From Nonomuraea rhodomycinica (GTDB taxonomy: Bacteria > Actinomycetota > Actinomycetes > Streptosporangiales > Streptosporangiaceae), in assembly GCF_013363995.1 (NCBI RefSeq), contig NZ_JABWGO010000018.1, positions 1 to 64,000 of the forward strand: a stretch of 64,000 bases of DNA, in the 5' to 3' direction. This document shows, in pieces, positions 1 through 64,000 of this stretch. Position 1 is the stretch's first letter. Each line of letters starts with the position of its first letter. A program made the translations under genes and the position numbers. The notes beneath the pieces were generated by a model. That model saw only the letters and a program-made list of their open reading frames with translations. It was not told the DNA's origin and ran no database searches.

Positions 1-1
1 C

Positions 2-361
2 GAGGTCGCCGAGTTCGGCGTCAAGGTCACCATCATCGAGCCCGGCGGCTTCGCCACCCGGGGCGGCAAGAACCCCAACCCGCTCGACAACGGCCACGTG
101 GCCACACCCGACCCCGCCTACGACGGGCTGCGCCGCCGCCTGGGCGCCATGGCCGGCAAGCAGCCCGCCGGCGACCCCGCCGCCGCCGCCCAGGCCCTGC
201 TCACCCTCGTCGACACCGACAACCCGCCCCTGCGCATCCTGTTCGGCCAGGGCTTCCGCCCGATGATCGAACAGGCCTACGCCGACCGGCTGAAGACGTG
301 GGCCGACTGGCAGGATCTGTCAGCGCAGGCCCAGGGCCACCTCGACCAGGCAGATCGGTGA
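2..361 (+). CDS. SDR family oxidoreductase, C-terminal part (partial)
   Basis: The open frame enters from the left edge and ends at 361, so only the last 119 residues are visible. The first residues (VKVTIIEPGGFATR) match the strand that follows the catalytic YxxxK in classical short-chain dehydrogenases, where V-x-x-[IV]-x-PG-x-[FV]-x-T closes the NAD(P) site. The C-terminal part with RxxxF and acidic stretches fits the extended tail of classical SDRs acting on alcohols or ketones. Substrate cannot be told. It lies 66 bp upstream of an ECF41 sigma gene, and SDR genes are common ECF41 neighbours, but a strong hairpin sits between them. Confidence 0.8.
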   Translation, partial: EVAEFGVKVTIIEPGGFATRGGKNPNPLDNGHVATPDPAYDGLRRRLGAMAGKQPAGDPAAAAQALLTLVDTDNPPLRILFGQGFRPMIEQAYADRLKTWADWQDLSAQAQGHLDQADR

Positions 362-383
362 CCCGCGGCCGACGTTGACGCCA

Positions 384-410
384 GGGCGGGCCGGAGCGGA
401 CGGCCCGCCC
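384..410 (+). terminator. GC-rich hairpin between SDR gene and sigma gene
   Basis: A perfect 10-bp inverted repeat (GGGCGGGCCG / CGGCCCGCCC, 7-nt loop) lies just after the SDR stop and 6 nt before the AAGGA ribosome site of the sigma gene. There is no T-run, as is usual in high-GC actinomycetes. It could terminate the SDR transcript or limit read-through into the sigma gene. Confidence 0.5.
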
Positions 411-427
411 GCAACAAGGAACGAGAC

Positions 428-1324
428 ATGAGCGACCACGCCACCGACGCAGCGACCGAGGCCTTCCTCGCCCACCGCAACCTGCTGTTCACCGTCGCCT
501 ACGAGATGCTCGGATCGGCGGCCGACGCCGAGGACGTCCTCCAGGAGACCTGGCTGCGATGGGTCAAGGCCGACCAGGACCAGGTGCAGGACCAGCGCGC
601 CTACCTGATCCGGATCACCACCCGGCAGTCGCTCAACCGGCTGCGCAGCATGAAGCTGCGCAAGGAGGCGTACGTCGGTTCCTGGCTGCCCGAGCCGCTG
701 CTGACCGCGCCGGACGCGGCCGAGGACGTCGTGCTGGCCGAGAGCGTGTCGATGGCGCTCATGCTCGTCCTGGAGACGCTGGCGCCGACCGAGCGCGCCG
801 TCTTCGTGCTGCGCGAGGTCTTCGACGTCGGCTACGACGAGATCGCGGCCGCCGTCGGCAAGAGCCCGGACGCCGTCCGCCAGATCGCGCACCGCGCCCG
901 CCGGCACGTCGAAGCCCGCCGCCCCCGGCAGGCCGTCCCGGCGCGCCGGAGCCGGGCGGTGCTGGAGTCGTTCCAGCGCGCGGTCGAGACCGGCGACCCG
1001 CAGCGCCTGCTCGACGTGCTGGCCCCCGAGGTCGTCCTGGTCAGCGACGGCGGCGGCGTCAAGCAGGCCGCGCTGCGGCCGATCAGCACCTCCGACAAGG
1101 TGGCCCGCTACATCGCCGGCGGCATCGGCAAGGCCAAGGTCGCGATCACCAGTGAGCTGATCGTGGTCAACGGCGGCCCGGCCCTCGTCCTCCGCGTGGA
1201 CGGCGAGGTGGACGGCGTCATGGCGATCCGCGTCGAGGACGCCCGCATCACCGGCCTGTACTACGTCCGCAACCCCGAGAAGCTGACCCGCATCGCCTCG
1301 GAGACCCCGCTCACCCTGCGGTGA
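428..1324 (+). CDS. sigJ: ECF41-family RNA polymerase sigma factor (SigJ-like), copy 1
   Basis: The product is a 298-residue extracytoplasmic-function sigma factor with region 2 (about residues 14-80), region 4 (about 112-165) and the long C-terminal SnoaL-like extension that replaces an anti-sigma factor in ECF41 proteins. The ECF41 signatures are visible: WLPEPL in the linker (86-91), DGGG (207-210) and NPEKL near the end (282-286). In this family the extension both inhibits and assists the sigma core. The start is the ATG preceded by AAGGA at 416-420. No TGTCACA promoter was seen directly upstream, so it may depend on read-through from the SDR gene. It is a close paralogue of the sigma gene at 5288-6214. 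Confidence 0.93.
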   Translation: MSDHATDAATEAFLAHRNLLFTVAYEMLGSAADAEDVLQETWLRWVKADQDQVQDQRAYLIRITTRQSLNRLRSMKLRKEAYVGSWLPEPLLTAPDAAEDVVLAESVSMALMLVLETLAPTERAVFVLREVFDVGYDEIAAAVGKSPDAVRQIAHRARRHVEARRPRQAVPARRSRAVLESFQRAVETGDPQRLLDVLAPEVVLVSDGGGVKQAALRPISTSDKVARYIAGGIGKAKVAITSELIVVNGGPALVLRVDGEVDGVMAIRVEDARITGLYYVRNPEKLTRIASETPLTLR

Positions 1325-1328
1325 GCAC

Positions 1329-1348
1329 CGGCGGCGGTGACGCCGCCG
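1329..1348 (+). terminator. Hairpin between sigma gene and P450
   Basis: Perfect 8-bp inverted repeat CGGCGGCG / CGCCGCCG with a 4-nt GTGA loop starts 5 nt after the sigma stop codon. No T-run follows. It probably ends or weakens the sigma transcript ahead of the P450 gene. Confidence 0.45.
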
Positions 1349-1388
1349 CCGGACAACCCCCACCAGAGCGTTGACCGGGAGGTCATTG

Positions 1389-2603
1389 ATGAGCAAGAGC
1401 GTCGCCGGTGTGGAACTGCCGGTCGAGCGTGGTTGCCCGTTCGCCCCGCCCGCCGAGTACGAGCGGCTGCGCGAGCGGGCGCCGATCAGCAGGGTCCGCC
1501 TGATGGGCGGCGCCGAGGGCTGGCTCGTGTCCGGGCACGAGGAGGCCCGCGCCGTCCTCGCCGACCGCCGCTTCTCCTCCGACCGGCGCAAGGACGGCTT
1601 CCCGCTCGTCGTCGGCGACGCGGAGACCCAGCGGCAGCTGCGCGCCCAGCCGCCGCTCATGGTCGGCATGGACGGCGCCGAGCACGCCGCGGCCCGGCGG
1701 CCGGTGATCGGCGAGTTCACCGTGAAGCGGCTGGCCGCCTTGCGCCCGCGGATCCAGGACCTCGTCGACCGGTTCGTCGACGACCTGCTGGCCACCGAGG
1801 AGCGCCCGGTGGACCTGGTGCGGGCACTGTCCCTGCCGGTGCCCTCGCTGGTGATCTGCGAACTGCTCGGCGTGCCGTACGCCGACCACGACTTCTTCCA
1901 GAGCCGCACCGCCGTGGCGGTGCGCCGGACGTCGTCGCCGCAGGAGCGCCTGGGCGCCTTCGCCGACCTGCGCGCCTACATGGACGAGCTGGTCACCCGC
2001 AAGGAGTCCGAACCCGGCGACGACCTGATCAGCCGGCAGATCGCCCGGCAGCGGCAGGACGGCGCCGTCGACCACGCCGGCCTGGTGAGCCTGGCCTTCC
2101 TGCTGCTGACCGCCGGGCACGAGACCACCGCGAACATGATCTCACTGGGGGTGATCGGGCTGCTCAGTCACCCCGACCAGCTGGCCCTGATCACCGCCGA
2201 CCCCGCCAGGACGCCCCTGGCCGTGGAGGAGCTGCTGCGCTACTTCTCCATCACCGACGTGGTCACCTCGCGGGTGGCCACCGACGACGTGCGGATCGGC
2301 GAGGCCGACATCAAAGCCGGTGAGGGCGTCGTCGTCTCGGGCCTGTCGGCCAACCGGGACCCGGCGGCGTTCGAGAATCCGGGCGACCTGGACGTCGAGC
2401 GCGGGGCCCGCCACCACCTCGCGTTCGGATTCGGCCCGCACCAGTGCCTCGGCCAGAACCTGGCCCGGCTCGAACTGCAGATCGTCTTCGACACGCTGTT
2501 CCGCCGCATCCCCACGCTGCGACTGGCCGCGCCGGTCGAGGACCTGCCGTTCAAGAGCGACGCCATCGTCTACGGCGTCCACGAGCTGCCGGTCACCTGG
2601 TGA
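1389..2603 (+). CDS. Cytochrome P450
   Basis: This is a soluble bacterial P450 of 404 residues. The I-helix oxygen-binding motif AGHETTA is at about 242-248, the K-helix E-x-x-R is within VEELLRY, and the heme loop FGFGPHQCLG carries the cysteine ligand at about residue 353. The sequence style (PVERGCPF N-terminus, SLPVPSLVICELLGVPY) is that of actinobacterial CYP105/CYP107-type enzymes, which take electrons from ferredoxins. No ferredoxin gene is adjacent. I chose the ATG at 1389 because GGGAGGT lies 6 nt upstream; a TTG 18 nt earlier is in frame but poorer. Substrate unknown. A strong terminator follows at 2650-2685. Confidence 0.92.
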   Translation: MSKSVAGVELPVERGCPFAPPAEYERLRERAPISRVRLMGGAEGWLVSGHEEARAVLADRRFSSDRRKDGFPLVVGDAETQRQLRAQPPLMVGMDGAEHAAARRPVIGEFTVKRLAALRPRIQDLVDRFVDDLLATEERPVDLVRALSLPVPSLVICELLGVPYADHDFFQSRTAVAVRRTSSPQERLGAFADLRAYMDELVTRKESEPGDDLISRQIARQRQDGAVDHAGLVSLAFLLLTAGHETTANMISLGVIGLLSHPDQLALITADPARTPLAVEELLRYFSITDVVTSRVATDDVRIGEADIKAGEGVVVSGLSANRDPAAFENPGDLDVERGARHHLAFGFGPHQCLGQNLARLELQIVFDTLFRRIPTLRLAAPVEDLPFKSDAIVYGVHELPVTW

Positions 2604-2649
2604 AGGGCCGCCTGGCGCGGCCGGTCACCTGCTGAAGGCGTTCGAGCGC

Positions 2650-2685
2650 GGCTCGGCCGGGGTGCTTGTCCGCCCCGGCCGAGCC
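2650..2685 (+). terminator. Strong rho-independent-like hairpin after P450
   Basis: A perfect 13-bp inverted repeat, GGCTCGGCCGGGG (2650-2662) and CCCCGGCCGAGCC (2673-2685), surrounds a 10-nt loop. It closes the P450 transcript and covers a possible TTG start at 2666 for the next gene, which argues that the next gene starts downstream at 2702. Confidence 0.7.
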
Positions 2686-2701
2686 GGACTACCGTGCCGA
2701 G

Positions 2702-3358
2702 GTGGATCTCTTCTCACGCTCGTGGACGGCGTTGCGCACGGCGGTCGCCGAGCTCGCGGACGAGGACTTCACGCGGCCGTCCGGCTGTGCCGGCTGGCTC
2801 GTCCGGGACCTGGTGTGCCACCTGGTCATCGACGCCCAGGACGTCCTGATCACGCTCGTGACCCCGGCCGCGACCGCGCCCACCCGCGACGCGGTGACCT
2901 ACTGGGAGGTCTCCCGGACGCCGCCGACCGGCGACGACCCGCTCGACGCGCTGACGGTCCGGCTGGCCGCCGCCTACGAGGAGCCCCGGCTGCTGAAGTT
3001 CCACCTCGACGACGTCGGCTCCGCCGCCGGCCGCGCCGCCGAGCTCGCCGATCCGGACCTGTGGGTCGGCACCCGCGGCCAGGTCATCACGGTGCGGGAC
3101 TACCTCTCCGCGTACGTCATGGAGTGGACCCTGCACCATCTCGACCTGGTCGCGCACCTGCCGGGCGTCGCAGGACCGCCCGCCGAAGGGCTCGCCCGCT
3201 CCCGCGAGACGCTGGAGGAGATCGCCGGGACCGCGTTCCCCGCGTCGTTCTCCGACACCGACGCGCTGCTGGTCGGCACCGGGCGGCGGGCCGCGACCGG
3301 CGCGGAGAGGGCCGAGCTCGGCGAGCTGGCGGCGAGGGTCCCGTTCGTCCTCGGCTGA
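2702..3358 (+). CDS. Maleylpyruvate isomerase N-terminal domain protein (DinB/MDMPI fold)
   Basis: The 218-residue product has the four-helix DinB-like architecture of the mycothiol-dependent maleylpyruvate isomerase family: an LFSRSWTALR first helix, then CAGWLVRDLVCHLV with the metal-ligand-type histidine, and YVMEWTLHHLDL in helix 4 with the E...H pair. Family members use mycothiol or act on thiols, but most are unassigned. The GTG at 2702 is preferred; a TTG at 2666 lies inside a terminator loop. It is separate from the gentisate cluster at 20-24 kb, so a role in gentisate breakdown is not implied. Confidence 0.75.
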   Translation: MDLFSRSWTALRTAVAELADEDFTRPSGCAGWLVRDLVCHLVIDAQDVLITLVTPAATAPTRDAVTYWEVSRTPPTGDDPLDALTVRLAAAYEEPRLLKFHLDDVGSAAGRAAELADPDLWVGTRGQVITVRDYLSAYVMEWTLHHLDLVAHLPGVAGPPAEGLARSRETLEEIAGTAFPASFSDTDALLVGTGRRAATGAERAELGELAARVPFVLG

Positions 3359-3376
3359 CCGGCGCCCGGCGTGGCC

Positions 3377-3413
3377 CCGCCGGCGTCAGGTCCGCCGGCG
3401 TCAGGTCCGCCGG
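3377..3413. repeat. Tandem 15-bp direct repeat over the yceI stop codon
   Basis: The 15-mer CCGCCGGCGTCAGGT occurs at 3377-3391 and 3392-3406, and its first seven bases recur at 3407-3413. The second copy contains the TCA that is the yceI stop on the minus strand, so duplication preserved an in-frame stop in each unit. It appears to be slippage. Confidence 0.7.
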
Positions 3414-3934
3414 ACCGCGGCGACGTCGAGCTCCAGCGTCACCTTCGGTCTGACCATGACGGTGGTCGCGGCGTTCCAGTTCACGCCCCAGTCGTTGCGG
3501 TCGATCGTGACGGCGCCCGTGAAGCGGACCTCGGCGTCGCCCGGCGTGCCGGTCAGTTCGACGTCCACGGTGACCGGCTTGGTCACACCGCGGATGGTCA
3601 GGGCGCCGGTGACCGTGAAGCTCCTCCCCCCGAGGTGGCGCACCTCGGTGGAGGTGAAGGTGAGGGCCGGGTGCTGCGCCACGTGGAGGAACGCGGCGCG
3701 CACCTGCTCGTCACGCCGCCGGTTGCCGGTCTGGAGGCTCGCGGCCCGGATCGTGAGCCGGACGCCGGACCTCGACGGGTCGTCGCCGTCCAGGTGCGCG
3801 CCGCCCTCGAACTCCTCGAACCGCCCGCGCACCCGGCTTGCCATCGTGTGCTTGGCGACGAAGCCGATCCGCGTGCGGGTGGGGTCGAGGACGTAGTCGC
3901 CGGTCAGTTCGCTGAGGGGGGTCATGGTGGGCAT
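3401..3934 (-). CDS. YceI family lipocalin-like protein
   Basis: The 177-residue protein matches the YceI fold, an eight-stranded barrel that binds polyisoprenoid or amphiphilic lipids. Features include the N-terminal GDYVLDPTRTRIGFVAKH, the GGAHLDGDDPSRSGVRLTI strand pair, FTSTEVRHLGG, VTGALTIRGVTKPVT and RNDWGVNWN. No signal peptide is present, so it is probably cytoplasmic, as usual for actinobacterial members. The ATG at 3934 has GGAG about 11 nt upstream; a second ATG follows three codons later. It is divergent from an ECF41 sigma gene and carries a facing ECF41-type promoter, so it is a likely target of that sigma factor. Confidence 0.9.
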   Translation of the reverse strand: MPTMTPLSELTGDYVLDPTRTRIGFVAKHTMASRVRGRFEEFEGGAHLDGDDPSRSGVRLTIRAASLQTGNRRRDEQVRAAFLHVAQHPALTFTSTEVRHLGGRSFTVTGALTIRGVTKPVTVDVELTGTPGDAEVRFTGAVTIDRNDWGVNWNAATTVMVRPKVTLELDVAAVRRT

Positions 3935-3973
3935 GCCTGCTCGCTCCAGAAGATGGGTTCGTCTCACCTGTAC

Positions 3974-4039
3974 GACGAGGCAGGCCCCGCGAATGTGAGG
4001 CCGTGCCGCCGGTCTCACATTCCGGGGCGCTGTCTCGTC
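3974..4039. promoter_or_regulatory. Back-to-back ECF41-type promoters for yceI and sigma gene 2
   Basis: On the plus strand TCTCACA (4013-4019) is followed after exactly 16 nt by CGTC (4036-4039). On the minus strand CCTCACA (4000-3994) is followed after exactly 16 nt by CGTC (3977-3974). Known ECF41 promoters have TGTCACA at -35 and CGTC at -10, so each copy differs at one or two -35 positions. The whole intergenic region is a long imperfect inverted repeat with CTCACCTGTACGACGAG and its complement at the outer ends. Each CGTC is about 40-44 nt from its start codon. Confidence 0.75.
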
Positions 4040-4082
4040 GTACAGGTGAGAGCACTCGTGACAAAGGAAAGCCGGCGACACC

Positions 4083-5018
4083 ATGAGCATCCCTTCCGAG
4101 CCCGGAGACGGCCGGCTCGACCCGGGCCTGAGCGCGATCGTGAGCGAGCGCCGCCAGCTGATCAATCTCGCCTACCGGCTGCTGGGCTCCCTGGCCGACG
4201 CCGAGGACGTCGTGCAGGAGACCTACGCCCGCTGGTACGCCATGTCGGGGGCGCAGCGGCAGGCGATCGCGTCCCCCGGCGCCTGGCTGACCACGGTGGC
4301 CGGCCGCATCTGCCTCGACGTGCTCGGCTCGGCGCGGGCCCGCCGCGAGAGCTACGTGGGCGAGTGGCTCCCCGAGCCGCTGCCCGACCGTACGGAGTGG
4401 ATCGAGGAACGGCCGGGCGACACCACGGCCGACCCGGCCGACCGGGTCACCCTCGACGAGTCGGTCAACATGGCGTTCCTCGTCGTGCTGGAGTCGATGA
4501 CCCCGGCCGAGCGGGTGGCGTTCGTCCTGCACGACGTCTTCCGCTACTCCTTCGCCGAGGTGGCCGAGGTCGTCGGCCGCAGCCCGGCGGCCTGCCGCCA
4601 GCTCGCCTCCTCGGCCCGCCGCCGCATCCGCGACGCGCGGACCCCGGCGACGCCAGCCGCCCGGCGGGCCGGCGTCGTCAGGGACTTCAAGCAGGCATGG
4701 GAGGCCAAGGACATCGACGCCCTCATCGGCCTGCTCGACCCGGAGGCCACGGCGGTCGGCGACAGCGGCGGCCTCGTCAGCGCCGTGCTCGACCCAGTCG
4801 AGGGCGGCGAGCGGATCGCGCGCTACCTGATCGAGGTCATCGGCATGGCGCCCGACCTGGCGATCCTGGAGCGGACGGTCAACGGCCAGCCCGGTCTGGT
4901 GGCGCAGCGGGAGGGCCTCATCGAGGCGGTGTTCGCGTTCGACGTCGCCGGGGACCGGATCACCCGCATCTGGGCCGTGCGCAACCCCGAGAAGCTGCGG
5001 CCGTGGACGGCCGGCTGA
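4083..5018 (+). CDS. ECF41-family RNA polymerase sigma factor (SigJ-like), copy 2
   Basis: The 311-residue protein has sigma region 2 (about 22-85), region 4 (about 135-185) and the SnoaL-like C-terminal domain of ECF41. WLPEPL lies at 95-100, DSGG at 227-230 in place of the commoner DGGG, and NPEKL near residue 303. It is the most diverged of the three copies here and has a longer acidic linker (WIEERPGDTTADPAD). The ATG start follows an AAAGGAAAG ribosome site. It is transcribed from one half of the bidirectional ECF41-type promoter, so autoregulation together with divergent yceI is likely. Confidence 0.92.
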   Translation: MSIPSEPGDGRLDPGLSAIVSERRQLINLAYRLLGSLADAEDVVQETYARWYAMSGAQRQAIASPGAWLTTVAGRICLDVLGSARARRESYVGEWLPEPLPDRTEWIEERPGDTTADPADRVTLDESVNMAFLVVLESMTPAERVAFVLHDVFRYSFAEVAEVVGRSPAACRQLASSARRRIRDARTPATPAARRAGVVRDFKQAWEAKDIDALIGLLDPEATAVGDSGGLVSAVLDPVEGGERIARYLIEVIGMAPDLAILERTVNGQPGLVAQREGLIEAVFAFDVAGDRITRIWAVRNPEKLRPWTAG

Positions 5019-5024
5019 CCCGCC

Positions 5025-5200
5025 GGCCGCGCGACGACGCCCGGACGGCCCGGCCGGTGACCCCGCCGTGCCCGGGTCGGTTCGCCAGGCTCCCGAACAT
5101 GCCGTGCTCGTAGGCGCCGCCCTGGGTGCGCACGATCACGCCGAGCCGGTCGGCCGCGTCGATCATGGCGTTCAGGTGGACCAGCGCGGTCGTGTGACGT
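5025..5200 (-). other. Coding-like remnant between sigma genes 2 and 3
   Basis: One minus-strand frame reads with normal actinobacterial codon bias through residues such as ALVHLNAMIDAADRLGVI, VRTQGGAYEHGMFGSL and ANRPGHGGVTG. There is no convincing start and the frame runs into the promoter of sigma gene 3. It may be the stump of a lost gene. I do not recognise the family. Confidence 0.25.
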
Positions 5201-5217
5201 ACGCCACCGCGCGCGGG

Positions 5218-5244
5218 TGTCACAAAAGGCCGGGTGCCGGCGTC
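5218..5244 (+). promoter_or_regulatory. ECF41 consensus promoter upstream of sigma gene 3
   Basis: TGTCACA at 5218-5224, 16 nt spacer, CGTC at 5241-5244. This is an exact match to the published ECF41 promoter pattern and has the same spacing as both halves of the 3974-4039 element. It is 43 nt upstream of the ATG of an ECF41 sigma gene and implies autoregulation. Confidence 0.8.
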
Positions 5245-5287
5245 CTGTGTGCGGCACGGTCGAGAGCCCACAGACAGGAGCCAGCCC

Positions 5288-6214
5288 ATGAACGAGCGCA
5301 GCGAGCCGACGGCGGACACATCGGAGCCGCTCGCCGGCGACCGCCGCACGGACGCCGCCACCGAGGCGTTCGTCACCCATCGCAACCTGCTGTTCACCGT
5401 CGCCTACGAGCTGCTCGGCTCGGCCGCCGACGCCGAGGACGTCCTGCAGGAGACCTGGCTGAAGTGGGCGGGCGTCGAGCTCGGCACCGTGCAGGACCAG
5501 CGCGCGTACCTGGTCCGGATCACCACGCGCCAGGCGCTGGGCCGGCTGCGCACGCTCGGCCGGCGCAAGGAGTCCTACGTCGGCCCCTGGCTGCCCGAGC
5601 CGCTGCTGACCGCGCCCGACGTGGCCGAGGACGTCGAGCTGGCCGACAGCGTGTCGATGGCGATGCTGCTGGTGATGGAGACCCTCCAGCCGACCGAGCG
5701 GGCGGTGTTCGTGCTGCGCGAGGTGTTCGACCTGTCCTACGACGAGATCGCCGAGGCCGTCGGCAAGAGCCCGGCCGCGGTCCGCCAGATCGCCCACCGG
5801 GCACGCTCGCACGTCGCCGCCCGCCGGCCACGGGGGCTCGTCTCCCCGGACGAGACCCGCGACGCCCTGGAGGCGTTCCGGCGGGCGGTGGAGACCGGCG
5901 ACCTGCAGCGGCTGCTCGACATCCTCGCGCCGGACGTCGTGCTCCTGACCGACGGCGGCGGGGTCGTGCGGGCCGCGCTGGCCCCGGTCGTGGGGGCCGG
6001 CACGGTGGCCGACCTGATGGGCCGGATCAACGCCGTGGCGTCGCTGCACCCGGCGCAGGTCAACGGCCACCCGGCGCTGATCGTCCGGGTCGGCGGCGAG
6101 GTCGACACCGTCATGGCGGTCCGCGTCGAGGAGGGCCTCATCACCGGGCTGTACGCGGTGCGCAACCCCGCGAAGCTGTCGCGGGTCGAGCAGGAGATCG
6201 CCCTGAGCCGCTGA
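5288..6214 (+). CDS. ECF41-family RNA polymerase sigma factor (SigJ-like), copy 3
   Basis: The 308-residue ECF41 sigma factor has WLPEPL at 101-106, a DGGG motif in the SnoaL-like domain, and NPAKL near the end where copies 1 and 2 have NPEKL. The glutamate-to-alanine change lies in a motif important for control in this family. Regions 2 and 4 are nearly identical in wording to copy 1 (for example LLFTVAYELLGSAADAEDVL), so the two arose by duplication. The ATG at 5288 has GGAG 7 nt upstream. It carries a perfect ECF41 promoter. Confidence 0.92.
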   Translation: MNERSEPTADTSEPLAGDRRTDAATEAFVTHRNLLFTVAYELLGSAADAEDVLQETWLKWAGVELGTVQDQRAYLVRITTRQALGRLRTLGRRKESYVGPWLPEPLLTAPDVAEDVELADSVSMAMLLVMETLQPTERAVFVLREVFDLSYDEIAEAVGKSPAAVRQIAHRARSHVAARRPRGLVSPDETRDALEAFRRAVETGDLQRLLDILAPDVVLLTDGGGVVRAALAPVVGAGTVADLMGRINAVASLHPAQVNGHPALIVRVGGEVDTVMAVRVEEGLITGLYAVRNPAKLSRVEQEIALSR

Positions 6215-6243
6215 GCCCGGCTCCGCTCCCCGCAGGTGGCCGG

Positions 6244-6684
6244 CTAGACCGCCGCGGCGACGGCGGCGGCGATGAACAGCACCTGCAGGGCGGTGCGGAT
6301 CGGCAGCGGGGTCACGGGCTTCCCGGCCAGGGTGAGGCCGCGGCGGGCGGCTGAGACGTTGGCCGGGAACATGGCGGCCATGAGCAGCGCGAGCCCGATC
6401 GCGGCGAACGGCGCCAGCGGCGCGATCAGCAGCCCGGCGGCGCCGGCCAGTTCCAGCACCCCGGTGAGGGTGACCAGCAGCGCCGGACGCGGGAACACCG
6501 GGGGGATCATCGCGACGAAGTCACGGCGCCACGAGGGCACGAAGTGCGGGATCCCGGTGGTGACGAACATCAGGGCGAGAGCGCCCCGCAGCGCGGGCTG
6601 CCAGCTGTCCAGGACCTCGATGCCGGCCAGGCCGAGCACGCGCAGGACGACGAAGCCACCGATGAGGGCGATGAACGGAGCCAT
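6244..6684 (-). CDS. DoxX family membrane protein
   Basis: The 146-residue protein is a four-helix integral membrane protein: helices at about 3-22, 35-55, 65-90 and 95-112, with a final hydrophobic tail. ALRGALALMFVTTGIPHF resembles the first DoxX helix, and VLELAGAAGLL is the conserved glutamate-containing helix. DoxX proteins are linked to thiosulfate:quinone oxidoreductase or to redox-stress membrane complexes; the exact role is unclear. It is divergent from a TetR regulator, its probable repressor. Confidence 0.82.
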   Translation of the reverse strand: MAPFIALIGGFVVLRVLGLAGIEVLDSWQPALRGALALMFVTTGIPHFVPSWRRDFVAMIPPVFPRPALLVTLTGVLELAGAAGLLIAPLAPFAAIGLALLMAAMFPANVSAARRGLTLAGKPVTPLPIRTALQVLFIAAAVAAAV

Positions 6685-6750
6685 CCCCCCTCCAATCTTG
6701 CCAGTGGAAAGAAACTAGTCACCGGAGAGAGTGCGGGACGTTCGCCATTT

Positions 6751-6762
6751 TGTCAATGTCAA
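6751..6762 (-). promoter_or_regulatory. Tandem TTGACA hexamers in doxX/tetR intergenic region
   Basis: Read on the minus strand the sequence is TTGACATTGACA, two abutting -35-like hexamers pointing toward doxX. On the plus strand it reads as a TGTCAA direct repeat upstream of tetR. No clear -10 was seen, so this may be either a promoter or a TetR half-site pair. Confidence 0.35.
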
Positions 6763-6803
6763 GATAGGGTGGTGCCGACAACGACGATCATGGGAGTGCG
6801 GAG

Positions 6804-7379
6804 GTGAGACCGATCAAGCAGAACGGCTACCACCACGGCAACCTGCGGCGCGCCGTCATCGACGCCGCCCTGGAGGCCATCGCCGAGTCGGGCCCCGCCG
6901 GCTGGAGCCTGCGCGAGCTGGCCCGCCGGGCGGGCGTCTCGCACGCCGCCCCCGCCCACCACTTCGGCGACAAGACGGGACTGCTGACCGCCGTGGCCGC
7001 CGAGGGCTTCGGCATGTTCGCCGACGCCCTGGAGCGGGCGGCCGGCGACGCGCTGGAGGTCGGGGTCGCCTATGTCCGCTTCGCCGTCGGCCATCGGCCC
7101 TACTTCGAGGTGATGTTCCGGCCCGAGCTGTACCGCATGGACGATCCCGACCTGGCGACGGCGCGCGAACGCGCGGCCCGCGTGCTCGTCACCAGTTCCG
7201 GCACGCTGTCGCCCGCTCCGGCGCAGGACCGTCTGACCACGATCGCCGCCTGGTCGCTGGTCCACGGCTTCGCCGGACTGTGGCTGAGCGGCTCCCTCCC
7301 CGAGGCCGCCCACGAGGACCCGGAGGCCCTGGCCCGCTCGGTGATCCGCCTCTTCTCCGGGATGTCCTCCCCGGGATGA
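6804..7379 (+). CDS. TetR/AcrR family transcriptional regulator
   Basis: The 191-residue regulator has an N-terminal HTH: YHHGNLRRAVIDAALEAIAE, then WSLRELARRAGVSHAAPAHHF as the helix-turn-helix. The NGYHHGNLR opening and VSHAAPAHHFGDK recognition helix mark a well-known TetR subclass with a TetR_C_13/WHG-type ligand domain (FAVGHRPYFEVMFRPELY). The start is a GTG preceded by GGAG-type sequence. It probably represses itself and divergent doxX. Its 3' end is convergent with the luxI-type gene, leaving only 2 bp. Confidence 0.9.
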   Translation: MRPIKQNGYHHGNLRRAVIDAALEAIAESGPAGWSLRELARRAGVSHAAPAHHFGDKTGLLTAVAAEGFGMFADALERAAGDALEVGVAYVRFAVGHRPYFEVMFRPELYRMDDPDLATARERAARVLVTSSGTLSPAPAQDRLTTIAAWSLVHGFAGLWLSGSLPEAAHEDPEALARSVIRLFSGMSSPG

Positions 7380-7381
7380 GG

Positions 7382-8026
7382 TCACTCCCGCGCGAGCGGG
7401 CAGTGCGGCGGATCCTTCCGCGCGGGGTGCGCGCCGCGCAGGAAGGCCGCGGTCGACATGGCGTACGCGGAGCAGACGAGCCCGTCCAGCCGCGTCGCCC
7501 CGCCGTCGCCGAAGCGCCGGGTGGGCACGCCCATGGCGTTCAGGCCGTGTTCCAGGTCCACGCTGGAGAACGCGACCACCGTGTCACCGTGCCGGTCGAC
7601 CCAGCCGAACACCTCCCGCACCAGCGCGCGGGCCAGGGACCCGAGCCCCGTCGCCACGGCGCCGGACCAGGGGCGGTCGGTGGCCAGGCGGCTGGCCTCC
7701 CACACGGCCGGATCCCGGGGCGCCGGGACGCCCCGTAACGCCTCGGGGAAGACGTCACGGAGCATGTACGGGCCGTCGGTGCGCAGCAACCGGCAGCAGC
7801 CCGTCACCTTCCGGCCGGCCTCCGCGTAACTGATCACGTAGACCGGGTCGCAGTCGTCGAACCGGTCGCGTTCCCTGCCGTCGCGGCTGTCGACGTCCCA
7901 GCGCAGCCGTTCGTGGAACACCGCGTGACGCAGCCGGAACATGCCGTCGAGCAGCCACGGCGGCAGCTCCCCCGCCCGGCCGACCACGATCCGTCGCGCG
8001 CACCCGTCCTCTGGCGAACCGTCCAC
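7382..8026 (-). CDS. LuxI-family acyl-homoserine-lactone synthase
   Basis: The protein has every hallmark of an autoinducer synthase. Numbering from the ATG two codons upstream (8032), the ten residues invariant in LuxI enzymes are R35, F39, W45, E54, D56, D59, R81, F95, E112 and R115. They sit in RLRHAVFHERLRW, RERDRFDD, TGCCRLLRT, LRDVFPEAL and WEASRLATD. LuxI enzymes make N-acyl-homoserine lactones from S-adenosylmethionine and acyl-ACP or acyl-CoA. Length (about 214) is normal. I prefer the GTG at 8026 because GGAGG lies 6 nt upstream, whereas that site abuts the ATG at 8032. No LuxR-type receptor with an autoinducer domain is encoded in the window, and such genes are rare in actinomycetes. 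Confidence 0.92.
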   Translation of the reverse strand: MDGSPEDGCARRIVVGRAGELPPWLLDGMFRLRHAVFHERLRWDVDSRDGRERDRFDDCDPVYVISYAEAGRKVTGCCRLLRTDGPYMLRDVFPEALRGVPAPRDPAVWEASRLATDRPWSGAVATGLGSLARALVREVFGWVDRHGDTVVAFSSVDLEHGLNAMGVPTRRFGDGGATRLDGLVCSAYAMSTAAFLRGAHPARKDPPHCPLARE

Positions 8027-8119
8027 GAGCATCCTCCGCGTCCGAGCCGGCCCCTCAGCCGATCACCTGTCGCCTGTTGTTCGCCGGACCAAGAGCGTTG
8101 GACGACGCGGACCGCCGCG

Positions 8120-8445
8120 TCATCGCGCGCTCGTCCGGGCGCCACGCAGGAACAGGGCGCTGGTGAGGACGCCGAGGAGCACGATGGCGGCGTTCACCCC
8201 GATCGCGACCTTCAGACCGCCGAGGATGGCCGAGGCTCCGGTGCCGGCCATGGCGGCGGTGACGACGGCGCTCATGATCGGCGTGCCCATCGTGATGCCG
8301 ACCTGCTGGGTCATGGTCGCGAGGCCGGCGACCACCATGAGCCACATCCACGAGGGGTCGGCGCCGAGGCCGAGCAGGGCCGCGGCGAACACGGTCTGCA
8401 GGACGCCGCCCACGATCAGCGTGCCCCATACCGCCGAGCCGGGCT
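8120..8445 (-). pseudogene. MFS transporter remnant (C-terminal third)
   Basis: About 105 residues of clear membrane protein (AVWGTLIVGGVLQTVF, WMWLMVVAGLATMTQQVGIT, VAIGVNAAIVLLGVLTSALF) match the last helices of a DHA2-type drug:H+ antiporter. Upstream the frame dissolves into proline/arginine-rich non-coding translation and there is no start, so about three quarters of the gene are missing. It lies directly upstream of the luxI-type gene on the same strand and may once have shared its operon. Confidence 0.65.
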
Positions 8446-8586
8446 CGCCGTCGGAGGCGGCACTGCGGCTCCTGGGCAGCGCGACGGTTCCGGCGGCCCG
8501 GAACACGACGCCTCCGGACGCGGCGGCGTCACCGTGCCGCCGCGTCACCGCCCCGGCGGCACGGTGACGCCGGGGCGGCAGGGCGC

Positions 8587-11124
8587 TCAGGCCGTCGCCT
8601 GTCTCGTGGTGCCCACCGTGCGGTTCTTGTCGTCGGTGATGACCAGCCGGACGGTGTAGGTGCCCGGTGCCGCGTAGGTGTGCGCGGCGATCCGGTCCGT
8701 GGACGTGCCGCCGTCGCCGAAGTCCCAGGAGTACGCGACGACGGCGCCGTCCGAGTCGATCGAGTCGGACGCGTCGAACTCGCACTGCAGCTCCACGCAG
8801 GTGTAGGAGATGATCGCCCGGTACTCGGCGCCGTCGCCCGCCGCCCGGATGTCGACCTGTGTCGTCACCGTCGTCGCCGCGCCCTGGTCGTCGACCAACG
8901 TCACTTTGACGGTGTAGGAGCCGGCGCCCGCGTAGGTGTGCACCGCGTTCCGCGCCTCGGTGTCGGTGATCGTCGTTCCGTCACCCAGGTCCCACTCGTA
9001 GCGCACGATCTCCCCGTCGGGGTCCGACGACTGGGCCTCCAGTCCGCACCACCGCGTCGCGTCTTCGCAGCTGGCCACGATCCTGCCGGTGGGCGCCGCG
9101 TCGGTGGTGTCGACGGTGAGGCTCTTCGTGGCCGTCGAGGACAGCCCGCCGTCGTCCACGACCTTGAGCGTGACCGGGTGCGTACCCGCGGCGAAACGGT
9201 GGGAGACCCGCACCCCCGCGCCCGCGGCCCCGTCACCGAAGTCCCACTCGTACGTCGCTATGGCCGAGTCGGGGTCGGTGGCGAAGGACGCGTCGAAGGT
9301 GCAGGTCAGCGTGCTGTTGACGCAGGCGGTGCTGAACGAGGCGGTCGGGGGGACGCCGAAGTCGGCCTCCTGCTGGGTGGAGCTGGAGAGGTTCTTCTCG
9401 TTGGTCACGACGAGTCCGACGATGTACCTCCCGCTGGTGCCGTAGGTGTGCGAGGCCGTCGCCCCGGACGCGCTCGCGCCGTCGCCGAAGCTCCAGGAGT
9501 AGCCGGTGACGTTCCCGCCGCCGCCTCCCGTGGACGTCGAGGCGTCGAACGTGCACGCCTTGGCGGGCTTGTCGCAGGCGACGGTGAAGCGCGCGACGGG
9601 ACTGTCCGGGCCCTGGGGGGCCACCTCGTCCGAGACGCCGGGGTCCGGCCCCGCGCCCACCGCGTTGACCGCGACGACGAACAGCCGGTACGTCCGGCCG
9701 TTCTCCAGCCCCGTCACCGTGGCCGTCGTGGCCTCGCCGCCGACCTCGACGGGGTCACCGGACGGCTCGGGGGTCACCCGGTACGCGGTGATCGCGGCGC
9801 CCCCGTCGGCCGGGGCCTTCCACGTGACGGCGACCTGCCCGTCGCCCGCGGTCGCCCGGACGTCCAGCGGCGCCCCGGGCGCCTGCGGCGCGGCGAAGTA
9901 GCCGTAGACGTCGGCCCAGACGGTGACGGCGGAGCTTCCGGCGTTCCTGATCGTGATCCCGCCGTCCGCGCCGACCTTCACCGGCACGTACTGCGCGTAG
10001 GGGTCGGTGGGCAGGTAGTCGACCGATCCCCCGCCCGGTGGGCTGCTCTGGTCGGACGGGTGGACGCGCAGGCTGCCGGAGCCGGTGCTCTTGGCCGTGA
10101 AGTTGATCCCGACCGCGGTGACCCCCGTGTCGGGCACCCCGCCTTCGCCGAGTGGTGCGAGGGTGGCCGTGCCGTTGGCCGGGATGGTGATCGCCGAGGC
10201 GATCCGTGCGGGAGCGACGGGCACGGCCGCCGAGCCGGCGGCGGCCGAGGCCGGCTTGCCGAAGTATCCCGACACGTCGGCGTAGACGTCCACCGCCGCG
10301 GTGCCGACGTTCGTGAGCGCGATCTTGCCGTCGGCGCCGAGCGTGCCGAAGACCATGTTCGACAGGAACTGGTTCGCCCGGTAGTCCAGGACGGTGTCCA
10401 CCGGCGCCGCCGACCCCGACGGGTACGCTCGGATCTTCCCCGCGGCGGTGCCCTTCGCGACCAGGGCGAACGCCACGGCCGAGACGCCGGAGGCGGGTAT
10501 CCCGCCCAGCCCCAGCGGCGAGAGCGTGGCGGTGCCGTTCGCGGGGATGCTCACCTTGGAGGCCACCCGGGCCGTGTTCAGCGGCACGTACGTGGATCCC
10601 GCCGAGCCGCCCGCCGCGGCCAGGGTGTAGCCGTGGACGTCGGCGTAGACCTTGGCGGCGACCTGGCCGGTGTTGGCCACCTTGACCTGCCCGTCCGCCC
10701 CGACCTTCACGAGCATCAGCTCATGGTTGTACACGTTGGCCTGGTAGGTCGCCCCGGTCACCCCGGGCTGCGAGGCGCCGGACGGGAAGACGACCAGGCC
10801 GCCCGCTCCGTCCGTTCCCTTGACCGCGAAGTTGATCGCCGCGCTCGCGACGCCCGCGGTCGGCACGTTGGGAGCTCCGGCGATCTTCACGGTGACGGTG
10901 GTCCTGGCCGCGATCGTCACGCCGTCCATGACCCGCGCCTTCGCCGGGAAGTACTGCCCCGGGCCGGGCTGAAGCCCCGCCGCGGCCAGGCCCGGGCCCG
11001 TCGGGGCTGAGTCCGCCACGCCCGGCGCCGCGGCCCGGACGAGGCAGAGCGACACCAGGAGCGAGAGCAGGAGGGTGAGGAGCGCGGCGGCACCCGGGCG
11101 CGCCGCGCGCCCGCCGGCCGTCAT
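8587..11124 (-). CDS. Secreted modular protein: ADVxGYF repeats, FN3 and four PKD domains
   Basis: The 845-residue product begins with a signal peptide (ALLTLLLSLLVSLCLVRAAA). Three tandem modules of about 120 residues follow, each with IPANGTATL-type strands and ending in YADVHGY, YADVSGYF or WADVYGYF, a repeat common in actinobacterial exoproteins. Then comes one fibronectin type III domain (about 425-510) and four PKD domains to the C-terminus (YSWSFGDG, YEWDFGDG, YEWDLGDG, YSWDFGDG). Each PKD opens with a cysteine pair, suggesting one disulfide each. There is no enzyme domain and no anchor, so an adhesin, scaffold or glycan-binding role is inferred. The ATG overlaps the upstream stop as ATGA, so the two secreted proteins are translationally coupled. 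Confidence 0.85.
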   Translation of the reverse strand: MTAGGRAARPGAAALLTLLLSLLVSLCLVRAAAPGVADSAPTGPGLAAAGLQPGPGQYFPAKARVMDGVTIAARTTVTVKIAGAPNVPTAGVASAAINFAVKGTDGAGGLVVFPSGASQPGVTGATYQANVYNHELMLVKVGADGQVKVANTGQVAAKVYADVHGYTLAAAGGSAGSTYVPLNTARVASKVSIPANGTATLSPLGLGGIPASGVSAVAFALVAKGTAAGKIRAYPSGSAAPVDTVLDYRANQFLSNMVFGTLGADGKIALTNVGTAAVDVYADVSGYFGKPASAAAGSAAVPVAPARIASAITIPANGTATLAPLGEGGVPDTGVTAVGINFTAKSTGSGSLRVHPSDQSSPPGGGSVDYLPTDPYAQYVPVKVGADGGITIRNAGSSAVTVWADVYGYFAAPQAPGAPLDVRATAGDGQVAVTWKAPADGGAAITAYRVTPEPSGDPVEVGGEATTATVTGLENGRTYRLFVVAVNAVGAGPDPGVSDEVAPQGPDSPVARFTVACDKPAKACTFDASTSTGGGGGNVTGYSWSFGDGASASGATASHTYGTSGRYIVGLVVTNEKNLSSSTQQEADFGVPPTASFSTACVNSTLTCTFDASFATDPDSAIATYEWDFGDGAAGAGVRVSHRFAAGTHPVTLKVVDDGGLSSTATKSLTVDTTDAAPTGRIVASCEDATRWCGLEAQSSDPDGEIVRYEWDLGDGTTITDTEARNAVHTYAGAGSYTVKVTLVDDQGAATTVTTQVDIRAAGDGAEYRAIISYTCVELQCEFDASDSIDSDGAVVAYSWDFGDGGTSTDRIAAHTYAAPGTYTVRLVITDDKNRTVGTTRQATA

Positions 11125-12347
11125 TGCCCGTTCCACGGCGTGGTGGTGGTGAACATGTAGACCTCCTGGGCGTAGGGCGGCCAGGTGTTGTTTCCTCCCA
11201 TGCAGTAGCCGATGAGCTCCGGATTTCCGTGGACGGCGAAGTCGTACTCCATCGACACGTTCGACGACCAGCCGCTCGTGGCGCCCAGCATGAGGCCCGC
11301 CACATTGGCCGCCGCGGTGTACTTCCTGTTCTCGCCCCTGGTCTTCTTGAGCCCCGAGTTGTGCTTGAAATAGCAGGCGACGTGGCTCATGCAGCTCTGG
11401 CTCTCACATCCGTTGACCCACGTCGAATAGCCGTACAGCGTGCCCGTCCAGCGGGTCGCGACGCGCTTCGTGTAGGCGACGGGAAAGGTCGTGCCGATCC
11501 ATTCCAGCCGGTCCTCGTAGTCCATTCCGGCTTCCATGTAGCGGGCCGCCGGCTTGTTCAGGCCGGGGTCGAGGGTGTACGGCACCTCGTATCCCACGTC
11601 GTTGCCGATGTGCTTGGAGCCGCCCATCTTCCACCGGCCCTCTTCGAACTCCACCCCGACCTCGACCTCGGTGTCCGCCCGCCTGCCGTAGGTGAACTTC
11701 ACTTTGGTGTTCCGCGCGACCTCGATCCGGGCGACCGTGGTCGGGACGTTGCTGTAGCGGGCGAGCACCACCGACTTCATCGACACCTTCTCGGCCGGAC
11801 CCGCCGCGCCCGCGGCCTGGGACGCGCGCGCGGAGGCGAGGAGTTCGGCGGCACGGCTTCCGGCGGGAGGCGTGAAGGGGCGTTGATCGGCTTTCAGCGT
11901 CACGACGTCCCGGGCGGCCGACGTGTGGGAAGGCGCGATCCACTGCCCGCCGGTCTCCCGCCGGCGCGAGAAGAACTGCACGTCGAACTTCCCGGCGCGG
12001 CTGACCAGCGCCATGTAGTTGCTCCATCCGTCATTTCCGGACGCGGCGGTCTTTCCCGCGTTCAGCGGCATCGACAGTTCGAAGCGGCCGTCCGGGTTCG
12101 CCTTCGCGTGGGCGACGGAATCGTTGTGCTCGCTCTCCTCGGTCACGTCGAACACATAGACGTCCGCTCCCCCGGCGGGCGCCCCGGTCGCGTCCAGCGC
12201 CTTGCCGGTGAGGAACACCCCGCTGTCCGCCGACGCGCCTGCCGCGGGGATCTGGGTCGCCGTCGCCAGCAGCACGAAAGCGAGCACCGCCCGCATCAAG
12301 GTGCACGCCGGACGGCCGGGGCTCGGGCGGCGTTCGGTGAGGGCCAA
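11121..12347 (-). CDS. Secreted protein of unknown function with carboxypeptidase-regulatory-like domain
   Basis: The 408-residue product has a signal peptide (MRAVLAFVLLATATQIPAAG) and then a beta-sandwich of the carboxypeptidase-regulatory type (TGKALDATGAPAGGADVYVF, with GRFELSMPL). The rest is not recognised. It is rich in aromatic strands (ARYSNVPTTVARIEV, KVKFTYGRRADTEVEV) and has C-ESQ-C, then C and a final C that may form two disulfides near the C-terminus. The start is a TTG with GGAGG 6 nt upstream. It is first in an operon with the PKD-repeat protein, so the two may form an extracellular complex. Confidence 0.75.
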   Translation of the reverse strand: MALTERRPSPGRPACTLMRAVLAFVLLATATQIPAAGASADSGVFLTGKALDATGAPAGGADVYVFDVTEESEHNDSVAHAKANPDGRFELSMPLNAGKTAASGNDGWSNYMALVSRAGKFDVQFFSRRRETGGQWIAPSHTSAARDVVTLKADQRPFTPPAGSRAAELLASARASQAAGAAGPAEKVSMKSVVLARYSNVPTTVARIEVARNTKVKFTYGRRADTEVEVGVEFEEGRWKMGGSKHIGNDVGYEVPYTLDPGLNKPAARYMEAGMDYEDRLEWIGTTFPVAYTKRVATRWTGTLYGYSTWVNGCESQSCMSHVACYFKHNSGLKKTRGENRKYTAAANVAGLMLGATSGWSSNVSMEYDFAVHGNPELIGYCMGGNNTWPPYAQEVYMFTTTTPWNGQ

Positions 12348-12479
12348 GAACCACCTCCGTTTCGAAAGGGGTCAAACCGGAGTCAGTCTGCCGGTGGGCG
12401 CAGATGTCCGACAGACGCTTCCACGTACGTGCAAAAGTGCTGGTCCCCTCGCCAGGGCGCACCACAGGCGGGGGTCCGC

Positions 12480-12519
12480 TTGACAGTATAGTTATGCACA
12501 TAACTATTATGCGGATAAC
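12480..12519 (+). promoter_or_regulatory. wrbA-MFS promoter with two tandem palindromic operators
   Basis: TTGACA (12480-12485) and TATTAT (12505-12510, 19-nt spacer) form the likely promoter. Overlapping it is GTTATGCACATAAC (12491-12504), the core of a 20-bp near-perfect palindrome at 12488-12507. A second copy, ATTATGCGGATAAC (12506-12519), follows 15 bp later. The AT-rich sites stand out from the GC-rich background. Such sites upstream of flavodoxin/MFS operons usually bind MarR- or HxlR-type repressors; no such regulator gene lies next to it. Confidence 0.75.
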
Positions 12520-12545
12520 CAATCCCGGGCATCGAGGAGTCAGGC

Positions 12546-13223
12546 ATGACCGTGAAGGTCGCCATCATCTACTACAGCTCGACGGGCACCGTTCACTCAC
12601 TCGCGCGGGCCGTCGCCGAGGGCGCCGCCTCGGCGGGAGCCGAAGTGCGCTTGCGGCGGGTCGCCGAGCTGGCGCCCGACAGCGCGATCGACCAGAACCC
12701 GTCGTGGCGCAGGCACGCCGACGCCGCCCGTTCGATCACCGAGGCGTCGGTCGAGGACCTGGCGTGGGCCGACGCGTTCGCGTTCGGTACGCCGACCCGG
12801 TTCGGCGGGCCGGCCGCGCAGCTCAAGCAGTTCATCGACCAGGCCGGCGGGCTCTGGCGGGACGGACAACTGGCGGACAAGCCGGTGACGGCCTTCACCT
12901 CGGCCTACAACCGGCACGGCGGCAGCGAGGCCACGATCCTGTCGCTGGCCAACGTCTTCTACCACTGGGGAGCGCTGATCGTACCGACCGGATTCACCGA
13001 CCCGGCCGTGTACGCCGCCGGCGGCAACCCCTACGGCACGTCGATGACCGGCCCGGCCATGGACGGCGCGGACACCGCGACGCTGGAAGCCGCCAGGTAC
13101 CAGGGACGGAGGCTGGCCCGGATCGCGATCCGGCTGCTGGAGGGCGACCGCACCGCCGAGGACACCCCACCGGACGGGAACGCCCGCGAAGCCCTGGCCG
13201 CGACGACCTCTCCGAGCGCGTGA
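12546..13223 (+). CDS. wrbA: WrbA-like NAD(P)H:quinone oxidoreductase (flavodoxin fold)
   Basis: The 225-residue flavodoxin-fold protein has the FMN phosphate loop YYSSTGTVHSLA (about 9-20), FGTPTRFGGPAAQLKQFID for the isoalloxazine contacts, and FTSAYNRHGGSEATIL, all typical of WrbA/NQO-type two-electron quinone reductases. It would protect against quinone or electrophile stress. The C-terminal 25 residues are a charged extension. It is followed 28 bp later by an MFS exporter gene in the same operon, and both sit behind the tandem operator, so a drug- or quinone-induced response is the likely job. Confidence 0.88.
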   Translation: MTVKVAIIYYSSTGTVHSLARAVAEGAASAGAEVRLRRVAELAPDSAIDQNPSWRRHADAARSITEASVEDLAWADAFAFGTPTRFGGPAAQLKQFIDQAGGLWRDGQLADKPVTAFTSAYNRHGGSEATILSLANVFYHWGALIVPTGFTDPAVYAAGGNPYGTSMTGPAMDGADTATLEAARYQGRRLARIAIRLLEGDRTAEDTPPDGNAREALAATTSPSA

Positions 13224-13251
13224 GCGGCGGCGTCCGGCCAGGAGGAAAGCC

Positions 13252-14679
13252 ATGACGAGCGTCAACACCGCACCTCAGCCGGTCAGGCCCCACGCCCTTC
13301 CCGCCTGGATGATCACCGCGCTGGCGTGCGCCTGCCAGTTCATGGTCATCCTCGACTCGTCCATCGTCAATCTCGCCCTTCCCGCGGTCCGCGAAGAACT
13401 CGGCTTCACCCCTACCGGCCTGGCCTGGGTGGTGAACGGCTACCTGCTCACCTTCGCCGGCTTCATGCTGCTGGGTGGTCGCGCGGCCGACCTGTTCGGC
13501 CCGCGGCGGATGCTGGTCGCCGGTCTGTCGTTGTTCTCCGTCTCGAGCCTGGTCGCCGGCCTGGCGACCGCTCCGCAGGTGTTGGTCGCGGCCCGCGTCG
13601 CGCAGGGCGTCGGAGCCGCCATGATGGCCCCGGCCACGCTGGCCGTGATCAACACCTCCTTCACCGAGCCGAACGCCCGGGCCAAGGTGTTCGGCGCATG
13701 GTCCGCCGCCGGCGGTGTGGGCGGGATGGCCGGCGCGATCGCGGGCGGTGCCATCACCACCGGTCTGTCGTGGCGATGGGTCTTCCTCATCAACGTGCCG
13801 ATCGGCGCGGTGCTGATCGTCGTGGCCCTGATGGCGCCGGCCGGCACCCGCACCGCCCGGCGCGAGTCGCTCGACCTCACCGGCGCGGTCACCGGGACGG
13901 CGGGGCTGGCCGCGCTGGTCTACGGGGTCATGCAGAGCGCCGACCACGGCTGGACGTCGGTGCCGGTCGCCGGGCCGGTCGTGGCGGGCCTGCTCCTCCT
14001 CGTCGTCTTCGGCGTGGTGCAGGCGCGCCTCGCCGCCCGGCCGATGATGCCCCTGCGGCTGTTCAGGGCGCGCGGGGTGGCCGTCGGCAACGGCATGCTG
14101 CTGCTGTTCGGCGCCATCCCCATCGCGATGTGGTACTTCACGTCGCTCTTCCTGCAGAACGTCCTCGGCCACAGCGCCCTGCAGGCCGGGCTCGGGCAGA
14201 CGCCGGCGGCGGTGACGTTCCTGGTGATCGCGCGGTGGGCCGCCCCCCTGCTGCCGCGAACCGGTGTGCGGCCTCTGGTGCTGGCCGGCAGCGCCTGCTT
14301 CCTGGCCGGTTTCGGCTGGCTCGCCCAGGCCCACCCCGACAGCGGGTACGTCACCGGGGTGCTCGGGCCCACGCTGCTCATCGCGACCGGCATCGGGCTC
14401 ACCTTCCCCACCCTCATGGCCGCGGCCACCGCCGACGTCGCCGAAGGCGACGCGGGCATCGTCGGCGGTCTGGCCACCACCGCGAGCCAGGTGGGCGGCT
14501 CGGTGGGCCTGGCGGTGCTCGCGACGGTCGCCGGCGCCAGAGCCGCGTCGGAGGCCGGCGCGAGTTCCTCGCCCGCCGCTCTCGCCACCGGCTACGACCT
14601 GGTCTTCCTCATAGCAGCCGGACTCGGCCTGGCCATCGCGGCGGCCAGCATGCTGCTGCCACGGCACCGCCGCGACTGA
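13252..14679 (+). CDS. MFS transporter, DHA2-type drug:H+ antiporter
   Basis: The 475-residue protein has about 14 hydrophobic helices. Motif C-like and motif A sequences are visible: FMVILDSSIVNLALPAV in TM1, GGRAADLFGPRRML after TM2 (motif A), and GVGAAMMAPATLAVI in TM4. The end, VGGLATTASQVGGSVGLAV, is typical of EmrB/QacA exporters. GGAGG precedes the ATG. It is operonic with wrbA and probably exports the inducer of the upstream operator. Substrate cannot be read from sequence. Confidence 0.9.
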   Translation: MTSVNTAPQPVRPHALPAWMITALACACQFMVILDSSIVNLALPAVREELGFTPTGLAWVVNGYLLTFAGFMLLGGRAADLFGPRRMLVAGLSLFSVSSLVAGLATAPQVLVAARVAQGVGAAMMAPATLAVINTSFTEPNARAKVFGAWSAAGGVGGMAGAIAGGAITTGLSWRWVFLINVPIGAVLIVVALMAPAGTRTARRESLDLTGAVTGTAGLAALVYGVMQSADHGWTSVPVAGPVVAGLLLLVVFGVVQARLAARPMMPLRLFRARGVAVGNGMLLLFGAIPIAMWYFTSLFLQNVLGHSALQAGLGQTPAAVTFLVIARWAAPLLPRTGVRPLVLAGSACFLAGFGWLAQAHPDSGYVTGVLGPTLLIATGIGLTFPTLMAAATADVAEGDAGIVGGLATTASQVGGSVGLAVLATVAGARAASEAGASSSPAALATGYDLVFLIAAGLGLAIAAASMLLPRHRRD

Positions 14680-14715
14680 CCGCCCGCGACTGAAGCGCTC
14701 GCCCGTCTGAAGGTC

Positions 14716-15261
14716 ATGCGCTCACTCGCATTCCTCGCCCTCATCGTGCTGACCGCCTGTGGCAGCGGAGTGGCGGCCGGCAAGCCGGTCACGTACGAGG
14801 CCGACGACGTCTCCGTTCCGTCCCGGAGGGCGGCTGGCGGCCGGCCGATCCCGCCAAGGCCACCCAGGAAGCGCTCGAGGCGACTCAGCAGCGGCTGGAG
14901 GACGAGGCCGCCGTGGGCGGGGTGTGGCTGGACCAGAGCTATGTGAGCTCGATCCCCGGCTACGACGACAGCAAGCGGGAGTGGTCGGAGAAGTATGCCA
15001 ACGACCCGGCCAAGCTGGTGCTGAACGTGAAGTTCACGGGTGACCTGACCGGCAGGGAGGCGTGGATTCGGGAGAGCTGGGGCGGCGCGCTCTGTGTGAG
15101 CCAGGCCAGCCCAGCCCTTCACCTCGACCTCCGTCGACATCATGAAGGAGCAGGTGGTCGTGGGCGTCTGGGTGGCCAGCGAGAAGCTCCAGCAACGGCT
15201 GGAGGACAAGTACGGCGAGGGCGTCGTACTTGTACAGCCGGCACTGACACCGGTGCAATAG
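14716..15261 (+). pseudogene. Frameshifted small lipoprotein gene
   Basis: The gene begins with a clear lipoprotein signal, SLAFLALIVLTAC with the lipobox cysteine at residue 15. Coding runs in one frame to about 14818. It then continues one base out of phase (PEGGWRPADPAKATQEAL, VGGVWLDQSYVSSIPGYDD, KREWSEKYANDPAKLVLNV) until about 15110, then returns to the first frame (FTSTSVDIMKEQVVVGVWV, EKLQQRLEDKYGEGVVLV) to a stop at 15261. This fits a 1-bp loss followed by a 1-bp gain. It is either a pseudogene or two sequencing errors. The family is not recognised; it resembles conserved actinobacterial lipoproteins of about 180 residues. Confidence 0.65.
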
Positions 15262-15389
15262 CGAAGCCGTGGCCACACGCCTCCAGCCAGTGACCGCGCT
15301 GACGCGCTGCCAGAGAGTTGACACGTTGTCGACCCCCAGCCCGGCACGCAGGGGTGTGCCTGCAGGGCGCTGTGGCGCCAACCATCTTG

Positions 15390-15680
15390 ATGGCAGCCGA
15401 CTCCGAGTTTCCTCCTGAGCTCGTCGATAAGCAGGTTGCGCTCTATGCCGCGATAGACAAGGTGGCGGAAATCGTGGCCGCCGAGCCGAAGCCGCCTGAG
15501 GGCGAAGCGCTAACGGCGGAGCAGCGGCAGGCGCTAGATGATGCGCTGGCTGAGCACCGAGTGGCGCTGGAGCAGGCCCGCGCTACGCAAAGTAAGGCGC
15601 TCGATGAAGAATCAAAGCCCAATTCGCCGAGCACCCCCCGACAGCGGTTACCGGTCTATCGACTGAGTCCCCGCACGTAG
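15390..15680 (+). CDS. Small helical hypothetical protein
   Basis: A 96-residue frame with good codon bias over most of its length. The middle is strongly helical and charged (KQVALYAAIDKVAEIVAA, LTAEQRQALDDALAEHRVAL), suggesting a coiled coil. The last 20 residues are proline/arginine-rich and less convincing. There is no clear ribosome site and no family was recognised. Composition is less GC-rich than its neighbours. Confidence 0.4.
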   Translation: MAADSEFPPELVDKQVALYAAIDKVAEIVAAEPKPPEGEALTAEQRQALDDALAEHRVALEQARATQSKALDEESKPNSPSTPRQRLPVYRLSPRT

Positions 15681-15718
15681 CGAGCGGAGGGTTCCGGAGC
15701 CGAGGAGGTGGGGTTCGG

Positions 15719-15838
15719 CTACTCGTGAGTCATGATGGCCAACCTGCGCCGGGCCTCGACACGGTCCTGCTCCAGCGTGCAGGTCAGCCGGCCGTGCAGG
15801 CCGATGCGCCACACCAGTGTCGCTCGAACTCGCCGTAA
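15719..15838 (-). other. Possible 3' end of a lost gene beside the tRNA genes
   Basis: A minus-strand frame gives RATLVWRIGLHGRLTCTL followed by EQDRVEARRRLAIMTHE and a stop at 15719. It has coding-like composition but no start, and it runs into the tRNA region. It may be a gene end cut off by rearrangement. Confidence 0.2.
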
Positions 15839-15848
15839 GCAGGAGGGG

Positions 15849-15920
15849 CCTCGCTGGCCGGGCTCGAACCGGCGTCCACCCGGTCCCGAGCCGGGCGCTC
15901 TACCTCTGAGCTACAACGAG
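15849..15920 (-). tRNA. tRNA-Pro (anticodon CGG), atypical
   Basis: The minus strand folds into a full cloverleaf. Acceptor stem CTCGTTG pairs with CAGCGAG (one G-U); D-arm GCTC/GAGC has loop AGAGGTA. Anticodon stem CCCGG/CCGGG has 7-nt loop CTCGGGA, which places CGG at 34-36 with G37. T-arm GCCGG/CCGGC has loop TTCGAGC. CCA is not encoded. The acceptor stem and G discriminator differ from usual bacterial tRNA-Pro (CGGGGTG, A73), so it may be a mobile-element or minor tRNA. Confidence 0.75.
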
Positions 15921-15932
15921 GCCACGTCCAGG

Positions 15933-16005
15933 CGCCGCCGACCGGGCTCGAACCGGCGACCACCTGGAAGAAGAGCCAGGCGTTCTACCACTGAACTACG
16001 GCGGG
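15933..16005 (-). tRNA. tRNA-like gene with 8-nt anticodon loop (anticodon CTT if normally placed)
   Basis: The minus strand has acceptor CCCGCCG pairing with CGGCGGC except at the first pair (C-C), D-arm GTTC/GAAC, anticodon stem CCTGG/CCAGG, and T-arm GCCGG/CCGGT with loop TTCGAGC. The anticodon loop is CTCTTCTT, eight nucleotides rather than seven. Placing U33 at the second base gives CTT (Lys), but the base after it is a pyrimidine. It is either a degenerate gene or a tRNA with altered decoding. It lies 12 bp from tRNA-Pro and shares its T-arm. Confidence 0.5.
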
Positions 16006-16074
16006 CCGCCTCCAGTGTGTCCGATAGCTGCCGGGCGGGGCCACCCTTTTTGTCGTCGGCGGCCCCCGCGGCTT

Positions 16075-17502
16075 TCACTGTGGCGGACGGTCTGCCGCGG
16101 GCAGGTCGCTGACCACGACCCCGGAAACCAGCCCATGGCAGGCGTCGGCGGCCAGCTCTGGCTTGAGAGGCTTGCCGCTGAACGCTCCCGCCCGTCGCAA
16201 CAGCGACGCCCAGACTGGGTCTGCGACGCTCACCCCGTGCACCAGTTCGGGCGTCGGCCGGAACACGGCCGCACCCCGCCGAGCCGCCGGCGCAGTCCAC
16301 CCGCACTTCTCCGGGTCCAGCCCGGCCGTACGGCAGGCCGCCTCGACGTCGGCGCGTGTGCTGACCTGGATCCCGTCCAAAACCTCCCAGGGCGGCGGCA
16401 GCGCCGCCCACACCGCGGTGTTGGGATCGACGTCGCTCCCACTGCTCTGGTGCCAGGCGGCCAGGTCGGCCGCCATCAGCCGCATCGCCTTGCCGGGACA
16501 GGCCACGTCCAGCAGGTCGAGGGCGTCCAGCGAGGCCAGGCAGGCCAGCCAACCCGCCCGAGCGGCGTTGTAGGCAGCCGCCAGGTTGTTCCAGGTGCTC
16601 GAGTCGTCGCCCCGCCGTACGATCATCGAGGTCCGGTCGGTGGCGGGATCCCAGCGGTCGCGGAGCATGCCGGCGCTGTGCCGCATGACCGCCGACCACT
16701 GCCCGAGCAGCCGCCCCCGCTCCTCTTCGGTGAGGTGCTCCAGGACGTCAGGCGTTGTCCGCACCTGGGCGATCATCCACCAGTCGCTGCCGTCCGTGCA
16801 CCGGTCGAGCAGGATGGAGGCGATCTCGTCGAACGGGTTCTCCCGCCCCGACAGGCTGAACTCCCGGCGCAGCTTGCGCCGGGCGGTGTAGTAGGCGACG
16901 AAGCAGGCCGCGTCCGGGTCGGCCAGAAAGCGCTCACGAGGGATGCCGGCGCCGAACCCTGTCACGCCCACCATGAGCAGCCGCCGCTTGTCCTGCTCGA
17001 GGCCCAGGGTGCCAGCCTTGGCGGCGAGCCTGCGCAGCATGCGGAAGCGGCGGTTGTACTGCCGCTTGGACAGCTCCATACCCGCCTCGGTGCGGGACTG
17101 CCGGTTGAGCCGGTCGGCCAGGAAGTCGCTCCGGTCCGGCGCCCACCTGATCGCGTCCCCCATGGTGGCCGCGAACTCCAGCAACGACTCCGGATCGTCG
17201 GGGTCGACCTCGACGGACCGCTCGAACAGCCGAGTGGCCGCCGCGACCTGCCGCGCCCCGCCAACCGGCCGGACGTAGTCGGCGGACATCGAGGAGAACC
17301 ATGCCGTCTTACGCGAGGAGTGCTTGGCCGCACGTCCCAGCACCACCCGCTCACGCCTCGACAGCCGCCCTTCCAGCGCCTGCAGCACCAGGTCGGCGAC
17401 GTCCTCAGGCCGGTAGCGTCGATCCAGCGAGTCGTGCAGCTCGACCAGGATCTCGTGATGAGAGCGATCTGGGTCCTTGCGGAACTTCATGACCGCCATC
17501 AT
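16075..17502 (-). CDS. Conserved hypothetical protein (475 aa), unknown
   Basis: I do not recognise this protein. The frame continues far upstream, but GGGGAG about 8 nt before the ATG at 17502 and a drop in coding quality upstream fix the start (MMAVMKFRKDPDRSH). It is soluble, alpha-helical and arginine-rich, with basic stretches (SKRQYNRRFRMLRRLAAKAG, TARRKLRREFSLSGRE) that could touch nucleic acid, then W-rich helices (WNNLAAAYNAARAGWLACL). Such proteins often accompany XRE regulators and plasmid-derived regions in actinomycetes. It is divergent from a truncated pentapeptide-type gene. Confidence 0.7.
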   Translation of the reverse strand: MMAVMKFRKDPDRSHHEILVELHDSLDRRYRPEDVADLVLQALEGRLSRRERVVLGRAAKHSSRKTAWFSSMSADYVRPVGGARQVAAATRLFERSVEVDPDDPESLLEFAATMGDAIRWAPDRSDFLADRLNRQSRTEAGMELSKRQYNRRFRMLRRLAAKAGTLGLEQDKRRLLMVGVTGFGAGIPRERFLADPDAACFVAYYTARRKLRREFSLSGRENPFDEIASILLDRCTDGSDWWMIAQVRTTPDVLEHLTEEERGRLLGQWSAVMRHSAGMLRDRWDPATDRTSMIVRRGDDSSTWNNLAAAYNAARAGWLACLASLDALDLLDVACPGKAMRLMAADLAAWHQSSGSDVDPNTAVWAALPPPWEVLDGIQVSTRADVEAACRTAGLDPEKCGWTAPAARRGAAVFRPTPELVHGVSVADPVWASLLRRAGAFSGKPLKPELAADACHGLVSGVVVSDLPAADRPPQ

Positions 17503-17787
17503 TGCCGCCACTCCCCGTCGACTTCGACCGGATTTCTTTACCCGGTCGCGTGCTCTTTCGCGATGAGTGTGTGTCGGGCGGCTTGTGTAGTGCGCGCTCC
17601 GTCTCGGTGTGGCAGCCGAGCAATCGGTGATCAGAGGGGCCGCTGCGATGTCGATGATCTCGCTCGTCACTGCTCGAGAGCGTCTTTCATGCATTTTGGC
17701 ATGGGTGCCGTAACGGCGCCTCTCCCCGTGCGTATGGGCCAATGTGGGCGTCAGAAGACAGCCGTCAAGCGGGGCAATCTGCGGTTG

Positions 17788-18213
17788 ATGCCGGTAGGGC
17801 GGGCGCTCGCCCTCGTGGCCGGCGCTGCGCTCGTCCTCCTCACGAAGGTGATCGTCGTCGTGTTGGTGTTGCTCGGTGCGGAAGGGCTGAAACCTGAAGC
17901 ACAGGTCAGTACGGCTACCCTCTTCGACTTGTTGAAGATCGCTTTGGCGGTGGTGGCGCTGGTGATGGGCTACCGGCGGCAGAAGGTTGCTGAGGCGGCT
18001 CAGCGGGTCAGTGAACGCGGCGAGGAACGCGAGACGGTCAAGCTGCACAATGACCGGTTCGCCACCGCGGCCGGTCAGCTCGGCCACGACTCGCCCGCGG
18101 TACGCCTGGCCGTCATCGCAGCCGCCTGCCGCAGCTCCACCTCCTCAGCCAGCCCCAGCGCTTCACGCACATGTCCACGTGCCGGGACCGTCTCGGCGCT
18201 GACGGGTGGATGA
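17788..18213 (+). pseudogene. Truncated pentapeptide-repeat-type membrane protein (N-terminus only)
   Basis: Two hydrophobic segments (LALVAGAALVLLTKVIVVVLVLL and LLKIALAVVALVMGY) are followed by RRQKVAEAAQRVSERGEERE and FATAAGQLGHDSPAVRLA. That is the conserved lead-in of actinobacterial pentapeptide-repeat proteins, where GVYAMAGLADDW normally follows. Here the frame breaks after AVRLA and runs through recombinase debris to a stop at 18213, with no pentapeptide repeats. The gene is therefore cut off at its 3' side. ATG at 17788 is the most likely start; an earlier ATG at 17701 is possible. Confidence 0.6.
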
Positions 18214-18458
18214 GAGGAGAGAAGCGCCCCGCGAGTTCGCCCTCCGATGCGGGTGAACCGGTCGAACTTGGTGACGGTGGACACCGTGCCGACCGTACGG
18301 CGGCGAGGGCCTGATCGAGGCCGACGCGGTTGCGGCGGGTGGTCCCGGAGACCCCGTGGTCGATGTAGATGCGTTCTTGCGGCACGCCGAGCGCCAGGGA
18401 ACTGCTCGGTCTGGATGATGACGTCTTGTTCGTCGGTGGAGCAGCGCGCATAGCCGCC
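18115..18458 (-). pseudogene. Serine recombinase (resolvase/invertase) remnant, frameshifted
   Basis: Three out-of-phase pieces on the minus strand reconstruct the N-terminal catalytic domain of a resolvase. YARCSTDEQDVIIQTEQF holds the nucleophilic serine; LALGVPQERIYIDHGVSGTT with RRNRVGLDQALAAVRS follows; STVTKFDRFTRIGG matches the KLDR motif. At least two frameshifts separate them and no DNA-binding domain remains. It interrupts the 3' end of the pentapeptide-type gene and abuts the truncated regulator, so an insertion probably destroyed both. Confidence 0.7.
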
Positions 18459-18478
18459 CCGGGAGGCGGCACGGGCCC

Positions 18479-19603
18479 TTGATCGCCGTCCGAGCCGTGA
18501 CCCATCATGCCCGCGCGCCTACTGTGGTCATCGAGCCCCCTCGCGAGGATGGTGACCCGGTGCGTCGTCGTGATCTCCTCACCGGTGCGGCCGGGCTGGC
18601 AGCAGCCGGCGCGCTTGGCCTGCCGGGCACCGCCCGGGCCGCGCAAGCCGCCGACCCCGCCAGCGGCCTCGCGGACCTGCTCCACGGACACACGCCGACC
18701 GGCGCCCGGCCGGTGCCCCTGGCGGCACTGCGCACCGCGACCGGGCGCGCACGTGCCCTGTTCCAGGCCGCCCGCTACGAACAGCTTGCCGCCGACCTCC
18801 CCGACCTGATCGCGACCGCGACGGCCACCCGCGACGACGCCGAGGCTCGCGAGCGGCCAGGCGCCGACGCCCTGCTGGCCGACGCCTACATCGTCGCGTC
18901 CGCCTTCACAGTCAAACTGCATGACGATCAACTCGCATGGACCGCCGCTGACCGGGCGGCGCAGGCCGCCGCCTCCTCCGGCGACACGCTCACCGTGGCC
19001 GACGCCCAGCGCGGCCTGGCCATCGTCATGCGTCGCACCGGCCACCCAGACCGCGCCCACGCACTACTGATCGACGCCGCTGACGCCATCGCCCCCGGCC
19101 GCGCCGCCACCCCCGAGCAGGTGTCGATGTACGGGACGCTGCTACAGACGGCGGCCTACACCGCCGCCGTCGATGGCAACCGGCAGGAAGCGAGCGAGCT
19201 GATCGCCGCCGCCCAGGCCGCCGCCGCCATGCTCGGCCGCGACGCCAACCACCGGCACACCGCGTTCGGGCCGACCAACGTGGCCCTGTTCCAGGTCAGC
19301 ATCGCGCAGGTCCTCGGCGACAGCGGCATCGCCATCGAGCACGCCAAGACCGTCAACCCTGCGGCCATCCCGACCGCTGAACGGCGGGGACGCTTCTGGA
19401 TCGACGTGGCCCGCGCCTGGCACCAATGGGGCAAGCCGGACGCCTGCTATCGGGCGCTGCTCGCCGCCGAGCGGGCCGCGCCGGCCGAGGTGCGGTTCCG
19501 GCCGCCGGTCGGGAGCATGGCTCGGGATCTGCTGCGCGCTGATCGGCGTGGGGCCATGCCAGGGTTGCGCGCGTTCGCCGAGCGGGTCGGCGTGGCGACA
19601 TGA
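18479..19603 (+). CDS. XRE-family regulator lacking its HTH (TPR-like ligand domain only)
   Basis: The 374-residue frame contains GDPVRRRDLLTGAAGLAAAG and a long helical repeat domain (LARADLP-type helices, AWTAADRAAQAAASSGD, FWIDVARAWHQWGKPDACY). This is the C-terminal TPR-like half of a large actinobacterial XRE regulator family, in which a Cro/CI HTH of about 80-100 residues normally precedes the RRRDLLTG segment. Here only about 28 unrelated residues precede it and resolvase debris lies immediately upstream. The start is an arbitrary TTG. Without DNA binding it is probably non-functional, or it survives as a helical domain protein. Confidence 0.65.
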   Translation: MIAVRAVTHHARAPTVVIEPPREDGDPVRRRDLLTGAAGLAAAGALGLPGTARAAQAADPASGLADLLHGHTPTGARPVPLAALRTATGRARALFQAARYEQLAADLPDLIATATATRDDAEARERPGADALLADAYIVASAFTVKLHDDQLAWTAADRAAQAAASSGDTLTVADAQRGLAIVMRRTGHPDRAHALLIDAADAIAPGRAATPEQVSMYGTLLQTAAYTAAVDGNRQEASELIAAAQAAAAMLGRDANHRHTAFGPTNVALFQVSIAQVLGDSGIAIEHAKTVNPAAIPTAERRGRFWIDVARAWHQWGKPDACYRALLAAERAAPAEVRFRPPVGSMARDLLRADRRGAMPGLRAFAERVGVAT

Positions 19604-19630
19604 GCCGATCGCCTCACGACGAAGCCCCGT

Positions 19631-19648
19631 CCGCCTCCTCGGAGGCGG
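19631..19648. terminator. Palindromic hairpin after truncated regulator
   Basis: CCGCCTCC and GGAGGCGG flank a 2-nt TC centre (18 bp in all), 28 bp after the regulator stop. It may act as terminator for the regulator and, from the other side, for the PadR remnant. Confidence 0.35.
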
Positions 19649-19705
19649 CGCGGTCTCCTCGGTGAGGCAGACCTCCCGCTCCTTGTTGCCTTTGCCGACG
19701 CTCCG

Positions 19706-19945
19706 TCATCCCTGGCCACCGCGGCGCTGGTTGTCTTCGGCCTGCTGCCGGCGGGCCCGTTGGTCGAGCACCGTGCGCACGCGTGCCGGTCGCGCTTCGA
19801 CCAGGTCGGCGACCTCCTCGCCGTACCGCCGCCGCCACGTCTTCTCGCTCAGCGCCGACCGCCCGGCGTCGGTGATGCGGTACGGCTTGCGCCGCTCGGC
19901 GGACTCGACCGGCTCGATCCAGCCGCGCGAGCTCCTCCTAGCCAT
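19706..19945 (-). pseudogene. PadR-family regulator stump
   Basis: The 79-residue frame carries RGWIEPVESAERRKPYRITD and AGRSALSEKTWRRRYGEEV. That is the wing and C-terminal helix of PadR regulators (usual form GLV-E-R-KPYRLTDAGR-L). The recognition helix that should precede GWIEPV is absent, so the gene is 5'-truncated. It lies 46 bp downstream of the gentisate operon's last gene, on the same strand. Confidence 0.6.
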
Positions 19946-19991
19946 GTGTTCAATAGAACTTCGTAAGTCCCACTGAGCGAGTCCGGACGTC

Positions 19992-21275
19992 CTACCGGCC
20001 TTCCGCGCCGGGAGGGGGGCACAACGGGGCGGAGTCCAGGGGGATCGGGCGGAACATCTCCGGCTCGTCCTCGGGGGTCAGCGCCGTCGGGCCGAAGATC
20101 CAGTCCACGAACGCGTAGTCATGGACGTCGCGCTCCCGCAGCAGGGCGTTGCGCTGCAGTCTCCGGACGCCCTCCAAGTGCCACAAAGCGCCCCACTCCC
20201 GAGCAGTGCCGACCACCCGGCGGCAGTGCTCGGGCCGTACCGCCTCGTAGGCGGCCAGCGCCCGGTCCCAGTCCACGGCCGGTCCGCCCTCGGCGCGCTG
20301 GGCGGCGACGTGCTCACCGAGCACCCAGCCGTCCTCGATCGCCATGATCGCGCCCTGCGCCATGTACTGCAGCGGCGGGTGCGCGGCGTCGCCGAGCAGC
20401 GCGATCCGCCCGGTGACCCAGGTCATGATCGGGTCGCGGTCGAACATCCGCCACCACCGGTCGCGCCACATCAGCGGCAGGCCCTGCTGGACCTGGGCGC
20501 AGGTTCCCGCGAACGCCGCGTCCAGCTCGTCGGGGGTGCCCCAGTCGTCCTGGCCGGCCAGCGCCTTCGGCGACTCGAACACGGCGACCTGGTTGAACGT
20601 CTCCGCGCCCCGCAGCGGGTACTGCACGAAGTGGCAACGCGGCCCGACGTACACGACGACGTCCTTGTCGTGCACGTCGTTGCCGGCGACCTGCTCGAAC
20701 GGCACCGCGCAGCGGTAGGCGACATATCCGGAGTTCACCGGCTCGTCCTGGACCAGCAGTTCGCGGGCGATCGAGTGCAGGCCGTCGGCGGCGATCACCA
20801 CGTCCGCCTCGTCCACGACGCCGTCGGCGAACCGCACGCGGGCGCCGCCGTCGAGGTTCTCGTACCACGTGCAGCGGGCGTCGGTGAGCAGTTCGACGCC
20901 CGCCCGCTCGCAGGCGCGGAGCAGGATGCCGTGCAGGTCGCTGCGGTGGATCACCAGGTAGGGGTAGCCGTAGCGGCGTTCGACGTCGCGCAGGTCGAGC
21001 CGGGTCAGCTCGGCGGCGTCCAGGGCGTCCTTCATGACCATGGTCTCGGGCAGCACGCCGAGCGCGGACGCCTCGGCCAGCAGGCCGTAGCGGTCCAGGA
21101 TGCGGGTGCAGTTCGGGGCGAGCTGCAGGCCCGCGCCGACCTCGCCGAACGCCGAGGCCTGCTCGTACACCCGGACCCGCAGGCCCTGGCGGACCAGGGC
21201 GAGGGCGGCGGACAGGCCGCCGATGCCGCCCCCGACGACGATCACGTCGGCACGGGTGGAGGGGAGGGTGCCCAT
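19992..21275 (-). CDS. 3-hydroxybenzoate 6-hydroxylase-type FAD monooxygenase
   Basis: The 427-residue class A flavoprotein hydroxylase has the Rossmann motif VVGGGIGGLSAALAL (14-28), the DG motif (VIAADGLHS) and the second FAD motif GRIALLGDAAHPPLQYMAQG (about 290-310). Overall it matches 3-hydroxybenzoate 6-hydroxylases and salicylate hydroxylases. Because gentisate dioxygenase and two downstream enzymes are in the same operon, para-hydroxylation of 3-hydroxybenzoate to gentisate, using NADH and O2, is the best reading; salicylate 5-hydroxylase activity is an alternative. It is the last gene of a four-gene minus-strand operon. Confidence 0.87.
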   Translation of the reverse strand: MGTLPSTRADVIVVGGGIGGLSAALALVRQGLRVRVYEQASAFGEVGAGLQLAPNCTRILDRYGLLAEASALGVLPETMVMKDALDAAELTRLDLRDVERRYGYPYLVIHRSDLHGILLRACERAGVELLTDARCTWYENLDGGARVRFADGVVDEADVVIAADGLHSIARELLVQDEPVNSGYVAYRCAVPFEQVAGNDVHDKDVVVYVGPRCHFVQYPLRGAETFNQVAVFESPKALAGQDDWGTPDELDAAFAGTCAQVQQGLPLMWRDRWWRMFDRDPIMTWVTGRIALLGDAAHPPLQYMAQGAIMAIEDGWVLGEHVAAQRAEGGPAVDWDRALAAYEAVRPEHCRRVVGTAREWGALWHLEGVRRLQRNALLRERDVHDYAFVDWIFGPTALTPEDEPEMFRPIPLDSAPLCPPPGAEGR

Positions 21276-21291
21276 AGGATCTTCCTTCTCG

Positions 21292-21939
21292 TCACAGCCA
21301 CGGAGGCAGGGTCGGTGGGCGTCCGCCGCCGGCGGCGGTCACTCCGCCCGCCGGGCGTCCGGCCAGGTAGGCGGTCACGTCGGGCAGCGAACCCTCGACG
21401 TTGGGCACCGCGCCGGGGCCGCGCTTGGCGCGGATGTCCTCCCGCAGCTCCCGCAGGAAGCCCTCGGGCAGGTCGGCGAAGGTGAGCCCGGTGGCAAGGT
21501 CCACCGCGTGCACCATGACCTCCCGGCTGCGCATCCAGGGGATCTCGATCGCCTGCACGGTCCGTCCCTGCGCGGTCACCACCTCGGCCCGCCACGCCTC
21601 CTCGGGCAGTGCCGCCATGGCGGTGGCCAGGGTCGCGGCCGACTCGGTGAACCACCGGGCCAGCTCGCCGGCGTCCAGCCGGGCGCCCCGCTCGATCCCG
21701 GCGGCGCGCGCCTGCGGCGAGGCGTACATCGGGGTCAGCTCGCCGGTGCGCGCCCAGCGGACCAGGTTGCCGATCGCCTCGGCGTTCGCCGCCAGGTGCG
21801 CCACGACGTGTTTGCGCGTCCAGCCGGGCAGTGCCGACGCGGCGCCGTACTCCCGCTCGGACAGGCCGGCGATCGCCGACGCGCACAGGCCGGTCCCCGT
21901 CTCGACCCACGCGAGCGTGGTGGCGAGGTCGCGCGCCAT
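21292..21939 (-). CDS. Mycothiol-dependent maleylpyruvate isomerase
   Basis: The 215-residue DinB-fold protein opens with TLAWVETGTGLCASAIAGL, has the zinc-ligand-type histidine in GWTRKHVVAHLAANAEAIGN, and has the E/H pair in PWMRSREVMVHAVDLATGL. These correspond to the H-E-H metal site of mycothiol-dependent maleylpyruvate isomerase, which converts maleylpyruvate to fumarylpyruvate. Its ATG overlaps the stop of the hydrolase gene as ATGA, so the two are translationally coupled. Position between gentisate dioxygenase/hydrolase and hydroxylase confirms the role. Confidence 0.9.
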   Translation of the reverse strand: MARDLATTLAWVETGTGLCASAIAGLSEREYGAASALPGWTRKHVVAHLAANAEAIGNLVRWARTGELTPMYASPQARAAGIERGARLDAGELARWFTESAATLATAMAALPEEAWRAEVVTAQGRTVQAIEIPWMRSREVMVHAVDLATGLTFADLPEGFLRELREDIRAKRGPGAVPNVEGSLPDVTAYLAGRPAGGVTAAGGGRPPTLPPWL

Positions 21940-22772
21940 CACGCGCCCTCGCCGACGACGCGGTTCTCCAGCCTGCCCAGCCCCTCGATCTCGGTCACGA
22001 CGAGCTCGCCGCCGCGCAGGAAGACCGGCGGCTTGCGCGCGTGGCCGACGCCGCCCGGCGTGCCGGTCGCGATCACGTCGCCCGGGTTGAGGCGGACCAT
22101 CGTCGAGACGTAGCGGACCAGGTGGACCGGGTCGAAGAGCAGGTCGCCGGTGTTGTCGGACTGCATCACCCGGCCGTCGACCTCGCAGCGGACGTCGAGC
22201 GCCGGCCGCGGGCCGGTCTCGTCCGCGGTGACCAGGAACGGGCCGATCGGGGTGGTGGAGTCCCAGTTCTTGCCCTGCAGCCACTCCCGGGTCCGGAACT
22301 GCCAGTCCCGGCAGGTGACGTCGTTGAGCACGGTGAACCCCGCGATCGCGGCGACCGCCTGCTCCTCGTCCGCCCGCCGCACCGGCCGGCCGATGACCAC
22401 GGCCAGCTCGGCCTCCCAGTCGAACTGGTCGGTCTCCGCCGGACGCCGGATGTCGTCCGCGGCGCCGATCAGGGTGTCGGCGAACTTGGCGAAGAGCGTC
22501 GGGTACTCGGGCAGGTCGCGGCCCATCTCCTTGATGTGGTTCTGGTAGTTCAGCCCCACGCAGACGACCTTGCTCGGCCGCGGCACGACCGGCGCGAGGT
22601 CGGCGCCGGCGAGCGGGTGGCGCGGGCCGTCGGCCGCCGCGGCGCCCTCCAGGCCGCCGGGCGCGGCCAGCACCGCCCCGACGTCGGCCCGGCCCAGCTC
22701 GACGAGCTCGTCGCCCTCGACGCGGACGGCGGCGGTGCGGTGGTCGTCCAGACGGACGGTGGCGAGCTTCAT
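21939..22772 (-). CDS. Fumarylpyruvate hydrolase (FAH family)
   Basis: The 277-residue fumarylacetoacetate-hydrolase-family enzyme has KVVCVGLNYQNHIKEMGRD, then FDWEAELAVVIGRPVR with the metal-binding glutamates, DVTCRDWQFRTREWLQGKNW, and the closing LNPGDVIATGTPGGVGHAR. In the gentisate pathway it cleaves fumarylpyruvate to fumarate and pyruvate. The ATG start at 22772 overlaps the upstream dioxygenase stop as ATGA, and its own stop overlaps the isomerase start. The N-terminal 70 residues form the usual FAH lead domain. Confidence 0.92.
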   Translation of the reverse strand: MKLATVRLDDHRTAAVRVEGDELVELGRADVGAVLAAPGGLEGAAAADGPRHPLAGADLAPVVPRPSKVVCVGLNYQNHIKEMGRDLPEYPTLFAKFADTLIGAADDIRRPAETDQFDWEAELAVVIGRPVRRADEEQAVAAIAGFTVLNDVTCRDWQFRTREWLQGKNWDSTTPIGPFLVTADETGPRPALDVRCEVDGRVMQSDNTGDLLFDPVHLVRYVSTMVRLNPGDVIATGTPGGVGHARKPPVFLRGGELVVTEIEGLGRLENRVVGEGA

Positions 22773-23923
22773 CGGCTGTTCTCCTCGGTGCGGCTGCGGT
22801 ACAGGCCGAGCCTGGTGAAGATCGGGGCGTCGCTGAACTGGAACAGGTCGAGCGCGCCGGAGTCGGAGTCGGAGGCCGACGCCTCCGAGCGGATCGACAG
22901 CGGCTGCCAGGACGGCACGACGAACAGGTCGCCGCGGCTCACCCGCCACGACCGGTCGCCGACGGTGACCTGGCCGGACCCGTCGAAGACCTGGTAGACC
23001 GACGAGCCGGTCTCCCGGTACGGCGCGGTCTCCACGCCCGTCGCGATCCGGTGGAACTGCGCCCGGATCGTCGGCAGCACGTCGCCGGCGGTCGCGGGGT
23101 CGGTGTAGCGGACCAGGGCGTGGCCGGGTTCGATCGTCCCCGCGTGCCCCTCCCGCTCCAGCGCGAGCTGGTCGGTCAGCGCGGCGTCGGTGTCGGTCCA
23201 GCGGTAGCAGAGCAACGGCGTGCCCTCGTGCCGGCGGAGCCGGGAGACCGGGGCCAGGCCGGGGTGCCCCCAGAGCCGTTCGGCGCGCGAACGGTCGGGG
23301 GTGGCGTGCTCCTCCTCGGTGAGGGTGTCCCGGCCGAAGTCGAAGAACTGCGCCTCGACGCCGTACTGGAACGGGATGTCGAGCCCGTCGATCCAGGCCA
23401 TGGGCGTGTCGGCCGCGTTGTGGTGAGCGTGCCAGTGCAGGCCCGGCTGGGGGAGGAAGTCGCCGCGGCGCATCGGCACCGGGTCGCGCTCGACCACGGT
23501 CCACACGCCCTCGCCCTCGACGACGAAGCGGAAGGCGTTCTGGCTGTGCCGGTGCTCGGGGGCGTTCTCGCCCGGCATCAGGTACTGGATCGCGGCCCAC
23601 AGGGTCGGCGTCGCGTACGGCTTGCCGCCCAGGCTGGGGTTGGCCAGCGCGATCGCCCGGCGCTCGCCGCCGCGGCCGACCGGGACCAGTTCACCGGCGC
23701 GGCCGGCGAGGTCGAGCAGCGTCCCCCACTCCCACCGGTGCGGCTGCGCGCTGGAGCGCGGGTGCGGCGGCATCAAATCGCCGATCTCCGTCCACAACGG
23801 GACGAGCAGCGCCTTCTCGAAGCCTCGGTAGAGGTCCTCCAGCTCCGGGCTGCGCGAGGGCTGGTCCGGCCGGTCGACGGCGGCGATCTTGACCGGCGAG
23901 CCGCCGGCGTTCACGTGGGGCAT
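22769..23923 (-). CDS. Gentisate 1,2-dioxygenase
   Basis: The 384-residue bicupin ring-cleaving dioxygenase has the first cupin at ENAPEHRHSQNAFRFVVEGE (H124, H126 as iron ligands) with GDFLPQPGLHWHAHHN completing the site, and a second cupin near residue 300 (TIRAQFHRIATG, GSGQVTVGDRSW, GDLFVVPSWQPL). It opens gentisate between C1 and C2 to maleylpyruvate. The ATG at 23923 (MPHVNAGG) is chosen over an upstream in-frame start that would overlap the IclR operator. It is the first gene of the operon, divergent from an IclR regulator. Confidence 0.92.
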   Translation of the reverse strand: MPHVNAGGSPVKIAAVDRPDQPSRSPELEDLYRGFEKALLVPLWTEIGDLMPPHPRSSAQPHRWEWGTLLDLAGRAGELVPVGRGGERRAIALANPSLGGKPYATPTLWAAIQYLMPGENAPEHRHSQNAFRFVVEGEGVWTVVERDPVPMRRGDFLPQPGLHWHAHHNAADTPMAWIDGLDIPFQYGVEAQFFDFGRDTLTEEEHATPDRSRAERLWGHPGLAPVSRLRRHEGTPLLCYRWTDTDAALTDQLALEREGHAGTIEPGHALVRYTDPATAGDVLPTIRAQFHRIATGVETAPYRETGSSVYQVFDGSGQVTVGDRSWRVSRGDLFVVPSWQPLSIRSEASASDSDSGALDLFQFSDAPIFTRLGLYRSRTEENSR

Positions 23924-23965
23924 GGCCCCGACTATCCGCGCAGGCGTCCGCGCTGGAAAAGAGGA

Positions 23966-23980
23966 TTCTGCACAGCGGAA
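23966..23980. promoter_or_regulatory. IclR-type operator between gentisate operon and its regulator
   Basis: TTCTGCACAGCGGAA is a near-perfect 15-bp palindrome (TTC-N-GC...GC-N-GAA), the pattern bound by IclR-family regulators of aromatic operons. It lies 43 bp from the dioxygenase start and 23 bp from the regulator start, so one site can control both directions. Confidence 0.75.
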
Positions 23981-24002
23981 TTCATGTGCCAGGATCGGTT
24001 CC

Positions 24003-24767
24003 ATGGCCAAGCTCATGAAGACCCCGCCGGCCTACGCGCCCACCAGCGTCGACCATGCCCTGCGGCTCGCGCAGATCCTCCAGCTCGACGAGGTGATCAC
24101 CGTCTCGGCCGCCGCCGAGCGGCTCGGCGTGGCCCGCTCCACGGCCCACCGGCTGCTGACCGCGCTGGTGTACCGCGATTTCGCGGTGCAGAACGACGAC
24201 CGCAGCTACCGGGTGGGCCCGGTCCTCGCACTGGCCGAGCGCGCGCAGTCCGACGTCGGCGCGCTGCGGGCGGCGGCGCTCGGCGAGATGCGGGCGCTGG
24301 TGGACCGGATCGACGAGACGGTGAACCTGAGCATCCGCACCGGGCGCAACGTGCGCTTCATCGCCTCGGTCGAGTGCGGGCAGGCCCTGCGGGTGGGCAG
24401 CCGTGAGGGCATGGTCTTCCCGGCCCACCAGGCCACCGGCGGCCTGGTGGCGCTGGCGGCCCTCTCCGACGAGGAGCTGGCGCAGCTCTACGCCCCCGGC
24501 GACCGGGGTGACCCGGCCGAGGAACTGCCCGACCTGGCGCGGCTACGGCGGGACCTGCGGTCCGTCCGGCGCAGCGGGGTCGCGCTCAACCTGGAGCGCA
24601 CCGAGCGGGGCGTGGTCGCGGTGGGATGCCCGGTGAAGGGCCGCGACGGCGCGACCGGTGCGGCGCTGTCGATCTCGATGCCCAGCGTGCGCTACTCCCC
24701 GAACGGGATCAAACCCCTCGTCACCGCGCTCACGGCCGCGGCCGACGCGATCAGCCGCGCCCTCTGA
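24003..24767 (+). CDS. IclR family regulator of the gentisate operon
   Basis: The 254-residue protein has an N-terminal winged helix (VSAAAERLGVARSTAHRLLT at about 39-58, then YRDFAVQNDDRSYRVGP) and a C-terminal GAF-like effector domain (ALGEMRALVDRIDETVNLSI, VGSREGMVFPAHQATGGLVA, GVALNLERTERGVVAVGCPV). It is divergent from the gentisate genes with an IclR operator between, so it probably activates or represses them in response to gentisate or 3-hydroxybenzoate. The ATG at 24003 was chosen because the longer frame would run through the operator. Confidence 0.9.
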   Translation: MAKLMKTPPAYAPTSVDHALRLAQILQLDEVITVSAAAERLGVARSTAHRLLTALVYRDFAVQNDDRSYRVGPVLALAERAQSDVGALRAAALGEMRALVDRIDETVNLSIRTGRNVRFIASVECGQALRVGSREGMVFPAHQATGGLVALAALSDEELAQLYAPGDRGDPAEELPDLARLRRDLRSVRRSGVALNLERTERGVVAVGCPVKGRDGATGAALSISMPSVRYSPNGIKPLVTALTAAADAISRAL

Positions 24768-24806
24768 GCCGCCCGCCCGCACGGCGTGTCCCTCTGCTCA
24801 GCCCGT

Positions 24807-25574
24807 TCACCGGAGGAGGTCGCGCCGGGTGAGCGTGCTGCCGAGCGCGGCCGCCGCCGCGCGCACCGCGGCCACGTGCCCCTCCGGCCGGAACCGGCCG
24901 GTGGGGCCGGCCACGCTGATCGCGGCGAGCGGCTCGTCACCGCGCCCCAGCACCGGCGCGGCGACGCACACCAGCCCGACGGCCGACTCCTCCGCCTCGA
25001 ACGCGACCCCGGTCTCCGTGACGCGCCGCAACTGGCCGCGCAGGATGCTCGGCACGACGACGGTGTGCGGCGTACGCCGTTCCAGCGGCCCGGTCAGCAC
25101 CTCGCGCCGCAGGTCGGGCGCGGCGTACGCGAGCAGCGCCTTGCCGATCGCGGTGCAGTGGAGCGGCATCCGGCCGCCGGTGCGCGAGGGCGCCCTGGCC
25201 TGGCGGTGGCCGCCGATCTTGGCGACGTAGACGACGTCGTGCCCCTCGCGCACGCCGAGGTGCACGGTCTCGTGGGTGCGTTCGTAGAGGTCCTGGAGGA
25301 ACGGCATCGCCAGTTCGAGCAGGCTGCGTTCGACCGAGGCGAGCATGCCGAGCTCGAACAGGCCGCGGCTGGGCCGGTAACCGCCGTCGGCGCGGTCGAG
25401 CAGGCGGTTGGCGACCAGGTCGCCCGACAGCCGGTGGACGGTCGCCTTGTGCAGGCCGGTGCGCCGCACCAGCTCGGCGAGGCTGACGACCCGGTCGTCG
25501 GGCCGGAAGGCGCGCAGGATCGTCACCGCCTTGCCCAGCACGGTGTCGAGGTCGGCCCGATCGGTCACCGGCAC
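24807..25574 (-). CDS. IclR family regulator of the meta-cleavage operon
   Basis: The 255-residue protein has the winged helix VSLAELVRRTGLHKATVHRL (about 28-50) and an IclR effector domain (YVAKIGGHRQARAPSRTGGR, MPLHCTAIGKALLAYAA, GVAFEAEESAVGLVCVAAPV). The H-C-T-A-I-GKA-LLA stretch is typical. GTG at 25574 (VPVTDRAD) is preferred; an earlier in-frame GTG at 25616 would cover the operator. It is divergent from the hydratase-dehydrogenase-aldolase genes and is their likely activator. Confidence 0.88.
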   Translation of the reverse strand: MPVTDRADLDTVLGKAVTILRAFRPDDRVVSLAELVRRTGLHKATVHRLSGDLVANRLLDRADGGYRPSRGLFELGMLASVERSLLELAMPFLQDLYERTHETVHLGVREGHDVVYVAKIGGHRQARAPSRTGGRMPLHCTAIGKALLAYAAPDLRREVLTGPLERRTPHTVVVPSILRGQLRRVTETGVAFEAEESAVGLVCVAAPVLGRGDEPLAAISVAGPTGRFRPEGHVAAVRAAAAALGSTLTRRDLLR

Positions 25575-25577
25575 AGC

Positions 25578-25594
25578 GTATCGCTGAACGAGAC
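25578..25594. promoter_or_regulatory. IclR-type palindrome upstream of hydratase operon
   Basis: GTATCGCTGAACGAGAC reads as GT-x-TCG-N5-CGA-x-AC, a 17-bp palindrome. It is 3 bp from the IclR start and 42 bp from the hydratase start, where an IclR activator of the divergent operon would be expected to bind. Confidence 0.55.
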
Positions 25595-25636
25595 GATGTG
25601 CTGGTTGGGGCGGCATCCTGCCTGCACAGTGGGGGG

Positions 25637-26461
25637 ATGAACGAGACCAACGGGCTCGCCGCCGCGAGCCCGTCCGACATCGCCGCCGCGGCCGAGCGGC
25701 TGGCCGGCGCCGCCGCGTCCGGCGTGCCGTGCTCCCCCGTGCGGGATCTGATCGGCCGCGACGACCTGGCCGCCGCGTACGCCGTCCAGGCCGCGCTGGC
25801 CGCCTCCCGGCTGGCCGCCGGCGCGCGGATCACCGGACGCAAGATCGGCCTGACGTCGGAGGCGGTGCAACGCCAGCTCGGCGTCGACCAGCCCGACCTG
25901 GGCGTGCTGTTCGAGGACATGGCCTACGCCGACGGCGACACGATCCCGATCGGCCGGGTCCTCCAGCCGCGGGCCGAGGCGGAGATCGCGTTCGTGCTCC
26001 GCGCCGACCTGGACGCCGGCCCCCTCGACGCCCCCCAGGTCCGCGCCGCGATCGCGTACGCCGTCGCCGCGCTGGAGATCTGCGGCAGCCGGATCGCCGG
26101 GTGGGACATCTCCTTCGGCGACACGGTCGCCGACAACGCCTCCTCGGGCGCCTACGTCCTCGGGACGGAACGCCGCACCCTCGACGAGTTCGACCCGGTG
26201 GACGTCGCGATGTCGATGAGCATCGGCGGCGAGGAGGTCTCCACCGGCACCGGCGCGGCCTGCCTGGGCGACCCGATCGAGGCGGTCGTGTGGCTGGCCC
26301 GCATGGCCCGCGACCTCGGCGAGCCGCTGCGTGCAGGCCAGGTCGTCCTGTCCGGCGCGCTCGGCCCGATGCGGCCGGTCGCCGCCGGCGACACCGTCAC
26401 CGCCACCCTGTCCGGCCTCGGCACCGTGACGGTCCGCTTCACCGAAGGAGCAGCAGCATGA
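25637..26461 (+). CDS. mhpD: 2-oxopent-4-enoate (2-keto-4-pentenoate) hydratase
   Basis: The 274-residue FAH-superfamily hydratase has [38 protein letters not shown] with the metal-binding glutamates, [30 protein letters not shown] and [19 protein letters not shown]. All are standard for MhpD/XylJ enzymes that hydrate 2-hydroxypenta-2,4-dienoate to 4-hydroxy-2-oxovalerate. ATG at 25637 has a G-rich ribosome site. Its stop overlaps the next start as ATGA. It is the first gene of the lower meta-cleavage operon. Confidence 0.92.
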
Positions 26462-27405
26462 GCAGGACGAAGGTCGCGATCATCGGCTCGGGCAACATCG
26501 GCACCGACCTGATGATCAAGGTGTTGCGCGGCTCGCGCCACCTGGAGATGGGCGCCATGGTCGGCATCGACCCGGCGTCCGACGGCCTGGCCCGCGCCGC
26601 CCGGATGGGCGTCCCGACGACGTCCGAAGGCGTCGACGGCCTGATCGCGCTGCCGGGCTTCGCCGAGATCGGGATCGTCTTCGACGCCACCTCGGCCAAG
26701 GCGCACGAGGTGAACGCCGCCAAGCTGCTCCCGCTCGGCAAGCGGCTGATCGACCTGACCCCGGCGGCGATCGGCCCCTACGTCGTCCCCGCCGTCAACC
26801 TCGACGAGCATCTCGACGCGCCCGACGTGAACATGGTCACCTGCGGCGGCCAGGCCACGATCCCGATCGTCGCCGCCGTGAGCCGGGTGGCGCCCGTCGA
26901 GTACGCCGAGATCGTCGCGTCCATCGCCTCGAAGTCGGCCGGGCCGGGCACCCGGGCCAACATCGACGAGTTCACCGAGACCACCTCGGCCGCCATCGAG
27001 CAGATCGGCGGGGCGCGCCGCGGTAAGGCGATCATCATCCTCAACCCGGCCGACCCGCCGCTGATCATGCGGGACACCGTCCTGTGCCTGGTCGCGGCGC
27101 CGGACCCGGCCGTCCACGACGAGATCCGCCGGTCGGTCGAGAAGATGGTCGCCGACGTCGCCGCCTACGTCCCCGGCTACCGGCTCAAGCAGCAGGTGCA
27201 GATCACCGAGGTGCCCGCCGACCAGCCGGTGGAGACGCTGCTGGCCGCCGGCGCGGCTCGGCCCACCCACCAGGTGTCGGTCTTCCTCGAGGTCGAGGGC
27301 GCCGCGCACTATCTCCCGGCCTACGCCGGCAACCTCGACATCATGACCTCCGCCGGCCTGCGGGTCGCGGAACGCATCGCCGCATGGAAGGCGGGCCTTC
27401 GATGA
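26458..27405 (+). CDS. mhpF: Acetaldehyde dehydrogenase (acetylating)
   Basis: The 315-residue protein has the NAD fold [19 protein letters not shown] at the N-terminus, the catalytic cysteine in [20 protein letters not shown], and [17 protein letters not shown], all diagnostic of MhpF/DmpF. It oxidises acetaldehyde to acetyl-CoA, receiving it through a tunnel from the aldolase encoded next. ATGA overlaps on both sides couple it to mhpD and mhpE. Confidence 0.95.
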
Positions 27406-28427
27406 CCACCCCGATCTTCGTCCAGGACGTCACCCTGCGCGACGGCATGCACGCCGTCCGCCACCGCATCGGCCTGGAGGACGTCAAGCGCATCGTCACC
27501 GCGCTGGACCGGGCCGGCGTCGACGCGATCGAGGTCGCGCACGGCGACGGCCTGGCCGGCGGGTCGCTCAACTACGGTCCCGGCTCGCACACGGACTGGG
27601 CGTGGATCGAGGCGGCCGCGTCGGTGCTGCGGCGCGCCCGCCTGACCACGCTGCTGCTGCCGGGCGTCGGCACCGTCCACGAGCTGAAGCGTGCCTACGA
27701 CCTCGGCGTGCGGTCCGTCCGGGTCGCCACGCACTGCACCGAGGCCGACATCTCCGCCCAGCACATCGCCGCGGCCCGCGAGATCGGCATGGACGTGTCC
27801 GGGTTCCTGATGCTCTCCCACATGGCCCCGCCCGAGGAGCTGGCCCGGCAGGCCAAGCTCATGGAGTCCTACGGCGCGCACTGCGTCTACGTCACCGACT
27901 CCGGCGGCCGGCTCACCATGAACGACGTGGCCGCGCGGGTCCGCGCGTACCGCGACGTGCTCGACGCCGGGACCGAGATCGGCATCCACGCCCACGAGAA
28001 CCTCTCGCTGTCGGTCGCCAACTCCGTCGTCGCGGTCGAGAACGGCGTCCACCGGGTCGACGCGTCGCTGGCCGGTCACGGGGCGGGCGCGGGCAACTGT
28101 CCCCTGGAGGCGTTCGTCGCGGTCGCCGACCTGTCGGGCTTCGAGCACCGGTGCGACCTGTTCCAGCTCCAGGACGCCGCGGACGACATCGTCCGCCCGC
28201 TGCAGGACCGTCCGGTGCGGGTCGACCGGGAGACGCTCACCCTCGGGTACGCCGGCGTGTACTCGTCGTTCCTGCGGCACGCGGAGGCCGCCGCCGCGCG
28301 GTACGGCGTCGACGTGCGCGACATCCTGATGGAGTGCGGCCGCCGCCGGCTGGTCGGCGGCCAGGAGGACATGATCGTCGACATCGCCCTCACGCTCGCC
28401 GCCGGGTGCGAGCAGCAGTCGGCCTGA
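27402..28427 (+). CDS. mhpE: 4-hydroxy-2-oxovalerate aldolase
   Basis: The 341-residue class II pyruvate aldolase has [20 protein letters not shown] with the metal/pyruvate-binding [44 protein letters not shown] with the HAH metal ligands, and a DUF-type C-terminal communication domain ([20 protein letters not shown]). It splits 4-hydroxy-2-oxovalerate into pyruvate and acetaldehyde, in complex with MhpF. It is the last gene of the operon, facing the TetR gene 3 bp away. Confidence 0.95.
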
Positions 28428-28430
28428 CCG

Positions 28431-29099
28431 TCAGCCGCCGGGCGCGCCCCGGCGGCCGGCGATCAGCGACTCGCCGATCGCCACCAGGGCGTCGGCGAGC
28501 TGCTCCATGAACTCCGCGATCGGCTTGCCGTCCCCGGACTGGAGCGAGACGAAGGCGCCGTCGAATCCGGCCATGCCGAAGTGGGCGAGGGCGTCCGCGA
28601 CCGCGTCCGCGGCCGCCTCGCCCTCGCCGGCGAACGACGAGCGGATCATGTGCCGCATCAGCTCGCGGCCCTCGCCGCGGACGTCGATGACGGTCCGCAT
28701 CGCCTCCGGGGCCTCGTCGGCCTCCTTGCTCATCACCAGCACCAGCAGCAGGCGGAGAAACTCCTCGTGGTGCACGAAGACCTCGCCGGTCCGGCGCAGG
28801 TACCAGCCCAGGCGTTCGCGGGGGGTGCCGCCCGCCGGCGGGTCGCGGTGGGCCTCGCGCATCGCCTCGAAGAAGCCCCGCGCCCCCTGGGCCATGACGG
28901 CCGACAGCAGCCCCGCCTTGGACTCGAAGTGGTGGTAGAAGGCGCTCTTGGGCAGGCCGGTCTCCTTCACGAGCGTCGAGATCGACGTCCCGGCGTAGCC
29001 GCGCACGGACATCACCCGGGCGGCCGCGTCGAGGATCTCCTGCCGGGACCGGCGGCCGCGGCTGTTTCCGGTGTGCGCCTCCCGCGCCGACTTCTCCAC
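28431..29099 (-). CDS. TetR family regulator of the hydroxylase-dioxygenase-hydrolase operon
   Basis: The 222-residue regulator has the HTH at GRRSRQEILDAAARVMSVRG then TSISTLVKETGLPKSAFYHH, followed by a helical ligand domain (LGWYLRRTGEVFVHHEEFLR, MRHMIRSSFAGEGEAAADAV). It is divergent from mhpA with a perfect 22-bp palindrome between, so it most likely represses mhpABC until a substrate or CoA ester binds. The GTG at 29099 is my choice; the frame stays open upstream but those residues are arginine-rich and cross the operator. Confidence 0.88.
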   Translation of the reverse strand: MEKSAREAHTGNSRGRRSRQEILDAAARVMSVRGYAGTSISTLVKETGLPKSAFYHHFESKAGLLSAVMAQGARGFFEAMREAHRDPPAGGTPRERLGWYLRRTGEVFVHHEEFLRLLLVLVMSKEADEAPEAMRTVIDVRGEGRELMRHMIRSSFAGEGEAAADAVADALAHFGMAGFDGAFVSLQSGDGKPIAEFMEQLADALVAIGESLIAGRRGAPGG

Positions 29100-29190
29100 C
29101 AGCCGAATTCTAGGGATCCCGGGACGGCGGCTCGTCCGGCGGGCCGGCCGGAGGCGGACGCGGTCCGGGTAACCGGTTCGTGGACAGGTC

Positions 29191-29251
29191 TTGACACGTC
29201 GCCGCAGGGCGTTGTTAGTCTCCTCACGATTGGACCGAACGTTCGGTCCAA
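29191..29251 (+). promoter_or_regulatory. mhpA promoter and 22-bp TetR operator
   Basis: TTGACA (29191-29196) and GTTAGT (29214-29219) are spaced 17 bp. Directly downstream is a perfect 22-bp palindrome at 29230-29251 whose halves are TTGGACCGAAC and GTTCGGTCCAA, lying over the expected transcription start. Binding there would block mhpA transcription and could also control divergent tetR. Confidence 0.85.
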
Positions 29252-29295
29252 AAGTGCGGCATCGGATCACCGGCGGCCGAGAACGGAGTCAGCGC

Positions 29296-30840
29296 ATGAC
29301 CGACAGCTACGACGCGGACGTCGCGATCGTCGGGTACGGCCCGACCGGCGTGATCGCCGCGCTCACCCTCGCCAGGTACGGCGTGTCCGCCGTCGCCCTG
29401 GAACGGGACACGGACATCTACCCCCGGGCACGGGCCGTGACCGTCAACGACTGGACGATGCGGATCTTCCAGGACCTGGGCATCGACGAGCGGATCGAGA
29501 AGAAGATCGACCCCCAGCGGGCCCTGCGCTGGGTCACCTACGGCGGCCTGGAGATCATGCGGATCGAGCACCCGCCCTCGACGCTGGGCCGCAAGGCGCG
29601 CTTCTACAACATCTACCAGCCGACCATGGAGGCCGAGCTGCGCGCGGCCGCGCAGGAGCACGGCGACCGCATCACCGTCCACTACGGCGCCGACGTCACG
29701 GGCGTCGCCCAGGACGCCGACGGCGTCACCGTCACCTCCACGGACACCGCGACCGGCCGGACGCGCACCACCCGCGCCCGGTACGCGATCGCCGCCGACG
29801 GCGGCGCCAGCACGATCCGCGGCGAGGTGGGCTGCCGCCTGCTGGGCGACACCAACGACGTCACCTGGGTGGTCATCGACTGCCGCGTCAAGCGCTGGTG
29901 GCCCGACCGGGACTTCCTGACGTTCTGGTCGGACAAGGAGCGACCGGTCGTCGACATCGCGCTCTCCGCCGGCAACCACCGGTGGGAGATCCCGCTCAAG
30001 CCGGAGGAGTCCCCCGCGGACTACCCGACCAGCGCCGAGGTCTGGCCGCTGCTGAAGGCGCTGGGCGTCACCGAGCAGGACGTCGAGATCCACCGGCACG
30101 CCTTCTACAAGCACCACGTCCGGATGTGCGACACCTGGCGCCAGGGCCGGGTGTTCCTGGCCGGGGACGCGGCCCACCTGATGCCGCCGTGGGCCGGCGC
30201 GGGGATGCAGTCCGGCATGCGCGACGCCCACAACCTGGGCTGGAAGCTCGCCCGCGTGATCAGAGGCGAGCTGCCCGAGAGCTGGCTGGACACCTACGAG
30301 GCCGAACGGCGTCCGAACACCGCCTTCTACACCGGCCTCGCCGTCCAGCTCGGACGGGTCATCAAGCAGGAACTGTCCGAGGAGGAGCAGGCCGCGATGA
30401 ACGCCGTCCCCCAGGGCACGGTCACCCCGTACGAGCCGCCGCTCACCGCGCCGCCCGTACTCGAAGGCGGCTGGATCAGGGGGCCGCTGGGGGACGCCAG
30501 CATCGTCGGCCGGATGGTCCCGCAGCCGGTGGCCGGCGACGCCACGGGCCGGATGGCCCGCCTGGACGACCTGCTCGGCGACGGCTTCGTGCTGCTCGGC
30601 GACGACGTCGACCCGGCGACCCTGCTGACGGCGGAGGAGAGGGCCGGCTGGGACGCGCTCGGCGCCCGCTACCTCGCCGTACGGCCGAAGACCGCCTACA
30701 CGCAGGGGCCGGAGGAGCTGGTCGACCTCGACGAGATCCTGCTGCCCTGGCTGCGCAGGTACGGCGTCCGCGCCGTGGCCGTCCGTCCCGACAAGTTCGT
30801 CGCCGCGGCCGACGTCAGCGGCCTGGCCGTACCCGCCTGA
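29296..30840 (+). CDS. mhpA: 3-(3-hydroxyphenyl)propionate hydroxylase-type FAD monooxygenase
   Basis: The 514-residue class A flavoprotein hydroxylase has VAIVGYGPTGVIAALTLARY (9-28), the ERD at the end of strand 2, the DG motif AIAADGGASTIRGEVG, and VFLAGDAAHLMPPWAGAGMQ (about 287-306) with NLGWKLARVIRGELP, as in MhpA/HppA. The C-terminal thioredoxin-like domain of such enzymes is present (VRAVAVRPDKFVAAA). The expected reaction is NADH-dependent ortho-hydroxylation of 3-hydroxyphenylpropanoate (or a related 2-hydroxyphenyl acid) to a catechol. It is first in an operon with ring-cleavage dioxygenase and hydrolase. Confidence 0.88.
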   Translation: MTDSYDADVAIVGYGPTGVIAALTLARYGVSAVALERDTDIYPRARAVTVNDWTMRIFQDLGIDERIEKKIDPQRALRWVTYGGLEIMRIEHPPSTLGRKARFYNIYQPTMEAELRAAAQEHGDRITVHYGADVTGVAQDADGVTVTSTDTATGRTRTTRARYAIAADGGASTIRGEVGCRLLGDTNDVTWVVIDCRVKRWWPDRDFLTFWSDKERPVVDIALSAGNHRWEIPLKPEESPADYPTSAEVWPLLKALGVTEQDVEIHRHAFYKHHVRMCDTWRQGRVFLAGDAAHLMPPWAGAGMQSGMRDAHNLGWKLARVIRGELPESWLDTYEAERRPNTAFYTGLAVQLGRVIKQELSEEEQAAMNAVPQGTVTPYEPPLTAPPVLEGGWIRGPLGDASIVGRMVPQPVAGDATGRMARLDDLLGDGFVLLGDDVDPATLLTAEERAGWDALGARYLAVRPKTAYTQGPEELVDLDEILLPWLRRYGVRAVAVRPDKFVAAADVSGLAVPA

Positions 30841-30866
30841 ACCCGTCACCCGAGAGGAGAAGAGAG

Positions 30867-31799
30867 ATGTCCGGAGTCAAGGAGCTCGGTTACGTCGTCT
30901 ACGAGGTCAGCGACCTCGCCGACTGGGAGCACTTCGCCGTCGAGCTGCTGGGGATGCGCTTCGGCGAGAAGACCGACGGCGGCTTCACCCTGCGCACCGA
31001 CGAGAAGGCCCACCGCTGGATCGTCACCGGCGGCCCTGCCGACGACCTGGTGGCCACCGGCTACGAGGTCTCCGACGCCGCCGCGCTGGACGCCCTGGTG
31101 GACAAGGTCCGCGCGGCCGGCGTCGAGGTCACCGAGGGAGACGACGCCCTCGCCGCCGCCCGCAAGGTCGAGCGCGTCTTCGTCACCGCCGACCCCATGG
31201 GCAACCGGGTCGAGCTGGTCACCGGCCTGGCCGACGCCGCCACCCCGTTCGAGTCGCCGAAGCTGCTCGGCGGGTTCGTGACCGGCGCCGGCGGCGCGGG
31301 CCACCAGGTGCTGCTGGCCCACGGCGTCTCCCGGGAGGAGTACCTGCACTTCTACATCGACCTGCTCGGCTTCAAGGTCAGCGACGTCATCGTCGAGGAG
31401 CTCGCCCCGGGCGTGGTCGCCGACCTGATCTTCCTGCACTGCAACGGCCGCCACCACACCGTGGCCTTCGGCGACCTGCCCTCGCCGAAGAAGACCCACC
31501 ACTTCATGGTCGAGGTGACCGACATCCGCGACGTCGGCCTGGCCTACGACCGATGCATGGACGCCAGGCAGCCGTTCGAGATGACGCTCGGGATGCATCC
31601 GAACGACCACATGTTCAGCTTCTACGTCCACACCCCCTCCGGCTTCAGCGTCGAGTACGGCTGGGGCGGACTGATCATCGACGACGCGACGTGGGAGGTG
31701 AAGACGCTCGACAAGCTGCACAGCTGGGGCCACCGCCCCCCGGGCGTCGTCGCCGGGCTGCTGGCCGCCGCGCCCGCGCCGAACGGGAAGGACCACTGA
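30867..31799 (+). CDS. Extradiol ring-cleavage dioxygenase (VOC type, BphC/HppB-like)
   Basis: The 310-residue two-domain type I extradiol dioxygenase is made of paired VOC modules. The iron ligands are visible in the second half: H in GAGHQVLLAHG, H in KTHHFMVEVTD, and E in SGFSVEYGWGG. It would open the catechol made by MhpA at a meta position. Enteric MhpB is a LigB-type enzyme, so this operon follows the Rhodococcus hpp/ohp layout rather than the E. coli mhp layout. GAGAGGAG precedes the ATG. Its stop overlaps the next start by one base. Confidence 0.9.
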   Translation: MSGVKELGYVVYEVSDLADWEHFAVELLGMRFGEKTDGGFTLRTDEKAHRWIVTGGPADDLVATGYEVSDAAALDALVDKVRAAGVEVTEGDDALAAARKVERVFVTADPMGNRVELVTGLADAATPFESPKLLGGFVTGAGGAGHQVLLAHGVSREEYLHFYIDLLGFKVSDVIVEELAPGVVADLIFLHCNGRHHTVAFGDLPSPKKTHHFMVEVTDIRDVGLAYDRCMDARQPFEMTLGMHPNDHMFSFYVHTPSGFSVEYGWGGLIIDDATWEVKTLDKLHSWGHRPPGVVAGLLAAAPAPNGKDH

Positions 31800-32644
31800 T
31801 GGCACTCGACGCCAAGGACATCGCACGCACCGTCCGGACCAAGGACTGGAAGCTGCGCTACTACGAGGCGGGCTCCGGCCATCCGGTCGTGCTGCTGCAC
31901 GGCAGCGGGCCGGGCGCCACGGGCTGGAGCAACTTCGCCGGCAACATCGAGGCGCTGGCCGAGCACTTCCACGTCCACGCCGTCGACATGCCCGGCTGGG
32001 GCGAGTCGGACCCGGCGACCGTCGACCGGCTCGACCACGTGGAGGCGGCGATCCAGTTCCTGGACGCCCTCGGCATCGAGCGGGCCGCGTTCGTCGGCAA
32101 CTCGATGGGCGGGCAGACCTCGCTACGGCTGGCCACCGAGCATCCCGGCCGGATCTCGCACCTGATCACCATGGGACCGCCGGTCGGCCGGATCCCCACG
32201 CTGTTCGGCGCCGGCGACGGCCCGTCCGAGGGGCTGAAGGTGCTGATCGAGGCGTACCGGGACGCCAGCCCGGAGAACATGCGCCGGCTCGTCGAGATCA
32301 TGGTCTACGACAAGGCGCGGTTCGCCACCCCCGAGCTGTGCCAGGCCCGTTCGGACGCCGCACTCGCCCGCCCCGACCACCTGCGCAACTACGTGGACGG
32401 CCTGCCGAAGGGCGCCCCGCTGCCCAAGTGGGTCAAACCGGAGCTACTGCCGACGATCCAGGTGCCGACCCTGCTCATCCACGGCCGCGACGATCGGGTC
32501 GTGTCGTTCGAGACCTCCCTGTACCTGCTGGCCAACATCCCGGACAGCCGGCTGGTGCTGCTCAACCGCTGCGGGCACTGGGCGATGATCGAGCACGCCG
32601 ACGAGTTCAACCGGTTGGTCGCCGACTTCATCGCGAACAACTGA
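31799..32644 (+). CDS. mhpC: Meta-cleavage product hydrolase (alpha/beta fold)
   Basis: The 281-residue C-C bond hydrolase has the oxyanion region VVLLHGSGPGATGWSNFAGN, the nucleophile in FVGNSMGGQTSLRLA, the acid in LLIHGRDDRVVSFE and the base in NRCGHWAMIEHADEFNRLV, as in MhpC/BphD/HsaD. It hydrolyses the ring-fission product to 2-hydroxypenta-2,4-dienoate plus a dicarboxylate. The first product feeds MhpD. The start overlaps the dioxygenase stop (TGATG). Confidence 0.93.
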   Translation: MALDAKDIARTVRTKDWKLRYYEAGSGHPVVLLHGSGPGATGWSNFAGNIEALAEHFHVHAVDMPGWGESDPATVDRLDHVEAAIQFLDALGIERAAFVGNSMGGQTSLRLATEHPGRISHLITMGPPVGRIPTLFGAGDGPSEGLKVLIEAYRDASPENMRRLVEIMVYDKARFATPELCQARSDAALARPDHLRNYVDGLPKGAPLPKWVKPELLPTIQVPTLLIHGRDDRVVSFETSLYLLANIPDSRLVLLNRCGHWAMIEHADEFNRLVADFIANN

Positions 32645-32941
32645 CCCCAGGGGCGGGCCGCTACCTTCCCGCGCCCAGGGCGAGGCCGGCGACGACGCGG
32701 CGGGCCGGCACGACCGATCAGACTCGGGACCGCCGATCGTCGCGCCGCGTCGATGGCCACCACGACCCATGACTCCTGGCGTGCTTGCGTCTGTTGACAC
32801 AGAGAACCAGACGAAACAGAACTGGCAGCCAGGAGGACTGGTGGCAACTCACAACCTGCCCAGCCCAAGGCCGTGTTCTGTGGATCTGGAAGCAGGGTTG
32901 GACCTGCGGATTCGCCGATCCGGGCAGCATGGTGAGCTCGG

Positions 32942-33130
32942 GTGCGGCTCGATGGGTACATGGTTCGTCGCCATGAGTCAACGGATGCCGCCTGGGAACG
33001 TATCGCGCCGCTGCTGCCGGCCAATCCAGGACCGGGCGGGTCTGCGTCGACTCGACCATCGTGCGGGCCCACCAGCACGCCGCGGGTGCCAAGCAGGATG
33101 ATCCAGCCAGTCACTCGCCTCGGTGGCGGC
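32942..33130 (+). mobile_element. IS5-type transposase remnant
   Basis: The frame YMVRRHESTDAAWERIAPLL is the N-terminus of IS5-family transposases. About 20 codons later, in a different phase, VCVDSTIVRAHQHAAGAK is the DDE-segment motif that normally lies about 100 residues further on. The gene therefore has a large internal deletion and a frameshift. No terminal inverted repeats could be picked out. Confidence 0.65.
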
Positions 33131-34020
33131 CGTGGAGCCTGCGCCGTACAGGCCGTCCACGTCGACGTCGCGCCCTTCATGTACGGCTTGCCTTGGTGTA
33201 GACGAGGTCCGGGACCAGGCGACGGGTTTGGCAAGCTCGCCGTGGAGCTCGGCCTTCACCAGGGCGAGGAAGTGGTTCCCTTGGAAGCCGGCGCAGGGGT
33301 CGGTGTGCGAGCCGGTGCCCGGGTACGCGCGGCGATGTCAACGTGCGCGCAGAACCCCTTTCGATCGGCGCGGACCTCGGCCGGGGGCAGGTGCTTGATT
33401 CTTCGGCGAGATGCCCGCTGCCCACCAGATCGCTTTCGGCCTGCTCGCCTTGGCTGGTGGTACGGGGTTGGTCTGGCCGTCCCCCAAAAAGTCTGGGCAA
33501 AACAGACCTCTCGGCGGTTCTTCGGGTTTCTGCGCGGATTTGACGGACCCCAAACTGTCGGCTGAGACCCGTCTCGGATTGCCGGCTACTCGACGCGGCC
33601 GCGAAGTCGGCTTTCGAGGTAAGGGGCGCTCGGCCGACCAGCGTCAGGCCGCGCCGGGCGGCCTCGGCTTCCAGCCCAGCTAGGGGTACGGCCGAGATAC
33701 GGCGTTAGGGTGCCATGCAGTGCGCTGGACCCGCACCACGAGTGTGCCCGCACCGCCACCCCGGTCGCGCGCAGTTCCCGGGCCAGAGTGACCGCCTTGT
33801 CGAGTTCGCGATATCACCGCACAAGTCTCATGATCATCCTCGTTTGGGGCTCATGACACGTTTCTTACGGGCGTCTCTGTTGCGAGGGCCGATTTCCGCC
33901 GGTGCTCTCGCGGCAGGGGACGGAAGCATCGGTGCCCGATGTCGACGGCGTCTGGAGAAGCCGGCCGTCCGATCGGGTGCCCCGGAAGGCCCGGCCTTGC
34001 GGGGGGAAGGGGGAAGGTCG
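33131..34020. other. Degenerate DNA between IS remnant and MFS gene
   Basis: No intact gene is visible. Short minus-strand frames have coding-like composition (LAGLEAEAARRGLTLVGR near 33600, ELDKAVTLARELRATGVAV near 33780, FQGNHFLALVKAELHGELA near 33250), but each is interrupted. G+C is lower and runs such as CCCCCAAAAAG occur. It looks like decayed insertion or plasmid debris. Confidence 0.5.
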
Positions 34021-35463
34021 ATGCGACCGCAGTCGTCCGGAGGCGGACGAGGGCAAGGAGGCGGAGGAGGTGGGCGGGGATGGATGATCGTGCTGTCGGC
34101 CCAGTTCATGATCATGCTGGACGCGTCGATCGTCACGGTCGCACTGCCGGACATCCAGCATCACCTCGGCTTCTCCGCGTCAGGTGTGCAGGCCGTCGTC
34201 ACCGCCTACAACGTCGCGTTCGGAGGCGCGCTCATTCTCGGTGGCAGGGTCGGGGACCTCTTCGGGCGGCGTCGTCTCTTCGTCCTGGGCATGGTCGGGT
34301 TCGCGCTGTCCTCCTTGCTGTGCGGCTTGTCCGTGGATGCCGCCATGCTCGTGACCTGCCGTGTCCTGCAGGGCCTGTCGGCGGCGGCCATCGCTCCGAC
34401 CGCGTTGGCCCTGCTGGCCGATGCGTTTCCCGAAGGGGCGGCGAGGGCGCGGGCGATGAGCAGGTTCGGGATCGCCACCGTGCTGGGCTTCGTCGGCGGT
34501 CTGGTGTTCAGCGGGCTGCTGGTGGACTCGTTTGGCTGGCAGAGCGTCTTCTACGTCACGGTGCCGGTCGGCGCCCTGATGGCGGTCTTGGTTCCCCGTC
34601 TCGTCGCGCCGTCTCCGGTGGCCGCGCGACGTGGCCGGCTCGATGTGCTGGGCGCGGTGCTGATCACCGTGGGGGTCGCGCTGGTCGTCGTCGCGCCGAC
34701 CCGGGCGAGCGCCCAGGGGTGGACGTCTCCTCAGTGTGTCGTCCCCTTGGCCGCCGGACTGGGCGTGCTGGCGCTCTTCGTTGTCGTGGAGCACCGCCAC
34801 CCCGATCCGCTGGTCCGTCTCGGGCTGTTCCGGTCGGGCTTGCTGCGGGCCGCCAACGTCGTGACGCTGGCCTCGGGGCTGCTGTCCGGTTCGGCGTATC
34901 TCCTGGTCACGTTGTACCTGCAGGAGGTCATGGGGCGCACACCGGTGCAGGCGGGGCTCATCGTGGCGCCCATCGGGCTGGTGAACGTCATATGGGGCGT
35001 GTTCCTCGGACGGCTGATCCCGCGGATCGGCCTGGCGGCGTCGCTGGCCGGCGCCCCCGTGTGCGCCGGCCTGCTGGTCGCCCTGGTCGCGTCGCAGGTG
35101 GCGGTGGCACAGAACCTGGTGCTGTTCGGGCTGGCGCTGTTTCCCATGGGCATGGCGACCCTCGCCACCACGGTCAGCTCCACCATCGCCGCCACGGCGG
35201 GGGTCACGCCTCGTGAGCAGGGCTTGGCGGCGGGGGTGCGGCAGACCTCCTTCCAGCTCGGCATCGCGCTCGGCGTCGCCGTGCTGCTCTCGCTGGCGTC
35301 CAGCCGGACCAGCGCGCTGGAGGGCAAGGGCATCGCGCACGTGCAGGCCCTCACGGCCGGATACCGGACGGCCATGTATGTGCTCGCCGCACTGGTGATC
35401 GCAGCGGGCGTCGTCACGTTCGCGGAGGTGCGCAACCACAGCAGAGCCCTCGCTTCCACGTGA
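34021..35463 (+). CDS. MFS transporter, DHA2-type drug:H+ antiporter
   Basis: The 480-residue protein has 14 predicted helices: MIVLSAQFMIMLDASIVTVA in TM1, then GGRVGDLFGRRRLFVLG (motif A), VLQGLSAAAIAPTALALLAD in TM4, and TPREQGLAAGVRQTSFQLGI near the end. It belongs to the EmrB/QacA-like exporters. The ATG at 34021 has GGAAGG about 5 nt upstream and starts with a glycine-rich leader (SSGGGRGQGGGGGGRG). The frame extends upstream into degenerate DNA, which I exclude. It is convergent with the CMD gene. Confidence 0.88.
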   Translation: MRPQSSGGGRGQGGGGGGRGWMIVLSAQFMIMLDASIVTVALPDIQHHLGFSASGVQAVVTAYNVAFGGALILGGRVGDLFGRRRLFVLGMVGFALSSLLCGLSVDAAMLVTCRVLQGLSAAAIAPTALALLADAFPEGAARARAMSRFGIATVLGFVGGLVFSGLLVDSFGWQSVFYVTVPVGALMAVLVPRLVAPSPVAARRGRLDVLGAVLITVGVALVVVAPTRASAQGWTSPQCVVPLAAGLGVLALFVVVEHRHPDPLVRLGLFRSGLLRAANVVTLASGLLSGSAYLLVTLYLQEVMGRTPVQAGLIVAPIGLVNVIWGVFLGRLIPRIGLAASLAGAPVCAGLLVALVASQVAVAQNLVLFGLALFPMGMATLATTVSSTIAATAGVTPREQGLAAGVRQTSFQLGIALGVAVLLSLASSRTSALEGKGIAHVQALTAGYRTAMYVLAALVIAAGVVTFAEVRNHSRALAST

Positions 35464-35470
35464 ACCTCAC

Positions 35471-35845
35471 TCACGCCCTTCCATCGCCGAGGTTCGGGAG
35501 TTTCTCCATGTGAGAGACGGCCCGGCGAAGGAGCGGAATGGTGACCGACCCGCCTCCTACGAGGGCGATCTGCAGCGCCTCCAGCACCTGGTCACGAGCG
35601 ACCCGCTCTTCGTCACATCGTTCGAGGTGATGGTAGACGCATTCCTCGCAGTCCTTCATCACGGACACCACGAGGCCGAGCAGTTCCTTGACCGAGACGG
35701 GCAGGGCGCCGGGCGCGTACGCTGCTCCGTCCAGCGAGAAGAAGGACTCGAACAACGGGCCGCTGCCGCGCAGGCGCTCATTTCCGTCGGCTCTGTACCT
35801 GCGGAAAGCTTCCGGAGAGGGAGAAGGAGAGGGAGAAGGTGTCAT
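35471..35845 (-). CDS. Carboxymuconolactone decarboxylase (AhpD-like) family protein
   Basis: The 124-residue single-domain CMD protein carries the redox motif KDCEECVYHHLERC (C-x-x-C...H), as in AhpD-like peroxidase partners. The N-terminus is a low-complexity TPSPSPSPSPEAF encoded by a GGAGAG repeat that also supplies the ribosome site. Function is probably thiol redox or a small-molecule decarboxylase-like reaction. It ends 7 bp from the convergent MFS gene. Confidence 0.85.
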   Translation of the reverse strand: MTPSPSPSPSPEAFRRYRADGNERLRGSGPLFESFFSLDGAAYAPGALPVSVKELLGLVVSVMKDCEECVYHHLERCDEERVARDQVLEALQIALVGGGSVTIPLLRRAVSHMEKLPNLGDGRA

Positions 35846-35957
35846 GGGGATCCTCTTCTGCCGATTGGTTGAGTACCGATGGTGAGAGGCGCCTCCGGAG
35901 ACCGGCGCGACGGTCGTGTCGGCCGCGGTTTCGCCCGCGAGTACACCCTGGAGGACG

Positions 35958-36797
35958 CTATGCCGTGCAGAAGTCGACGAGTGCGCGTGCGACCTGACCG
36001 GGCGCGTTCTCCATGGGGATGTGTCCGGCGTCCGGGATACGCAGGAGTGTGGTGTGCGGGATCTCCGAGGCGAACCGCTCGGCGTACTCCACCTTCTGGA
36101 AGCCGTCGTCCTCGCCCCAGATCAGCAGCTTGGGTGTCGCGTTCCGCCGGAGGGCGGGGACGACGTCCCGGGTGTAGCGGTTGTCGGCTGCGCCCGCCAT
36201 GGCCATCCAGGAGCGGCACACCCGCGCGTCGGTCCACGGGTGCAGATAGTCCGTTATCCGCTGCTCCGTGGCGGCACCGGCCAGCGCTTCTGTCACGGCT
36301 TTCCGGCGGGCGGCGAGGATCTCGTCGGCGGTGGTCGCGGCCACGACCGCCGGGTCTCGGAACCGGGCCACGCCGGGCACCGGCCAGGAGTCGTAGGTGA
36401 CCGAGTTGACCAAGGCCAGCCGGGACACCTCCAGCCGATCGTGGACGAGGAGGTGCTGGGCGACAGCGCCCCCGATGTCATGACCCGCCACGGCGATCGG
36501 CCCGGACAGCTTCAGCGCGGAGGCGAAGCGCGCCACCCAGTCCGCGAGGGCCGGGACCGTGCCCGTTTCCAGGGTGAGCTCGCCTCCCGAGCGCCCGAGC
36601 CCGGGAAGGTCGACCGCGACGGGTCGTAGCCCGGCCGCGCCCAGACGGTCCATCACCGGAAGCCAGACCCGGCTCCAGTACGTTCCGTGCAGCAGGAGCA
36701 CGGCCGGGCCGTCCCGCTCCACGGTCACATAGCTGGCCGGCTCGCCGTCGACCTGGATCTCGGTCCGCAGCACCGTCGATTCGCTGATTTCGCTCAT
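35958..36797 (-). CDS. Alpha/beta hydrolase (haloalkane dehalogenase/epoxide hydrolase-like)
   Basis: The 279-residue enzyme has VLLLHGTYWSRVWLPVMDRL, PVAVDLPGLGRSGGE, the nucleophile elbow AVAGHDIGGAVAQHLLV with aspartate rather than serine, the acid in LLIWGEDDGFQKV, and the base in IPDAGHIPMENAPGQVARAL. An aspartate nucleophile points to epoxide hydrolase or dehalogenase chemistry. It is divergent from a GlxA-type regulator that probably controls it. Confidence 0.88.
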   Translation of the reverse strand: MSEISESTVLRTEIQVDGEPASYVTVERDGPAVLLLHGTYWSRVWLPVMDRLGAAGLRPVAVDLPGLGRSGGELTLETGTVPALADWVARFASALKLSGPIAVAGHDIGGAVAQHLLVHDRLEVSRLALVNSVTYDSWPVPGVARFRDPAVVAATTADEILAARRKAVTEALAGAATEQRITDYLHPWTDARVCRSWMAMAGAADNRYTRDVVPALRRNATPKLLIWGEDDGFQKVEYAERFASEIPHTTLLRIPDAGHIPMENAPGQVARALVDFCTA

Positions 36798-36841
36798 GGG
36801 CCCACTGTGGCCGAGGCCGGCCTGCCGGGCCGAGAGTCTGG

Positions 36842-36862
36842 AATGTCACCTACAGGTACATT
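36842..36862. promoter_or_regulatory. Imperfect palindrome upstream of GlxA-type regulator
   Basis: AATGT and ACATT arms flank ACCTACAGGT, itself a 10-bp inverted repeat with a 2-nt centre. The element is AT-richer than its surroundings and ends 6 bp before the regulator start, so it probably controls the regulator and perhaps the divergent hydrolase. Confidence 0.4.
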
Positions 36863-36868
36863 CTTGCC

Positions 36869-37819
36869 ATGTCGCTTCATCGCGTGGTGGCCCTGCTCAC
36901 CCCGCCGCAGTCGCCCTTCGAGCTGGCCTGCGCCTTCGAGGTCTTCGGCATCGCCCCGCCGGACGCGCCGCCCCGCTACAGCTTCCGGGTCTGCGCCGAG
37001 CACCCCGGACCACTGCCGACCGGCGCCGGCTACTCGATGCTCGTCGAGGCGGGGCTGTCCGCTCTGCGGGAGGCGGACACCGTGGTCGTCCCGGGCCGGC
37101 AGCCTCCCGACGCGCCGGTGTCGCCGGACGTCATCGAGGCGCTGCTGGGCGCCCACCGGCGCGGGGCCAGGATCGTCGCGATCTGCACGGGGGCGTTCAT
37201 CCTCGCTCAGGCCGGACTGCTCGACGGCCGCCGCGCCACCACCCACTGGCGCAGCGCCGCCCGGTTCGCCGCCGCCTTCCCCGAGGTGCCCCTGGATCCG
37301 GAGGTGCTCTTCGTGGACCACGGCGACGTGGCGACCAGTGCCGGGACCGGCGCGGGCATCGACCTGTGCCTGCACCTGGCGCGTTCCGACCACGGGGCGG
37401 CGTACGCCTCCCAGATCGCCCGGCGCATGGTCCTGCCGCCGCACCGGGAAGGCAGCCAGCTCCAGTACGTCACACAGCCCGCACCGGCCAGAACGAACGA
37501 GTCGTTGGCGCCACTGCTGGAGTGGGCCACCACCCGCCTCGACACCAGACTGACCCTCGACCATCTCGCCGAACGCGCCGGCCTGTCCAGCCGAACCCTC
37601 GCCCGGCGGTTCAGCGAACAGCTCGGCACCAGCCCGGGACAGTGGCTGCTCAGCCGGCGCCTCGATGCGGCACGGATACTGCTGGAACAGACCGACCTTC
37701 CGGTGGAGGCCATCGCCACCCGGGTCGGACTCGCCTCGGCGGTCAACCTGCGTCGCCGGTTCCGGGCGCAGCTCGGCACCACACCCGGCGCCTACCGGCG
37801 GACCTTCGGCGAGACCTGA
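36869..37819 (+). CDS. GlxA family AraC-type regulator with DJ-1/PfpI domain
   Basis: The 316-residue protein has a DJ-1/PfpI-like N-terminal domain (VVALLTPPQSPFELACAFEV, ARIVAICTGAFILAQAGLLD with the nucleophile-elbow cysteine, RATTHWRS) and a C-terminal AraC domain with two HTH motifs (LTLDHLAERAGLSSRTLARR, and VEAIATRVGLASAVNLRRRF). GlxA regulators sense small metabolites. It is divergent from the hydrolase gene, the presumed target. Confidence 0.92.
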   Translation: MSLHRVVALLTPPQSPFELACAFEVFGIAPPDAPPRYSFRVCAEHPGPLPTGAGYSMLVEAGLSALREADTVVVPGRQPPDAPVSPDVIEALLGAHRRGARIVAICTGAFILAQAGLLDGRRATTHWRSAARFAAAFPEVPLDPEVLFVDHGDVATSAGTGAGIDLCLHLARSDHGAAYASQIARRMVLPPHREGSQLQYVTQPAPARTNESLAPLLEWATTRLDTRLTLDHLAERAGLSSRTLARRFSEQLGTSPGQWLLSRRLDAARILLEQTDLPVEAIATRVGLASAVNLRRRFRAQLGTTPGAYRRTFGET

Positions 37820-37910
37820 CGGCGCAGGTGGGCGTCCACGCACGCGCGGGTGGGAGGACGTCGTGGACCGTGCAGGGCGCGGGCCGGGCCTCGGAGCCGC
37901 AGGGCGCGGG

Positions 37911-39098
37911 TCAGAGGGCGCTGCCCTTCTTCCACTCGGAGAACGGCATCTGCCAGAAGCCCCAGCCGTTGTTCCACTCCAGCTTGCGGCTGGTGCCGGT
38001 GATGTCGACGACGTCGCCGCGCTGCATGGTGTCGTGGAACCACTTGGCCTGGTCGGGCCGGGCGTTGACGCAGCCGTGGCTGACGTTGGCGCGGCCCTGG
38101 GCCCAGACGTTGTCCTTGGCGTGGACGTACTCGCCGGAGTTGGAGATGCGGACCGCGTGGTTGATCATGACGTCGTAGTAGCCCGGGTCGCCCTTCTTGC
38201 GGCCCGGCGAGATCATCCGGACGGGGTTGCCGCGCTCCATGGTGAGGTGGACGCCGGAGGTGGTGGTGTACTCGCGGGTGTCGCCCTTGCCGGCGCTGAT
38301 GCGCATGGTCTGCACCCGCTTGTTGTCCTTGTAGACGTACATCATGTGGGTGCGGGTGTTGACCTTGCTGATGACCTTCGCGCCGATCTTGAGGTCGGCG
38401 GTGTAGTCCTTGACGCCGTAGGTGCCCTTGCCGGCCTTGACGCCCTCGATGTCGGCGGTGAAGGTGATCTTCTGGTGGGCCGGCCAGTAGGTGGCGGTGC
38501 GGTAGATGACGACGGTGTCGTTGATCCAGCGCCACGCGCCCTTGACGGGCTTCTCCGCCTCGACCTTCAGCGCCCGCTCGACGTTGGCCTTCTGCGTGAC
38601 CGGCTGGTTGAAGGTGACGATGATGGGCGCGCCGACGCCGAGCGTCTCGCCCTTGGCGTTGGGGGTGACGTCGGCGACCTGCAGCGGGCGCTCGGGCTTG
38701 ATCGTGGTGAAGGCGCTGGTGGCGGTGGTGACGCCGGACTTGGCGGTGACCGTGTAGCCGGTGGAGGGCTTGAGCGTGCCCTTGGAGACCCAGCGGGTCT
38801 TGTCGGCGTTGAAGGTGCCCGTGATCTCGTCGTCGTCGTCCTTGCCCTGGACGCTGATCTCGTCGAGCGTGCCGCCGGACGCGGTGACGACGATCTTCTT
38901 GTCGGGGCTGACCTTCGCGTTGCCCTCGGCGGGCGATATGGTGATCGTCGGCGCCTGCGGCGTGGCGGACGTGGTGGCGTCGGGCGCGCCGGCGTTGCCC
39001 GTGGCGGCGTTGCCGCTCGAGCACGAAGCCGTCAGGGCGGCTGCGGCGAGCAGCGCCATGCCCGCGGTGGGCTTCTTCCAACCAGACGCGATGTTCAA
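37911..39098 (-). CDS. L,D-transpeptidase lipoprotein with Ig-like domains
   Basis: The 395-residue cell-wall enzyme has a lipoprotein signal (AALTASC lipobox). Two bacterial Ig-like domains follow (about 45-135 and 140-240). The C-terminal YkuD catalytic domain has HMMYVYKDNKRVQTMRISAG and the active-site SHGCVNARPDQAKWFHD, followed by the tail GWGFWQMPFSEWKKG. It makes 3-3 peptidoglycan cross-links outside the membrane, as in mycobacterial LdtMt2-type enzymes. I prefer the TTG at 39098 because GGGGGAGAGG lies 6 nt upstream; an in-frame ATG at 39116 lacks such a site. Confidence 0.92.
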   Translation of the reverse strand: MNIASGWKKPTAGMALLAAAALTASCSSGNAATGNAGAPDATTSATPQAPTITISPAEGNAKVSPDKKIVVTASGGTLDEISVQGKDDDDEITGTFNADKTRWVSKGTLKPSTGYTVTAKSGVTTATSAFTTIKPERPLQVADVTPNAKGETLGVGAPIIVTFNQPVTQKANVERALKVEAEKPVKGAWRWINDTVVIYRTATYWPAHQKITFTADIEGVKAGKGTYGVKDYTADLKIGAKVISKVNTRTHMMYVYKDNKRVQTMRISAGKGDTREYTTTSGVHLTMERGNPVRMISPGRKKGDPGYYDVMINHAVRISNSGEYVHAKDNVWAQGRANVSHGCVNARPDQAKWFHDTMQRGDVVDITGTSRKLEWNNGWGFWQMPFSEWKKGSAL

Positions 39099-39260
39099 GT
39101 CTGTCCTCTCCCCCATGGCAGTCAGTCAAAACTGCACCCAAAAAACCTTAATGCCGATGCATGTATGACGCGGATTCGTTTGGGAGAGTTCGGTCACATT
39201 TAGATCACTTATTGCGGTCAACCGCAGGTCAGGGCCGGGTCAAGCGCAGGTAAAGACGGG

Positions 39261-41474
39261 TCAGCCGCGCGAGATGCGGTGCGTGAGGCTGGTGTGACGC
39301 CGCCCGGCGCCCTTGGTGCGCACCGCCTGCGCCAGCGCGCGGCGCGAGCCGACGATGACCACCAGCCGCTTGGCCCGGGTGATGGCGGTGTAGAGCAGGT
39401 TGCGCTGCAGCATCATCCAGGCGCTGGTGGCCAGCGGGATCACCACGGCCGGGTACTCGCTGCCCTGCGAGCGGTGGATGGAGACGGCGTAGGCGTGGGC
39501 GAGCTCGTCGAGCTCGTCGAAGGCGTACTCGACCTGCTCGTCCTCGTCGGTCAGGACGGTGAGCTTGTGCTCGTCGGGGCGCAGGTCGGTGACGACGCCG
39601 ACGGTGCCGTTGAAGACGCCGGCGGCGCCCTTGTCGTAGTTGTTGCGCAGCTGGGTCACCTTGTCGCCGACGCGGAAGACGCGCCCGCCGTAGCGGCGTT
39701 CGGGCATGCCCTCGCGGGCGGGGGTGAGCGCCTCCTGCAGGGCGAGGTTGAGGGCGCCCGCGCCGGCGGCGCCACGGTGCATGGGCGCCAGCACCTGCAC
39801 GTCGCGGCGCGGGTCGAGGCCGAACCTGCGGGGGATGCGGCGGGCGACGACGTCCACGGTGAGCTGGGCGATCTCCTCGGGCTCCTCGCAGGGGAACAGG
39901 AAGAAGTCCTTCATGCCCTCCAGCACGGGGTGGCGGCCGGTGTTGACGCGGTGGGCGTTGACGACCACGCCGGACTCCTGCGCCTGGCGGAAGATCTGGG
40001 TCAGCCGTACGCGGGGGATGTCGTCGGCGGCGAGCAGGTCCTTGAGCACCTCGCCCGCGCCGACCGAGGGAAGCTGGTCGACGTCGCCCACGAACAGCAG
40101 GTGCGCGCCCGGCGCGACGGCCTTGACCAGCTTGTTGGCCAGCAGCAGGTCGAGCATGGACGCCTCGTCCACCACGACCAGGTCGGCGTCGAGCGGGTTG
40201 TCGCGGTCGAAGGTGGCCTCACCGCCGGGGCGCAGTTGCAGCAGCCGGTGGACGGTGGTCGCCTCGTGGCCGGTCAGCTCGGCCAGGCGCTTGGCGGCGC
40301 GGCCGGTGGGGGCGGCCAGGATGACGCGGGCCCGCTTGGCGCGGGCCAGGGTGACGATGGAACGGACGGTGAAGCTCTTGCCGCAGCCGGGCCCGCCGGT
40401 CAGCACGGCGACCTTGTGCGTCAGGGCCAGCCGGACGGCCTGGCGCTGCTCGGGGGCCAGCTCGGCGCCGGTCTGCTCGGCCAGCCACGTCTCGGCGCGC
40501 TCCCAGTCGACGTCGGCGAACGCCCTGAGCCGGTCGTGGCCGCCGCGCAGCAGGCTCAGCAGACCGCCGGCCAGCGACAGCTCGGCCCGGTGGAAGGGCG
40601 GCAGGTAGACGGCGGGCACGACGTTGTCGCCGGCCGGGATCTCCTCGCGCACCACGCCCTCGGCGGCGACCAGCTCGTCCAGGCAGGTGGTGACCAGCGC
40701 GGCGGGCACGTCCAGGATCTTGACGGCGTCGGCGACGAGATTGGGGGCGGGCAGGTAGCAGTGACCGTCGTCGGCGGCCTGCGACAGGGTGTAGCGCAGG
40801 CCGGCCTTGACCCGCTCCGGGCTGTCGTGCGGGATGCCGACGGCCTGGGCGATGGTGTCGGCGGTCTTGAAACCGATGCCCCACACGTCGTCGGCGAGCT
40901 GGTACGGGCGGGTGCGCACGACCGTGACGGACTGCTCGCCGTACTGCTTGAAGATGCGCACGGCGATCGAGGTGGACACGCCGACGCCCTGGAGGAAGAT
41001 CATCACCTCTTTGATGATCTTCTGTTCCTCCCAGGCGGCGGCGATCATCTTGGTCCGCTTGGGGCCGAGGCCCGGCACCTCGACCAGGCGTTCGGGCGCG
41101 GTCTCGATGACCTCCAGCGTGTCGGTGCCGAAGTGGTCGACGATCCGCTCGGCCATCTTCGGGCCGATCCCCTTGATCAGGCCCGAGCCGAGGTAGCGGC
41201 GGATCCCCTGCACGGTGGCGGGCAGCACGGTGGTGTACGACCACACCTCGAACTGGCGGCCGTAGCGGGGATGGGAGGTCCAGCGTCCGCTCAGCCGCAG
41301 CGACTCCCCCACCTGGGCGCCGAGCAGGGGGCCGACCACGGTCAGCAGCTCCGAGCCGGTGCGCTCGGTGGCCACGCGGGCGATCGTGTAGCCGGTCTCC
41401 TCGTTGGCGTAGGTGATGCGCTCAAGGACGGCGTCCAGCGAAGCAGCGTGTGAAGCATCGGCACCGGCCCGCAC
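39261..41474 (-). CDS. recD2: RecD2-type ATP-dependent DNA helicase
   Basis: The 737-residue superfamily 1B helicase has an N-terminal OB-like region (LERITYANEETGYTIARV), tandem helix-hairpin-helix motifs (GIGPKMAERIVDHFG, VPGLGPKRTKMIAAAWEE, WGIGFKTADTIAQAVG), the Walker A loop VAVLTGGPGCGKSFTVRSIV (about 360), Walker B DLVVVDEASMLDLLL, and the closing UvrD-like motif YAVSIHRSQGSEYPAVVIPL. It unwinds DNA 5' to 3' in repair without RecBC. The start is a GTG with GGGGA upstream. A 724-residue antisense frame over it is a codon-bias shadow. Confidence 0.95.
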   Translation of the reverse strand: MRAGADASHAASLDAVLERITYANEETGYTIARVATERTGSELLTVVGPLLGAQVGESLRLSGRWTSHPRYGRQFEVWSYTTVLPATVQGIRRYLGSGLIKGIGPKMAERIVDHFGTDTLEVIETAPERLVEVPGLGPKRTKMIAAAWEEQKIIKEVMIFLQGVGVSTSIAVRIFKQYGEQSVTVVRTRPYQLADDVWGIGFKTADTIAQAVGIPHDSPERVKAGLRYTLSQAADDGHCYLPAPNLVADAVKILDVPAALVTTCLDELVAAEGVVREEIPAGDNVVPAVYLPPFHRAELSLAGGLLSLLRGGHDRLRAFADVDWERAETWLAEQTGAELAPEQRQAVRLALTHKVAVLTGGPGCGKSFTVRSIVTLARAKRARVILAAPTGRAAKRLAELTGHEATTVHRLLQLRPGGEATFDRDNPLDADLVVVDEASMLDLLLANKLVKAVAPGAHLLFVGDVDQLPSVGAGEVLKDLLAADDIPRVRLTQIFRQAQESGVVVNAHRVNTGRHPVLEGMKDFFLFPCEEPEEIAQLTVDVVARRIPRRFGLDPRRDVQVLAPMHRGAAGAGALNLALQEALTPAREGMPERRYGGRVFRVGDKVTQLRNNYDKGAAGVFNGTVGVVTDLRPDEHKLTVLTDEDEQVEYAFDELDELAHAYAVSIHRSQGSEYPAVVIPLATSAWMMLQRNLLYTAITRAKRLVVIVGSRRALAQAVRTKGAGRRHTSLTHRISRG

Positions 41475-41507
41475 GCGACATCCCCTTTCCCGTCGCCCTT
41501 GTCGCAG

Positions 41508-41927
41508 TCAGCGTAGAGCAGCCCGGTCCTTCGTCCGCGCGGCCAGGACGACGAGCAGCCCCGCGACGGTCCCGGCGAAGTACGGCGACGGCACCAGCAG
41601 GACGCCCCCCACCGCGCACCACGCCGCCAGGCCCCAGCCGATGCCGGCGGGCACGGCCACCCCGCGTCCCGCCAGCCGCCAGGTCAGGCACCCCAGGAGG
41701 ACCAGAGGGACGGCGAAGCTGCCCGGGCCGGCCCAGAAGGTGAGCGCGTTGCGCAGGGAGCCGGCGGTCCCGGTGGACAGGTCGAGCGGGACGGCCGCCC
41801 ACACCCCCCGATCCGCCCAGCCGGCGACGTCCGTCCAGGCGGTCATCGCCACCAGGGACAGGTGCCCGAGCCCCAGCACGACCATGATCCCGCTCGCCCA
41901 GCGCAGCAGCCGTCTCCCGGACTTCAT
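41508..41927 (-). CDS. Small four-helix membrane protein (DUF6463-like)
   Basis: The 139-residue integral membrane protein has hydrophobic helices at about 8-28 (WASGIMVVLGLGHLSLVAMT), 58-78, 84-100 and 104-125. The GHLSL helix and the LRNALTFWAGPGSFAVPLVL segment resemble the small DUF6463 family. That name is from memory and moderately sure. The ATG overlaps the stop of the DUF2867 gene as ATGA, so it is the third gene of a coupled operon with the FAH-MBL fusion. Confidence 0.7.
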   Translation of the reverse strand: MKSGRRLLRWASGIMVVLGLGHLSLVAMTAWTDVAGWADRGVWAAVPLDLSTGTAGSLRNALTFWAGPGSFAVPLVLLGCLTWRLAGRGVAVPAGIGWGLAAWCAVGGVLLVPSPYFAGTVAGLLVVLAARTKDRAALR

Positions 41928-42532
41928 CGTGAGGTCCCCTCTTCTCCGTCGTGGTGGCGCTCGCGCCAGGCCTGCTCCCATTGCCGGGTCAGGGCCGGGT
42001 AGACGACGAGGTGGCGGAACGGCGCGATGGCGGCCATGTAGAGCCGCCCGAACAGCCCGTTGGGCTTGACGAGCACGGTCATCCGCAGCTCGTGGTCGCC
42101 GTCCGCCCCCCGCACCCAGCCGAGATGCATCAGGGTGTGCACGGTCTTGTTCGCCAGCTCGCGGACGGCCTCCGTGTCGAGCTCGTAGACCGCCTTGAGC
42201 GGCATGTGCTCGTCGTCCGGGCCGCGAGGAGCGTCACGGAGGTCGTCCGGCAGGCGGTCGCGCAGCGAGGCGACCCGCCGGCCGACGCCCGACGACGGCT
42301 CGTCCCAGCCGAGCAGCGCGCCGAGCTTCCACCGGAGGTCGAACAGGAACCGCGCCGGCTGGGGTTGCCTCGCGAGCCGGCCGTGCTCGCGCAACGCCGC
42401 GAGCATGACCGGGAAGTCGTCGGGTCCGGCTCCGGGAGTGCGGAAGGACCACACGTCCTCCACCGCGAAGTCGCCGGCGAACTCGTGGACGCGCCAGGGC
42501 CGGGAGGTGTACGCGCTGTCCGGCAGCCTCAT
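41924..42532 (-). CDS. DUF2867 domain protein
   Basis: The 202-residue protein begins with RPWRVHEFAGDFAVEDVWSF and contains WKLGALLGWDEP, ELANKTVHTLMHLGWV and LFGRLYMAAIAPFRHLVVYP, the usual DUF2867 pattern (a SRPBCC-like or NAD-binding-protein-associated domain of unknown role). Both ends overlap neighbours as ATGA: with the fusion enzyme upstream and the membrane protein downstream. It is probably cytoplasmic. Confidence 0.8.
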   Translation of the reverse strand: MRLPDSAYTSRPWRVHEFAGDFAVEDVWSFRTPGAGPDDFPVMLAALREHGRLARQPQPARFLFDLRWKLGALLGWDEPSSGVGRRVASLRDRLPDDLRDAPRGPDDEHMPLKAVYELDTEAVRELANKTVHTLMHLGWVRGADGDHELRMTVLVKPNGLFGRLYMAAIAPFRHLVVYPALTRQWEQAWRERHHDGEEGTSR

Positions 42533-44460
42533 GACAGCGCCCTCTCCGCCATCATGGCCATCAGCGCCAGCTGTCCCTGCTCGGGTGTGCCGGTGGGGTC
42601 GAGCTCGCGGTAGCGGCGGTGCAGGTTGACCACGATCCGCTCGGAGTCCAGCCAGGTGGCGTACTCGCCGAGGTCCACGGCCCGCACCGCCTCGGCGAAG
42701 GACAGGCCGCGGGCGTGGGCGGCGTCGGCCTGCTCCACCACGTGCGCCAGGTAGCCGCGCACCGCGCGGATCCCGTCGGGGTCGGTGACCGGGCCGTGGC
42801 CGGGGACGATCGTCTCGGCGCCGGTGGCGATCATCGCGTCGCAGGCGGCGATCCAGTTGGCGATCGGGCCGCTCCACACGATCGGCGTGCAGCCGACGAA
42901 CAGCAGGTCGCCCGCGAACAGCACGCCCGCGTCGGGCACGTGCACGACGGAGTCGGCGCCGGTGTGGGCGGGGCCGAGGTTCGTCACGCGCACCTCGCGA
43001 CCGCCGACGTCCAGGACGAGCTCCCCGTCGTAGGTCAGGTCGGGCAGCCGCGGGTGGATGCCGCCGAAGTCGAAGGCGCCGAAACGCTCGCGGAAGTACG
43101 GCGTCACCGGCCCCAGGTCCATGACCTGGGCGGCGGCCATCAGCTCCGGGGGCAGCTCGTGCCGCATCTCCGCGCACGTCGCCTCGGCGGAGACGATCCG
43201 CACGTGCTCGCCCAGGAGCTGGTTGCCGTGGGTGTGGTCGCCGTTGGAGTGGGTGATGACGGCGTGGGTGAGCGGGTGGCGGTCGGTGACCGCGCGCATG
43301 GCGTCGAGCATCTCGGCCGTCAGCGGCAGGTCGAACAGGGTGTCGACCAGCAGGGAGGCGCCCTGTCCCGCGACCAGCCCGGCGTTGCTCCAGCCGTACC
43401 CGCCGTCGGGCAGCAGCCACGCCCACACGCCCGCGCCCACCTCGTGCAGCCCGCGCGTGTAGGGCAGCCTCGACGATGCGCGGTTGACGCGCGGGCGCGC
43501 GGGCCGCCGGTCCGGGTTGTGCCGGGGCGCCAGCCGGTACGGCGCGGCGGACGCGCGGACGCTCTGGCGCGTGCTGCCCAGCCCCTCGACGGTCAGCTCG
43601 ACGACGTCCCCGTCGCGCAACCAGCCCGGGAAGGCGGCCGGCTCGGCGAGCGACAGGTGCTCGACGAGGCAGCAGCCGGGCACGGTGCCCGAGCCGAACA
43701 CGTCACCGGGCACCAGGTCCACGCCGCGCGAGGCGTAGGAGACGACCTCGCCGAAGCTCCAGTCCATGGCGCCGGTGCTGCCCGTGCCGATGGTCCTGCC
43801 GTTGACGGTGGCCTCGACCCGCAGGGCGAGCAGGCCGTCGCGGCGGTAGGGCTCCAGCTCGTCGGGGGTCACCAGGAACGGGCCGAGCGTGGTCGCGCCG
43901 TCCTTGCCCTTGGCCTGGCCGATCGCCAGCGGCGCCTCGCGCAGTTGCAGGTCGCGCGCCGACCAGTCGTTGTAGACGGTGTAGCCGATGATGTGCCGCT
44001 CGGCCTGTTCCGGCGTGAGGTCCCGGCCGCCCGGTCCGATGACCGCGGCGATCTCCAGCTCGAAGTCGAACCAGGCGCTGCCGGGCGGGATCGGCACGTC
44101 GTCGTACGGGCCGACGACCGTCGAGGGGCAGGCGAAGTAGAAGGCCGGGATCTCGTACCAGGCGTCCTCCAGGGTGCGCGGCCGGCCGGCGGCCTGCCGG
44201 CAGTTGCGCATGTGGTCGAGGAAGCACAGGCAGTCGCGCACCGAGGGCGGGCGCGGGATCGGCGCGCGCAGCCTGGCCTCGGCCAGGGGCACCGTGTGCG
44301 CCCGCGACGCCAGGGCCTCCTCTCCCGCCGCCCGCAGCTCCTCGGCGCCCCGGCCGATGAGCTCGACCAGGCTGACGCCCGGCGCGACGGGGTGGATCCG
44401 GTCGTCGCCGATCACTCCGGCGCGGTCGCCGGTGTCCGTCGCGTAGGTCACCCACCGCAT
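42529..44460 (-). CDS. Fusion enzyme: FAH-family hydrolase plus metallo-beta-lactamase-fold hydrolase
   Basis: One continuous 643-residue frame joins two enzymes. Residues 1-320 are a fumarylacetoacetate-hydrolase-type domain: SVRDCLCFLDHMRNCR, SAWFDFELEIAAVIGPGG with the metal glutamates, YNDWSARDLQLREAPL, KGKDGATTLGPFLVTPDE, VSYASRGVDLVPGDVFGSGT. After a proline/arginine-rich linker, residues about 335-620 are an MBL-fold domain: HAVITHSNGDHTHGNQLLGE with the zinc H-x4-DH pattern, NLGPAHTGADSVVHVPDAG, GVLFAGDLLFVG, ETIVPGHGPVTDP. The two may act in sequence on a ring-fission or lactone-like substrate. I know of no standard pathway enzyme with this order. It is divergent from a TetR gene. 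Confidence 0.88.
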   Translation of the reverse strand: MRWVTYATDTGDRAGVIGDDRIHPVAPGVSLVELIGRGAEELRAAGEEALASRAHTVPLAEARLRAPIPRPPSVRDCLCFLDHMRNCRQAAGRPRTLEDAWYEIPAFYFACPSTVVGPYDDVPIPPGSAWFDFELEIAAVIGPGGRDLTPEQAERHIIGYTVYNDWSARDLQLREAPLAIGQAKGKDGATTLGPFLVTPDELEPYRRDGLLALRVEATVNGRTIGTGSTGAMDWSFGEVVSYASRGVDLVPGDVFGSGTVPGCCLVEHLSLAEPAAFPGWLRDGDVVELTVEGLGSTRQSVRASAAPYRLAPRHNPDRRPARPRVNRASSRLPYTRGLHEVGAGVWAWLLPDGGYGWSNAGLVAGQGASLLVDTLFDLPLTAEMLDAMRAVTDRHPLTHAVITHSNGDHTHGNQLLGEHVRIVSAEATCAEMRHELPPELMAAAQVMDLGPVTPYFRERFGAFDFGGIHPRLPDLTYDGELVLDVGGREVRVTNLGPAHTGADSVVHVPDAGVLFAGDLLFVGCTPIVWSGPIANWIAACDAMIATGAETIVPGHGPVTDPDGIRAVRGYLAHVVEQADAAHARGLSFAEAVRAVDLGEYATWLDSERIVVNLHRRYRELDPTGTPEQGQLALMAMMAERALS

Positions 44461-44482
44461 GACAACCTCCTTCGCAGTTCTA

Positions 44483-44526
44483 TGTTGGCTAACACAGGCT
44501 ATAGCTGACAGCATTTGCTCTGTCAG
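44483..44526. promoter_or_regulatory. Operator region between FAH-MBL operon and tetR
   Basis: TGTTGGCTAACA (44483-44494) is a 12-bp imperfect palindrome. CTGACAG (44505-44511) and CTGTCAG (44520-44526) form a perfect inverted repeat with an 8-nt spacer. Both lie in the only AT-rich stretch between divergent genes and are likely sites for the adjacent TetR protein. Confidence 0.55.
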
Positions 44527-44552
44527 TCGGCATACCTGGTTTGATGGTCGGC

Positions 44553-45125
44553 ATGGCCACGCGACGGATCCAGAGGACCGAGGAGAGCCGCCGGCTGCTG
44601 GTGACGGCCGCGGCCGAGCTCTTCGCCGAGAAGGGGTACCGGCAGACGAGCTTCATCGACATCGCCGAGCGGGCCGGCATCAGCCGCGGCTCCATCCCCT
44701 GGCACTTCGGCAACAAGCTCGGCCTGCTGGAGGCGGTCCTCGACGAGCGGGTCCACGGCATGCTGGCCGGCATCGCCGCGTCCGAGGGCGAGCGCCCCGG
44801 CGATCCGCTCGACCAGGTCATGGGCTTCATCCGCCTGCCGGTCACGCGCCTGTTCATCACGCTGCTGGCCGAGGCGGTGGAGGTGGACTCGCCGATCCGC
44901 GAGCACTACGCGCGGCTGCACGCGGCCCTACGTCAGGCGGTGCTGGCCCGGATACCGGCCCAGGCGCTCTCTCCGGGCACCACACCGGAGGCGTTCACGG
45001 TGCTGATGATCGGAGCCATCATCGGCGTTCACGTCCAGTGGCGGGTCGCGCCCGAGGCGGTGGACCTTGACGCCGTCCGGGACGCGATGCGCGCCCTGCT
45101 GCCCGCTGACCTCGGCCGGGCATGA
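44553..45125 (+). CDS. TetR/AcrR family regulator of the FAH-MBL operon
   Basis: The 190-residue regulator has the HTH at TEESRRLLVTAAAELFAEKG then TSFIDIAERAGISRGSIPWH, and a ligand domain containing VTRLFITLLAEAVEVDSPIR and FTVLMIGAIIGVHVQWRVAP. Divergence from the fusion-enzyme operon and the inverted repeats between them make it the probable local repressor. Start choice is uncertain: ATG at 44553 or 44544, neither with a strong ribosome site. Confidence 0.88.
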   Translation: MATRRIQRTEESRRLLVTAAAELFAEKGYRQTSFIDIAERAGISRGSIPWHFGNKLGLLEAVLDERVHGMLAGIAASEGERPGDPLDQVMGFIRLPVTRLFITLLAEAVEVDSPIREHYARLHAALRQAVLARIPAQALSPGTTPEAFTVLMIGAIIGVHVQWRVAPEAVDLDAVRDAMRALLPADLGRA

Positions 45126-45186
45126 CGACGGCCGCACGCGCACGTCTGCGCCCGCTTTCGCACGCGCACCCCTCGCGTCGCCCCGT

Positions 45187-46053
45187 TCAGGCGTCCCGGT
45201 GTTTGTCGCGGACCTCGGGAAGCCGCCGGAAGCCGGCTGAGCCGTAGGTGGCGACGGCGCCGGCGTTGGAGCTCGGGGTGCAGACGATGGCGCTGGACGA
45301 GCCCAGCTCCCGCAGCGCGGCCGCCGCGGCGACGGTGATCGCCCTGCCGTGGCCGCGGCCGCGGTGCTCCCGGTGCACGCCCATCGGTTCGAGCAGCCCC
45401 GGCCTGCCCGGCCCGGCCGACCACACCGTCACCGCCGCCACCGCGGCGCCCCGCTCGTCGTGGGCGACCAGGCACCGGGCGTCGGCGTACGGCGTTCCGG
45501 CCGCCATCGCGCGCCAGCGCTCCTCCGTGAACGTCGAGCCGTCGAACGACGCCCGCTGCACGGCGGCCCGCACGTGCGCCCGCTCCGGCCCGATCACCTC
45601 GACCCGCATGCCCGGGTCCTCCACGGGCTCCGTGAGGTCGCGGCACAGCGGCGTCCACGCCTCGTCGTCGTCCCAGCCGTCCCCGGACAGCAGCTCCCGG
45701 ATCAGCGCGGCCCTGGGCGCTTCGACGTTCGCCTTCCCCTCGTCCAGCACGCCGCGCCGCGGGTCGCTCACGTCCTCGGCCAGCCGCCGCGCCAGCTCCT
45801 CGTCCCGCTGAAGGTCCGGCGCGATCGCCAGCCGCAACAGCCCGGGACCGTCCAGCAGGCCGACGGCGACGATCCGGCCGTCCCGGCTCCACGTCCGGAC
45901 CGCCGCGGCCGTCGCCGCCGCGCCGAACCGCCAGAACCAGCCCAGGTCGCCCGGATGCAGGTGCACGGGCGCCCCGTCGTGCTGCCATTCGCGCAGTACG
46001 CCGACAACCCTGCTCAGCCCGTCGACACGCGGCACACCCGACACGATCGCCAT
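45187..46053 (-). CDS. GNAT family N-acetyltransferase
   Basis: The 288-residue protein has a C-terminal GNAT fold: MGVHREHRGRGHGRAITVAA contains the acetyl-CoA pyrophosphate-binding R-x-x-G-x-G, followed by SNAGAVATYGSAGFRRLPEV. The N-terminal half (VVGVLREWQHDGAPVHLHPG, FRFGAAAT) appears to be a degenerate second GNAT domain. Acceptor unknown. The ATG at 46053 was picked; the frame upstream is low-quality. Confidence 0.82.
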   Translation of the reverse strand: MAIVSGVPRVDGLSRVVGVLREWQHDGAPVHLHPGDLGWFWRFGAAATAAAVRTWSRDGRIVAVGLLDGPGLLRLAIAPDLQRDEELARRLAEDVSDPRRGVLDEGKANVEAPRAALIRELLSGDGWDDDEAWTPLCRDLTEPVEDPGMRVEVIGPERAHVRAAVQRASFDGSTFTEERWRAMAAGTPYADARCLVAHDERGAAVAAVTVWSAGPGRPGLLEPMGVHREHRGRGHGRAITVAAAAALRELGSSSAIVCTPSSNAGAVATYGSAGFRRLPEVRDKHRDA

Positions 46054-46121
46054 GGTCCCGATCACATACCACCGCGCCGGCGGCCCGCACCCGGTTTTCG
46101 CCGCCGGCGAGCCGCGCACGG

Positions 46122-47597
46122 TCAGGTCAGCGATCGGCCGAAATCGGAGCCCTCGCCGGGCGTGCCTGCCCCTTCGGGGCCGATGAGCAGCGGCTTCGTG
46201 GTGCGCACGCCCTCGCGCGAGGCTGCCAGCACGGCGACCAGAGGTTCGGTGCGGGTCGTGACCGCGAGGTCGGCTCTCCCGTCCTTGTCGAAGTCGGCCA
46301 GCCGCAACGAGGCCCCGAACCCCTGAACGTCACTCGCGAAGCCCGCGTCACCCGGCTTGAGCACCTGGGCACCGTCCCCCGGCAGCCCGCCCCGCCCCCC
46401 GTGGAGCAGGAAGACCGCGCCCTGCATCTCGAACTTGCCCGACGCGCCGACCGCCACGTCCGCGTACCCGTCGCCGTTGACGTCGCCGACGGCGAGATCC
46501 CCGCCGAACCCGTCGCCGTCCCCGGAGTCCTCGGGCACGCCGGAAGAGTTCTGGGAGATCAGCACCCCCTCGGCCGCCGGCCCCGAGGCCGATCCGCGGT
46601 GGAGGAAGATCTGGCCTCCGGCATCGTCGGCGTCGGCGTAGGCGTTGCCCGCGATCACGTCGCCGAAGCCGTCCCCGTCGACGTCTCCGACCGCCAGCGC
46701 CCCCACCCCCCACGCGTCGAACGTGGGGCCGGCCACGCCCTTCAGCCCGGCGGGCGACCCCCGGTGGACGGCTCCGGTGCCCTCGTCGGCCGGGTCGTCG
46801 TCGGAGAAGGCGACCACGAGGTCGTCGATCCTGTCACCGGTGACGTCGCCCGCGGCCAGCGCGTTGACGGCGCTGGTCCGCCGGACCATCCGGGGCCGCG
46901 GCGGCTGCCGCCGCATCCCGGCGCTCCCGTAGACGACCCATGCCCCCTCCACCGTCGTCACCCCCAGGTCCTGATGGCCGTCGCCGTTGAAGTCGCCCGC
47001 CGCCAGCAGCTCCCCGAACGTCGGGTCCTCGTGCGTGATCAGAACCGCCGACCGGGCCGACAGCCCGTCCCGGCCTCCGAAGACGATCGTCACGGCGACG
47101 GGCCCGTCGGAGCGTTCGGAACTCGCGCCGATGGCGAGGTCGGCGTATCCGTCGCCGTCGAAGTCGCCGCCGGCGGACGACGCGCCGAAGTTCTCCCCTT
47201 CGGTGAAGCCCCGCGGCAGGCCGCCCTGCCCGGGCCGGAGCACCGTCCGGCGACGCGGGTCGAGGCCCCGGGCCCCGCCGTACGAGACGACGACGTATCC
47301 GCCCCGCGTGGAGCGCCCCTCGTCCGGCGGCTCTCCGGGAGCGCCGATGGCGAGGTCGGCGTAGCCGTCACCGTTGTAGTCGCGGGCCTTCGCCGTGTCG
47401 CAGCCCGCGCGGCACGCCCCGCGCGTCGCGGGGGTCGCGGGCGTCGCAGACGTCGGGGACGTCGGAGACGTCGAGGGCGTCCGCGAAGGACCCGGCGCGG
47501 ACGTGGGCGACGCCTGACGCGCCGGAGGCTCCGCGGTGCACGCGGCCAGGCACACCGCGAGGACGACGGCCGCGAACCCGCGCACGATCATCACCAT
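46122..47597 (-). CDS. FG-GAP (integrin alpha-like) repeat lipoprotein
   Basis: The 491-residue protein has a lipoprotein signal (AAVVLAVCLAAC) and a Ser/Thr/Pro-rich linker (SPTSAPGPSRTPSTSPTSPT). About seven FG-GAP beta-propeller repeats follow, each with a calcium-binding loop such as DYNGDGYADLAIGAPGE, DFDGDGYADLAIGASSE, DFNGDGHQDLGV, DVDGDGFGDVIAGNA and DVNGDGYADVAVGASGK. It is anchored to the outer face of the membrane and probably binds ligands or protein partners. The linker DNA is itself a tandem array of GACGTCGGG-like 9-mers. Confidence 0.9.
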   Translation of the reverse strand: MVMIVRGFAAVVLAVCLAACTAEPPARQASPTSAPGPSRTPSTSPTSPTSATPATPATRGACRAGCDTAKARDYNGDGYADLAIGAPGEPPDEGRSTRGGYVVVSYGGARGLDPRRRTVLRPGQGGLPRGFTEGENFGASSAGGDFDGDGYADLAIGASSERSDGPVAVTIVFGGRDGLSARSAVLITHEDPTFGELLAAGDFNGDGHQDLGVTTVEGAWVVYGSAGMRRQPPRPRMVRRTSAVNALAAGDVTGDRIDDLVVAFSDDDPADEGTGAVHRGSPAGLKGVAGPTFDAWGVGALAVGDVDGDGFGDVIAGNAYADADDAGGQIFLHRGSASGPAAEGVLISQNSSGVPEDSGDGDGFGGDLAVGDVNGDGYADVAVGASGKFEMQGAVFLLHGGRGGLPGDGAQVLKPGDAGFASDVQGFGASLRLADFDKDGRADLAVTTRTEPLVAVLAASREGVRTTKPLLIGPEGAGTPGEGSDFGRSLT

Positions 47598-47636
47598 GCC
47601 CCGCAGGATAGGACCAGCGGGCGCGGCGTGAGGCGG

Positions 47637-48995
47637 TCAGCCCAGAACCGGGAAGTTGCCGCGGAAGACCCCGTGCGGGTCGCGGCGGCGCTTGACGTCG
47701 CGCAGCCGCGCCAGCACGTCGCCCGGGAACGCCGCCGCCGCCTTCTCCCCGTGACCGAGCAGCGTGTACGGCTTGCGCCCGCTGGTGTGCGGGACCATCG
47801 CCCGGGACAGCGCCGCCTGCCGCTCCTTGACGGCGGCGGCGAGCTCGGGGGTGTCGGCGGGCCCGAGCATGCTCAGCGCGTACGGCTCGGCGAGGTGCCC
47901 GCAGGCGCCGCCGCCCGGGGCGGGACGGCTCAGCGCCCCGCCGAGATGCCGCACCTGCACGGCGGCCAGCGGGGCGACGGACCCGTCCGCCGCCGTGGCG
48001 AGCAGCGCGGCGGCGCAGGCGTCGTCGAGGTCGGTGACGAGCTCGGCGCGCAGCAGCCCGGCCTTGGGCTCGGTCGGCTCGGCGGCGATCGCGCCCAGGG
48101 CGTGCGCCGGCAGGCGGCCGCGCGTGTCGAGGAGCGGGGCCCCGGCCCGGTCGAGCGGGGCGAGCAGGTCCCGGCCCGCCGCCTCCTCGCCGAGGTACGC
48201 GGCGTGCACCGCCACCGCCGACAGCCCGCGCAGCGGTCCGGGCAGCTCGGGCAGCGGCGGGAAGCGCATGAGCGTGAACCACACGGTGAGCTCCTCGGGA
48301 GCCGTCGCCGTGATCTCACGGTAGGCGGCGAGGACCCGTTCGGCGCGGTCGACCGGCCAGACCATGGCCCCGCCGTACAGGTGCGGGGCCGGGACGAGCC
48401 CGATCTCCATCGCGGTCACCAGCGCGAAGTCGCCGCCCCCGCCGCGCAGCGCCCAGAACAGCTCCGGGTCGGACTCGGCGGTGATCCGCGCCTGGGCGCC
48501 GCCGGCGTCGACCACCTCGAAGGCGCGCACGGCGTCGGCGGCCATGCCGTACGAGCGGCCGAACCAGCTGATGCCGCCGCCGAGCGTGTAGCCGGTCACG
48601 CTCACCACCGGGGAGCTGCCGGCCAGGCCGGTCAGGCCGTGCTCGGCCGCCGCGGCCAGCAGCTCCCCCCACTGGACGCCGGCTTCGACGCGCGCCACCC
48701 GCCGCTCCGGCCGGATCTCCACGCCGCGCATCCGGCCGGTCCGGACGAGGATCTGCCCGTCGAGCCCGTCACCGGCGCCGTGACCGTACGGCTGGACGGC
48801 CACGCCCAGCCCGGCCAGTCTCGCGTAGCTGACCACCGCCGCCGCGTCGGCCGCGTCCCGCACCCGCACCACCGCGCTCACCCGCTGCTCGACGGCCCGG
48901 TTCCAGGGCAGCCGGGCGGCGTCGAAGCCGTCGTCGCCGGGCACGAGCACCTGCCCGCGTACCGCCCGCCGCAGACCCGTCGCGTGAGATGTCAC
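47637..48995 (-). CDS. FAD-linked oxidoreductase, berberine-bridge type
   Basis: The 452-residue VAO-fold protein has the FAD domain with VQPYGHGAGDGLDGQILV, where the histidine can attach FAD covalently, GVQWGELLAAAAEHGLTGLA, and TGYTLGGGISWFGRSYGMAA. GGGGDFALVTAMEIGLV follows, and the C-terminal BBE segment LGHGEKAAAAFPGDVLARLRDVKRRRDPHGVFRGNFPV ends the protein. The second attachment cysteine usual in bicovalent members is not obvious. Substrate unknown; relatives oxidise sugars or natural products. No signal peptide. It is divergent from the BTAD regulator, which may control it. Confidence 0.85.
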   Translation of the reverse strand: MTSHATGLRRAVRGQVLVPGDDGFDAARLPWNRAVEQRVSAVVRVRDAADAAAVVSYARLAGLGVAVQPYGHGAGDGLDGQILVRTGRMRGVEIRPERRVARVEAGVQWGELLAAAAEHGLTGLAGSSPVVSVTGYTLGGGISWFGRSYGMAADAVRAFEVVDAGGAQARITAESDPELFWALRGGGGDFALVTAMEIGLVPAPHLYGGAMVWPVDRAERVLAAYREITATAPEELTVWFTLMRFPPLPELPGPLRGLSAVAVHAAYLGEEAAGRDLLAPLDRAGAPLLDTRGRLPAHALGAIAAEPTEPKAGLLRAELVTDLDDACAAALLATAADGSVAPLAAVQVRHLGGALSRPAPGGGACGHLAEPYALSMLGPADTPELAAAVKERQAALSRAMVPHTSGRKPYTLLGHGEKAAAAFPGDVLARLRDVKRRRDPHGVFRGNFPVLG

Positions 48996-49105
48996 TGTTC
49001 CTCCTGTTGTCGTCGCCGCTCCACGATGCGGCGCGGCACTTGGGGAGGAGCTGTCCGCGACTTGTCGGCGACCTGCCCCCTGCCGTGGTGGTGACCCGCC
49101 TCATT

Positions 49106-49168
49106 CCGGACAGACGGTTCGTTTCCTCTCGCGCCGGTGTCCCCTTACGCTGGTGCGCCGGACAGACG
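49106..49168 (+). repeat. Direct repeat CCGGACAGACG upstream of BTAD regulator
   Basis: CCGGACAGACG occurs at 49106-49116 and again at 49158-49168, 52 bp apart, the second copy 16 bp before the regulator start. A TACGCT -10-like hexamer (49146-49151) lies between. SARP-type proteins bind direct repeats, so this could be an autoregulatory site. Confidence 0.4.
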
Positions 49169-49184
49169 TGAGCGATGAGGAGCC

Positions 49185-52100
49185 ATGGACTTTCGCCTGC
49201 TCGGCCCGCTGGAGGTCCTCGACGCGCACGGGCGGCCCGTCGAGCTCGGCACCCGGAAACAGCGTGCGGTGCTCGCGATGCTGGCGCTCGAACCGGGCCG
49301 GATCGTGTCGCTCGACCGGCTGATCGACGAGCTGTGGTCGGGCGAGCCGCCCTCCAGCGCCATGGGATCGCTCCAGGTCTACATCGCCAAGCTGCGCAAG
49401 GCGCTGGAGCCGGACCGGCCGCCCCGCACGCCGCCGGCGGTGCTGGTGACCCGCGAGCCCGGCTACCTGCTGTCCGTCGCACCGGGGCAGGTGGACCTCG
49501 TCCGGTTCAGCACGTGGGCCGAGGACGGCAGCCGGGCGCTCGGCCTCGGCGAGCACGCCATGGCGCTGCGCCATCTCGACCGGGCCCTGGCCGCCTGGCG
49601 CGGCGAGCCGCTCGCCGAGTTCGCCGGCCACGGGTTCGCCCGGCCGGTCGTGGCGCGCCTCGGCGAGCTGCGCGCCACGGCGATGGAGGACCGGTTCGAG
49701 GCGCGGCTGGCGCTCGGCGAGGGCGCGGCGTGCGTCCCCGACCTGGAGCGCCTGGTGGAGGCGCAGCCGTTCCGCGAACGGTCGTGGAGGCTGCTGGTGC
49801 TCGCCCTCTACCGCGCCGGGCGCCAGGCCGACGCGCTCGCGGCGCTGCGCAGGGTCCGGGCGCTGCTCGCCGACGAGCTCGGCCTCGAACCCGGCGACGC
49901 GCTGCGCACGCTGGAGCAGGCGGTGTTCGCCCAGTCCCCCGAGCTGGCCGCGGCCGTACCCGGACCGGCCCGGGTCGAGGTGCGCGAGCCGGCCCCCGCC
50001 CCGCCGCAGCCGGCGGACGGCCTCATCGCCCGCGAGGAGCCGCTGCGCCTCATCACGGAGCGCCTGGCGGCGACCCGGCGCGGCCGGGGCGGTGTCCTGC
50101 TGGTCACGGGCGATGCCGGCATCGGCAAGACCCGCCTCGCCCAGGCCGCGGCCGACGAGGCCGAGGCCCGCGGGCTGGCCACCGCGTGGGGGCGCTGCGC
50201 CGAGGACACCGGCGCGCCGGCGTTCTGGCCGTGGCTGCAGGTCCTGGGCGCCTTCGGGCAGGACACGACCGGCGCGCTGCGCCTGCTGAGCGGCGAGCCG
50301 GGCACCGGCGGCGGCGACCCCGACACGGCGCTGTTCGGGCTGCACGAGCGGGTCCTGCGGGAGCTGACCGCGTCCGGCGAACCCCGGCTGGTCGTGCTGG
50401 ACGACCTGCACTGGGCCGACGCCTCGTCCCTGCGGCTGCTCGCCTTCCTGGCCGGGCACCTGCACCGCGCCCCGGTCCTCGTCCTGGCGACGCTGCGACC
50501 GGAGCCGGGAGGCGAGCCCGAGCAGCTGCGCGACACGCTCGGCCGGCTGGTCCGGGAGCCCGGCACCGACCGCCTGACGCCGGCGCCCTTCACCCGGGAG
50601 GAGGTCTCCGCCTACCTCGCCCGGCGCGAGCTCACCGACCCCGCGCTCGCCGCCGTGCTGCACGACAGGACCGGCGGCAACCCGTTCTTCCTGACCGAGC
50701 TGCTCCGCCTGCTGGACAGCGAGCACCGGCTGGACGCCGCGTCGCTGGGCGTCCCGGCCGGGGTGCGCGAGGTCATCGGGCGCCGGGTGGCGCGCCTGCC
50801 CGAGCCGACCCAGGACCTGCTGCGCTGTGCCGCCGTCCTCGGCCGCGAGGTGAGCTTCGACGCGCTGGCGGCGGTGGGCGCGCTGCCGCCCGAGGAGGTC
50901 ATGGCGCTGCTCGAACCCGCCGTGGCCAGCGGACTGCTGGCCGAGCTGCCCGACGGCTTCGACTACCGCTTCTCCCACGCCCTGGTCAGGGACGCCCTGT
51001 ACGCCGAGCTGGGCCGGCTCGGCAGGACCCGGCTGCACCTGCGGGCCGGCGAGGCGCTGGAGGCGTTCGCCGGCGTGGAGGCGTCCGTGCTGGCCCACCA
51101 CTTCGGCGCGGCCTCCCGGACCGGCGGGGCGGCCAAGGCGGTCGGCCACGCGGTCCGGGCCGCGCGCCGATCGGCCGAGCGGCACGCCTACGACGAGGCG
51201 GTCGGCTTCTGGCGGCGCGCGCTCGACGCGCTGGACGTGCTGGAGGCGCTGGACGGGGCGGACCCGCGCCGCCGCCACGAGCTGCTCATCGGGCTCGGGC
51301 GGGCGCTGCGGGCCGTGGGCGACGTGGAAGGGGCGCGGACGGCGCTGGACGAGGCGATCCGGATCGCCGCCGATCTCGGTGACAGGGCGGCGCTGGTCTC
51401 GGCGATCGTCGTCTTCGGCGAGGTCGCGGTGTGGAACTGGCGCTCCTACGGTGAGTCCGACGAGCGCCTGGCGGCCCTGGTGGAGGGCCTGCTGGACGAG
51501 CCGCTCGACGACCGTGACCGCGCCGCGCTGCTCGGCACACTCGGCGTCGAGCTGTACTACACGGGCACGCGGCGGGCCGAGGGCGAGCGGCGGGCCGCCG
51601 AAGCCGTCGCCATCGCCCGCCGTGCCGGCGATCCCGCCCTGCTGACGCGGGTGCTGAACAACTACGTGATCGCCTCCTGGGTGCCCGAACGGGAGCGGGA
51701 GCGCAGGAGCGCCGCCGAGGAGATGCTGGCCGTGCCCGGCCTGCCGGCCGGCGCGGAGGTCGTGGCGCGGGTGTTCCGGATGGCGCACCTGCTGAGGGAC
51801 GGTGAGCTGGGCGAGTGGGAGCGCGACCTCGCGCGCTGCGAACGCCTGCTGGGCGAGGTGCGCCGCCCCGAGCCGGAGGCGATGGTGCGCATCGCCGAGG
51901 CCGCCGGCCGCACCCTCCAGGGCCGGTGGGAGGAGGCCGAACGGCTCGCCGGGGAGTTCACCGCGCTGCTGGACGGCTCCAGCATGTGGGCGCCCGACTT
52001 CCCGGGCCTGATCACCCTGTTCACCTGCCGCTGGGCTCAGGGAAGGGCGGGCGAGCTCGCCGGCGGGCTGGTGTCGCGGGCGGGCCGTCCCGACATGGTG

Positions 52101-52493
52101 CCGCTGCGGCCCGTGGCGGTGCTGGCCGCGATCGAGGCGGACGGCCACGCGCCGGCGCGTGAGCTGGTCGCCCGCTGGGGGGCCGAGGTACGCCACGACT
52201 GGTCCACGGAGTTCCTGACCGTCGTGTGGGGGTACGTGGCCGCCCGGCTGGGCGTCCCGGATCCGGCGGACCTGTACGCCCGGCTCGCGCCGTACGCCGG
52301 GCGGCTGGTCGTCAGCGGCATGGGCGCGGCCGGGTGGGGCTCCATGCACCTGGTGCTGGCGGAGCTGGCCCGGGCCATGGGCGAGACGGAGCGGGCGCGC
52401 GCCCACGCCCGGCAGGCGCACGAGACGCACCTGCGCCACGGGCTGGAGCACTGGGCCGGCCGGAGCGGGCGGCTGCTCGCCGACCTGGGCTGA
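49185..52493 (+). CDS. AfsR/SARP-type BTAD regulator with NTPase domain
   Basis: The 1102-residue regulator has an OmpR-type winged helix ([19 protein letters not shown], then [18 protein letters not shown]; about 1-95) and a BTAD domain (about 100-245: [40 protein letters not shown]). An AAA-type NTPase follows, with Walker [21 protein letters not shown] near 307 and Walker [21 protein letters not shown] near 400. The C-terminal half (about 650-1102) is TPR-like helices. Such proteins are pathway-level activators in actinomycetes, gated by ATP and ligand. It may govern the divergent flavoprotein or the LLM gene; no biosynthetic core genes lie nearby. Confidence 0.92.
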
Positions 52494-52603
52494 CGCCTCC
52501 CGCCCGAAATATCCCTGGGCCCGCGGTGGTTGCACAGCGATGGTCGCGCAGCGGCGGCCGCACAGCCTGCCACGAACACGGACCGACGAAAGGCTTGTCC
52601 CCC

Positions 52604-53593
52604 ATGGCTCTTCCCCTCTCCATCCTCGACCTGGCCCACATCGGTGAAGGGGAGACCGCGGCCGACAGCCTGAGCGCCAGCGTGGAGCTGGCCCAGCGCG
52701 CCGAGGAGTGGGGCTACCGGCGCGTCTGGTACGCCGAGCACCACAACATGCCGTCCATCGCGTCCTCGGCGACCAGCGTCCTCATCGCCCACGTCGCCGC
52801 GCACACCCGCACGATCCGGCTCGGCGCGGGCGGCGTCATGCTGCCCAACCACTCGCCGCTGACCATCGCCGAGCAGTACGGGACCCTCGAGACCCTGCAC
52901 CCCGGCCGCATCGACCTCGGGCTCGGCCGGGCGCCCGGCAGCGACCAGAAGACCCTGCGGGCCCTGCGCCGCGCCCCGGCCTCCGCCGACGCCTTCCCGG
53001 AGGACGTCCTGGAGCTGCAGGGCTACCTGACCGGCCACTCCCGCATCCCGGGCGTGGACGCGACGCCGGGCAAGGGCACCGACGTGCCGCTGTACATCCT
53101 GGGCTCCTCGCTGTTCGGGGCCACGCTGGCCGCCGCGCTGGGGCTGCCGTACGCCTTCGCTTCGCACTTCGCGCCGGCCGCGCTGGAGGAGGCGGTCGCC
53201 GTGTACCGGCGCGAGTTCAAGCCGTCAGCGCAGCTGGAGCGGCCCTACGTGATCGCCGGCGTCAACGTCGTCGCGGCCGGCACCACGGAGGAGGCGCAGG
53301 AGCAGTTCCTGGCGGCCAAGCGCCTCAGGGCCGCCCGGTTCCTCACGCCCGGCCGCACCCTCACGGCGCAGGAGGCCGACGCCGTCCTCGACTCCCCCGC
53401 CGGGCGGCAGATCGCGCAGATGACCCAGTACTCCGCGGTCGGCGACCCGCAGGAGGTGGAGGACTACCTCGACCGGTTCGCCGGCCACGCCCAGGCGGAC
53501 GAGCTGATCGTCGTCTCCGTGGCCCCCGACCGGAGGGCGTGGCTGCGCTCCCTGGAACTCCTGGCGAAGGTCCACGGCCTGCTCCCCGCCTGA
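52604..53593 (+). CDS. LLM class flavin-dependent oxidoreductase
   Basis: The 329-residue luciferase-like TIM barrel begins [20 protein letters not shown] and contains [60 protein letters not shown] and [19 protein letters not shown]. This is the MsnO8-like LLM subgroup of FMN-dependent monooxygenases with unknown substrates. The ATG at 52604 is 110 bp after the BTAD gene; no strong ribosome site is visible, so it may have its own promoter. Confidence 0.9.
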
Positions 53594-53625
53594 CGCCCTC
53601 CCCTGGTACGAGCACAAAATCGTGG

Positions 53626-53654
53626 TTGACATATTTTTAGGTCAGTCATATGTT
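53626..53654 (+). promoter_or_regulatory. Promoter of mycothiol conjugate amidase gene
   Basis: TTGACA (53626-53631) and TATGTT (53649-53654) are spaced by exactly 17 bp, a near-consensus housekeeping promoter and rare in this GC-rich window. GACATA and TATGTT arms, and TGAC...GTCA within 53627-53644, make overlapping inverted repeats, so a repressor may bind it. Confidence 0.7.
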
Positions 53655-53683
53655 TTGCGGCGTACCGGAGGAGAGGAGTCCGC

Positions 53684-54556
53684 ATGAACCTGCGCGTCAC
53701 CCCGGGCGAACCCCTTCGCCTGATGAGCGTGCACGCCCACCCCGACGACGAGTCGAGCAAGGGCGCCGCCACGCTGGCCAGGTACGCCGCCGAGGGCGTG
53801 GACGTCCTGGTCGTCACGTGCACCGGCGGCGAACGCGGCGACGTGCTCAACCCCGCCATGGACCGGCCCGGCGTGCGGGAGGACCTCGCCCGGATCCGCC
53901 GCGCCGAGATGGCCGCCGCCCGCCGGATCCTGGGCGTGCGGCAGGAGTTCCTGGGGTTCGTCGACTCCGGGCTGCCGGCGGACGGCGAGCCGCTGCCCGA
54001 CGGCTGCTTCGCCCGGCAGCCGGTGGAGGAGGCGGCCGGCCGGCTGGTGGCCTCGATCCGCGCCTTCCGGCCGCACGTGGTCGTCACCTACGACGAGACC
54101 GGCGGCTACCCCCACCCCGACCACATCCAGACCCACCTGGTCACCGTGGCCGCCTTCGACGCGGCCGGCGACGCCGGCCGTCATCCCGAGGCGGGCCCGC
54201 CCTGGCGGCCGGCCAAGCTCTACTACCACGGCGCCCTGTCCAGGGCGTGGTTCCAGACCCTGCACGACGCCCTGATCGCGCGCGGCCTCGCATCGCCCAT
54301 GCGGGAGGTGCTCGCGGAGTTCCCGGCCGACGCCCCCGCCCCCGAGTTCTCCACGCGCGTCTCCTGCGCGGACTACTTCCCGGTCAGGGACCGGGCGCTG
54401 CTCGCGCACGCCACCCAGGTCGACCCGGACGCCGGGTTCATGCTGCACGACCGCGACGTCGAACGCGAGGCGTGGCCCACCGAGGACTACTACCTGGCCC
54501 GCTCCCACGTGCCCGTCACGCTTCCCGAGGACGACCTCTTCGCCGGACTGAGGTGA
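53684..54556 (+). CDS. mca: Mycothiol conjugate amidase
   Basis: The 290-residue zinc amidase of the PIG-L/LmbE family has MSVHAHPDDESSKGAATLAR with the metal ligands H-x-DD, TCTGGERGDVLNPAMDR, and DETGGYPHPDHIQTHLVTVA with the third ligand histidine (about residue 144). The long C-terminal region with SRAWFQTLHDALIARGL and VPVTLPEDDLFAGLR distinguishes Mca from the deacetylase MshB. It cleaves mycothiol S-conjugates to glucosamine-inositol and a mercapturic acid for export, so it is a detoxification enzyme and evidence that the host makes mycothiol. Confidence 0.93.
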   Translation: MNLRVTPGEPLRLMSVHAHPDDESSKGAATLARYAAEGVDVLVVTCTGGERGDVLNPAMDRPGVREDLARIRRAEMAAARRILGVRQEFLGFVDSGLPADGEPLPDGCFARQPVEEAAGRLVASIRAFRPHVVVTYDETGGYPHPDHIQTHLVTVAAFDAAGDAGRHPEAGPPWRPAKLYYHGALSRAWFQTLHDALIARGLASPMREVLAEFPADAPAPEFSTRVSCADYFPVRDRALLAHATQVDPDAGFMLHDRDVEREAWPTEDYYLARSHVPVTLPEDDLFAGLR

Positions 54557-54629
54557 TCCGCGGAAGAGGACCTGCTATGCTGCTGCCCGTTTGGTGGTGC
54601 AGTACCGGATGAGAGGGAGGTGAGGCTTG

Positions 54630-54698
54630 ATGACCGCGGTGAAGACCGCTGCCCCGCGCAGCGCCCGGACATTCCTCACGTCCCGGGCCCCGGTCTGA
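54630..54698 (+). CDS. Leader peptide upstream of RsgA-like GTPase
   Basis: A 22-codon frame, MTAVKTAAPRSARTFLTSR plus APV, starts at an ATG with GGGAGG about 9 nt upstream and stops 91 bp before the GTPase start. The size, strong ribosome site, and alternative hairpins just downstream fit ribosome-mediated attenuation. A TATGCT -10-like element at 54575-54580 could serve it. Confidence 0.5.
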   Translation: MTAVKTAAPRSARTFLTSRAPV

Positions 54699-54719
54699 CC
54701 CATCTCCTGCCCTCGCCGT

Positions 54720-54751
54720 AGCCGTCCGGCTGCGCACGCGAGGTGGCGGCT
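54720..54751 (+). promoter_or_regulatory. Possible attenuator with competing hairpins
   Basis: AGCCG (54720-54724) can pair with CGGCT at 54727-54731 or with an identical CGGCT at 54747-54751, so two exclusive structures are possible. A GGGGCCCC palindrome (54762-54769) follows near the ribosome site of the GTPase gene (AAGG at 54777-54780). The arrangement is suggestive only. Confidence 0.35.
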
Positions 54752-54789
54752 GCGTCTCGTCGGGGCCCCTTCCCGCAAGGTGTCTCACG

Positions 54790-55890
54790 TTGACCCATCA
54801 CTTCACTGATCCATCCCCCTTCACGGACCCGTCCGGCTCCGGCCTGTCCCGGTACGGCTGGACGGAGACACTCGACAACGCCTTCGCCGAACACCGCGCG
54901 GCCGGCCTGGTCCCGGCCCGGATCGCGCGGGTGGACCGCGGCCTGTGCGACGCGGTCACCGAGTCCGGCCCGGTGCGGGCCGCTCTCACGGCGCCCCACT
55001 CCCCCGACCCGCTCCTCGCGCCCTGCACCGGCGACTGGGCCGCGCTGCTCCCGGGCCGCGAGCCGCGGCTGGTGGCCCTGCTGCCGCGCCGGAGCGCGAT
55101 CGTGCGCTCGTCCGCCTCCCGCTCCTCCCACGGGCAGGTGCTGGCCGCCAACGTCGACACCGTCGTCCTGGCCGTCTCGCTGGCCGCCCGGCTGGACGCG
55201 GCCCGGCTCGAACGGCTGCTGGCCCTGGCCTGGGACAGCGGCGCCAGGCCGCTGATCGTCCTGACCAAGGCGGACGTGGCCCCCGACCCGGCCGCCGTCC
55301 AGGCCGAGGCGGCCGCGCTGGCGCCGGGCGTGGACATCCTGGTCACCAGCGTGACCACCGGTCAGAACATCGACGTGCTGACCGCGCTGCTGAGCGGCAC
55401 CACGGTCCTGCTCGGCTCGTCGGGCGCGGGCAAGTCCAGCCTCGGCAACGCGCTGCTCGGCGACGAGCTCCTGGCCACCGGCGCGGTGCGGGCGCAGGAC
55501 GGCAAGGGGCGCCACACCACCGTCCGCCGGGAGCTGGTCCCCCTTCCCGGCGGCGGTGTCCTCATCGACACGCCGGGCCTGCGCGGGATCAGCCTGTACG
55601 ACGCCGCCGACGGACTGGAACAGGTCTTCTCCGACATCGAAGGCCTCGCCCGGGACTGCCGCTTCGGCGACTGCTCCCACGGCACCGAGCCCGGCTGCGC
55701 GGTGCAGGCCGCCATCCAGGCGGGCGAGCTGACCCGGCGCCGCCTCGACAACTACCGCAAGCTGCAACGCGAGAACGCGTACGCGGCCTCGCGCACCGAC
55801 GCCCGGCTGCGCGGCGAGCGCACCAACCGGCAGAAGGCCATCACCAGCCATCTGCGCGCGACCTACAGGTTCCGGGACCGGCAGTCATGA
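54790..55890 (+). CDS. rsgA: RsgA/YjeQ-like ribosome-associated GTPase
   Basis: The 366-residue circularly permuted GTPase has an OB-like N-terminus (LVPARIARVDRGLCDAVTES), G4 LTKAD (158-162) ahead of the P-loop GSSGAGKSSLGNALLG (209-224), DTPGLRG (260-266), and a C-terminal zinc knuckle C290, C295, H297, C303. RsgA acts late in 30S subunit maturation. The start is a TTG with AAGG 9 nt upstream, a weak combination. A leader peptide and possible attenuator lie upstream. The stop overlaps a GNAT start as ATGA. Confidence 0.9.
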   Translation: MTHHFTDPSPFTDPSGSGLSRYGWTETLDNAFAEHRAAGLVPARIARVDRGLCDAVTESGPVRAALTAPHSPDPLLAPCTGDWAALLPGREPRLVALLPRRSAIVRSSASRSSHGQVLAANVDTVVLAVSLAARLDAARLERLLALAWDSGARPLIVLTKADVAPDPAAVQAEAAALAPGVDILVTSVTTGQNIDVLTALLSGTTVLLGSSGAGKSSLGNALLGDELLATGAVRAQDGKGRHTTVRRELVPLPGGGVLIDTPGLRGISLYDAADGLEQVFSDIEGLARDCRFGDCSHGTEPGCAVQAAIQAGELTRRRLDNYRKLQRENAYAASRTDARLRGERTNRQKAITSHLRATYRFRDRQS

Positions 55891-56456
55891 GCGACGCCCA
55901 GCCCGGCCTGCACCCGAACGCCTCCACAGAAACGGACCCGAACACCACCATGAACTGGATCACCCGCCCCGAGACCGCCGCCGACGTCGACCTGATCCGC
56001 GCGGTCAACCTCGCCGCCTTCCCCACCTCCCACGAGGCCGACCTGGTCGAGGCCCTGCGCGCCGACCCGCAGGCGTGGATCCCCGGCCTGTCGTGGGTCT
56101 CCCAGGAGCCCGGCGGCGCCGTCGCCGGGTTCGCGCTGCTCACCCGCTGCCACGTCGACGGCGCTCCCGCGCTCACCCTGGGCCCGTGCGCCGTCCTGCC
56201 CGAGCACCAGCGTCACGGCGCCGGGTCGGCCGCCATCCGCGCCGCGCTCGACGCCGCCCGGGAGCAGGGCGAGGGCCTCGTGCTCGTGCTGGGCCACGCC
56301 GAGTACTACCCGCGTTTCGGGTTCACCCCGGCCTCCGGTCACGGCATCCGGCCGCCGTTCGACGTCGAGGACAAGTACATGATGGCGCTCGTCCTCGACC
56401 CGGACCGGCCCGTGCCGTCGGGCACCATCCGCTACCCGGCCGCGTTCGGGGTGTGA
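55887..56456 (+). CDS. GNAT family N-acetyltransferase
   Basis: The 189-residue protein has an extended N-terminus and then a GNAT fold (RPETAADVDLIRAVNLAAFP). LGPCAVLPEHQRHGAGSAAI carries the acetyl-CoA loop Q-x-x-G-x-G/S, and EGLVLVLGHAEYYPRFGFTP is the classic GNAT end, of the YhbS-like type. ATGA overlap with rsgA makes them one translational unit. The acceptor is unknown; a ribosomal or antibiotic target would fit the partner but is only inference. Confidence 0.88.
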   Translation: MSDAQPGLHPNASTETDPNTTMNWITRPETAADVDLIRAVNLAAFPTSHEADLVEALRADPQAWIPGLSWVSQEPGGAVAGFALLTRCHVDGAPALTLGPCAVLPEHQRHGAGSAAIRAALDAAREQGEGLVLVLGHAEYYPRFGFTPASGHGIRPPFDVEDKYMMALVLDPDRPVPSGTIRYPAAFGV

Positions 56457-56462
56457 CCCGGT

Positions 56463-56501
56463 CGGCCCGCCGGTGACGGGGTCGCCGTCACCGGCGGGCC
56501 G
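56463..56501 (+). terminator. Strong hairpin terminator after rsgA-GNAT operon
   Basis: A perfect 17-bp inverted repeat, CGGCCCGCCGGTGACGG (56463-56479) with its complement at 56485-56501, and a 5-nt loop. It starts 6 bp after the GNAT stop. It is the strongest hairpin seen in the window. Confidence 0.8.
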
Positions 56502-56538
56502 CCGTTGCCGCCGCCCGGCCCGTTTGGCACCATCGCTG

Positions 56539-57237
56539 GTGGTGAACGCCGGGACGGAGATGCCGCGCTTCGCCGTCGGCGAGGGCTACGCGGTGTATCG
56601 GGGCCCGGCGGCGGGCGGCGCGTTCCACCGTCATGCCGCCTTCCAGATCGCCATCGCGGTGGACGGCGAGGTGGCCCTGGTGGACGAGCGGGACACCCCT
56701 CATCGGGGTGTGGCGCTGGTCGTGCCGCCGATGGCGCGGCACCGCATGCTCGCGGCGGCCGACCTGCTCACCTTCTTCGTCGAGCCGCACTGCGTGTTCG
56801 CCGACCGGCTGCGCGGGCGCTGCGGCGACGGCATCGCCGCCGTCCCCGAGCTGCGCGACCTGCGCGAGGAAGACCTCGGCCGGGCGGGCGTGCGCCCGTC
56901 CGCCGAGCTCGACCCCCGCCTGGTGGAGGCGCTGAACACGCTGAGCGAGCGCAGTGTCCCGATGCCGGACCTGGCCGCGGCGGTCGGGCTCTCACCCCAG
57001 CGGCTGCGCGCCCTGGCGCGGCGTCAGGTGGGCATGCCGCTGACGCGCTGGCGGGTGTGGGCGCGGCTGCGCCGGGCGGCCGAGGCGATGCGCGCGGGCC
57101 GGCCGCCGGCCGACGCGGCGATCGTGGCGGGCTTCACCGACCAGGCGCACCTCACCCGGCAGATGCGCGAGATGATGGGCCTCACCCCCGCGGCCGTGCT
57201 GCTGCATCTGCGCGGTCAGTCCCGGCGCGCGACGTAG
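56539..57237 (+). CDS. AraC family transcriptional regulator
   Basis: The 232-residue regulator has a cupin-like sensor (AFHRHAAFQIAIAVDGEVAL, VALVVPPMARHRMLAAADLL) and a C-terminal AraC HTH pair (MPDLAAAVGLSPQRLRALAR, then PPADAAIVAGFTDQAHLTRQ and MREMMGLTPAAV). The GTG at 56539 is likely; the ATG at 56560 is an alternative. A CACCA/TGGTG inverted repeat covers the GTG. Its 3' end overlaps the convergent methyltransferase gene by 22 bp. Confidence 0.88.
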   Translation: MVNAGTEMPRFAVGEGYAVYRGPAAGGAFHRHAAFQIAIAVDGEVALVDERDTPHRGVALVVPPMARHRMLAAADLLTFFVEPHCVFADRLRGRCGDGIAAVPELRDLREEDLGRAGVRPSAELDPRLVEALNTLSERSVPMPDLAAAVGLSPQRLRALARRQVGMPLTRWRVWARLRRAAEAMRAGRPPADAAIVAGFTDQAHLTRQMREMMGLTPAAVLLHLRGQSRRAT

Positions 57238-57869
57238 ACCGAGATCGAGCCGGTGGCCGTGGGCACCACCTCGGCCTCGCGCACGTCGCGGAACCCGGCG
57301 GCCGAGATCAGGCCCGGGAGGGCGCCGTCGGCGTTGGGCTGGGTGTCCTGCTTGCCGTCCGCGAGCTGCACGATCCCGAACGCCAGGCGCATCAGCGGCG
57401 TCCGCTGCCATCCGTAGTCGGCGATCACCAGCTTCCCGCCCGGCCGCAGCACCGCGGCCATCGAGGCGAGCACCGCCCGCTTCACCGGGACCGGGCACTG
57501 GTGGAGCACGAGGCTGGACACGACGGTGTCCGCCGACTCCGCGCCCAGCGACTCCACCAGCTCATCCCCCATGCCGGCCTGCCAGCGCACCACCGCGCCG
57601 GCGGCGTCGGCCTTGCGCCGCGCCGCGGCCAGCACCTCGGGATCGGGGTCCACGCCGACGATCCGGGCCCGCGGCTCCACCCGGGCCAGCAGCAACGCCA
57701 GCGAGCCGGTGCCGCAGCCCACGTCGACGATCACATCGTCGGGCCGCGGCGCCACGTGCATGGCGGCCAGGGCCCGCCACAGACGCTCGCGCGTCAGCGC
57801 GATCACGTGATCGTAGAACCGGGTGGGGGCGAAACGGCCCAGGGCGGGAGTGAAGGTGTTCTCGCTCAT
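57216..57869 (-). CDS. Class I SAM-dependent methyltransferase
   Basis: The 217-residue protein has motif I VIVDVGCGTGSLALLLA (about 48-64), RIVGVDPDPEVLAAARRKAD as the SAM-ribose acidic loop, ADTVVSSLVLHQCP and LRPGGKLVIADYGWQR, the UbiE/Methyltransf_25 pattern. The C-terminal SISVYVARRD closes the sheet. Substrate unknown. The ATG at 57869 follows a short gap from the unknown upstream gene. Confidence 0.88.
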   Translation of the reverse strand: MSENTFTPALGRFAPTRFYDHVIALTRERLWRALAAMHVAPRPDDVIVDVGCGTGSLALLLARVEPRARIVGVDPDPEVLAAARRKADAAGAVVRWQAGMGDELVESLGAESADTVVSSLVLHQCPVPVKRAVLASMAAVLRPGGKLVIADYGWQRTPLMRLAFGIVQLADGKQDTQPNADGALPGLISAAGFRDVREAEVVPTATGSISVYVARRD

Positions 57870-57879
57870 GCCCGCAGTC

Positions 57880-58540
57880 TCATCGGCGCGCCCCGGCCCG
57901 GTCTTGTACGAACCGCTCGCCGGCGACGGCCCAGCCGGTCCTTCCAGGGACCTGCACGTATTGATCACGGCGTGCTGGTAAGCCAGTCAGCTCACATTCG
58001 GGAACCCACCCAAGCAGTGGCTGGTATCCCGCGTTGGGACAGGACGCCAGGGTAGGTTCGGTCATGGGCCCGATGACCAGGCCTCGCGCCAGCAGTCCGC
58101 CCCAGCCCGCCGGCACCGTGTCGACCTCCCCATCCTCGACGGCTCCGAGCTCGTAGGGCGCCGCCCACGAGGTGAGTGCCCGCTGCCTCACCTCCACCCA
58201 GACGGCCGGCAGCCCGAGCAGACGCGCGGTGTGCAGACGGTGGGTGCCGTTGCTGCCGCACTCGTACAGCGGTCCGGCCGGGCCCGGGATACGGTGCACG
58301 ACGATGGGCTCGCTGGTCAGGCTCCAGACGTCCACGCCGTGGTGACGCTGTGGCCTAAGCTGATCAGCCCGCGGTCGCCGCGCCGGGAATCAAGCAAGGC
58401 ACCCAAGTGCGGCGGCTGAGGATGTCCGGCGTTCAGCCGCTCGGCTGCCTCCGCCAGGTATGCAGGGATCGACACGCCTGCCGGCCACAAGCAGCGCGCC
58501 TCTTCTTGAACAGCGGCGAAGCGACCCCGGTGGCTCTCCC
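57880..58540 (-). pseudogene. Frameshifted hypothetical gene
   Basis: The intact 3' part (stop at 57880) reads VDVWSLTSEPIVVHRIPGP, YECGSNGTHRLHTARLLGLP and AVWVEVRQRALTSW, a soluble actinobacterial hypothetical protein with an N-G-T-H-R-x-H segment like ParB/sulfiredoxin-fold domains. Upstream, in another phase, coding continues as [40 protein letters not shown] and SLGHSV to about 58540. One frameshift near 58340 joins them. A 151-residue product could still start at 58335. Family not recognised. Confidence 0.5.
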
Positions 58541-58584
58541 GATGACCATCCCACGCCCCTCCCGCATGGATGCCCGCGCGCCGT

Positions 58585-58705
58585 GTCGGGCTGCACCGCC
58601 ACGATCGACGGCGAGGTCCGTCCCGCCTGCACGGGCGTGCGGGTCGCCGGCCTGGTGGACCCGCGCATGCTGGTCGAGATCGAGATTGAGGCGATGCGCG
58701 CATGA
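58585..58705 (+). pseudogene. RidA-family C-terminal remnant
   Basis: The last 38 codons, with [20 protein letters not shown] then EIEIEAMRA, are the C-terminus of a RidA/YjgF protein, where R-P-A-R-T-x-V...L-VEIEA is conserved. Nothing recognisable lies upstream. Its stop overlaps the hisF remnant start as ATGA, as in intact actinobacterial his clusters where a RidA gene precedes hisF. Confidence 0.6.
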
Positions 58706-58966
58706 CCGTGGCCGTCAGGGTGATCCCCTGCCTGGACGTCGACGCCGGCCGGGTGGTCAAGGGCGCCAACTTCGCCAATTTGCGCGACGCGGGCGAACCG
58801 CCGAGCAGGTGTTCATCCCGCTGACCGTGAGCGGCGGCATCCGCTCGGTGGACGACGTGGACCGGCTGCTGCGGGCGGGGGCCGACAAGGTCTCGCTCAA
58901 CACGGCGGGCCTCAAGATCGCCGACGTGAAGGAGACGCTCCGCACGGCGGGCCACCCGGTGCGGTA
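58702..58966 (+). pseudogene. hisF: hisF remnant with internal deletions
   Basis: The start [20 protein letters not shown] and [13 protein letters not shown] are the exact N-terminus of imidazole glycerol phosphate synthase HisF. After loss of about 45 codons and a frame change, [20 protein letters not shown] and [19 protein letters not shown] follow. The rest is missing until the usual HisF end [12 protein letters not shown]. About 265 bp remain of an expected 760, so it cannot be functional and is probably a decayed duplicate. Confidence 0.8.
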
Positions 58967-59170
58967 GCCGCGCAGTGCGGTCTCGTGGTGCGCGCTCCGC
59001 GCGTGGGCGCCGGGCTGCGAGAGCCGCACAGCCCGGTCCTCGCCCGATCGGTCCGGACGGCCTTTGGCCGAGCCCACGAACGGGTGGGCCGCCAGTGGTG
59101 GAAGCTGACGAACACCGCCCTGTCCGCCGCCCCTAAGCTCCCCCGGAAACGGAGCCAGAAGGGGATACCG

Positions 59171-60556
59171 GTGTCGAAAGTGGATGAGATCGCTGCGTGG
59201 CTGCGGCGCCGGCTGCCGGATCTGCTCGCGGAGAACCAGGTGCCGGGGGCGGCGGTGGCGCTCTGCGCCGGTGACGCGACGGTCGACGCCGCGGCCGGGC
59301 TGCTCAACACCGTCACGGGCGTCGAGGCCACGGCCGACTCGCTGTTCCAGATCGGCTCGATCACGAAGGTCCTGACCACGACGCTGGCGATGCAGCTGGT
59401 GGACGAGGGTGCGCTGCACCTGGACGCTCCCGTGCGGGCCTACCTCCCCGGGTTCCGGCTCGCCGACGACGACGCGGCCGGACGGATCACCGTACGGCAG
59501 CTCATGTGCCACGTCGCGGGCTTCGAAGGCGACGTCTTCACCGACACCGGCAAGGGCGACGACTGCCTGGAGAAGTACGTCGGCCTGCTGCGCGATGTCC
59601 CGCAGTTGTTCGAGCCCGGGGAGCTGTTCTCCTACAACAACGCCGGCTTCTGCGTGCTGGGCCGGATCGTCGAGGTCGTCCGGGGCAGGCCGTTCGACGA
59701 CTGCGTGCGGGCGCACCTGTTCGAGCCCCTGGGGCTGACGCACGCCGCGAACGACCCGTACGACGCGATCCTCCACCGCACAGCGGTGGGGCACGTCGAG
59801 CGGGAGCCCGGAGGCCCGTTCGAACCCACCCGCGTCTGGGCCCTGGCCCGGTCGAACGCGCCGGCCGGCTCGATGCTGGCGATGCGCGCCCGCGACCTGC
59901 TGGCCTTCGCCCGCATGCACCTGGCGGGGGGCCTGGGTCCGGACGGCCGGGCGGTGCTCAGCCAGGAGAGCGTCCTGGCCATGCGGCAGCCGCAGGTCGC
60001 GCAGCCGGACCTCGACCAGGGCACCGGCTGGGGTCTCGGCTGGGAGCTCTTCCACCGCCCCGACCGGGCGGTCTTCGGCCACGACGGCAACACCATCGGT
60101 CAGTCGGCGTTCCTGCGGGTGGTCCCGGAGCGGGACGTGGCACTGGTGATCCTCACCAACGGCGGCTGCCCGAAGCCGGTCTTCCGCGAGCTCGCCGGGC
60201 GCGTGCTCGGGGAGCTCGCCGGGGTCGAGCCGGGCGAGGCGCCCCGGCCGGACCCGGCCGCGCCCCCGCTGGACGCCGCCCGCTACGCCGGCACCTACCT
60301 GTCGAGCACCTCGCGGACCACGGTGAGCCAGGACGCTGATGGGCGGCTGTGGCTGGACCGGACCCCCCTCGGCGTCACCGCCGGCCTGGGCGCGGCGCCG
60401 TACCGCACCGAACTGGTCGCCTGGCGCGGCGACTCGGTGCTCCCGGCTGAACCCGACGGGGGCGTCCGCGCGCCGCTCGCCTTCCTCGGGGACGACGGGC
60501 AGGGGCGGGCCCGCTACCTGCACACCGGCCGGGCCGACCGGCGGGTGCCGTCCTGA
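59171..60556 (+). CDS. Serine hydrolase, beta-lactamase/penicillin-binding-protein-like
   Basis: The 461-residue class C-type serine hydrolase has the S-x-x-K active site in LFQIGSITKVLTTTLAMQL, Y-x-N in ELFSYNNAGFCVLGRIVEVV, and a GHDGNTIGQSAFLRVVPERD segment taking the place of the KTG box (H-x-G). A C-terminal lipocalin-like domain (RYAGTYLSSTSRTTVSQ) follows from about 370. No signal peptide is seen, so it is probably cytoplasmic and an esterase or amide hydrolase rather than a true beta-lactamase. The GTG at 59171 has AAGGGG upstream. Confidence 0.88.
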   Translation: MSKVDEIAAWLRRRLPDLLAENQVPGAAVALCAGDATVDAAAGLLNTVTGVEATADSLFQIGSITKVLTTTLAMQLVDEGALHLDAPVRAYLPGFRLADDDAAGRITVRQLMCHVAGFEGDVFTDTGKGDDCLEKYVGLLRDVPQLFEPGELFSYNNAGFCVLGRIVEVVRGRPFDDCVRAHLFEPLGLTHAANDPYDAILHRTAVGHVEREPGGPFEPTRVWALARSNAPAGSMLAMRARDLLAFARMHLAGGLGPDGRAVLSQESVLAMRQPQVAQPDLDQGTGWGLGWELFHRPDRAVFGHDGNTIGQSAFLRVVPERDVALVILTNGGCPKPVFRELAGRVLGELAGVEPGEAPRPDPAAPPLDAARYAGTYLSSTSRTTVSQDADGRLWLDRTPLGVTAGLGAAPYRTELVAWRGDSVLPAEPDGGVRAPLAFLGDDGQGRARYLHTGRADRRVPS

Positions 60557-60691
60557 AACCCTGACCGGTCGAGGTTCCCGCCGCGCCGCGACGGCACTCG
60601 GCGATCAGTTCGTCGCGACGGACGAACGCGGGCTTCGAGCTTCGATCGACGCGACGAACACCACCAGGGGACCGGGTCCCACTATCGTCCA

Positions 60692-62857
60692 ATGGATTGG
60701 GAGAGTGCCGCCTTGAGCACTGCCTTGAGCACGGCCGACGGCTCCGCGAACACGGATGGCGGCCGTCTGCTGACGATCCGTGACCTGTCGGTCGAGATCC
60801 GGCGGGGCGATCGGATCGTCCGCCCCGTCCGCGGCGTCAGCCTGGCGCTCGACCGGGGCGAGACGCTGGGGATCGTCGGCGAGACCGGGTCCGGCAAGTC
60901 GATGACCGGTCTGGCGATCATGGGCATGCTGCCGGCCGGTGGCCGGATCACGGCCGGCTCCATCGACCTGGACGGCAGGGAGCTCGTGGGGCTGCCCGCC
61001 GCGCGGTACCGCGCGATCAGGGGCAACGACGTGGCGATGGTCTTCCAGGACTCGATGACCGCGCTGAACCCGACCAAGCGCATCGGCGAGCAGGTCGCCG
61101 AGCCGGTGCGGCTGCACCGCGGCGCCTCGAAGCGGGAGGCGCGCGCCCGCGCCGAGGAGATGCTGGCCCTCGTGGGGTTGCCGCGGCCGGCCGAGCGGCT
61201 GGACGACTTCCCGCACCAGCTCTCCGGCGGCATGCGGCAGCGCGTGATGATCGCGATGGCGCTGGTCTGCGAGCCCCGGCTGGTCATCGCCGATGAGCCG
61301 ACGACGGCGCTCGACGTCACCGTCCAGGCGGAGATCCTCGACCTCCTCGACGACCTCAGGTCCCGGCTCGGCATGTCGATGATCCTGGTCACCCACGACA
61401 TGGGGGTGATCGCCCGCCATGCCGACCGCGTCGGGGTGATGTACGCCGGGCGGGTGGCCGAGACCGGGCCGACGTCCGAGTTGTTCGCCCGGACGCGGCA
61501 CCGCTACACCCAGGCGCTGCTCTCCTCGATCCCGTCGCTCACGCAGGACCGCGGCGAGGAGCTGTTCAGCATTCCCGGGGCGCCGCCGGACCTGACCGTG
61601 GTGCGGGCGGGGTGCCCGTTCGCGCCGCGCTGCGCCGGCGCGACCGACCGGTGCCGCGCGGAGCTCCCGCCGCCCGTGACCGAGGCCGGCGGCCACGTCC
61701 ACGCCTGCTGGCATCCCGCCGAGGGCCCGGCCGCCAGAACCCGTGCGCGGCTGGTCGTCCCGGCGCCGGCCGGATCGGAGCCAACAGGTTCGGGACCAAC
61801 GGCATCGGAGCCGACAGGATCGCGGCCAACGGCATCGGAGCTGGCCGGATCAGGGTCAACGGCATCGGGGCCGCGCCTGCGCGTGGTCGACCTCCGGCGC
61901 GAGCACCCGGCGGGCGGCGCGGGCCTGTTCGGCGGACGCCGCACCGTCAAGGCGGTCTCGGGCGTGAGCTTCGAGGTGGCGGCCGGGGAGACCTTCGGCC
62001 TCGTCGGCGAGTCGGGCTGCGGCAAGTCCTCGCTGGGCCGCATGCTCGTCGCCCTCGACCGGCCCACCTCCGGCGAGGTGATCTTCGACGGCGAGCCGGT
62101 CACCCGGATGAGCGCCCGCGCGCTGGGGCCCCGCCGCACCGAGCTGCAGATGATGTTCCAGGACTCCAACGCCTCCCTCGACCCCCGCATGCGCATCGGC
62201 GCGATCCTGCGCGAGCCGCTGGCCATCCAGGGCGTCGGCACCCGCGCGCAGCGCACCGCCCGCGCCCGCGAGCTGCTGCGGGACGTGGGCCTGCCGGCGA
62301 GCGTGCTGGAGCGCTATCCCCACGAGCTGTCCGGCGGGCAGCGGCAGCGGGTGGGCCTGGCCCGCGCGCTCGCCCTCGACCCGAAGGTGCTGGTCGCCGA
62401 CGAGCCGGTCAGCGCTCTGGACGTCTCCATCCGCTCGCAGGTCCTCAACCTGATGCGCCGCGTCCAGCTCGAACGCGGGCTCAGCAGCGTGGTGATCTCG
62501 CACGACCTCGCGGTGGTGCGGTACCTGGCCGACCGCGTCGGCGTCATGTACCTGGGCAAACTGGTCGAGACCGGCACCACCGACGAGGTGTACGGCTCAG
62601 CCGCGCACCCCTACACCGCGGGGCTGCTGGCCGCGATCCCCGAAGCCGACCCCGGGGCGCCGCGCGCCCCCGCGGCCGCGAGGGTGCGCGGCGAGCCGCC
62701 CAGCCCCGTGGACCCGCCCAGCGGCTGCCGGTTCCGCACCCGGTGCGCGCTGGCGACCGCGTTGTGCGGCCAGGAGGAGCCCCCCTTGACGCCGGTCACC
62801 GGCACCCATCACGTCGCCTGCCACCACCCACTGGGCCGAGAGGAGTCGCGCTCATGA
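60692..62857 (+). CDS. Dipeptide/oligopeptide ABC transporter, fused double ATP-binding protein
   Basis: The 721-residue protein is a DppD-DppF fusion. The first NBD has Walker A GIVGETGSGKSMTGLAIMG (about 60), LSGGMRQRVMIAMALVCEP and the oligopeptide-type C-terminal cap with cysteines (GCPFAPRCAGATDRCRAELP). The second NBD has Walker A GLVGESGCGKSSLGRMLVAL (about 438), LSGGQRQRVGLARALALDP and its own cap (GCRFRTRCALATALCGQEEP). A 10-residue-repeat linker joins them. It powers import of peptides or similar solutes. ATG at 60692 has no ribosome site; TTG at 60713 has GGGAG upstream and may be the true start. Confidence 0.93.
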   Translation: MDWESAALSTALSTADGSANTDGGRLLTIRDLSVEIRRGDRIVRPVRGVSLALDRGETLGIVGETGSGKSMTGLAIMGMLPAGGRITAGSIDLDGRELVGLPAARYRAIRGNDVAMVFQDSMTALNPTKRIGEQVAEPVRLHRGASKREARARAEEMLALVGLPRPAERLDDFPHQLSGGMRQRVMIAMALVCEPRLVIADEPTTALDVTVQAEILDLLDDLRSRLGMSMILVTHDMGVIARHADRVGVMYAGRVAETGPTSELFARTRHRYTQALLSSIPSLTQDRGEELFSIPGAPPDLTVVRAGCPFAPRCAGATDRCRAELPPPVTEAGGHVHACWHPAEGPAARTRARLVVPAPAGSEPTGSGPTASEPTGSRPTASELAGSGSTASGPRLRVVDLRREHPAGGAGLFGGRRTVKAVSGVSFEVAAGETFGLVGESGCGKSSLGRMLVALDRPTSGEVIFDGEPVTRMSARALGPRRTELQMMFQDSNASLDPRMRIGAILREPLAIQGVGTRAQRTARARELLRDVGLPASVLERYPHELSGGQRQRVGLARALALDPKVLVADEPVSALDVSIRSQVLNLMRRVQLERGLSSVVISHDLAVVRYLADRVGVMYLGKLVETGTTDEVYGSAAHPYTAGLLAAIPEADPGAPRAPAAARVRGEPPSPVDPPSGCRFRTRCALATALCGQEEPPLTPVTGTHHVACHHPLGREESRS
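61771..61870 (+). repeat. 30-bp minisatellite encoding the inter-NBD linker
   Basis: ACGGCATCGGAGC-type units recur with a 30-bp period (10 codons), giving the peptide pattern TASEPTGSRP, TASELAGSGS, TASGP. At least three partial copies are present. The in-frame repeat can expand or contract without disrupting either ATPase. Confidence 0.65.
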
Positions 62858-63804
62858 CCTGGTACGTGCTCCGCCGTCTGGCGGTCTCGCTCCTCGTCCT
62901 GCTCGGGATCTCCGCCGTCGTCTTCCTCATGCTGCACCTGGTGTCGGACAGCCCGGGGCGCGTCGTCCTCGGGCAGCGCGCCTCGCCGGAGGCCGTGGCG
63001 GACTTCAACCGGGAGCACGGCTTCGACCGCCCGGTCGTCGCGCAGTACGTCGGCTACCTCGGCCGGCTGCTCCAGGGGGACCTGGGCCGGTCGTACAAGC
63101 TGAACGAGGACGTGGGCACGCTGCTGGCGCGCAACGCCGGCCGCAGCGCGATGGTGTCGCTGGCCGGGCTGGTGCTGGCGCTGCTGATCGCGGTCCCGCT
63201 CGGCATCCTGCAGGCGGTGCGGCGCAACAGCGTCGTCGACCGGGTCGCCACCGCGGCGTCGTACGTGCTGTACGCGACGCCGTCGTTCCTGCTCGGGCTG
63301 CTGCTGATCGCCGTCTTCAGCCAGACGATCCCGATCTTCCCGGCGGAGGCGTCGCAGTCGCACTCGCCGTGGGTCGTCTTCACCGATCCGCGGGCGATGG
63401 CGCTGCCGGTCATCACGCTCGCCGTCACGAGCATCGCGGTCTTCGCGCAGTACCAGCGGTCCGCCGCCCTCGACCAGCTCGGCCAGGACTACATCCGGGT
63501 CGCGCGGGCCAAGGGCCTGCCGGAACGGCTGATCCTCACCCGCCACCTGCTGCGCAACGCCTGCCTGCCGCTGGTCATGCTGGTCGGCACGCTCGTCCCG
63601 ACGCTGCTGGCGGGCAACCTGATCGTCGAGTCGCTCTTCAACTATCCCGGCCTGGGCCTGCTGTTCCTCAACAGCCTGCAGCGCGAGGACTACCCGGTGC
63701 TCCTGGCCTACACCCTCATCGGCGGCGTGCTGACCGTGGCCGGCAACTTCGTCGCCGACGTCGTGGTGGCGGCCGCCGACCGGCGAATCGAGCTCGGCGC
63801 ATGA
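62854..63804 (+). CDS. Dipeptide ABC transporter permease, DppB type
   Basis: The 316-residue inner-membrane permease has six helices. It has the usual N-terminus YVLRRLAVSLLVLLGISAVV, the large loop LGQRASPEAVADFNREHGFD, the EAA-loop-like YIRVARAKGLPERLILTRHL, and FNYPGLGLLFLNSLQREDYP. ATGA overlaps at both ends couple it to the ATPase and to the next permease. Confidence 0.94.
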   Translation: MTWYVLRRLAVSLLVLLGISAVVFLMLHLVSDSPGRVVLGQRASPEAVADFNREHGFDRPVVAQYVGYLGRLLQGDLGRSYKLNEDVGTLLARNAGRSAMVSLAGLVLALLIAVPLGILQAVRRNSVVDRVATAASYVLYATPSFLLGLLLIAVFSQTIPIFPAEASQSHSPWVVFTDPRAMALPVITLAVTSIAVFAQYQRSAALDQLGQDYIRVARAKGLPERLILTRHLLRNACLPLVMLVGTLVPTLLAGNLIVESLFNYPGLGLLFLNSLQREDYPVLLAYTLIGGVLTVAGNFVADVVVAAADRRIELGA

Positions 63805-64000
63805 CCGCACCAGAGGTGACCTCCGCTCCGTCCCCCGAGGCCGAGACGTGGGCGGAGCGCGAACCGGGCTCGATCCGGTCGGTCCTGCACGGGCTGCGCC
63901 GGCATCCGCTCGGCGTGGCCGGCGGGCTGCTCCTGCTGCTCATCATCGCGTTCTGCTTCCTCGGGCCGCTGTTCCACCCGACCAACCAGACCGACGTGGA
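63801..64000 (+). CDS. Dipeptide ABC transporter permease, DppC type (partial)
   Basis: Only the first 66 residues are in the window: a soluble acidic N-terminus, then SIRSVLHGLRRHPLGVAGGL and LLLLIIAFCFLGPLFHPTNQ, the N-terminal segment and first helix of DppC permeases. It starts in an ATGA overlap with the DppB gene. The substrate-binding protein gene is not in view and presumably follows. Confidence 0.9.
   Translation, partial: MTAPEVTSAPSPEAETWAEREPGSIRSVLHGLRRHPLGVAGGLLLLLIIAFCFLGPLFHPTNQTDV

Follow-up and report, generated by a model that had tools for sequence, protein, structure and literature searches.

A solitary LuxI-family gene in Nonomuraea

The 64,000-nucleotide stretch of Nonomuraea rhodomycinica DNA analyzed here (the window) probably encodes a genuine LuxI-family acyl-homoserine lactone (AHL) synthase, a solitary gene that has its own promoter-like element, lacks a LuxR-type receptor, and has been retained in a small set of related actinomycetes. 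AHL signaling is textbook Gram-negative biology, and the gamma-butyrolactones of actinomycetes are read by TetR-type receptors. The gene (luxI; 7382..8026, minus strand, 214 aa) had been called a LuxI-type synthase in a sequence-only reading of the window, and a Pfam search confirmed the assignment. The protein matched Autoind_synth (PF00765) with 96.9 bits (E 1.4e-27; gathering score, 24). On the competing profile for general acetyltransferases (PF13444) it scored 23.5 bits, barely exceeding that model's cut-off (22.4). The best NCBIfam models are TraI-type synthases, with scores under their strict cut-offs, and among proteins of solved structure LasI comes nearest (E 9.5e-23). The predicted fold is LasI-like and agrees with the LuxI fold; when structures were ranked by Z, nine of the LuxI family stood above all other GNATs, with EsaI alone placed lower. 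All ten residues that we take to be invariant in LuxI proteins, a list drawn in part from the sequence-only reading, were found (R35, F39, W45, E54, D56, D59, R81, F95, E112, and R115 in the 216-aa numbering). These ten columns are identical in 15/15 intact actinobacterial copies, and 33 of the 36 proteobacterial references also have all ten, the other three having nine.

An unrooted tree was built from 51 proteins, comprising the 15 intact copies and 36 proteobacterial LuxIs. The latter represent 41 loci (from a search of the Labrys phylum, with matches in 56/299 genomes, from named plasmids, and from Labrys) less five near-duplicates. The 15 intact copies formed one side of a branch (support, 100/96), so that none of the proteobacterial lineages sampled contains the actinobacterial group. 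With the outlier L044 (45% identity) removed from the same set, the remaining 14 copies were supported at 100/100. When three PF13444 acetyltransferases were added, all three fell beside L044 with weak support (82/23), and the branch below the 14 close copies measured 0.59 changes per column. Forcing the 15 copies together in this larger set lowered the log-likelihood by 0.19 units (AU p 0.385). A single group that includes L044 is not rejected, though L044 may also stand apart from the other 14. Profile, residues, fold, and tree support the membership of the window gene in the LuxI family, and we infer that the enzyme would synthesize AHL from S-adenosylmethionine and an acyl thioester. The acyl substrate is not legible from the sequence; therefore, the enzyme may make something other than a classical AHL.

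The sequence-only reading had placed the gene at 7382..8032, without naming a strand, and described it as complete, with normal host codon bias. The minus-strand frame is indeed open without interruption over 7382-8032 from an ATG at 8032 (216 aa), but this is probably not the true start. A probable ribosome-binding site read from the sequence, GGAGG (8033..8037, minus strand), lies directly against the ATG and six bases before a GTG at 8026, and five relatives (L037, L038, L041, L042, and L043) lack a start codon where the window has the ATG. Because of this spacing and these relatives, the GTG is probably the true, conserved luxI start. GC by codon position is 0.75/0.55/0.93, and third-position values range from 0.73 to 0.97 in the other 14 intact copies.

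Upstream of luxI, the window contains an exact match to a conserved promoter-like element, TCC-N15-RCGAACAA (8077..8102, minus strand). The element or a close variant is located 41 to 59 bases before the start in 13/15 intact loci, a count in which L029 was left out and L044 has no such site. With the 13 loci aligned on CGAA, this motif occurs in all 13, and TCC keeps the same distance from it in 12. The element is presumably the promoter of luxI. A regulon sharing it was considered and rejected: across 17 genomes the element showed no genome-wide enrichment (152 exact matches versus 164 for the reversed pattern), and counts varied in single genomes (e.g., 9 versus 2 reversed in G313).

Absence of a LuxR-type receptor

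According to the sequence-only reading, no autoinducer-binding LuxR is encoded in the window. This holds for the whole genome, in which the best match to PF03472 (Autoind_bind) scored 15.6 bits against a cut-off of 23, and profile searches of the genomes of all 17 carriers returned no PF03472 match over the cut-off. The model performed positively elsewhere, with E. coli over the cut-off among 14 controls, as well as 3/3 Labrys genomes, in which the match lies beside luxI by coordinates. Weak PF03472 matches to 94-aa frames in four genomes were dismissed as below the cut-off, and the frames in L002 and L062 look non-coding. The luxI of the window is a solo (receptor-less) synthase as far as PF03472-type receptors in this 90-contig assembly, the scope of the search, are concerned.

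Distribution of luxI among actinomycetes

The assembly containing the window (90 contigs, 99.94% complete) has one PF00765 gene by profile search. Genomes over the PF00765 cut-off numbered 12/54 in the genus and 16/341 in the family, the latter from five genera, with a 17th carrier (G035) just under; an order-level search covered four more genomes and found no further carrier. In a sample of the class, 3/394 genomes were over the cut-off, namely, that of the window and two with PF13444-type proteins (24.7 and 27.4 bits). With the alignment as the query, 4/396 genomes of a phylum sample matched, the window's genome at 371 bits and the other three at 22 to 27 bits. The rarity of LuxI in actinomycetes, also claimed by the earlier reading, was borne out within the family, class, and phylum samples searched. 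A peptide-pattern scan of genome contigs recovered relatives in six named Nonomuraea species and in three Labrys at 50-51% over 92 residues. Since this pattern detects nothing beyond close relatives, and the class and phylum were each searched as a sample of genomes, relatives elsewhere may have been missed.

Several carriers are named, cultured species. Two of the 17 carry broken copies, L039 (N. jiangxiensis) and L040 (N. roseoviolacea), and 15 copies are intact. Phage or plasmid carriage was rejected: a search of plasmid DNA with the L042 gene gave no match, and every protein match on plasmids (817 records) and phages (5) was below 60% identity. A LuxI relative with 48% identity was also seen on a viral contig from IMG/VR (L174:3001-3279).

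Selection on luxI

Pairwise dN/dS values (Nei-Gojobori) for 105 pairs had a median of 0.39 and a maximum of 0.94. Nine pairs were compared to neutral simulations, which rest on assumed mutation settings; in eight of them omega was 0.27 to 0.59, with no more than 5/200 simulations as low. The ninth pair, the window and its sister L030, gave an omega of 0.85 (0.70 over the shorter called frames), and 63 and 77 of 200 simulations were as low, but the test is weak because the two genes have only 35 nucleotide differences. Against the more distant L034 and L042, omega for the window gene was 0.59 and 0.35, respectively. The neighbors of the window-L030 pair, analyzed by the same method, gave 0.20 for TetR, 0.53 for DoxX, 1.00 for YceI, and 0.29 to 0.65 for the others. 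Considering the eight low pairs versus the 0.85 of the window-L030 pair, the luxI group is under constraint, whereas purifying selection was not detectable on the window's own recent branch.

Genomic contexts of luxI

Genes in the loci were called by codon usage rather than taken from annotation; luxI was missed in L041-L043 and recovered by tblastn. On the basis of shared neighbor families (gene calls and protein comparison), the 17 carriers fall into 13 contexts: the window groups with L030 and L040 through TetR and DoxX genes, L037 is syntenic with L038 and L031 with L032, and ten contexts stand alone. No conserved partner gene was found beside luxI across the 13 contexts. The neighbors in which the sequence-only reading saw a hint of a community or surface function are not conserved. 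The supposed decayed exporter upstream of luxI (8120-8548) does resemble annotated MFS transporters (43.6% over 70% of its length, two records), but the fragment has no Pfam match of its own.

Within 6 kb, the window also has three genes for ECF-type sigma factors (428-1324, 4083-5018, and 5288-6214), two of which have weak SnoaL/DUF4440-like C-terminal matches, and it contains a gene for an 849-aa protein with PKD and fibronectin III domains (8587-11136). A polysaccharide-degrading enzyme is the immediate neighbor of luxI in 5/13 contexts (L029, L031, L033, L036, and L037). This link was identified post hoc (5/26 immediate neighbors versus 0/25 third-rank genes; Fisher p 0.051) and is not used as evidence.

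The upstream stretch that the window has in common with the two nearest luxI loci spans 8027..8106 (minus strand; blastn of flanks), with homology ending at 8106 versus L030 and at 8110 versus L040. Between unrelated contexts, blastn homology starts between 85 bases before the gene and its first codons and stops near the gene end; in L041-L043, which are from three other genera and share 89-92% identity, it runs from ∼70-80 bases upstream to ∼20-40 bases past the aligned frame and ends there. Nine additional genomes of the genus contain TetR-DoxX pairs with 80-85% identity; eight of these lack luxI, and one (G049) has it elsewhere. In G052 the pair was matched only in part. No clean empty site was seen in these genomes, as the sequence after the TetR gene differs among them, and no insertion mechanism is therefore claimed. 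The upstream edge in L043 borders on a fragment of an IS5-family transposase. Direct repeats of an IS5-type end, 135 bases long (87%; L043:9193-9327 and 10200-10334), lie on both sides of luxI, and one copy begins within the last bases of the gene. These repeats show that IS elements have been active at a single locus; they do not show a general mechanism.

Interpretation of the solitary synthase

In the reading we prefer, that of a genuine and solitary AHL synthase, the enzyme would take acyl-ACP or acyl-CoA as its acyl thioester, couple it to S-adenosylmethionine, and release AHL together with methylthioadenosine. We infer that the signal is aimed at other species or a new receptor: the AHL would leave the hypha and act on neighboring AHL-sensing bacteria or, alternatively, be sensed by the producer itself through a new class of receptor. 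The chances are about even that promoter and synthase form a one-gene unit, maintained by selection and reappearing at new chromosomal places, whose signal serves only others or operates via a new class of AHL receptor.

It is unlikely, although it deserves weight, that the gene is a relic, acquired by an ancestor of the strain, released from selection, and now intact but drifting toward loss. The omega of 0.85 relative to the sister, set against 0.20 for the TetR gene next to luxI in these two genomes, would fit such a history, as would the broken copy in L040, the third member of the window group, and the patchy presence in 12/54 genomes of the genus. Yet two neighbors of that pair reach 0.53 and 1.00 by the same method, the test has 35 nucleotide differences to work with, comparisons with L034 and L042 give lower values (0.59 and 0.35), and the ten residues, the ribosome-binding site, and the promoter-like element are all retained. 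Contamination of the assembly with proteobacterial DNA has practically no standing. We found no point in its favor, and it is contradicted by the GC of the gene's stretch, which equals that of the window, by the placement of the gene on a contig of 101,864 bases, and by matches in 16 further genomes of the family, two of them broken copies.

Self-signaling through a receptor outside the autoinducer-binding LuxR type, e.g., a TetR-type or membrane receptor, seems rather doubtful. Purifying selection in eight of nine pairs despite the missing LuxR receptor, the conserved promoter-like element, and the TetR gene adjoining luxI in the window and two relatives would all suit it, and TetR-type receptors serve gamma-butyrolactones in actinomycetes. 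However, TetR is the immediate neighbor in just one of the 13 contexts (three genomes), similar TetR-DoxX pairs exist in genomes without luxI, and the C-terminal domain of this TetR is the general TetR_C_33. We regard as improbable an enzyme that is LuxI by descent only and has shifted to another acyl acceptor or donor, making some other acyl amide. The branch below the 14 close copies (0.59 changes per column) and the GNAT fold common to LuxI and FeeM-type N-acyl amino acid synthases are compatible with such a shift, but 10/10 residues are kept in 15/15 copies, and nine LuxI-family structures, EsaI excepted, outrank other GNATs by Z.

Comparison with known systems

We found no paper on a Nonomuraea autoinducer synthase in the open-licence literature; one Nonomuraea-related paper deals with gamma-butyrolactone in conjugation. 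A 2012 survey lists one PF00765 match in all Actinobacteria (PMC3466318), and a 2024 study reports AHLs in six Streptomyces and, from an HMM search, LuxI homologues in almost every one of 2,336 species (PMC10883386). The 2024 study also gives four Streptomyces proteins similar to LuxI by BLAST (E values up to 7e-26, identity of 35% or more), which may likewise be true LuxIs (PMC10883386). A 2026 article describes AHLs in Rhodococcus and Pseudonocardia that are lost on disruption of rhdI, a gene with neighbors iscS, mnmA, and fixB, and no LuxR with a binding domain (PMC13136126). Like the window gene, rhdI and other published actinomycete "luxI" genes are described there as solitary and without an autoinducer-binding LuxR (PMC13136126).

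In three genomes, the published rhdI gene order surrounds a PF13444 acetyltransferase near etfB, etfA, iscS, and mnmA (L068:5264-6046, L069:5601-6440, and L070:5604-6401), with neighbors identified by Pfam in L069 and, in L068 and L070, from the first residues of the translated genes. This protein scores 108.6-114 bits with the PF13444 model, compared to 21.7-27 bits with PF00765, and has 7/10 LuxI-invariant residues. Judged by gene order and length rather than by its own sequence, rhdI would belong to the PF13444 family; the AHL result of PMC13136126 is independent of this assignment and stands on its own data. Borderline PF00765 scores of the PF13444 protein may explain "luxI" calls by HMM. 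The window gene differs from the rhdI type in that PF13444 is not its best family and its neighbors are TetR and the MFS fragment, not etf-iscS-mnmA. The best-supported actinobacterial AHL gene, judged by gene order, is of the neighboring acetyltransferase family, and the window group is true LuxI. Do LuxI enzymes make AHLs in Gram-positives, and of what use is a synthase without a LuxR receptor? With a true LuxI in cultured actinomycetes and the receptor absent in all searched carriers, both questions are testable with ordinary, named strains.

The window gene shares profile, ten residues, fold, and length with LasI and the LuxI family, but its group stands apart from the 36 proteobacterial LuxIs compared, has no LuxR-type receptor in the genome, and shows changing neighbors. 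The canonical pairs of Labrys, Bradyrhizobium, and Variovorax use the same synthase family with a LuxR-type regulator beside luxI, and canonical LuxI-LuxR quorum sensing requires a receptor, for which 0/17 carriers were over the PF03472 cut-off. A known parallel is AgpI, a LuxI-type enzyme with no AHL receptor in its genome (PMC7862692). AgpI and VitI are solo myxobacterial AHL synthases that both made AHLs in E. coli; pure cultures of the native AgpI host yielded no detectable AHL from this enzyme (PMC7862692). Because solo LuxI is known from AgpI and AHLs have been reported in Actinomycetota, the kind of system is a known one. What is new is a true LuxI group whose receptor is missing in 17 carriers and whose solitary gene, with its own element, sits in changing places. 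Compared to AgpI and VitI, this group, known here from sequence, has 15 intact copies spread over five actinomycetotal genera, with most tested pairs under purifying selection.
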